Made by a program: the position numbers and the translations under genes
Virus record (IMG/VR): IMGVR_UViG_3300017527_000601
Location: 1 to 28,426 of that record
Length of the DNA: 28,426 nt
From: a virus
Reading direction: 5' to 3' (one strand)
Part shown: positions 1-28,426 of the stretch, in pieces
Layout: each line of letters starts with the position of its first letter
Position numbering within the stretch: position 1 is the stretch's first letter
Notes under the pieces: model-generated
What the model was told of the DNA's origin: nothing
What the model saw: the letters and a program-made list of their open reading frames with translations, nothing else
The model's database searches: none

Positions 1-288
1 AGAAAGATCTATAGTATCAGCATCTCTCGCACCTTTCATTATTTCAAGCTTATCTATTACTACTTGGGAATTTCTAACATTGGAAACCATTTGAGGAGAG
101 CAGTTAAGTTTTTCTGCTATATTAACATTCTTCCAACCAAGGAGGATTAATCGGGCTATCTCATGGTGGATCTCCCACATCTCAGAAACATTCCACCGGC
201 CAGAAGCAGTTGTTCGTATCATCGGATGTTTCTTTCGTAAATCAGGACCTCGATCCGGATCATAATACTTTTCTTGTGGCTGAGCCAT
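1..288 (-). CDS. Probable small terminase subunit (helix-turn-helix), 3' end outside window
   Basis: The first 96 codons of a minus-strand gene run off the left edge without a stop. The start at 288 follows a strong GGAGG ribosome binding site. The N-terminus is short and polar (MAQPQEKYYDPD). It is followed by a helical segment (HHEIARLILLGWKNVNIAEKL) and a helix-turn-helix around residues 55-80 (NVNIAEKLNCSPQMVSNV). Phage small terminase subunits commonly recognise packaging sites with an N-terminal domain of this kind, and the gene sits first behind a promoter reading towards the presumed virion genes. The terminase call is an inference from fold and position. A transcription regulator is the main alternative. 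Confidence 0.6.
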   Translation of the reverse strand, partial: MAQPQEKYYDPDRGPDLRKKHPMIRTTASGRWNVSEMWEIHHEIARLILLGWKNVNIAEKLNCSPQMVSNVRNSQVVIDKLEIMKGARDADTIDLS

Positions 289-315
289 ATTCCTCCTTTC
301 CTATTGATAACACCC

Positions 316-344
316 ATTATACCACAAATCAACAAAGATGTCAA
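316..344 (-). promoter_or_regulatory. Consensus sigma-70 promoter, leftward
   Basis: On the minus strand TTGACA (344-339) and TATAAT (321-316) are separated by exactly 17 bp, with a TGG extended -10 directly before the TATAAT. Both hexamers match the consensus perfectly. The start codon at 288 is about 20 nt beyond the expected transcription start. This would drive the leftward unit, which I infer to be the late (virion) operon. Confidence 0.9.
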
Positions 345-381
345 TGTGGAATTGTGTGTTTTGTCGTTAGGTCTTACTCCG

Positions 382-404
382 CTATGGTAATTAAATTAAC
401 AAAG
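382..404 (+). repeat. 23-bp near-palindrome, copy 1
   Basis: This is the first of seven copies in the window. It has core GGTAATTAAATTAAC preceded by CTAT and followed by AAAG. It lies in the divergent control region, between the leftward promoter (316-344) and the rightward promoter (564-591), and is the only copy not directly at a gene junction. It is identical to copy 5 at 13964. Confidence 0.9.
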
Positions 405-563
405 ATGATTGTTACACACATAATTGTGGGGATGTTAAAATTTTGGGAGAAGTGTGAAAGTGGTAGTGCTAGGGCTTTTCAAAAACATCTTCCCCATCGG
501 TTTTCTATATATACCCAACCCTCATAAACCAGATTTATTAATATCTTATTTACCAAATGTAGG

Positions 564-591
564 TTGACATATCATTTTATTATTATATAAT
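564..591 (+). promoter_or_regulatory. Sigma-70 promoter, rightward early operon
   Basis: TTGACA (564-569) and TATAAT (586-591) are both perfect matches with a 16-bp spacer. The boxA-like sequence at 613 and a roughly 160-nt leader precede the first gene at 760. The stretch 405-563 upstream has no supportable gene, only an imperfect hairpin between about 436 and 500 (GGGGATGT pairing with ACATCTTCCCC). Confidence 0.85.
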
Positions 592-612
592 GAAATCAAA
601 AACAGAAACATT

Positions 613-626
613 TGTTCTTTGACAAT
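613..626 (+). promoter_or_regulatory. boxA-like antitermination site
   Basis: The sequence TGTTCTTTGACAAT differs at two positions from the E. coli rRNA boxA form TGCTCTTTAACAAT. It lies about 15 nt downstream of the expected start of the rightward transcript, where a Nus-factor loading site would be useful. BoxA recruits NusB/NusE and helps RNA polymerase resist termination in rRNA and some phage operons. The role here is inferred from sequence and place. Confidence 0.5.
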
Positions 627-640
627 CTGAATCGGAGCAT

Positions 641-700
641 GGGTCTAAGGAAGGGCGACCGGACCTGCAAAGGTGGGGCGCGACCAATTAGATCAGACCG
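641..700 (+). other. GC-rich structured leader of the early transcript
   Basis: This segment is much richer in G and C than its surroundings. It contains a GNRA hairpin ACCT-GCAA-AGGT at 663-674. GGTC at 642-645 can pair with any of three GACC segments (657-660, 682-685, 696-699), and the wider GGTCT/AGACC pairing (642-646 with 695-699) would close the whole element. Competing pairings of this type are typical of regulatory leaders. I do not recognise it as a known riboswitch class. Confidence 0.4.
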
Positions 701-713
701 TACCAACATGTGA

Positions 714-738
714 ATAGATGCCTAACAATGGCTAGCCG
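714..738 (+). repeat. Left arm of 25-nt inverted repeat flanking a gene
   Basis: This arm is complementary to 1177-1201 over all 25 positions if two G-U pairs are allowed (23 of 25 are Watson-Crick). It ends 21 nt before the start codon at 760. It also contains GGCTAG (730-735), which can pair with CTAGCC (754-759) directly before that start codon, enclosing the ribosome binding site AAAGGAG. Confidence 0.85.
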
Positions 739-759
739 AAACCAGAAAGGAGACTAGCC

Positions 760-1170
760 ATGATAAAACATCTTAATAACGTAAACGTAGCCGGTGGCAA
801 GTTGCCAGATGGATTCTCGGTCAAGATCGACATATCCATAGATTATGACGGTATATCCGAAGGTGAATTGATCGCTCGGGTTACATCAGGTCAATCCGAT
901 CGGGTTAGGATTCAGACTATGTTGAGGGCTATGACACCTGCCCAGTTGTTAAAATTCGGGTCTGATGGATATGAAATCCGATGGAATGAAATCGGTAAAA
1001 CTCGGGTCGACGATCATCTGGCAGTAATGACCTACATGCAACTTCACGAAACATTGTCCGGTTGGGGTCTTGATGATAATGAGATCGTTAAGGTCTATGC
1101 AACAAAACACGGTATTAGTGTTGAAGAATCACAAGCCAAGTTCGAGGAATTACTTGACGAAGCAGAATAA
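760..1170 (+). CDS. Unknown acidic protein, first gene of the rightward operon
   Basis: A 136-residue protein that I do not recognise. Its start at 760 is preceded by AAAGGAG at 747-752. The N-terminal half looks like beta strands (SVKIDISIDY, GELIARVTSG). The C-terminal half is helical and very acidic, ending EESQAKFEELLDEAE. No cysteine cluster, signal peptide or membrane segment is visible. Codon use is more GC-rich than in the following small genes, as in the gene at 5792, and both follow strong promoters, which suggests high expression. The gene is bracketed by the 25-nt inverted repeat 714-738/1177-1201, and its start lies in a possible hairpin, so translational control is likely. Function unknown. 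Confidence 0.8.
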   Translation: MIKHLNNVNVAGGKLPDGFSVKIDISIDYDGISEGELIARVTSGQSDRVRIQTMLRAMTPAQLLKFGSDGYEIRWNEIGKTRVDDHLAVMTYMQLHETLSGWGLDDNEIVKVYATKHGISVEESQAKFEELLDEAE

Positions 1171-1176
1171 CTAACC

Positions 1177-1201
1177 CGGCTAGCCGTTGTTAGGTATCTA
1201 T
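1177..1201 (+). repeat. Right arm of 25-nt inverted repeat
   Basis: It begins 6 nt after the stop codon of the upstream gene and pairs with 714-738. It can instead fold on itself: CGGC-TA-GCCG (1177-1186) inside CTAAC (1171-1175) and GTTAG (1189-1193). No T-run follows, so it is not a classical terminator. Confidence 0.85.
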
Positions 1202-1228
1202 TAAATAAACATAAGGGAGGTGAGATCT

Positions 1229-1417
1229 ATGGAGAAGTTCAAACCGAATATGTTTCCTGATAAAGGTTATGGCTATCATGTTATTCTTATGACTAAGGTA
1301 TGTAACAAGCCATATGTTCAGTACTTTGAAGAGAAAGAGAGTTTGGAAACTTTACCAGAAGGCACAATCATAATCGCTGCAAACGCTACAGTACCAATCT
1401 ACATCCGACATAAGTAG
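1229..1417 (+). CDS. Small unknown protein
   Basis: A 62-residue protein (MEKFKPNMFPDKGYGY...). The ATG at 1229 is chosen over the in-frame GTG at 1220 because GGGAGG ends 8 nt before the ATG. It has mixed beta-strand character and a hydrophobic patch (TIIIAANATVPIYI) near the C-terminus, too short and late to call a membrane anchor. It lies between the two inverted-repeat structures. Function not recognised. Confidence 0.6.
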   Translation: MEKFKPNMFPDKGYGYHVILMTKVCNKPYVQYFEEKESLETLPEGTIIIAANATVPIYIRHK

Positions 1418-1421
1418 TTTA

Positions 1422-1669
1422 AATGTTACCATTGTTATTGATGTTATCCATGTTATTGATGTTACCGATGGGGTGGCCAATGGCCAAATTGTGGTTACCA
1501 AAGAGGATTTCAAAAGAAGGGAGGGTTTTAGTCTTAAAAAAAATTTTATATATACTACTCTCCTCTCTTCTCCAAAACCAGAACCAACTATGGTAACCAT
1601 AATTTGGAATTGGGCCATACCATCAGTAACAACGGTAACAACGATAACAATGCTAACAACGATAACATT
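1422..1669 (+). repeat. 82-bp imperfect inverted repeat built of 9-bp units
   Basis: Arms 1422-1503 and 1588-1669 align as inverted copies over 82 positions without a gap, about 62 identical, and many mismatches are transitions that would be G-U pairs in RNA. The outer part of each arm is a run of 9-bp units: GATGTTATY-like on the left, CGATAACAA-like on the right. The inner ends are GGTTACCAAAG (left) and CTATGGTAACC (right), resembling the two halves of the 23-bp repeat. The 84-bp loop holds a T- and A-rich stretch with TTTTATATATAC. A small hairpin, TTGGGC-TTC-GCCCAA (1668-1682), follows just before the next ribosome binding site. No convincing gene lies in this gap. Confidence 0.8.
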
Positions 1670-1697
1670 GGGCTTCGCCCAAGGAAGGAGAATAGTT

Positions 1698-1886
1698 ATG
1701 GATAAGAAAGAGATCAGACGAGCATTGGATCTTATCATTGAGCAAGCTAAATTAGAACTATCTATTCTTGATAGAGATGACTATGTATTCGATGCTAATT
1801 TGATGATCTCAAAGGCAGTGGATATAGTATTAAAAGATGATGAAGTTATAGTCGGATATGTCGGTCAAACATATGGCAGATTGTAA
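1698..1886 (+). CDS. Small unknown helical acidic protein
   Basis: A 62-residue protein beginning MDKKEIRRALDLIIEQ, predicted largely helical. The ATG at 1698 lies behind AAGGAAGGAG. An in-frame extension back to 1473 exists, but it would translate the inverted-repeat arms into low-complexity VTTVTTITML-type sequence and has no good binding site, so I reject it. Function not recognised. Confidence 0.6.
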   Translation: MDKKEIRRALDLIIEQAKLELSILDRDDYVFDANLMISKAVDIVLKDDEVIVGYVGQTYGRL

Positions 1887-1922
1887 TCCGGATTAACCAT
1901 CTTACAGTCAAAGGAGATAACT

Positions 1923-2090
1923 ATGGCAACAGACTTTGAACAGTTTAAACAGAAACATGATGATGCGATGAAGAATGTTGAGGAAGAACTCAGATCCATG
2001 CTTCCGAGTGATTTGGAGCATTTGGTCAAACTACTACGAGAGTGTAGATTTGATAAACATAACTACCTCTTACTAACCAAAGGAGAATAA
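1923..2090 (+). CDS. Small unknown charged helical protein
   Basis: A 55-residue protein (MATDFEQFKQKHDDAM...), rich in Asp, Glu, Lys and Leu and probably helical throughout. The start follows AAAGGAGATAACT. The end of the reading frame (LTKGE) also supplies the ribosome binding site for the tiny frame at 2093. Function unknown. Confidence 0.55.
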   Translation: MATDFEQFKQKHDDAMKNVEEELRSMLPSDLEHLVKLLRECRFDKHNYLLLTKGE

Positions 2091-2092
2091 TT

Positions 2093-2175
2093 ATGGACAA
2101 GAAAACAATCAAGATGATTTCATGATTGTAAGATGTGTTAAGATGTATTGCGAAGACGAAGGAATTACTATCTAG
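2093..2175 (+). pseudogene. Possible broken or overlapping tiny ORFs
   Basis: Behind AGGAG a 10-codon frame MDKKTIKMIS ends at TGA 2123-2125, and a second 17-codon frame (MIVRCVKMYCEDEGITI, 2122-2175) starts in the ATGA overlap. The first frame opens with MDKK like the gene at 1698. This could be one small gene split by a frameshift, or two leader peptides. Evidence is limited to start, binding site and spacing. Confidence 0.25.
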
Positions 2176-2190
2176 CCAAAGGAGAACAAA

Positions 2191-2373
2191 ATGACTTTAA
2201 CACCTAAAGCACGATCTATTCTTAAGCAATTACAACGATTAGAACCAGAGTTATCAGAAGATGATTTAATATCCTATGCACTCGAGACAATTGGTGAAAG
2301 AACTGTTGTATTTGTAGCATCCGATCTTAAAAAGTTTATAGCCATCAACAAGCTGAAAACTCCGCTTTGGTAA
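2191..2373 (+). CDS. Small unknown helical protein
   Basis: A 60-residue protein (MTLTPKARSILKQLQ...) with two predicted helices and a short beta segment (RTVVFVASDL). The start follows AAAGGAGAACAAA. Its stop codon, after PLW, lies inside the second copy of the 23-bp repeat, which is here in inverted orientation. Function not recognised. Confidence 0.6.
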   Translation: MTLTPKARSILKQLQRLEPELSEDDLISYALETIGERTVVFVASDLKKFIAINKLKTPLW

Positions 2374-2387
2374 TTTAATTACCATAG
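2365..2387 (-). repeat. 23-bp near-palindrome, copy 2 (inverted)
   Basis: The core GGTAATTTAATTACC has CTTT on the left and ATAG on the right, so the asymmetric flanks read in the minus direction. It overlaps the stop codon of the upstream gene and lies 34 bp before the -35 box at 2422. Confidence 0.9.
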
Positions 2388-2421
2388 AAGAAAATCTTTT
2401 TCAAAATAACCAAAAGATGGC

Positions 2422-2450
2422 TTGACAAATAACAATATTTGTGATACAAT
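2422..2450 (+). promoter_or_regulatory. Sigma-70 promoter with possible operator
   Basis: TTGACA (2422-2427), a 17-bp spacer and TACAAT (2445-2450) preceded by TGA, an extended -10. An inverted repeat ACAAAT-AACAAT-ATTTGT (2426-2443) fills the spacer and would place a bound repressor between the promoter boxes. The first gene downstream (2483) encodes a winged-helix-like protein, so autoregulation is plausible. Confidence 0.85.
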
Positions 2451-2482
2451 AGCTCTATAATATGGAAGGAGGTGAAATCGGA

Positions 2483-2830
2483 ATGACACACTATCCAACA
2501 AAAACAGATCATATCTACAATATCGTTGCATCGAGTAACGGTATTAAATGTTCGCAAGTTGTAAATATTATGAAACTTAAACAGAATATAGTCAGCGGAC
2601 TTCTATCACGGTTAAAATCTATGGGTCGCATATACAACAGAGACGCTAAATGGTATATAACATCTACAAACATCGTTACAATCATCGAACATAAACTTTT
2701 AGATATAAACTATAACACAAAATTTAACTGCGATTGGGGTGAAGGATATATTTCTGCATTAATAGATTACAACATTATCATCGAAAATGAGTTCGAAAGA
2801 TTATTATCGTTCATCAAGAATTATAGATAG
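2483..2830 (+). CDS. Winged-helix DNA-binding protein, possible regulator
   Basis: A 115-residue protein. The start at 2483 is preferred over ATG 2462 because AAGGAGGTG (2466-2474) lies between them. Residues about 8-55 read as a winged helix: a helix (DHIYNIVASSNG), a turn-recognition pair (CSQVVNIMKLKQNIVSGLLSRLKSMG) and a beta wing (RIYNRDAKWYIT). This matches MarR- or Rep-like small phage regulators that sense no obvious ligand. The C-terminal half is helical and acidic. It is the first gene after a promoter containing an inverted repeat, fitting a repressor of its own operon. The DNA-binding call is fairly firm, but the target is inferred. Confidence 0.65.
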   Translation: MTHYPTKTDHIYNIVASSNGIKCSQVVNIMKLKQNIVSGLLSRLKSMGRIYNRDAKWYITSTNIVTIIEHKLLDINYNTKFNCDWGEGYISALIDYNIIIENEFERLLSFIKNYR

Positions 2831-2843
2831 GGAGGTGATAACA

Positions 2844-2957
2844 ATGTCCGAACCGGATTTTAAACCAACCATCTTAGACAAATTTCTAAACATTATTATT
2901 ATATTCTTATTTGGAGTGGTCGTTGGATACTTCTGGGCTTGGATGGCTCTTGGATAA
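2844..2957 (+). CDS. Single-span membrane microprotein
   Basis: A 37-residue protein with a polar N-terminus (MSEPDFKPTILDKF) followed by one clear hydrophobic span (NIIIIFLFGVVVGYFWAW). GGGAGGTGATAACA gives a strong binding site. It is the first of three consecutive small membrane-segment genes. Function unknown. Confidence 0.65.
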   Translation: MSEPDFKPTILDKFLNIIIIFLFGVVVGYFWAWMALG

Positions 2958-2967
2958 AGGAGGAATG

Positions 2968-3057
2968 ATGGAAGCTATAGACCTAATCACAAAAATCTAT
3001 GCTGCTTTTGTTATTATCTGGCTTATGGTTAAGATAGATGAAAGGAAGTGGAAATGA
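2968..3057 (+). CDS. Single-span membrane microprotein
   Basis: A 29-residue protein with one hydrophobic span (YAAFVIIWLMVKI) and a basic tail ERKWK. AAAGGAGG lies just upstream. A second ATG at 2965 is possible but is only one base from the binding site. Its stop overlaps the next start as ATGA. Confidence 0.55.
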   Translation: MEAIDLITKIYAAFVIIWLMVKIDERKWK

Positions 3058-3260
3058 AAAATACAATAGGTGCAATAGCTGTTATCTTGATGCTAATCTT
3101 TGCTATTTGGACATTTGCATCTTATATCCACAGCGTTGAGAAAAGGCTAAAGGTGTTAGAAGTAAGATCTTCTAAAACCGTTGAAATCTTTGTTGAAAGA
3201 GCTTTCGATGAAGACATGAGGGTTTATGATTATAGGCTTATTGGAGTAAAGGAGAATTAA
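3054..3260 (+). CDS. Membrane-anchored small protein
   Basis: A 68-residue protein with an N-terminal membrane span (GAIAVILMLIFAIWTFASYI, residues about 6-25) followed by a charged helical or coiled-coil region (SVEKRLKVLEV) and a soluble tail. The start overlaps the preceding stop as ATGA, with AAAGGAAG upstream. The arrangement resembles small signal-anchor proteins of phages, including some spanins and superinfection-exclusion proteins, but I see no lipobox or proline-rich part to support a specific role. Confidence 0.65.
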   Translation: MKNTIGAIAVILMLIFAIWTFASYIHSVEKRLKVLEVRSSKTVEIFVERAFDEDMRVYDYRLIGVKEN

Positions 3261-3261
3261 C

Positions 3262-3318
3262 ATGAATGTCAATAATTTAGTAACAAAATTTATAAATAAA
3301 TATGGAGGAGGAAACTAA
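3262..3318 (+). CDS. Possible 18-residue leader peptide
   Basis: MNVNNLVTKFINKYGGGN follows AAAGGAGAATTAAC, a good binding site. Its 3' end provides the GGAGGAGG site for the gene at 3320. It may exist only to couple translation. Support is limited to start and spacing. Confidence 0.3.
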   Translation: MNVNNLVTKFINKYGGGN

Positions 3319-3319
3319 C

Positions 3320-3670
3320 ATGCCTAGAGAAAAAAGTAATTCAATTACGCATCTGGTTAAGATAGTGGCTCAGGAAGTCTTCAATGAAAGATTCAAACAT
3401 ATTGAATATCTAATAGATAAACATCATGAGAGATTGATGCAACTAGAATTAGATAAGAGGACTACTAGGTTGATAGACCACTCTCATATATTAAATGAGA
3501 TAAAATCAAACCTTGAACAGGCTGGTCAATACTGGTCAAAGAATGAAGATCAGTTATTAAAGGATGAAGTATCTGCAGCTATTTCTACGATAGCAAATAG
3601 TCATGGTAGATCAAAGAGTGCTATAGTAAGTAGAATATTTCAAAAAGAACTAATTCGCAAACATGCATAA
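3320..3670 (+). CDS. Putative DNA-binding protein with Myb/GcrA-like C-terminal helices
   Basis: A 116-residue protein. The start at 3320 is chosen over ATG 3302 because GGAGGAGG lies between them. The N-terminal two thirds is helical and charged (VAQEVFNERFKHIEYLIDKHHERLM). The C-terminus has the pattern W..NEDQLLKDEV...I....GRSKSAIVSRI, which matches SANT/Myb-like or GcrA-like helix-turn-helix units (tryptophan, acidic patch, then GRS..AI..R). Such modules bind DNA in phage regulators and HNH-associated proteins. The DNA-binding assignment is by motif only. Confidence 0.5.
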   Translation: MPREKSNSITHLVKIVAQEVFNERFKHIEYLIDKHHERLMQLELDKRTTRLIDHSHILNEIKSNLEQAGQYWSKNEDQLLKDEVSAAISTIANSHGRSKSAIVSRIFQKELIRKHA

Positions 3671-3680
3671 AGGAGAAAAG

Positions 3681-3893
3681 ATGACCTACAACGACAAATG
3701 GCTCTGGCCTGCCGAACGGTGTGATATATGCAACAAATCTTTCGTCGCTCAGAAACACTTCATCAATGGAAAGGTCAAAGCTGGATTTTGGAAGATAATG
3801 TGCCGAGATTGTCATAAAATCTTTGGTGTCGGTATTGGTTCTGATAGAGGTCAAATTTATCTGACCGAGACAAAAGAAAAGGTAGCAGGATGA
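3681..3893 (+). CDS. Small zinc-binding protein
   Basis: A 70-residue protein. ATG 3681 follows AAAGGAG, and the longer in-frame start at 3663 has no site. Two cysteine pairs, CDIC at about residue 14 and CRDC at about residue 41, form a probable four-cysteine zinc site, with basic residues between them (HFINGKVKAGFWK). Zinc-ribbon proteins of this size are frequent in phage early regions. Function unknown. Confidence 0.6.
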   Translation: MTYNDKWLWPAERCDICNKSFVAQKHFINGKVKAGFWKIMCRDCHKIFGVGIGSDRGQIYLTETKEKVAG

Positions 3894-4087
3894 AAAATCC
3901 TAAAAGAAAGATTAACACACGAAGACGAGATAAATGCAAATGTTCTCACCCGATAGAAGTTGATGAGTTTGTTCCTTGGTCTGCAAAATATAAAATAATT
4001 AAGACTACATGTAAGAATTGTGGAAGACTTATCAGATGGGTGTCGGGTGGAAATAGATATTATTATATGAGAGTTAAAGGAGATTAA
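3890..4087 (+). CDS. Small basic zinc-ribbon protein
   Basis: A 65-residue protein starting in an ATGA overlap with the preceding stop. A very basic N-terminus (MKNPKRKINTRRRDK) precedes CKC at about residues 17-19 and CKNC at about 42-45, a likely zinc ribbon. The surrounding pattern (IKTTCKNCGRLIRW) is typical of such ribbons. It may bind nucleic acid. The specific role is unknown. Confidence 0.6.
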   Translation: MKNPKRKINTRRRDKCKCSHPIEVDEFVPWSAKYKIIKTTCKNCGRLIRWVSGGNRYYYMRVKGD

Positions 4088-4089
4088 AG

Positions 4090-4206
4090 ATGGAACACAA
4101 GAAAAAACATAAAAATGAATCGTACAATAATTTTAAAGATCGAAGAAGAAAATCAAACAAAAAACGAAGAATTAGAGAAAGGAATAAAGCAAGGAGTATA
4201 AGATGA
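4090..4206 (+). CDS. Very basic 38-residue microprotein
   Basis: About half the residues are Lys or Arg (for example DRRRKSNKKRRIRERNKARS). The start follows AAAGGAGATTAAAG, and the stop overlaps the next start as ATGA, so translation is probably coupled. Nucleic-acid binding is likely from charge alone. Confidence 0.55.
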   Translation: MEHKKKHKNESYNNFKDRRRKSNKKRRIRERNKARSIR

Positions 4207-4637
4207 ACAAAACTAAAACATGGGTCGTAAATGTTCGGGTTGACATTCGGTCATTAGTAACCTTAGCTAAGTTCTATGAATTCCAAGGAAATATAGATCG
4301 GAAGAAATCTAACTATATTCGACTCGCAGTTGAGCATTTCACTCAAATGGTGATAGATAAACATCCAGAATTTGCTACTCCTACGTTTCATGAAGCTGTG
4401 GTTTATCTACAGCAGATTGGAGTATTAGATCTCGAAAAGGACTTTGCTAATAAATATACCTTAGCTAAGGCCTTACAAGAAGAAGGACTTAAGGCCGATC
4501 TGCGAGCTCCTAGTCCTCAACCTTCCGCACCGCCTGAAGCTGATGAAGCTATTAGGCTTCTGAATGAAAAACTAACAGATGTAGAAATTAAACCAATAGA
4601 AGAAGGAGAAGATCATGAAGAGCATAAAGCTGATTAA
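4203..4637 (+). CDS. Putative ribbon-helix-helix protein
   Basis: A 144-residue protein. The N-terminal 50 residues fit a ribbon-helix-helix: a strand (TWVVNVRVD), helix 1 (RSLVTLAKFYEFQG), then helix 2 (KKSNYIRLAVEHFTQMVID). A middle helical segment is followed by a proline- and alanine-rich linker (APSPQPSAPPEA) and an acidic C-terminal tail. Ribbon-helix-helix proteins bind palindromic operators as dimers, so this is one candidate reader of the 23-bp repeats, though nothing in the sequence links them directly. Confidence 0.5.
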   Translation: MNKTKTWVVNVRVDIRSLVTLAKFYEFQGNIDRKKSNYIRLAVEHFTQMVIDKHPEFATPTFHEAVVYLQQIGVLDLEKDFANKYTLAKALQEEGLKADLRAPSPQPSAPPEADEAIRLLNEKLTDVEIKPIEEGEDHEEHKAD

Positions 4638-4941
4638 ATTAGACACTCGTTCGTCTCGTATTAGGGCTCATAGAAAGTTGTGGAGATGGCTTAATAAGAA
4701 TCCAAACAAACATAAGTATGATTGGCCGGGTTGGGAGTCAAATGGTGGAAGATATCCAGATCAATTTATCAGCTGTTTCCTTTGTATCTACCCATGTAAT
4801 AAGTGTCCAGTAGAATTCCCACCTAAAAGCGGTTGCTTAGGTGGATTATTTTTTGACTGGGTACAGTCACCTCATGGATCTAAAAGAAGAGCTATTTATG
4901 CTAAACAAATCGCTGAACTCCCAGTCAGGAGAATAAAATGA
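4615..4941 (+). CDS. Cysteine-rich unknown protein
   Basis: A 108-residue protein overlapping the previous gene by 23 nt, with GAAGGAG upstream of its ATG. A basic N-terminal half contains WRWLNKNPNKHKYDWPGW. The central cluster CFLCIYPCNKC plus a later SGC gives a likely metal site. The tail is basic. I recognise this as the style of small phage proteins with CxxC...CxxC centres but cannot name a family. Confidence 0.55.
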   Translation: MKSIKLIKLDTRSSRIRAHRKLWRWLNKNPNKHKYDWPGWESNGGRYPDQFISCFLCIYPCNKCPVEFPPKSGCLGGLFFDWVQSPHGSKRRAIYAKQIAELPVRRIK

Positions 4942-5255
4942 TAAATAAATATCCTATGCTTGACAAACTATTTAAAACTTTTACAGAGACTCCAGCTGAA
5001 CCAAAAATAACAGGCAAATGTAGATTTTATTATACTCTGTTCAAAGCGCGCTGTGCCAGAGGAGTAATGTCTGAACCAGATAAAGATTGTGACTCTATAC
5101 CTTACTACGATAAAGATGGCAATTACTCTGGTTCTATGTTCCCTTCCAAATACCAAGAACATGGCTTCTGTTACTATCACCAGAAGAAGATGAGAGGAGC
5201 TTTCGATACTGAACCTGAGGATTTTAGGACACCATACAAAACCTTTGGTAATTAA
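4938..5255 (+). CDS. Unknown cysteine-containing protein
   Basis: A 105-residue protein starting in an ATGA overlap. Cysteines at about residues 28, 39, 50 and 77, together with histidines (EHGFCYYHQKK), suggest possible metal binding. Aromatic and charged residues are frequent. Its stop codon (TFGN, then TAA) falls inside copy 3 of the 23-bp repeat. Function not recognised. Confidence 0.55.
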   Translation: MINKYPMLDKLFKTFTETPAEPKITGKCRFYYTLFKARCARGVMSEPDKDCDSIPYYDKDGNYSGSMFPSKYQEHGFCYYHQKKMRGAFDTEPEDFRTPYKTFGN

Positions 5256-11316: not shown

Positions 11317-12687
11317 ATGATACTTAAAGATATATCTATTGATAGAATTGATATTGGAGATAGAGCAAGAAAAGACTACAAAGATGTACACGCCTTAGCA
11401 GCATCCATTCAATCCAAAGGTTTAATATGTCCTATCGCTGTTACAGTCCATCCTCAGATAGATAACTCTTACTTACTTGCTGCTGGTGGCAGAAGACTAG
11501 CTGCTTGCAGATCAATAGAATGGAAATCTATCCCCTGCAGAGTATATGAACATACCTTAACAGATTTAGAACTAAAATCTATAGAATTAGAAGAAAATGT
11601 TCAACGAGAAGATTTGGAGTTTGATGAACAGGCTTTTTTAATGAGAGAAATAGCGGATATTCAAGAACAGATTCATGGAAAGAAAACATCAACAGCTTTG
11701 GATGCTCCCGGTGTTTCTATGCGTGATACAGCTGATATGCTCGGAATTTCTCATGCTAAAATGTCGCAAGATATTAAGCTGGCTAACACAATGGATGCTA
11801 TGCCTGAGATAGATTGGAAGAAATGTAAAAATAGATCAGAAGCATTAAAGCTGGTAGAGATAATGAAAACAACTCTGGTTAGACAAGATTTAGCAAAGAA
11901 GGCTGAAAAAGCTTTAGGCAAGAAAGATAATTTTGCTTCCAATCTTGCTAATGCTTATATTATAGAAGATTTCTTCGAAGGTGTAAAAAGAATTCCAGAT
12001 GGTTCTATTGATCTGGTTGAAATAGATCCACCATATAGTATCAACCTTGAAGCAATAAAAAAAGTTGATAAGAGTCTCGGTTTAAAACCTTATCAATACG
12101 GAGAAGGAGGATATAATGAGATCAAAGGGTCAGATTATGAACTTTTCATGCGAAGAACGTTCGAAGAATGCTTTAGGGTCATGTCAACCAACTCGTGGCT
12201 TATCTGCTGGTTCGGACCGGAACCGTGGTTTGAAAGTATTTATAACTGGATTACGGAAGCTGGCTTCGACACTAGAAGACTCACTGCGAAGTGGGTTAAG
12301 GGAGAGGATAGTGATCACAGTGGATATGTCGAACGGACAAGTGGACAGACTAACAATCCAACCCTCTATCTGGCCCAAGCTAATGAGGAATTTTTCTACG
12401 CAAGAAAAGGAAAGCCGACGCTTGCCAGACCTGGTCGAACCAACATCTTCGGACACAAACCAGTCCCCCCAACCAGAAAAATCCACCCTACAGAGCGGCC
12501 TTTAGAACTAATGAACGATATCTTAACAACTTTTGCTATTGAGAATTCTAGAATTCTTGTTCCCTATGCTGGATCTGGTAACACAATGCTTTCTGCTGCG
12601 TTTAACAAGATGATACCGATTGGATTTGATCTAACAAAGGAATATAAAGAAGGATATGTGATTAGAATAGATGAAATCTTTAATTAA
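11317..12687 (+). CDS. ParB-like / DNA adenine methyltransferase fusion
   Basis: A 456-residue two-domain protein. Residues about 1-120 are ParB/Sulfiredoxin-like: LAAGGRRLAACRSI (about 54-67) and ELEENVQREDL (90-100). A helix-turn-helix follows at about 134-155 (SMRDTADMLGISHAKMSQDI). The C-terminal half is an S-adenosylmethionine-dependent methyltransferase with catalytic DPPY at 237-240 and a cofactor-binding VPYAGSG at about 415-421. That order (catalytic motif before cofactor motif) is the beta class, which modifies N6 of adenine or N4 of cytosine. DPPY favours adenine. Phages use such fusions for self-protection or regulation. The target sequence cannot be read from here. Confidence 0.85.
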   Translation: MILKDISIDRIDIGDRARKDYKDVHALAASIQSKGLICPIAVTVHPQIDNSYLLAAGGRRLAACRSIEWKSIPCRVYEHTLTDLELKSIELEENVQREDLEFDEQAFLMREIADIQEQIHGKKTSTALDAPGVSMRDTADMLGISHAKMSQDIKLANTMDAMPEIDWKKCKNRSEALKLVEIMKTTLVRQDLAKKAEKALGKKDNFASNLANAYIIEDFFEGVKRIPDGSIDLVEIDPPYSINLEAIKKVDKSLGLKPYQYGEGGYNEIKGSDYELFMRRTFEECFRVMSTNSWLICWFGPEPWFESIYNWITEAGFDTRRLTAKWVKGEDSDHSGYVERTSGQTNNPTLYLAQANEEFFYARKGKPTLARPGRTNIFGHKPVPPTRKIHPTERPLELMNDILTTFAIENSRILVPYAGSGNTMLSAAFNKMIPIGFDLTKEYKEGYVIRIDEIFN

Positions 12688-12702
12688 AAGGAGGAAATTA
12701 AA

Positions 12703-13200
12703 ATGGATCAGAAGACATTTAATCAGATTGTTGAAAACCAAAAAGAAGATTGTTATGCAACATTAATGGCTAAAGAGAAAGAATATTCTGATGGTAAAGA
12801 TCGACTTATTCAATTTAAGAATGTAGCAGCTATGAGAAACGTTCATCCGCTTGAAGCTCTGGCCGGTATGATGGCTAAGCACACTAGCAGTATTTATGAG
12901 ATGATTGACACCGTTGGAAGAGGTGGTTTTCCATCTATAGAAAAGTGGGATGAGAAAATTACAGATCATATCAATTATTTATTTTTACTTAGAGCTCTTA
13001 TTTTAGATATAGGAGCGTATCATGGGCATAACACATTAGCCTCACCAGAATCTAGTCTTACAGAACTAGGCAAAGCATTAAGAAGTGGAGAATCAAGCTT
13101 TGGTGACCCTTGTGAATCATCGAACGAATCTGTCTCAAAAACCTCAAAAGAATTGGAGGATTATAACCCTTATGAAGATGATAAATCCGATCCGGCATAA
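12703..13200 (+). CDS. DUF1599/MazG-like all-alpha protein
   Basis: A 165-residue protein whose first 110 residues contain KEYSDGKDRLIQFKNVA, HPLEALAGMMAKHTSSIYEMI and KWDEKITDHINYLFLLRALI. This pattern (aromatic-rich helix, KH..S, then acidic D...Y) resembles the all-alpha DUF1599 family, sometimes annotated as a nucleotide-modification-associated domain and related to MazG pyrophosphatases. The C-terminal 50 residues are a serine- and acid-rich disordered tail. AAGGAGG precedes the start. Proximity to the dCMP deaminase supports a nucleotide-pool role. The enzymatic activity is not certain. Confidence 0.6.
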   Translation: MDQKTFNQIVENQKEDCYATLMAKEKEYSDGKDRLIQFKNVAAMRNVHPLEALAGMMAKHTSSIYEMIDTVGRGGFPSIEKWDEKITDHINYLFLLRALILDIGAYHGHNTLASPESSLTELGKALRSGESSFGDPCESSNESVSKTSKELEDYNPYEDDKSDPA

Positions 13201-13396
13201 AATCAAGATGATTAAGGTCTCACAGCGTTCTCGTCATGATAGAATAATAAGTGTTCTGGATGATATTCTTACATTGATTGAAGAACGCTGTGGAAAGGAT
13301 ATTAATCCGAAAGATATAATAAGTGCTATGGAGAAAGAAAATGAACGAGATATACCAGCACAAGAACCAGAAACAAAACCAGAAGAAATGGGATAG
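13172..13396 (+). CDS. Small unknown protein
   Basis: A 74-residue protein overlapping the 3' end of the previous gene in another frame. The start at 13172 is the best placed behind GGAGG (13155-13159). ATG 13208 is an alternative. A basic N-terminus (HKIKMIKVSQRSRHDR) leads to a helix (IISVLDDILTLIEERC) and an acidic, proline-rich tail. It overlaps the deaminase start by 56 nt. Function unknown. Confidence 0.5.
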   Translation: MKMINPIRHKIKMIKVSQRSRHDRIISVLDDILTLIEERCGKDINPKDIISAMEKENERDIPAQEPETKPEEMG

Positions 13397-13892
13397 ACGT
13401 TTTCTTGGCGTTTGTGATCAGATATCCATGTGGTCATCTTGTTTATCTCGCCAGATTGGAGCCATTCTTGTTCGAGATAGAACGATAATTGCCACTGGCT
13501 ACAATAGCCCTCCACGTGGAATTCCTCACTGTGGAAAAGAACGAAGCAAGAAGGATAATACTCTGTTTAATGAACTACGACAAAACACAAAACTATTTGG
13601 AGACCATACCATGTGCCCTCGTCAACGTCTTGGTTATGATTCTGGCGAAGGTCTACATCTTTGTCCAGCTGCTCATGCAGAAGAAAATTGTATTATTAAT
13701 GCAGCTAGAATCGGTGTAATGGTTAAAGATTCTATTATGTATATGAATTGTCCGATTCCATGTAAAGAATGCTTGAAGAAAATTATTAATGCTGGGATTA
13801 GAGAGGTTGTTTGTACCGATCTAAAGACCTATGATAATCTATCAGTATTCTTAATTAATAATTCTAATCTAATAATAAGGACTTATGAATGA
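13341..13892 (+). CDS. dCMP deaminase family protein
   Basis: A 183-residue zinc-dependent deaminase that would convert dCMP to dUMP for thymidylate synthesis. The catalytic site is visible: His112-Ala-Glu114 (HAEEN) and Pro140-Cys141-X2-Cys144 (PCKEC). An extra segment between residues 60 and 110 with HCGKERSKK and MCPRQRL matches the second zinc site of phage and eukaryotic dCMP deaminases. The length fits the family (about 150-190). The start follows GGAGAAAG; an earlier in-frame ATG at 13323 is less well placed. No thymidylate synthase is visible in the window. Confidence 0.9.
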   Translation: MNEIYQHKNQKQNQKKWDRRFLGVCDQISMWSSCLSRQIGAILVRDRTIIATGYNSPPRGIPHCGKERSKKDNTLFNELRQNTKLFGDHTMCPRQRLGYDSGEGLHLCPAAHAEENCIINAARIGVMVKDSIMYMNCPIPCKECLKKIINAGIREVVCTDLKTYDNLSVFLINNSNLIIRTYE

Positions 13893-13972
13893 AAAGATTT
13901 ATTTATACTATCGTATTCTATATTTTGGCTATCGGAATGGTATGTTGGACTGAGACCTATCCTCTATGGTAA
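13889..13972 (+). CDS. 27-residue membrane microprotein
   Basis: MKRF followed by a hydrophobic span (IYTIVFYILAIGMVCW) and the end TETYPLW. AAGGA precedes the ATG, which overlaps the deaminase stop. The stop codon lies inside copy 5 of the 23-bp repeat, and the ending PLW recurs at the stop in copy 2. Function unknown. Confidence 0.5.
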   Translation: MKRFIYTIVFYILAIGMVCWTETYPLW

Positions 13973-13986
13973 TTAAATTAACAAAG
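13964..13986 (+). repeat. 23-bp near-palindrome, copy 5
   Basis: Core GGTAATTAAATTAAC with CTAT and AAAG flanks, identical to copy 1. It contains the stop codon of the microprotein gene and lies 16 nt before the exonuclease start. Confidence 0.92.
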
Positions 13987-14002
13987 GTGAAGGGAATATA
14001 AG

Positions 14003-14572
14003 ATGGAATTATTTTTCGATACTGAAACATCTGACATGGTAAAGTGGGGTGCACCTATATCTGACAAACGTCAGCCTTGGTTAGTTCAGATAGGAGCTAT
14101 TCTTTCTGACAAGAACATGATTTATGCAGAGTTAAATACCCTAATTCAACCTGAAGGCAGAAAAATAGCTGCTGATGCTTTTGGAGCTCATGGTATATCC
14201 GAAGAAATGGCTGAGTTAGCTGGAGTAAACGAAAGATCTGCATTAATAATTTTCGCATGTCTATTTAAAATAGCCGATGTTATCGTATGTCATAATGTAA
14301 GTTTTGATGATAAGATATTAGACATCGCTTTGAGTCGTCAAGATCCTCCCATACCATACGATTATTTAGACAAAATGTATTTCTGCACAATGAAGCAAAG
14401 TACTGATATATGCAAGATCAAAAGACCTGGAGGTGGTTATAAGTGGCCTAAATTACAAGAGCTTTATTATTTTCTATTCGGAGAACATTTTGTCGGAGCC
14501 CATGACGCTATGAATGACGTTAGAGCTACAAGAAGATGTTATTATGAGCTGAAAGAGCGAGAAAATGCTTAG
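14003..14572 (+). CDS. DnaQ-like 3'-5' exonuclease (DEDD family)
   Basis: A 189-residue exonuclease. Exo motif I is FFDTETSDM (Asp and Glu), motif II is CHNVSFDDKIL with the conserved Asp, and motif III is HDAMNDVRAT with His and Asp, which makes it the DEDDh subgroup. FGAHGIS between motifs I and II is typical of DnaQ. It could proofread or trim replication ends, although the polymerase that follows has its own exonuclease domain. GGTGAAGGG lies upstream of the ATG. It overlaps the polymerase start by 8 nt. Confidence 0.88.
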   Translation: MELFFDTETSDMVKWGAPISDKRQPWLVQIGAILSDKNMIYAELNTLIQPEGRKIAADAFGAHGISEEMAELAGVNERSALIIFACLFKIADVIVCHNVSFDDKILDIALSRQDPPIPYDYLDKMYFCTMKQSTDICKIKRPGGGYKWPKLQELYYFLFGEHFVGAHDAMNDVRATRRCYYELKERENA

Positions 14573-17054
14573 TTTCAAAGGCAAAACCTTCGTAAAACCA
14601 AGTGGTATGGTTGAGACTGCTAAATATGTCTTGGTAGGTGAACAACCATACAAGAACGAGGTACGTTATGGAAGACCTTTTGCAGGTCCATCTGGTCAAG
14701 TTCTGGATGATTGTTTCCGAGCTGTAGGTATTATGAGAAATGAGTGCTATATCACAAACGTAATAAAAGATATGGATGAACCTCTTGCGAAATATATCTA
14801 CATAAATAACCAAGGTGTTGTCTCAAAAATTAGCGATAAAGCAAAGGAATATATAGCTTCATTAAGATCAGAAATAAGAAAAGCTGAATCTTCAACAATT
14901 GTAGCAATCGGGAATGTAGCAATATATGCTTTATGTGGACTTACCAAACCTGCAGTAACCAAAAGGCGTGGTTCTGTTCTGGAATCCACTCTTCTTCCAA
15001 ACAAGAATGTAATTCCGATAATTCATCCATCTACTGTGGTACGTCCTAAAAACCAATATCTGAACAAGCTTCTTATTCAATTTGATCTTAAACGTGCTAA
15101 AGAAATAACTGAAGAAGGGTATAAACCAGAAGAATATTCCTTAATATTAAATCCTTCTTACAACGATTGTTTAATATATCTAAATAAAATAAAAGAAAGG
15201 GGATTAGATGGCATCACTATCGATTTTGATATCGAGCTGTTCAACGAGCAAGTTTCATGTATCTCATTTTCGCATAAACCAAAAGAAGCTATTTGTATTC
15301 CTTTCATTTCTTCAAACGGTGATCATTTTACTATTGAGCAAGAAAGATCCATATGGCTTCACATTGGGGAGATACTTGAAGACGAAAGAATTAAAAAAAG
15401 AGGCCAGAATGTGTCTTTTGATGCACACTTTCTGTTGCGACGTTACGGAATTAAGGCACGTCCACTTGATGATACGATGGTGGCACAAAAGATTATTATG
15501 CCAGACTATCCAATCGGTCTTGACTTTATTACCTCCATTTGGACTAAGCATCCATACTATAAGGACGAAGGAAAAGCTTGGAAGACGGGAATTTTTAACT
15601 GGAATGTAGAATGGGGTTATAATGCTAAAGATTCTTTGATGTGTCAGGAGTCAGCTCCGAAACAAAATATTGAGCTGGTTAAGCAAGATAATGTTAAAAC
15701 TTATGAACGTCAAGTGAAGATGATAGAGCCTCTGGTCTATATGCAAGAAAGAGGTATTAAAGTTGATGTAGAGGGGATGAAAGAAGCTCATAAAAAATTA
15801 GAAAGAGAAACAGATGAATTAAGAGAAGAACTAAATAAAATGGCTGGTTGTGATCTTAATCCTAATTCTCCTAAACAATTAATAAAATATTTCTATGGTA
15901 AATCAGGTCATGGACATAAAGCCTATAAATCAAGAAAGACTGGTTCTGCTACTACTGATAACAATGCAATGAAGAGGCTTATTCGTAAAGGTTTTGGAGA
16001 AGCTAAACTAATACAAACAATTAGGAAAAAAAGAAAGCAAGCATCAACCTACTTAAATCCGGAGAAAATAGACAATGACGGACGCATTCGATGTTCTTAT
16101 AATCCTGTTGGTACTAAGTTTTCTCGCATATCGTCTTCTAAGAACATTTTTGGGACTGGGATGAATATGCAGAATATTCCGCATGAGTTATTAAAATACT
16201 TTATCGCGGATGATGGTTATCTTTATTATTCTTTCGACTTATCCCAAGCTGAAAATAGAATTGTAGCTTATGTAGGTGATGTTATTCCTATGATAGAAGC
16301 ATTTGAAGGAGGAAAAGATGTTCACAGACTTACAGCTGGGCTTGTCTTCAATAAGGATGCAGATGAGATTTCAGACGAACCCAACTCGTCTACTCTTGGT
16401 GACGGAACACATAGTGAAAGATTCTGGGGTAAGAAGTCAAATCATGAACTCAACTACGATATGGGTTACAAAGCTTTCGCATTCGAACAAGAAATTCCAG
16501 AGCGTGAAGGAAAGCTTCTGGTCGACAGATATCATCATATATACCCAGGCGTTCGCAATACGTTCCATGTTTATGTTCGTAGGTGTCTTAGGGAGAATAG
16601 AACTATTACCAATCTTATGGGTAGACATACTCGTTTTCTTGGAGAGTGGGGAGACAAGCTATTCAAAGAGGGTTATTCGTGTATACCTCAAGGAACTGTG
16701 GGAGATGTCATTAACGAGAGAGGTGTTGAATTTATCTATTATAATCAAAAACAGTTTAGTGGAATTGAATTACTCACTCAAGTACATGATTCAATCGGGT
16801 TTCAAATCTCTATATCTATCCCCTGGACAGAACACGCGAGGATGCTTCTTGAGATTAAAGAATCTTTAGAAACATCTCTATCATTCCGTGGACGAGAATT
16901 CGTAATACCAGCTGATCTAATGATTGGATTTAGTATGTCCAAAAAAGACGGAAAAGAATTAAAAGGATCGGATTTTCCAACTAATAAATTTGAACTGGCT
17001 ACTAAACTAGAAATGATTCATAAGGAGCTGAGTGTCAAAGCGAATACTAAATGA
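14565..17054 (+). CDS. UDG-like domain fused to family A DNA polymerase
   Basis: An 829-residue replicative polymerase. Residues 1-165 resemble family 4/UdgX-type uracil-DNA glycosylases: GEQP (25-28), RPFAGPSGQVLDD (37-49), CYITNVIK (61-68), IGNVAIYAL (115-123) and HPS (154-156). The N-terminal CxxC of the Fe-S cluster is missing, so activity is doubtful. Residues about 215-365 are a 3'-5' exonuclease (Asp222-Ile-Glu224, Asp286, Tyr352-X3-Asp356). The polymerase domain has motif A DLSQAENR (Asp558), motif B R619-X3-K623-X2-NHELNY (626-631) and motif C QVHDS (739-743). No 5'-3' exonuclease is present. The position matching E. coli Phe762 appears to be His627. UDG-like extensions are known on some phage PolA enzymes such as that of SPO1. 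Confidence 0.92.
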   Translation: MLSFKGKTFVKPSGMVETAKYVLVGEQPYKNEVRYGRPFAGPSGQVLDDCFRAVGIMRNECYITNVIKDMDEPLAKYIYINNQGVVSKISDKAKEYIASLRSEIRKAESSTIVAIGNVAIYALCGLTKPAVTKRRGSVLESTLLPNKNVIPIIHPSTVVRPKNQYLNKLLIQFDLKRAKEITEEGYKPEEYSLILNPSYNDCLIYLNKIKERGLDGITIDFDIELFNEQVSCISFSHKPKEAICIPFISSNGDHFTIEQERSIWLHIGEILEDERIKKRGQNVSFDAHFLLRRYGIKARPLDDTMVAQKIIMPDYPIGLDFITSIWTKHPYYKDEGKAWKTGIFNWNVEWGYNAKDSLMCQESAPKQNIELVKQDNVKTYERQVKMIEPLVYMQERGIKVDVEGMKEAHKKLERETDELREELNKMAGCDLNPNSPKQLIKYFYGKSGHGHKAYKSRKTGSATTDNNAMKRLIRKGFGEAKLIQTIRKKRKQASTYLNPEKIDNDGRIRCSYNPVGTKFSRISSSKNIFGTGMNMQNIPHELLKYFIADDGYLYYSFDLSQAENRIVAYVGDVIPMIEAFEGGKDVHRLTAGLVFNKDADEISDEPNSSTLGDGTHSERFWGKKSNHELNYDMGYKAFAFEQEIPEREGKLLVDRYHHIYPGVRNTFHVYVRRCLRENRTITNLMGRHTRFLGEWGDKLFKEGYSCIPQGTVGDVINERGVEFIYYNQKQFSGIELLTQVHDSIGFQISISIPWTEHARMLLEIKESLETSLSFRGREFVIPADLMIGFSMSKKDGKELKGSDFPTNKFELATKLEMIHKELSVKANTK

Positions 17055-18228
17055 TTGGATAGATAATTATCTTATATATACTAAAAATTCAGAACCGCCT
17101 AAAATGTTTAGGCTTTGGTCTGCTATATCGACAATAGCCGCAGTACTACAACGCAAATGTAGGTTTAATTGGGGAAGCTTGGTTTTTTACCCTAACATGT
17201 ACACTGTTTTAGTCGGACCTCCAGCTGCTAGAAAAGGTACAGCTATGAATCAAGCTTTCCCATTTTTAGAACAATTAGATATTAAGCGTTCGGCTGAAGC
17301 TACTACTCGTGAAAGTTTAATCCAGCAACTAAAGAATTCTGCTGCCAATGATACTTCCCCAGATGGAAATTTTATCTTCCATGCATCATTAACTATCTGG
17401 GCTCAGGAACTTACTGTCTTTCTCGGCTATCACAATCATCAACTATTATCCGATCTAACTGATTGGTATGATTGTCGCCATCATTGGAAGTACCAAACTA
17501 AACACGAAGGAACAGATGAGATTACAGGAGTTTTTGTAAACTTATTTGGAGCTACCACACCGGATTTAATAAGATCTACTATGCCCTTGGATGCTATAGG
17601 TGGTGGTCTGACATCTAGGATGATATTTATCTTTGAAAGGAATAAAGGTAAGGTGGTATATTATCCCGGATTAACAAAGGAAGAACATATATTAGGGGAG
17701 AAATTAGCTGATGATTTAGCCCGAATACATATGATGAGAGGGAGGTTTAGAGTAGCTGATAATTTTATACCTGAGTGGGCTAATTGGTACTTAGCCCAAG
17801 AAGGAAATCCTCCATTTAGAGATAACCGTTTTGCCGGCTATTTCGAACGTCGAGCTACTCACATATTAAAACTTTGTATGATAGTTTCAGCATCTCGATC
17901 TGAAAGAATGATTATAACAATTAAAGATTTAGAAAGATCTATAGAAATTCTAACTATGACTGAAAGAAAAATGTCTCAGACTTTTTCTGGTGTCGGCCAG
18001 TCTCCTCATGCCGGAGTTCTTGTTCAAGTAATGAATGATATAGGTATGAAAGGTAAGATGACATTTTCTGAGTTATTAGATATCTATAAGAATGATGCTG
18101 ATAAGTGGACGTTGGAGAAGATTATGGATACACTTGTATCTACAAAATTTGTTATGAAGCCGGTTATAAAAGGATCGGAGATAACATATAAACATAGGGA
18201 AACATTTGAGAAGGAGGAGATTTTATGA
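17032..18228 (+). CDS. DUF3987-like helicase/ATPase
   Basis: A 398-residue protein with a GTG start at 17032, chosen because AAGGAG lies 5 nt upstream; it overlaps the polymerase end by 23 nt. A P-loop-like GPPAARKGTAM at about residues 62-72 is followed by WAQELTVFL, DLTDWYDC and NLFGATTPDLIRSTMP, then GGGLTSRMIFIFE with a probable arginine finger. This arrangement matches DUF3987-type phage proteins, often annotated as helicases or primase-helicase partners. The C-terminal 100 residues are a helical, winged-helix-like region. Its place after the polymerase supports the role of replicative helicase. Confidence 0.7.
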   Translation: MSKRILNDWIDNYLIYTKNSEPPKMFRLWSAISTIAAVLQRKCRFNWGSLVFYPNMYTVLVGPPAARKGTAMNQAFPFLEQLDIKRSAEATTRESLIQQLKNSAANDTSPDGNFIFHASLTIWAQELTVFLGYHNHQLLSDLTDWYDCRHHWKYQTKHEGTDEITGVFVNLFGATTPDLIRSTMPLDAIGGGLTSRMIFIFERNKGKVVYYPGLTKEEHILGEKLADDLARIHMMRGRFRVADNFIPEWANWYLAQEGNPPFRDNRFAGYFERRATHILKLCMIVSASRSERMIITIKDLERSIEILTMTERKMSQTFSGVGQSPHAGVLVQVMNDIGMKGKMTFSELLDIYKNDADKWTLEKIMDTLVSTKFVMKPVIKGSEITYKHRETFEKEEIL

Positions 18229-18503
18229 AAATATTAGAAATAAAATCATGTCGTCAATGTTATCATGCACAATGGCACGGACTTCCAGATTTTGATACTT
18301 GTGAATTAACTCGAAAAGAAATTGATTATCTAACTATTCCAGACTGGTGTCCCTTACCTACTGCCGCCCAATCAAGTGTTGAAGCGGATACGAGAAGGCC
18401 GTGCTGTAAAGATATGAAAACCGACCCGCTTGGCTGTGATCTTGTGTGTCCAATTTGTGGGCGTACCATCTATGGTAATTTAATTACCAAAGGGGAAACA
18501 TAA
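18225..18503 (+). CDS. Small cysteine-rich zinc-binding protein
   Basis: A 92-residue protein beginning in an ATGA overlap. Part 1 has CRQCYHAQW, DTCELTR and PDWCPLP, a four-cysteine phage zinc motif. Part 2 has RPCC and CDLVCPICGRT, a second metal site. The last residues, TIYGNLITKGET, are encoded by copy 6 of the 23-bp repeat, so the C-terminus may have been extended by the repeat. Function unknown. Confidence 0.6.
   Translation: MKILEIKSCRQCYHAQWHGLPDFDTCELTRKEIDYLTIPDWCPLPTAAQSSVEADTRRPCCKDMKTDPLGCDLVCPICGRTIYGNLITKGET
18470..18492 (+). repeat. 23-bp near-palindrome, copy 6
   Basis: Identical to copies 4 and 7. It is read through in frame at the 3' end of the upstream gene (codons for YGNLITK) and ends at AAAGGGG, the ribosome binding site of the gene at 18505. 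Confidence 0.92.
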
Positions 18504-18504
18504 A

Positions 18505-18849
18505 ATGCTAAAAACTATAGCTAAAACAATACATATCTTACATTGTGATAAAGCTCATGCTAATGAGTGGGAACAAGGTCTAGACAAATGCTACTGGTAT
18601 TTAGAAGATCAAATAGAAAGCTGCTGGGAACAACCAGACCATAAACAATATCTTGTTGATGCAGAAATACTCGTTCGCTTAATGATGGAAGATCCTAAGA
18701 AAGATATAACTGAGGAAGATATTAAAAAAGCTAATACTATTCTACTTAAGATTGCAGAAATATGTTCTCGGATTTCTTTCCTTACAAGTACTACAGAAGG
18801 AATTAACGGTATTGTATATAAAGCTATAAACAAAGCCCTATCATCATAA
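18505..18849 (+). CDS. Unknown helical protein, last gene of the rightward unit
   Basis: A 114-residue, predicted all-helical protein (LLKIAEICSRISFLTST...). N-terminal HILHCDKAHANEWEQGL holds a few histidines without a clear metal pattern. AAAGGGGAAACATAAA precedes the ATG. Its stop overlaps the end of the oppositely oriented giant gene by 6 nt, and I see no terminator hairpin in between. Function not recognised. Confidence 0.6.
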   Translation: MLKTIAKTIHILHCDKAHANEWEQGLDKCYWYLEDQIESCWEQPDHKQYLVDAEILVRLMMEDPKKDITEEDIKKANTILLKIAEICSRISFLTSTTEGINGIVYKAINKALSS

Positions 18850-21800
18850 CCCGGAAGATGTGGGTCGTTTCTTACGCCGTTTTTTCGGCTGATACTTAGC
18901 CCCAAAAACTTTTTCTTTGGTGCTGGCGTCACGTTCTATAGCTCGCTTTGTTTTCATAACCTGTGTTGTTCCAGGTACTCCCATGAGCTTACCTAACGTC
19001 TCATACCAAGGCTTCTGCATTGGATAGTCTCTCATTAGCTTTGTGAGCTCACCTATTGTTTCAACTCCGGGCCCAAAAGGTGATGTTCCATAACGAGCAC
19101 TAGACACAACCGGAATAGGTTCTAACATCTCCATAAAAATACTAAGAGCTATTCTACCGGTACTATCCTCATCTTCTACTCCTTTCATAAGAGCTTTGAG
19201 CGGAGTAGGCAAAGGAGATTTTACACCTATTATATCTTCAAACAGAACATTAGTCATCGTTGTTGCTGCTATAAATTTTAAAACTTTCTTAACAGCTATC
19301 GGATTTGTTATCTTAGCATTCTTCATACCAAGAACATCTTCTGTCAGAAAGTTCCAATCGTTTATAACAAAAGTTTGAAACAACGTCATAAATTTTCCTA
19401 AAGCTGTTCTTTGAACCGGAGCTAAATCACCTTGCAAAGCTGAAGCCTGTGTTCTTGTAACAACATCGTTAGCATATTCAACAGCTCTATTCTCTCCCAT
19501 TTTCATCTTGTCTTTGGCCAATTTATAAGCTCCATCCCAAGTAGCCATAGCTGTTCTCAGATCCAGATACTTTAACGGCCACATAGCACCAGAAGCTATA
19601 ACCTTTTTTACTCCTCCTACTTTACCGGTTTTTAGAGCTGCCATAGCATCACCAACAACAGCATCATAAACCCGCTGCTCAAGGTTAGACTTCTTTAGGA
19701 TTCTGGCTTCTGCTCCTGGTCTTAAAGACGACACCCAACCTTTTGCTGTATGAGTAGCACCTATCTCTACAAAAGTATTCTTTGATGCAGAGATCTGAAT
19801 CAATGCTGATCTAGCATTAGCTCCCAAAACAGAATATGTCAAATTCCTATTTATCATTCCAAGAGCTCTTTCTATCCTAGGTGGAAGCTTAAATTCTGTC
19901 TGGCCGGCTAAGAAATTAGACCAATCCAATAAGAACTTATCCAATCTCGGTTTCTGATTACTAGCTCCTAGCTTCCAATTACTACCATCTTCTAATTTGA
20001 ATACTCTTCTTAACTCTCCTACCTTAGCTACAATAGGAGAAATATGGAGATGTCTTATAGCACTATTAGCATATCTAGAATAAATTACAAAAGGGTCTGT
20101 TACAACAGGAGCCATTCCAGCTTTAGCCCTTGCTCTAGCAAATCTAAATGGAGTAGCTTTGAATTGAGTATATCTATCTCTTATTACACTAGGTCTATCC
20201 AGAATAAGATTCGTCTTAATACCGAGTTTTTCTAGCATACTAAGTGCAGACATAAAGGTAAAGTAATCACCTACTTTCCTAATCGGATTTTTACCGATAG
20301 ATGTTCTAACATCATTCAGTCTATTAAATAAGATATCATACTCTGCTCTCAATCCTTCATAAGCCTTCATCTCCTTCGGAGTTAAAGATTTAGGAATTTT
20401 CTTAATCTTCATCTTTGTCATTATCTCGGGCCCACCTGTCTGCTGAGCCATAGCAAACTTCCAAATCCTTTTAGCTGATCTTCTTGATATTCCTTTTCTC
20501 AATGCTTTGATTGTTGTTTCTTTAGCTTTCAAATCCCTAACAACCAGCTTCTCTGCATTAACATAAGGCTCGTAAATCATCTTTTTCAATCCACTTCCAG
20601 CTTCTCTAAAAGCCCGAATAGGATTTCTGAAATACTCTCCCACACCTGTTCTTTCTTGTAGTTCTTTCGATTTCATTAATGTCTTTAATTCTTCATAAAA
20701 GACCGGAAGATAATTAACCTCAATTCCTCTAACTTTTCTGGATTTTCGAGAGCTAACATTTACTCCTTCTTCCATAGGAGTTATAACTTTTTTGTCTAAT
20801 TCTTCAACCGGTCGCTTCTCTTTAAATAACTCAGAAGCCTTATCAAAGGTTGAAGCTGTCTTCTCATCATAACCAAGATCCTTCATATATTCTTTAACTG
20901 GTTTACCGACCTTGAGGGAATCTGCTATAACCTTCCTCAGCCTTTCCTGCATCTCAGGATTAAGACGTTCTATCTCAATTGCTCCTTTTTCATTCCGAAC
21001 AATATCGATAGCTTTCAATAGTAACCTTAAAGCTTTGGTGGTGTCTGGTTCTACTTCTGCTTCCCTAAGAAAATCTTCTCTTGTCTTCTCCTTCGGCCCA
21101 AGTTTGTCTAATATCATCTCAGAAAAATCTATAATATTAGAATGAGTTGGGTTGTTCGGATCTAACATACTAGCCAGACTTTTAACTTCATTTATATGCT
21201 GGTTAGTATTTAAACCTTCTTTTAGTTTTAATCCACCTTCTTCTGTCCTTTCAAGAATCTTTTCTCCTATTTCTTTTACTCTATCCATAGCTTCTTCTGT
21301 ACTAATAGTTTCAGCTTCTTCATAAGGAGTTTTTTCTCCTTCTTTGAAATATTCTGAAACAAGAGCTTCGGCTTCAGCATCTAATAGAGGAGTTTCTTTT
21401 GTTGCTACCCTATAGCTTTTACCTGTCTTGATTACAACCGGAGGCTCTTGGCCTTCTATAGTTCCATATTCCTCTGCTAAACGTTTTCTTTGTTTCTCTG
21501 CTTTTTCAAAAGTCTTATGAATTTGCTTAACAACTGTATAACCAGCATCCTCAGCTAGTTTTTTCTGAGTAAAGGTAGGAATTTCTTCTTTCCCACCTTC
21601 TATAATATCTAATTTTGGAGCTTCAACTGTACGAACACTTCTGGTTTCAGCAAAAAGATTTTTTAGCTTTGTAATACCTTTTGGTTCCTTAACAGGAAAC
21701 TTTTTAACAGTTCCTTCTGACATACCAATAAACTCTGCAAGTCTTCTGTTAGCTGCCTCCCAAGCAGTTTCTGTATTACTACCTATTGTTCTACCTGTAA

Positions 21801-23706
21801 CATCTTTCCACTCGTCTGTTTCAGGAAAATATTCTTGAATTCGGCCAGCTTTCTCTCCTTCTCCAATACCAAAAGTATCCGGCCAATCATCTCTCATTAT
21901 TCTAAACTTTGCTTTTTCCTTCGGCCTACGCATATCAACAATCTTTTTTAGACTTTCTCTCGCAGCTTCTATCGTAGGTTCTCTGGTCGCAAATGTAGCA
22001 CCTCTGGTTTCAGCAACACCACCAATATCTGCTTTCGGAGTAAAATAGTATAACCCTTCTACCTCACCATCAAAGCTTATCTCACCACCAACTTCTTCAC
22101 CTAAGCTTTTGGCTATCTCTTCCCCCTCCGCTTTTTCTCTACCTTCTTCAATGTCCCGTACACGTACCGGTCCTTCCGCTTCCCTTTCAATCCTTTCTTC
22201 CTTGCCGACTTCTCTAACAGCTTGTGTAATTTTTTCGGCATCTGGTACCTCCTTTTTAATTCCAGCCATAAACTCTTCTGCTGTAACACCTGTTCTTAAT
22301 GGCTTAGGTGTAGGTTTAGGCTCTGGTTTTTCAGCTTCTGCAGCTACCTTATCTATAGCTTCCTTAATACTTCTTTGTCTCTCCGCATGAGCCAGACCCT
22401 TAGTGTTATCAGCTGCCACCTTAGCTGCCCTTATAGCATTGTATTGATCTCCTATATAAGGAACCTTCTCTTTAACTTCCATTTCCCTAAGAGCGTCAGC
22501 CAGACCTTCTAAACCACCAGCTTCAGAAACCTTCTTAACATCTTCCACAGTAGCTTTTTCTAAATGTTCCCTTAATCTTGATCTAACCTTAGCTTTATGT
22601 GTCTGCCATTTAGCTTCCTTACCAGCCATATGCATGGCTTTGAAAGTACCCAGTTCCGAAACACTTGTAAACATAGCATGAGCATTCGGATTTTTTTCTT
22701 TATTAATCAAAGTATCAACAATCTTATGACCTGGCCACATTATCTTATCTAATGTCCATTCCACAGGATGCATAACTTTTCTAACACCCTTCTCAATATC
22801 TTCAAACCCAAAGACTGGATGATCAGAAGGAATTGAGAACAGAATATCCGCTATATCATAGCCTATCTGACGTTTCTTGGATATGCTTTTCTTTTTCTCT
22901 TCAACGAATTTTCGAGCTTTTATTCTTTCCCTATAAGCTTTTCCACCCTCGCCTTTCTGTCTGGTTTTATCTTCTGATAAACCACCTTTAAAAATAGCAT
23001 GAATATATTTAGGATCAGACCAACCCATTAAAGTATGAGGAATATCAGAACCAAAAACTCTAGTTGTCCAATTCATAACTCCAAGACCAAATTGAGTAGC
23101 TGCCATTGAAGCTGTACCGACACCTTTAAGAATCTTCTCTCCAAGATTTTCGGAATCAGATTCTTTTGGGATCCCCATTTTTTCTACTCTAAAAGGATCG
23201 TAAGTTCTTACAGCAGATTGTGGATCTAAAGCTTCTGATTTGAAAGGATCATAGATTCTTACTGCAGAAGAAGAAGTTTTAGGTGTTTCTCCCATAAACC
23301 CTTTAACTTTTCTCAAATACTCTTGAGTTTCTGGTGGTATATTTTCTATACCTTGTCTATCAATGTTTCCTATACCCCAGTTATAAGCTGCAAGAGTTTT
23401 ATCAACATCTCCACCAAATCTTTCTGCTAATTGAGCAAGATACTGTGTTCCACCTTGGATATTTTGACTTGGATCAAGGCGATCTTCAACACCTAAATCT
23501 CCAGCTGTTCCTTCCATAAGTTGCATTAATCCCTGAGCTCCAACCGGAGAAATAGCATTAGGATCATAGTTACTCTCCGCTCTAATAACAGCATTTATCA
23601 AACCCGGATCAACACCGTATTGTTCAGAAGCTCTTGATATTTCAGCTTGAAAAGGACTATCTGGCATCGACTCTCCAGCATTAAAAGGATCATAAACTCT
23701 AACCAT
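18844..23706 (-). CDS. Giant internal virion protein with lytic transglycosylase domain
   Basis: A 1620-residue protein. Residues about 18-140 are an SLT-type lytic transglycosylase: catalytic Glu44 in IRAESNYDPNAISP, then GAQGLMQLM and AAYNWGIGN. Such enzymes cut peptidoglycan during DNA ejection. The motif V-R-X-YDPF occurs at about residues 2-8, 149-155 and 166-172. The long middle is rich in Glu, Lys and Ala and largely helical. The C-terminal third (ARSALIQISASKNTF, FQTFVINDWNFLTED) resembles large polyvalent or ejection-type virion proteins. The end is very basic (KKRRKKRP). By layout it is comparable to T7 gp16-type ejection proteins. The next codons after the stop are also stops (TGA TAG). 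Confidence 0.85.
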   Translation of the reverse strand: MVRVYDPFNAGESMPDSPFQAEISRASEQYGVDPGLINAVIRAESNYDPNAISPVGAQGLMQLMEGTAGDLGVEDRLDPSQNIQGGTQYLAQLAERFGGDVDKTLAAYNWGIGNIDRQGIENIPPETQEYLRKVKGFMGETPKTSSSAVRIYDPFKSEALDPQSAVRTYDPFRVEKMGIPKESDSENLGEKILKGVGTASMAATQFGLGVMNWTTRVFGSDIPHTLMGWSDPKYIHAIFKGGLSEDKTRQKGEGGKAYRERIKARKFVEEKKKSISKKRQIGYDIADILFSIPSDHPVFGFEDIEKGVRKVMHPVEWTLDKIMWPGHKIVDTLINKEKNPNAHAMFTSVSELGTFKAMHMAGKEAKWQTHKAKVRSRLREHLEKATVEDVKKVSEAGGLEGLADALREMEVKEKVPYIGDQYNAIRAAKVAADNTKGLAHAERQRSIKEAIDKVAAEAEKPEPKPTPKPLRTGVTAEEFMAGIKKEVPDAEKITQAVREVGKEERIEREAEGPVRVRDIEEGREKAEGEEIAKSLGEEVGGEISFDGEVEGLYYFTPKADIGGVAETRGATFATREPTIEAARESLKKIVDMRRPKEKAKFRIMRDDWPDTFGIGEGEKAGRIQEYFPETDEWKDVTGRTIGSNTETAWEAANRRLAEFIGMSEGTVKKFPVKEPKGITKLKNLFAETRSVRTVEAPKLDIIEGGKEEIPTFTQKKLAEDAGYTVVKQIHKTFEKAEKQRKRLAEEYGTIEGQEPPVVIKTGKSYRVATKETPLLDAEAEALVSEYFKEGEKTPYEEAETISTEEAMDRVKEIGEKILERTEEGGLKLKEGLNTNQHINEVKSLASMLDPNNPTHSNIIDFSEMILDKLGPKEKTREDFLREAEVEPDTTKALRLLLKAIDIVRNEKGAIEIERLNPEMQERLRKVIADSLKVGKPVKEYMKDLGYDEKTASTFDKASELFKEKRPVEELDKKVITPMEEGVNVSSRKSRKVRGIEVNYLPVFYEELKTLMKSKELQERTGVGEYFRNPIRAFREAGSGLKKMIYEPYVNAEKLVVRDLKAKETTIKALRKGISRRSAKRIWKFAMAQQTGGPEIMTKMKIKKIPKSLTPKEMKAYEGLRAEYDILFNRLNDVRTSIGKNPIRKVGDYFTFMSALSMLEKLGIKTNLILDRPSVIRDRYTQFKATPFRFARARAKAGMAPVVTDPFVIYSRYANSAIRHLHISPIVAKVGELRRVFKLEDGSNWKLGASNQKPRLDKFLLDWSNFLAGQTEFKLPPRIERALGMINRNLTYSVLGANARSALIQISASKNTFVEIGATHTAKGWVSSLRPGAEARILKKSNLEQRVYDAVVGDAMAALKTGKVGGVKKVIASGAMWPLKYLDLRTAMATWDGAYKLAKDKMKMGENRAVEYANDVVTRTQASALQGDLAPVQRTALGKFMTLFQTFVINDWNFLTEDVLGMKNAKITNPIAVKKVLKFIAATTMTNVLFEDIIGVKSPLPTPLKALMKGVEDEDSTGRIALSIFMEMLEPIPVVSSARYGTSPFGPGVETIGELTKLMRDYPMQKPWYETLGKLMGVPGTTQVMKTKRAIERDASTKEKVFGAKYQPKKRRKKRPTSSGL

Positions 23707-24434
23707 TACATTCTCCCTTTAAGGTATTCTATTTCTTCTGGATCATACTTATAAACAGTAGATAGATGCCTAAGGATTCGCTTATTACTAGGCTTTTCAC
23801 CTTTTCTAACAATCATATAAATCTTTCTTTTTGGTTTTGCCACACCCCAAAAACTAGAATCTTCTGCAACTCCTATAGGAATTTCTAGAAGCTCTCTACC
23901 ATGTTCTACAGCAGTTCTGCCAAGTTGTTCTATAGCTTCCGAAGAAGGATCATCAAGAATTTTTCCTTCTTCATCTTGAATAGTTTTAAATAAAGCGTTG
24001 CTTAAAGTAGAATCAATATTCTTCTCACCCATAGTAGGTTTTTTAATTGTTGGAGGAGTAACATAAGCTCCAGCAAATTTCCTTTCCGCAGCAGAAACAT
24101 CTTCACCTTTCTGTATCCGGTCAATAATATCTGCCTTTGCATCCAGAGTCCTAGCATAAGCCTCATTACCACCAATTCTAGCTCTAGCTGCATCTTCTTG
24201 CCAAACGTTCTTCTTCTCTTCCAACTCGAGTTTCTCAGCATCTTGACCGAACTTTAGTAAATTAAGAGCATGAGTTCTTTCTGCCCTATCAGATGATCTC
24301 AGGTTATTCATTATAGTAGCAATGTTAGAAGCTGTTAACCTATTTAGATCAGCCGTTTTTAAACCAGTTCCAGCTGTAGTAGCTATTTGTTCAGGTGTTA
24401 ACCCTGTTAAGTCGACGCCACCTCCGCCGCTCAT
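23706..24434 (-). CDS. Probable virion protein (ejection/structural)
   Basis: A 242-residue protein starting with a Gly-rich SGGGGVDLTGLTPEQ segment, followed by a long helical charged region (DAEKLELEEKKNVWQEDAARA) and a globular C-terminus (KIYMIVRKGEKPSNKRIL). AGGAGG precedes the ATG. The TAA stop overlaps the ATG of the giant gene. Composition and position fit a small internal virion protein. No family is certain. Confidence 0.6.
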   Translation of the reverse strand: MSGGGGVDLTGLTPEQIATTAGTGLKTADLNRLTASNIATIMNNLRSSDRAERTHALNLLKFGQDAEKLELEEKKNVWQEDAARARIGGNEAYARTLDAKADIIDRIQKGEDVSAAERKFAGAYVTPPTIKKPTMGEKNIDSTLSNALFKTIQDEEGKILDDPSSEAIEQLGRTAVEHGRELLEIPIGVAEDSSFWGVAKPKRKIYMIVRKGEKPSNKRILRHLSTVYKYDPEEIEYLKGRM

Positions 24435-24448
24435 TCCTCCTAACAGGG

Positions 24449-24898
24449 CTAGAATAAAGGGAATTCTTTTATCCTTCCTTCACCATCTGTAGCATCATCA
24501 AGATCCATATCAAACGCAATCTTACGAGACCCACTAGGATCCATTGAAGATGTCATCTTATTAATTCCGGATTTACCTTTAGGTGTCGGTCCTCCACTTA
24601 TCATAGAAATTAATTGATTCATTATTTTCTCTTGACTTCCCTGTCTCTTCTGTTCCGCTAAATTAGCCAGAGAAGACTGAGCCATCTGTGTTGCACCAAA
24701 AGGTTTACCGCCCATACCTTGACCAAATAGATCCAAACCGATAGCTAATCTTTCTAATCCTCCACCTTGAGCAGCCGGAGTTAATATATTCTTCCATCTA
24801 GATGCTTTACCAGCTGGTAAATTTGGTATTGTAGGTGCTGAATCTCCCATTAATATAGGTAATCTTTCCTTCCAATCTGCCAGATTAAAATCAACCAT
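24449..24898 (-). CDS. Probable virion protein
   Basis: A 149-residue protein (MVDFNLADWKERLPI...). It is rich in Gly, Pro, Met and Gln with segments such as RLAIGLDLFGQGMGGKPFGA and EQKRQGSQEKIMNQLI. The start follows AGGGAGGATAAA, directly beside the 23-bp repeat. Possibly a small tail-core or internal virion component; not recognised further. Confidence 0.55.
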   Translation of the reverse strand: MVDFNLADWKERLPILMGDSAPTIPNLPAGKASRWKNILTPAAQGGGLERLAIGLDLFGQGMGGKPFGATQMAQSSLANLAEQKRQGSQEKIMNQLISMISGGPTPKGKSGINKMTSSMDPSGSRKIAFDMDLDDATDGEGRIKEFPLF

Positions 24899-24908
24899 TT
24901 TATCCTCC

Positions 24909-24931
24909 CTATGGTAATTTAATTACCAAAG
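24909..24931 (-). repeat. 23-bp near-palindrome, copy 7
   Basis: In the plus direction it is identical to copies 4 and 6. In the minus direction of the surrounding genes it precedes the ribosome binding site AGGGAGG of the gene starting at 24898. It is 7 bp after the stop of the upstream gene, so here it is purely intergenic. Confidence 0.92.
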
Positions 24932-24937
24932 AATATT

Positions 24938-25801
24938 TTAAAATAAGGATGCACCTAAGCCTAATACTCCACCTATAGCAGCTCCAATACCAGTACCTAC
25001 ACCAGGCACAGCAGATCCTATCATCGCACCAGCAGCTGCCCCACTCAAAGCTCCACCTAAAGCACTTCCACTTGAAGATTCTGTACCAGTAGTTGTTTTA
25101 CCAGCACCTTGTAAAGCACCCAAAGCAGCTCTCTCATAGTCTAGAACTGTAAAAGGCCATAAACCATCCTTAGCTAACATTTCATAATTATGTCTTGAAA
25201 CATCCATATCGGTTAGAAAATATAACTTCATTATCTCCCCGAACGTCATAATAACTCCTTTATTCCATTCAAGATGTGCCTTCCATCTTTCTGTAATAAC
25301 AGGAATTAATCTATATTTTAACTCAGCACTAAATTTGGAAATAGCTTTTACTCTCGCATCTTCTATTATACTCTTGCCAACAATAAAAGTACTAGTTAAA
25401 ACAGAACCCATATTCCTCATACCAACTTGGAATCTAGGTAAAATATTAGTTTCAATATCATCATCTATTCTTTCCGCTTCAGCAGATACAAGATCAGCTA
25501 CTTCTGACGTATTCATAAGATCTTCAAGAATCTGATCATATAAAGCTTCTATATCTAATCCTGCCATAAACTTTCCATACATATCGTACAAAGATGGAAA
25601 ATCGGTAATATCATATAACGATCCAAAGAAGGCATCACTAATAGTTATAGCAGAAAAATCAGAGTAAGGAGAATCAGCAGCTGCTATTGCTCTATAACTT
25701 GCAACCGCGCTAAGAAAATCCTTATGCTTAGCTTCCACATATGGAGCATATCTTATTGTTGTTTCTTGGTCTCCACCGCCGCCACCACCAGAACTACCCA
25801 T
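24938..25801 (-). CDS. Probable internal virion protein with glycine-zipper tail
   Basis: A 287-residue protein. It begins with a Gly run (GSSGGGGGG). The helical middle (IDDDIETNILPRFQVGMRNM) contains the segment VIMTFGEIMKLYF. The C-terminal 50 residues form a glycine zipper (GALSGAAAGAMIGSAVPG, then GIGAAIGGVLGLGASLF), which often inserts in membranes. This matches phage ejection-type proteins that line a channel. GGAGG precedes the ATG. Confidence 0.6.
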   Translation of the reverse strand: MGSSGGGGGGDQETTIRYAPYVEAKHKDFLSAVASYRAIAAADSPYSDFSAITISDAFFGSLYDITDFPSLYDMYGKFMAGLDIEALYDQILEDLMNTSEVADLVSAEAERIDDDIETNILPRFQVGMRNMGSVLTSTFIVGKSIIEDARVKAISKFSAELKYRLIPVITERWKAHLEWNKGVIMTFGEIMKLYFLTDMDVSRHNYEMLAKDGLWPFTVLDYERAALGALQGAGKTTTGTESSSGSALGGALSGAAAGAMIGSAVPGVGTGIGAAIGGVLGLGASLF

Positions 25802-25815
25802 TATTATACCTCCAC

Positions 25816-26247
25816 TTAAAATTGAAGTTTAAAAACTCTGTGCTCTTCTTTAAACCCGATCATTTTCATTAACTCCCAAATTCTCGGAGTGTCAGAAACA
25901 AAACTAACGTAAGAGCATCTTTCTTTTTTAGCTAACTTTTTAACAATTTTAAAATCTTCTTTCCAAACACTATCCGGAACGACTTTAAAAGAATATACAC
26001 ATTGTAAGTATAGATATTTCTCCTCTGTATATTTATTTACTTGAAATCTAGTTATTAGAATACCAATTATGTTTCTGGTTTCATTTAACCTTACAAAACA
26101 TTGAGCATCACCATCAAGAAGATTCATCAGAACTTTATTAAGATATTTCTGTCTGTATTTTTCCTCAACATTCTCAACAGTTATAATTACAAATTTTATA
26201 GTATCCCACACCAGCGGAATTTGATCAGGTAAAAGTTTAATCAGCAT
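25816..26247 (-). CDS. GNAT-fold protein in the virion operon
   Basis: A 143-residue protein with the GNAT layout: NIIGILITRF, then a strand KYLYLQCVYSFKVVP, a helix and the C-terminal ELMKMIGFKEEHRVFKL. The usual acetyl-CoA loop (Q/R-X2-G-X-G/A) is not visible, so catalysis is doubtful. Similar GNAT-like proteins occur among phage neck and tail genes. The start at 26247 overlaps the upstream gene. Confidence 0.5.
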   Translation of the reverse strand: MLIKLLPDQIPLVWDTIKFVIITVENVEEKYRQKYLNKVLMNLLDGDAQCFVRLNETRNIIGILITRFQVNKYTEEKYLYLQCVYSFKVVPDSVWKEDFKIVKKLAKKERCSYVSFVSDTPRIWELMKMIGFKEEHRVFKLQF

Positions 26248-26971
26248 TTACCACTCCATGAACTTTTAGATAATCTATTTCAAAATATTCGTAAGATAAA
26301 GTTTTAAGCCCAAATTGAAACTCCCTCCCATAGCAGACTAGATAAGCTCTACCTTTCGGATCTACATACTGCCATCTAGTTTGATTAAAACTACTAGACT
26401 TATTAGTTCGATATTTTATACTAGCATACAATGTGATTGATAAATCTATTCCAACTTCTACATACTCAACTGTCTTAGATTCTCGCGTTCCAACATCTAT
26501 TATATCTGTCCAAAGTTCAAAACTCGGAATATCTACATCAACCAGAGACGACACATATAGTGTTCCATCTTGAGAATCTATTCCGGCAATACTAGGAGGA
26601 CCTTCACCCAAAGATTGAGTTCCTACGTTATAGACATAACCATAAGTACCATCACAAATATATAGTATATCAGAAGCTATGTCATAAGATAATGTTAACA
26701 AACTATCACTCATAGGCGATAAAAATTCTGCATAGCCTAGTATTTCCAAACCGTCTGTAAGTTTACATAACTGACCAACCTTGTCAACAAAGAAATGAAA
26801 ACTTTCTGTACCATCAATAGCATGCTTCGACTTCATTCCGAGCCTATAGATAGTATTCATGTTATAACCACTTGCAAAAGGAATAGTTGTTGATCCTCTT
26901 TGCCCGGCATTGTCAACTGGAGTAAGAACAGAAACTCCGTTTTCTCCGTAAGCGATAACCCGATCGCCCAA
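26237..26971 (-). CDS. Neck/tail protein, C-terminal part beyond an in-frame TGA
   Basis: A 244-residue frame with no ATG and no ribosome binding site; the only start-like codon after the upstream stop is TTG at 26971. The protein is beta-rich (GDRVIAYGENGVSVLTP, SYDIASDILYICDGTYGYV, YEYFEIDYLKVHGV), of the kind seen in phage head-tail connector and tail-tube propeller proteins. It is in the same frame as the gene above (26987-27403), separated by one TGA at 26989-26987 followed by C. Most simply the two are one 388-codon gene with a read-through or mutated stop. Confidence 0.65.
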   Translation of the reverse strand: MGDRVIAYGENGVSVLTPVDNAGQRGSTTIPFASGYNMNTIYRLGMKSKHAIDGTESFHFFVDKVGQLCKLTDGLEILGYAEFLSPMSDSLLTLSYDIASDILYICDGTYGYVYNVGTQSLGEGPPSIAGIDSQDGTLYVSSLVDVDIPSFELWTDIIDVGTRESKTVEYVEVGIDLSITLYASIKYRTNKSSSFNQTRWQYVDPKGRAYLVCYGREFQFGLKTLSYEYFEIDYLKVHGVVNAD

Positions 26972-26986
26972 TTTTTTAACGCACAG

Positions 26987-27403
26987 TCACCAACCTGTCC
27001 AATCAAAAGGCCTTCTTCCAGCAACATTATCTCTTCCAATAGCAAAGTTAACCTCTCCAATATTAGACCAACTAACCCAATTAGTTTTTAGTTTCTCAAG
27101 TATTAAATCTGCATAGGCCAGAGCATAAGCTGTAACTGTAGCATCAAAAACATTTCCAAGAATCATTGAACCAGAGGCATTTGCACCAGCAGTAGCTGTA
27201 GCTACAAAATCAATAAAAGGTTTTGAACCATAGACTAAAGCAATAGCAGTAGCGATACCTTGTCCATAATTACCTTCATCATCATAATCAAGACAATCAA
27301 AAGTAATATCCAAATCAGGATTCACAGGACCTGGAGTTAAATTTCTAACTCCTTTAGCTGCTGCATAAGAACTAGCAACATCTGCAGTAAATAATGTAGC
27401 CAT
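26987..27403 (-). CDS. Neck/tail protein, N-terminal part ending at TGA
   Basis: A 138-residue protein (MATLFTADVASSYAAAKGVRN...). It includes PGPVNPDLDITFDC, then a helical stretch, and ends WVSWSNIGEVNFAIG, GRRPFDWTGW. The last part reads as propeller blade and continues, after the TGA, as LCVKKLGDRVIAYGENGV in the same frame. An alternative is that it is a complete small protein that stops here. Its start has only a weak upstream site (AGAGGAATCTT). Confidence 0.7.
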   Translation of the reverse strand: MATLFTADVASSYAAAKGVRNLTPGPVNPDLDITFDCLDYDDEGNYGQGIATAIALVYGSKPFIDFVATATAGANASGSMILGNVFDATVTAYALAYADLILEKLKTNWVSWSNIGEVNFAIGRDNVAGRRPFDWTGW

Positions 27404-27412
27404 AAGATTCCT

Positions 27413-27847
27413 CTAGCAAGCTGTTACAAGTTCTAATTTAGGACTAGCTATAGTAAACGTTCCACCGTCAGGCTCTGTACCTTCCGATCCAAAATCTATA
27501 TACATCATAAGAGGATCATCAGCCACAGTATCGTTAAGAAGAAACGCGCCAGGTGAAGGACCTATATTTCCACCAGAAGCTGTCCACTGAGGATTACTCC
27601 AAGTAATCGTAACCTTATATAACGAGTCATCTCTTGTAATAGAAATACCCGCTGCAGCTTTGGTCTTCTGTGTATAGCCATTACCTGTTGAAAGTTCTGA
27701 ACCAGACACATCACCATAGTCATGATGGTTTGCTTGATCGAACGTAAAACCAGTATCCATAAGAATCCAAATCAGCGAATCCGTATCAAGATCAACACTT
27801 CCCTTAGCCATTAAATATAAGAAATTTTGTACTACCTTGGTTGCCAT
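27413..27847 (-). CDS. Phage virion protein, probably neck/decoration type
   Basis: A 144-residue protein with the look of a common prophage structural family: a start such as KVVQNFLYLMAKGSVDLDTD, LIWILMDTGFTFDQANH, SGSELSTGNGYT, and TWSNPQWTASGGNIGPSPGA. It is beta-rich, and the order of motifs is typical for proteins located beside head-tail and tail genes. AAGGAGATAAAT lies upstream of the ATG. The exact place in the virion is not known. Confidence 0.65.
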   Translation of the reverse strand: MATKVVQNFLYLMAKGSVDLDTDSLIWILMDTGFTFDQANHHDYGDVSGSELSTGNGYTQKTKAAAGISITRDDSLYKVTITWSNPQWTASGGNIGPSPGAFLLNDTVADDPLMMYIDFGSEGTEPDGGTFTIASPKLELVTAC

Positions 27848-27894
27848 TATTTATCTCCTTAATAAAATATTTCACTAATCTTTCGAAAGCTTTT

Positions 27895-28426
27895 TTAGCA
27901 ACTTACCTCCGCAGATGAAAAAGAATAAAGTCCATTAGCATTATTCGCCAAGTATATAAATGTGCCATCGCAATAAACATCTTCTGCATAAGAACCCGGA
28001 TCATCACTGTCTTGATGTGTCAAAGCACCGGCATCATCATAAGAATAAACATGGAGGCCTCCGTTCCAATCAGCAACATAAATGAGAGTGCCATCTCCCC
28101 AAACTCCCCGAGCGTCCGCGCACTCATTATTAGAATCTAAGAGTGTTAACATTCCACCGCTTGATATATAAGAACAAAGTCCTAAAGATCCGTTAGCCAC
28201 AAAAATAAGACCGTCTTGGCAGAAAACATCATTTGCATGACCGCCTTGATCGTCAGAATCAATGTGAGTAAATGCACCAGTTGAAGGATCTACAGTATAA
28301 GAATGAAGTCCGCCGTCGCAATTAGCCAAATAAACATAAGTACCGTCTCCATGAACTCCATAATGATGATTCGGCCAATTACCAGACCCACCGGGATTAT
28401 GATAGCCTTTTTGTACTAACGTGCCA
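27895..28426 (-). CDS. Beta-propeller (LVIVD-like) virion protein, 5' end outside window
   Basis: The frame is open to the right edge, so the codons before the TTG at 28329 (VHGDGTYVYLANC) belong to it and the true start lies outside. At least three similar repeats of about 42 residues are visible, each with D-G-X-(L/I/Y)-(I/V)-(F/Y)-(V/L)-A and then G-L-(H/C)-S/V-Y: VYLANCDGGLHSY, IFVANGSLGLCSY, IYVADWNGGLHVY and IYLANNANGLYSF. This is a propeller blade pattern like LVIVD repeats. Such propellers serve as virion attachment or adhesion proteins. Ligand unknown. Confidence 0.7.
   Translation of the reverse strand, partial: GTLVQKGYHNPGGSGNWPNHHYGVHGDGTYVYLANCDGGLHSYTVDPSTGAFTHIDSDDQGGHANDVFCQDGLIFVANGSLGLCSYISSGGMLTLLDSNNECADARGVWGDGTLIYVADWNGGLHVYSYDDAGALTHQDSDDPGSYAEDVYCDGTFIYLANNANGLYSFSSAEVSC

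Follow-up and report, generated by a model that had tools for sequence, protein, structure and literature searches.

A phage gene of 136 codons is enclosed by a long RNA helix formed by its two flanks, and comparison of sequences indicates that this arrangement recurs in dozens of phages and is no local oddity. We read it as an mRNA switch with an rRNA-operon-like leader, which would be silent while it is being transcribed and whose start site would be freed once the 3' end of the message exists; we assign this reading a probability of roughly 0.58. The helix is established comparatively, and how it acts we infer.

Results

A helix around the first early gene

The window (the whole stretch of DNA analysed) is a virus record of 28,426 bases with phage gene content. 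PHROGs and Pfam matches identify a family A DNA polymerase whose N-terminal domain belongs to the uracil-glycosylase superfamily, a DUF3987 primase, a ParB-methylase fusion, PD-(D/E)XK and AAA proteins, and one very large SLT-domain protein. Rfam gave no RNA family match anywhere in the window. The nearest annotated genome by polymerase (43% identity) is that of Desulfofustis phage LS06-2018-MD01, whose terminase small subunit is matched by the minus-strand ORF at 1-288. A divergent region separates this ORF from the enclosed gene (760-1170, plus strand, ATG start), which opens the rightward early cluster.

The initial annotation had described complementary flanks at 714-738 and 1177-1201. Their pairing is complete (25 of 25 positions, two of them G-U, with a duplex energy of -43.8 kcal/mol), and an extra A-U pair between 713 and 1202 extends the helix to 713-738 for the 5' arm and 1177-1202 for the 3' arm, both on the plus strand, with 26/26 positions paired and two G-U. 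The stop codon lies 6 nt upstream of the 3' arm; the 5' arm ends 21 nt from the ATG, and the ribosome-binding site AAAGGAG occupies 746-752. These arms are the best 25-nt inverted repeat spanning up to 1 kb in the window, with 23/25 Watson-Crick pairs against 20 in the best of five Markov shuffles. With a stem score of 61 they surpass the top score in each of 60 further Markov shuffles (top scores average 24.4 and peak at 48), and the minimum-energy fold of the whole window transcript contains the helix. The hairpin that the 3' arm had been said to form by itself is weak: the fold of 1150-1215 holds only a 3-bp CGG/CCG helix inside the arm.

Upstream lies a sigma70-type promoter with exact consensus hexamers (TTGACA-16 nt-TATAAT, 564-591, plus strand). 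Between promoter and helix sits the boxA-like element GTTCTTTGACAA (614-625, plus strand), an exact match of the rRNA-leader type that the initial annotation had missed; with variants, it is found upstream of the 5' arm in most relatives. The 20-nt form GTTCTTTGACAATTGAATAG occurs in 85 bacterial stretches, rRNA leaders and spacers among them. Of the 80 loci listed out of these 85, 14 have a 23S start downstream and 11 have a 16S start, 18 reach the end of their contig within 700 nt, and the other 37 gave neither start. The 16S and 23S starts downstream argue that this boxA is of the rRNA-leader type, though not exclusive to rRNA. In the 37 remaining loci (within L193-L269) the rRNA-type boxA precedes other stretches, often alike between species, which are perhaps other non-coding RNAs; PMC5725501 reports boxA outside rRNA at suhB and at a toxin gene.

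The gap between boxA and the 5' arm is 87 nt in the window; among the 21 leaders of set 1 (defined below) that have the helix, it is at most 11 nt in 12. This intervening stretch shows no general structure beyond chance (z of 0.06 in the window, -2.97 in L115, -3.06 in L113, and -1.57, -0.04 and 1.18 at three more loci). The order of promoter, boxA and helix is the layout of an rRNA operon, placed around a protein gene.

Recurrence across phages

Used as a direct query against viral_contigs, genome_contigs, phages and plasmids, the 136-aa protein found no relatives, a DNA search returned only short matches at the promoter, and the primase as query gave nothing useful. A polymerase alignment led to 80 IMG/VR loci. 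Among 80 records then searched we found three clear homologs of the window gene and one weak homolog. All three clear homologs have complementary flanking arms, whose sequences are unrelated to those of the window. A search for the same bracketed gene at other loci, a check proposed in the initial annotation, finds it bracketed 3/3 times, and different genes are bracketed too.

We then tested the flanks of every predicted gene in 40 early-region stretches and in further loci. Unrestricted duplex energies proved too noisy (-38 kcal/mol or lower in 286/982 cognate and 4698/17422 non-cognate flanks). They were replaced by a stem score, which reached at least 48 in 17/982 cognate versus 48/17422 non-cognate flanks; L131r 7805, a local hairpin, was dropped from this test, and low-complexity arms were left out of the inverted-repeat survey of relatives. 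Set 1 comprises 23 promoter-plus-boxA leaders with their first gene, drawn from boxA-like matches and picked partly by eye when some stems were already known; L101 and L002a are further additions by eye. At a score of at least 32, its cognate flanks pair in 20/23 cases versus 5/506 for non-cognate flanks; at 44 or more the counts are 15/23 and 0/506. One further locus (L109) qualifies once its start codon is moved, which brings the total to 21/23, and the two exceptions (L104r and L100r) have boxA and no helix.

To avoid selection by eye, two further samples were fetched by the promoter-plus-boxA pattern alone. Before counting, 7 and 6 loci near a contig end, 19 and 20 near-duplicates, and 15 and 19 loci without a predicted gene were dropped. 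First-gene flanks scored at least 32 in 18/40 loci of the first sample (non-cognate 12/1560) and in 12/33 loci of the second, set B (non-cognate 15/1056); more than half of the pattern-sample leaders have boxA without a helix. A homolog of the window polymerase was found in 8/30 records of the pattern-derived loci, many of these records being fragments.

Pooling gives 51 loci with a helix, 49 of them distinct at 85% first-gene identity. Arm sequences are unrelated between these phages, and the helix has a median length of 24 bp (range 13-36). By blastp the first genes fall into 26 groups, the window's gene belonging to one of 22 members, which argues that the helix is not bound to one gene family, even if some singletons may be highly diverged homologs. 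In most of set 1 the 3' arm begins 2-32 nt past the stop codon and the 5' arm lies 14-40 nt ahead of the ATG, so that the ribosome-binding site and the stop codon are left free. In 39/40 loci the helix is part of the minimum-energy fold predicted for the full transcript.

The 5' arm as a predicted anti-start element

The initial annotation had proposed a competing hairpin at the start site of the window gene, through 730-735 and 754-759. Folding predicts it in slightly larger form, with AUGGCUAG (728-735) paired to CUAGCCAU (754-761), start codon included. In the fold of the leader alone, 713-727 stay free as a toehold while 728-735 are paired to the start site. The start-site segment CTAGCCAT (754-761, plus strand), as the predicted partner of 728-735, is a rival of the 3' arm.

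We calculated an opening cost, the predicted energy in kcal/mol required to open the Shine-Dalgarno and start codon, with the arm free or withheld from local pairing. For 20 loci of set 1 it falls from 10.3 for a free arm to 3.0 for a withheld one, and non-cognate arms give 6.5 (p = 5e-5). In 19 boxA-pattern loci the corresponding values are 9.2, 2.8 and 5.3 (p = 2.6e-4). Seventeen of these 19 came from the first pattern sample (counting L138) and two, L184 and L154, from another fetch; the near-duplicates L165, L186 and L353 and loci scoring below 36 were left out, and L130r, whose arm is far from the start, was excluded from the test of set 1. For the 39 loci pooled, the cost is 9.8 with the own arm versus 6.6 with the own arm shuffled (p = 1.9e-9), and 2.9 with the arm withheld. 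The effect is weak in the 12 loci of set B (8.3, 4.0 and 6.6; p = 0.046) and absent in single loci, for example L109, L316, L322 and L325. In 14/39 loci the leader is predicted to fold so that fewer than five nucleotides at the front of the arm stay unpaired and could serve as a toehold. All these values come from folding predictions, whose errors are large.

The models thus suggest two mutually exclusive partners for the 5' arm: the start site as long as the 3' arm has yet to be made, and the 3' arm thereafter. In the helix state the start site is predicted to be open. Of the two directions raised at the outset, release of translation by the 3' end gains support from the comparison across phages, with the anti-start part weak in the third sample.

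Discussion

Proposed mechanism

The unit is ordered as a strong promoter, an rRNA-type boxA, the 5' arm, a ribosome-binding site, the gene, its stop codon and the 3' arm, and the helix fits closely around the translated part. Before the 3' arm emerges, the 5' arm is predicted, with statistical support, to fold over the ribosome-binding site and start codon, and the nascent gene would remain untranslated. A masked start without trailing ribosomes would expose the message to Rho; boxA, by recruiting NusB-S10 and partners, would shield the untranslated RNA as it does in rRNA. In antitermination complexes described in PMC10250234, the NusG C-terminal domain is bound to S10, so coupling to a ribosome would be hindered as well. 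The boxA complex may also keep the 5' arm close to the polymerase exit; the short gap in 12/21 leaders means that the complex could keep the arm at hand for the 3' arm. On emerging, the 3' arm would take the 5' arm from the start site to build the long helix and leave the start open, with the consequence that only complete messages would be translated. RNase III may then cut the helix, which is about two turns long, and fix the open state.

Alternative explanations

A one-gene mobile cassette bounded by terminal inverted repeats would also present a single gene flanked by inverted repeats. The arms, however, are unrelated between phages, the same place holds different enclosed genes, and no target-site duplication was seen by eye outside 713 and 1202; the exact 25-nt arm is absent from viral_contigs. 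Pair composition points the same way. In the arms of set 1, with G-U and A-C scored alike, we counted 54 G-U versus 8 A-C (p = 1.7e-9), and the pattern-derived sample of 19 has 27 versus 10 (p = 0.008). As a G-U pair in the sense strand is an A-C mismatch in the antisense, it is the sense RNA on which selection acts. This G-U excess across phages bears out the initial suggestion of selection on RNA rather than DNA, and we reject the cassette, whose probability we consider negligible. The covariation expected among relatives is seen in part. Between two closely related loci (L303 and L353, with 79% identity across 763 aligned columns), inspection of the arms by eye shows one C-G to U-A double change and two G-U to A-U changes; one pair is lost, and one position is unpaired in both.

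The helix might instead be a processing stem only, cut by RNase III as in pre-rRNA to part the gene's message from the boxA leader and later genes, with any effect on the start site secondary. Its median length is about that of the rRNA leader-trailer helix, the order of boxA and then helix is that of rRNA as outlined in PMC10250234, and enclosed genes stand in tandem in L109, L113, L125 and L130. Such a stem leaves unexplained why the 5' arm matches its own start better than foreign or shuffled arms do, and we hold it to be unlikely. That the helix is an OFF state, its joined ends keeping the message inert until 3' trimming as in type I toxin mRNAs, seems improbable to us. The precedent is aapA3, which according to PMC6733600 works by 5'-3' pairing together with nascent hairpins that mask the start; its long-distance pairing covers the Shine-Dalgarno, whereas the phage helix takes in neither the ribosome-binding site nor the start, and both are predicted to be more open when it forms. 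The enclosed proteins are 51-306 aa long and mostly of one phage family, and no toxin match was found among them. The helix ends near the stop codon and the ribosome-binding site, as it would if it guarded the message from exonucleases or recycled ribosomes by holding stop and start together, with no switching; the anti-start pairing and boxA would then have no explanation, and this reading is quite improbable.

Relation to known systems

PMC10250234 describes E. coli rRNA operons in which boxA is combined with a leader-trailer helix (more than 17 bp are needed) that RNase III cuts. The phage unit resembles this leader in that complementary flanks downstream of boxA enclose a single transcribed unit, with a similar helix length. 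It differs in that it encloses a protein gene with a ribosome-binding site and not an rRNA (no Rfam match), and in that its 5' arm is predicted also to mask the start site of the enclosed gene. With aapA3 and hok it shares a nascent hairpin that hides the Shine-Dalgarno (predicted for the phage) and 5'-3' pairing once the RNA is complete. The polarity is opposite: end pairing means OFF in aapA3 and hok and is predicted to open the start in the phage. Unlike in type I toxin mRNAs, the phage helix is not expected to sequester the Shine-Dalgarno, since the predicted opening cost drops without the arm.

In synthetic toehold switch riboregulators, a hairpin that sequesters the start site is opened by strand displacement. 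The predicted phage hairpin and displacement are alike, whereas the phage element is natural and its trigger is the 3' end of the same message. The lambda N leader holds a nut site, an RNase III hairpin and the N gene. It too has boxA in an early phage leader before the first gene, with a possible RNase III step; its hairpin is local and it requires boxB and N, whereas the helix described here spans the gene (lambda nut sites are covered in PMC10250234).

Our literature search, mostly without subscription papers, did not find a gene-enclosing helix described in a phage message. We rate the element as categorically new, with component parts that are already known, and we see even odds that it represents a new and widespread class of phage RNA, with an rRNA-leader layout on protein genes and translation switched on by the message's own 3' end. 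If so, the first viral protein would be made only from complete, uncoupled transcripts, and this would be a natural bacterial mechanism that deliberately uncouples translation from transcription and checks the message for completeness before it is read. Phages would be expressing their first genes with a transcription layout that their host uses for rRNA. The element would depend on structure and not on sequence, would be portable among unrelated genes, and would offer a cis-acting, sequence-programmable translation switch from simple parts.

Enclosed proteins and further observations

The window protein has no known family in PHROGs or Pfam, nor an N-like match. Its AlphaFold2 model is confident (mean pLDDT 85, from 19 aligned sequences) and shows two strands followed by helices, with no fold match at E of 0.001 or below in PDB or BFVD. 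For ten further proteins (nine from early genes, either of relatives or of the window, and one paralog-like) the only PHROG matches were weak and of unknown function, the best at E = 0.0018. A later early gene of the window (5792-6121) is similar to several enclosed first genes in their C-terminal part, with the motif DPVxAxxAxFxGM, and is perhaps their paralog.

Only one stem in the window scores higher than the helix, at 83: a larger imperfect inverted repeat with arms of 79 nt (1422-1500 and 1591-1669), which lies between early genes and is built of units with a period of roughly 9 nt. Most relatives also have large gene-free repeats resembling it. In 16 of these, 66 G-U and 25 A-C were counted, a ratio that does not decide between the RNA and DNA levels because the arms were chosen by a score that favors G-U.

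Several loci carry more than one unit. In L109 (6292-7853), a single early region holds four tandem helices, and at least three of these surround a predicted gene. In the reverse complement of L325 two units follow one another (4071 and 4463), each with a promoter, a boxA and a gene-enclosing helix to itself. Downstream of the 3' arm in L112 (after 3282) and L127r (after 4151), inspection by eye shows a terminator-like hairpin with a T run, so that the enclosed gene may be monocistronic there. The element would also help to locate first early genes. In a Desulfofustis phage (L002, OP947158.1), an unannotated ORF of 153 codons at 42356-42817 on the plus strand lies inside a 15-bp helix, in a region annotated with minus-strand ORFs.

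Follow-up and report, generated by a model that had tools for sequence, protein, structure and literature searches.

We analysed the whole IMG/VR virus record IMGVR_UViG_3300017527_000601, a stretch of 28,426 bases referred to below as the window. Records of this type are often fragments, and the list of open frames indicated that both ends of the window cut through genes. An in-frame TGA followed by C is present at 26987-26989 on the minus strand, in the record as written. The region around it holds the following genes and features:

27895..28425, minus strand: partial gene, cut by the contig end, whose LVIVD-repeat match is weak and under the curated cut-off
27413..27847, minus strand: upstream gene of the virion operon, 144 aa, PHROG 644 (function unknown), intact, ~79% identical to its counterpart in the L004 record
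26987..27403, minus strand: 5' part of the gene for the predicted nozzle C-half, 138 codons, with an ATG at 27403 and AGGA upstream
26987..26989, minus strand: in-frame TGA (then C), at an alignment column that holds V15 I7 L2 T1 A1 in 26 homologous records
26237..26986, minus strand: 3' part of that gene, 249 codons and a TAA, covering the rest of the predicted propeller and the C-terminal domain
25816..26247, minus strand: downstream gene, 143 aa, overlapping the end of the nozzle gene, intact and conserved in relatives
24938..25801, minus strand: intact virion gene that matches the P22 ejection protein gp7 weakly, under the curated cut-off

The partial gene at 27895..28425 occupies the position of the variable stretch that lies between both nozzle genes of relatives. 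Elsewhere in the window, Pfam profiles identified a DNA polymerase A with N-terminal uracil-DNA-glycosylase-type and 3'-5' exonuclease domains (14565-17054) and a ParB N-terminal domain fused with an N6/N4 DNA methylase (11317-12687). Three successive stops, TGA TGA TAG (18838-18846), close a virion gene of 1620 residues.

A sequence-only reading of the window had proposed that the frames on either side of the TGA share one minus-strand reading frame and are split by TGA-C only, which we confirmed from the sequence. The 5' part contains a hypervariable leader (residues 1 to ~104), followed by a W-S-x-I-G motif and the first strands. The downstream part had been described as lacking both an ATG and a ribosome binding site. 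The former is incorrect, in-frame ATGs being present at 26860, 26836 and 26713, and the latter holds for the first five candidate starts, beginning with TTG 26971, none of which has a Shine-Dalgarno match of at least 4 letters. Two later starts (26701 and 26611) have a 4-letter match each, by a test that is loose at this length, since 30% of the 20-mers of the late strand pass it; for comparison, a match of at least 4 letters was found for 28 of the 34 genes of the window. The leader (27122-27403) has a GC3 of 0.07 over 94 codons vs 0.23 in the remainder of the gene (permutation p 0.012). We considered a chimeric join at the stop and rejected it, the best GC3 change point being codon 94, near the boundary between the leader and the conserved part, and not the stop.

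Using the downstream half as a query, we retrieved 13 IMG/VR records. A profile search of IMG/VR yielded 22 loci, ten of them in new records, and a profile search of species genomes (GTDB) yielded three contigs, two from WOR-3 bins and one from a Nanohaloarchaea bin. The resulting homologue set comprises 26 distinct records, with the near-duplicate pairs L008/L009 and L022/L023 each counted separately. The 138-residue half alone found no relative when used as a query, because its leader is hypervariable. We found no DNA-level match to the window among the phages or plasmids searched, and a search for sibling contigs, using the exact pattern with the stop left open, gave 0 matches in viral contigs.

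The homologous frame is open across the TGA site in 26/26 records, and the junction is ungapped in the alignment of both parts with these records. Because the two parts align ungapped and none of the 26 records has a stop at the site, chance does not account for the single-gene reading: the frames on either side of the TGA are one gene. This alignment, which the sequence-only reading had suggested as a check, gave V, I, L, T or A at the TGA column, and W, C, G or a stop in none of the 26 relatives. Homologues that also consist of two genes here, the finding that would have spoken against a single gene, were not encountered (0/26 divided at this point). The column after the stop holds Y in 20/26 relatives and L in none, and the window has L. 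All 36 of 36 near-invariant columns are retained in the downstream half, which indicates that it is undecayed and has had no time to decay.

The family has no significant PHROGs or Pfam match. When the family profile was run against solved structures, the nozzle rows were weak (VP1, E 0.29) and ranked below unrelated ones with better scores (E 0.029). In a predicted model of the conserved part (284 residues, 26 relatives aligned, mean pLDDT 82.9), the propeller and C-terminal domain fold of the nozzle is present. In a Foldseek search against the PDB, the best 25 rows were all phage tail chains, from phages including Pa223, VP1, SU10, Pan3, phicrAss001, Pam1, A4, P22, T7 and Sf6. VIA-align superposed the model on Pa223 (Z 16.7, rmsd 4.4, 272/284 residues), on P22 gp10 (Z 14.8, rmsd 4.0, 258 residues) and on a T7 gp12 chain (Z 11.2, rmsd 5.2, 258 residues). 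The modelled fold thus predicts that the gene encodes the C-terminal portion of a tail nozzle as found in short-tailed phages, in line with the earlier suggestion of a single virion gene of the propeller type, and an otherwise unannotated family now receives this predicted identity. The T7 nozzle both shuts and opens the channel through which the DNA leaves. Its hexamer is reported to shut this channel via its propellers (PMC6702177). The TGA corresponds to model residue 35, with which strand 35-41 begins (strand set 24-28/35-41/44-49/53-58). It falls inside a predicted propeller strand, and under a strict stop both products would be incomplete domains. Separately, ~13 residues (26858-26896, ~170-182 of the read-through protein) are present in the window but missing from nearly all relatives, and this insertion falls in a loop of low predicted confidence.

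In 24/26 homologous records the N-part of the predicted nozzle is encoded by a separate upstream ORF, and the frame of the window is the C-terminal one; its structural match starts near residue 157 of P22 gp10. The N-part was found by way of L014, where one 720-residue frame carries both nozzle parts (N-half profile vs L014: probability 96.9%); the record concerned (G013) holds two one-piece nozzle frames, of 720 and 637 residues. The N-part is mostly ~160-190 residues long and the C-part mostly ~360-430 (for example, L003:722-1282 and L003:4584-5750, respectively), and in the 18 records measured the two ORFs are separated by 1.4 to 3.7 kb of other, variable genes. The break between the two genes separates an N-F-N-G-Q motif from the W-S-x-I-G motif; the two motifs are close neighbours in a one-piece 453-residue protein of a distant relative, Desulfofustis phage OP947158. 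The N-half profile matched this protein weakly (probability 7.8%) and gave no match among solved structures. Annotated portal and major head protein genes lie upstream in OP947158, a stretch that the window lacks. We did not find the N-half in the window, whose contig stops before the corresponding position, nor a match to it in the L004 record, which has little DNA upstream of the C-half before the record ends. We infer that the two chains together would form one propeller, and the literature that we searched gave no description of a split nozzle. A whole group of uncultured phages splits its predicted nozzle over two genes, with variable genes placed in between. Two further arrangements were seen in this group: L039:3665-5563 carries the nozzle C-half in tandem duplicate within one 633-residue frame, and at L005:1309-2688 the N-half frame continues, judging from its translation, into several near-identical repeats (D-K-A-I-F-G-Y-G...).

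We weighed several explanations of the TGA. If TGA were recoded in the late genes, as the sequence-only reading had listed among its options, or if the host read TGA as sense, the single in-frame TGA would itself be accounted for, and a suppressor tRNA could lie outside the contig since this is a fragment. However, the late genes have 1 TGA vs 39 TGG in 3149 codons, the column is never W or G in relatives, and no tRNA gene was found in the window fragment or in the records of seven relatives. Six other genes of the window end in TGA, the polymerase gene and the large virion gene among them, which bears out the earlier remark that the phage is not recoded throughout. In L004, the nearest relative, the nozzle gene itself terminates in TGA. 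Recoding is therefore extremely unlikely. Selenocysteine insertion at the UGA is scarcely conceivable: a short hairpin with a G-rich loop does start ~19 bases past the TGA, but it folds no better than shuffled sequences, it has no Rfam match of the selenocysteine kind, and cysteine stands at the column in 0/26 relatives. From the sequence alone, we also weighed RF2-type frameshifting and set it aside, since the homologous sequence downstream continues in the unchanged frame and needs no shift. A fission of the gene, in which separate starts would give two proteins that assemble as the nozzle N- and C-parts may already do, gains from the nozzle being two separated genes in this phage group, which suggests that fission is tolerated in the lineage. 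It is nevertheless very unlikely, because the first five downstream starts lack a Shine-Dalgarno match, a start at TTG 26971 would omit the beginning of the strand, and none of the 26 relatives is divided at the TGA site.

Leaky or programmed read-through would require amino acid insertion at the UGA-C at a rate of a few per cent, yielding a short form together with the full nozzle; low read-through could suffice because, by analogy with the T7 hexamer, a virion has about six nozzle copies. The TGA is followed by C, and UGA-C is reported to be leaky in bacteria (PMC5289835). The downstream frame is intact and conserved, although its retained columns would be expected just as much after a recent mutation or a sequence error. 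The A1 protein of Qbeta is also a precedent for a virion protein made by UGA read-through (PMC8067240). Against this, a stop occurs in 0/26 homologous records and the one in the window lies within a propeller blade of the predicted model, so that the short form would not be a self-contained domain. The RNA around the site folds like its shuffles (z -0.09, -0.50 and -0.32 for three stretches), and an Rfam scan of 26700-27300 returned rows at chance level only, with no family near its cut-off. A downstream stimulating RNA structure is not required in every known case of read-through. With the stop missing from every homologous record and placed inside a propeller strand, the programmed read-through offered by the sequence-only reading is unlikely. 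Taken further, it is improbable that a leaky UGA-C is real and used, setting the amount of full nozzle and giving virions with both a long form and a short form that displays the hypervariable leader only. Such a stop would be a further division in a lineage that already encodes its nozzle in separate pieces.

Most probably, the stop is isolated and unprogrammed, and reflects either a nonsense mutation that the sampled phage acquired recently or an error in the consensus of the contig; these two options of the sequence-only reading, taken together, fit the data best. Under this explanation, 26237-27403 is one gene for the C-terminal nozzle part, with a TGA as the codon where a propeller strand begins. 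If the stop were real and unsuppressed, only a 138-residue fragment ending within the first conserved blade would be made, and such a copy of the phage would be without a nozzle. The stop appears not to be programmed, with function presumably lost if it is unsuppressed. When the window was compared with the whole records of seven relatives, a within-gene stop was found in the nozzle gene only, the other stops in sense-strand matches lying, by their coordinates, where the match overruns the start or end of a gene. For 13 window genes and their homologues in relatives, 131 gene-record pairs were compared, and one of them, a virion gene of L010, is interrupted. Single lesions do occur in such contigs, as errors or mutations, and at this rate a scan of many contigs should turn up one of them. 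The interrupted copy (L010:6629-7258) is the homologue of the 24938-25801 virion gene and has a frame change near a T-run at ~6730. In-frame stops are reported to be widespread in prokaryotic genes, with an over-representation in the category of phages and transposons, and to be mostly short-lived (Belinky et al. 2021, PMC7918605). Points against an isolated, unprogrammed stop are the leaky UGA-C context; the intact near-invariant columns, which functional suppression also predicts; and the L after the stop, a second locally unusual codon unseen among the 26 relatives.

The predicted protein resembles P22 gp10, T7 gp12, VP1 gp16, the nozzles of SU10 and Pa223 and the phicrAss001 muzzle in fold, over 242 to 273 of 284 residues, with Z of 9.6 to 16.7 in the phage rows, yet sequence identity is only 5 to 14%. 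It also shares with known nozzles a location in the virion cluster, here near the gene with the weak P22 gp7 match. Nothing in the frame of the window corresponds to the first ~150 residues of P22 gp10; the hypervariable leader stands there instead, because the N-terminal part is a separate gene in this phage group. As in the cases that Belinky et al. (2021) describe, a single in-frame stop has conserved sequence on both sides; unlike those, the stop of the window rests on one metagenomic contig, where a sequence error is possible. The likeness to the Qbeta A1 read-through protein is that an in-frame UGA splits a virion reading frame. The Qbeta short form is described as a complete coat protein, with the extension as a separate domain (PMC8067240), whereas the stop of the window interrupts a blade, and none of the relatives found has it. 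If it were nonetheless programmed, the read-through coat protein of Qbeta would have a counterpart in a dsDNA phage.
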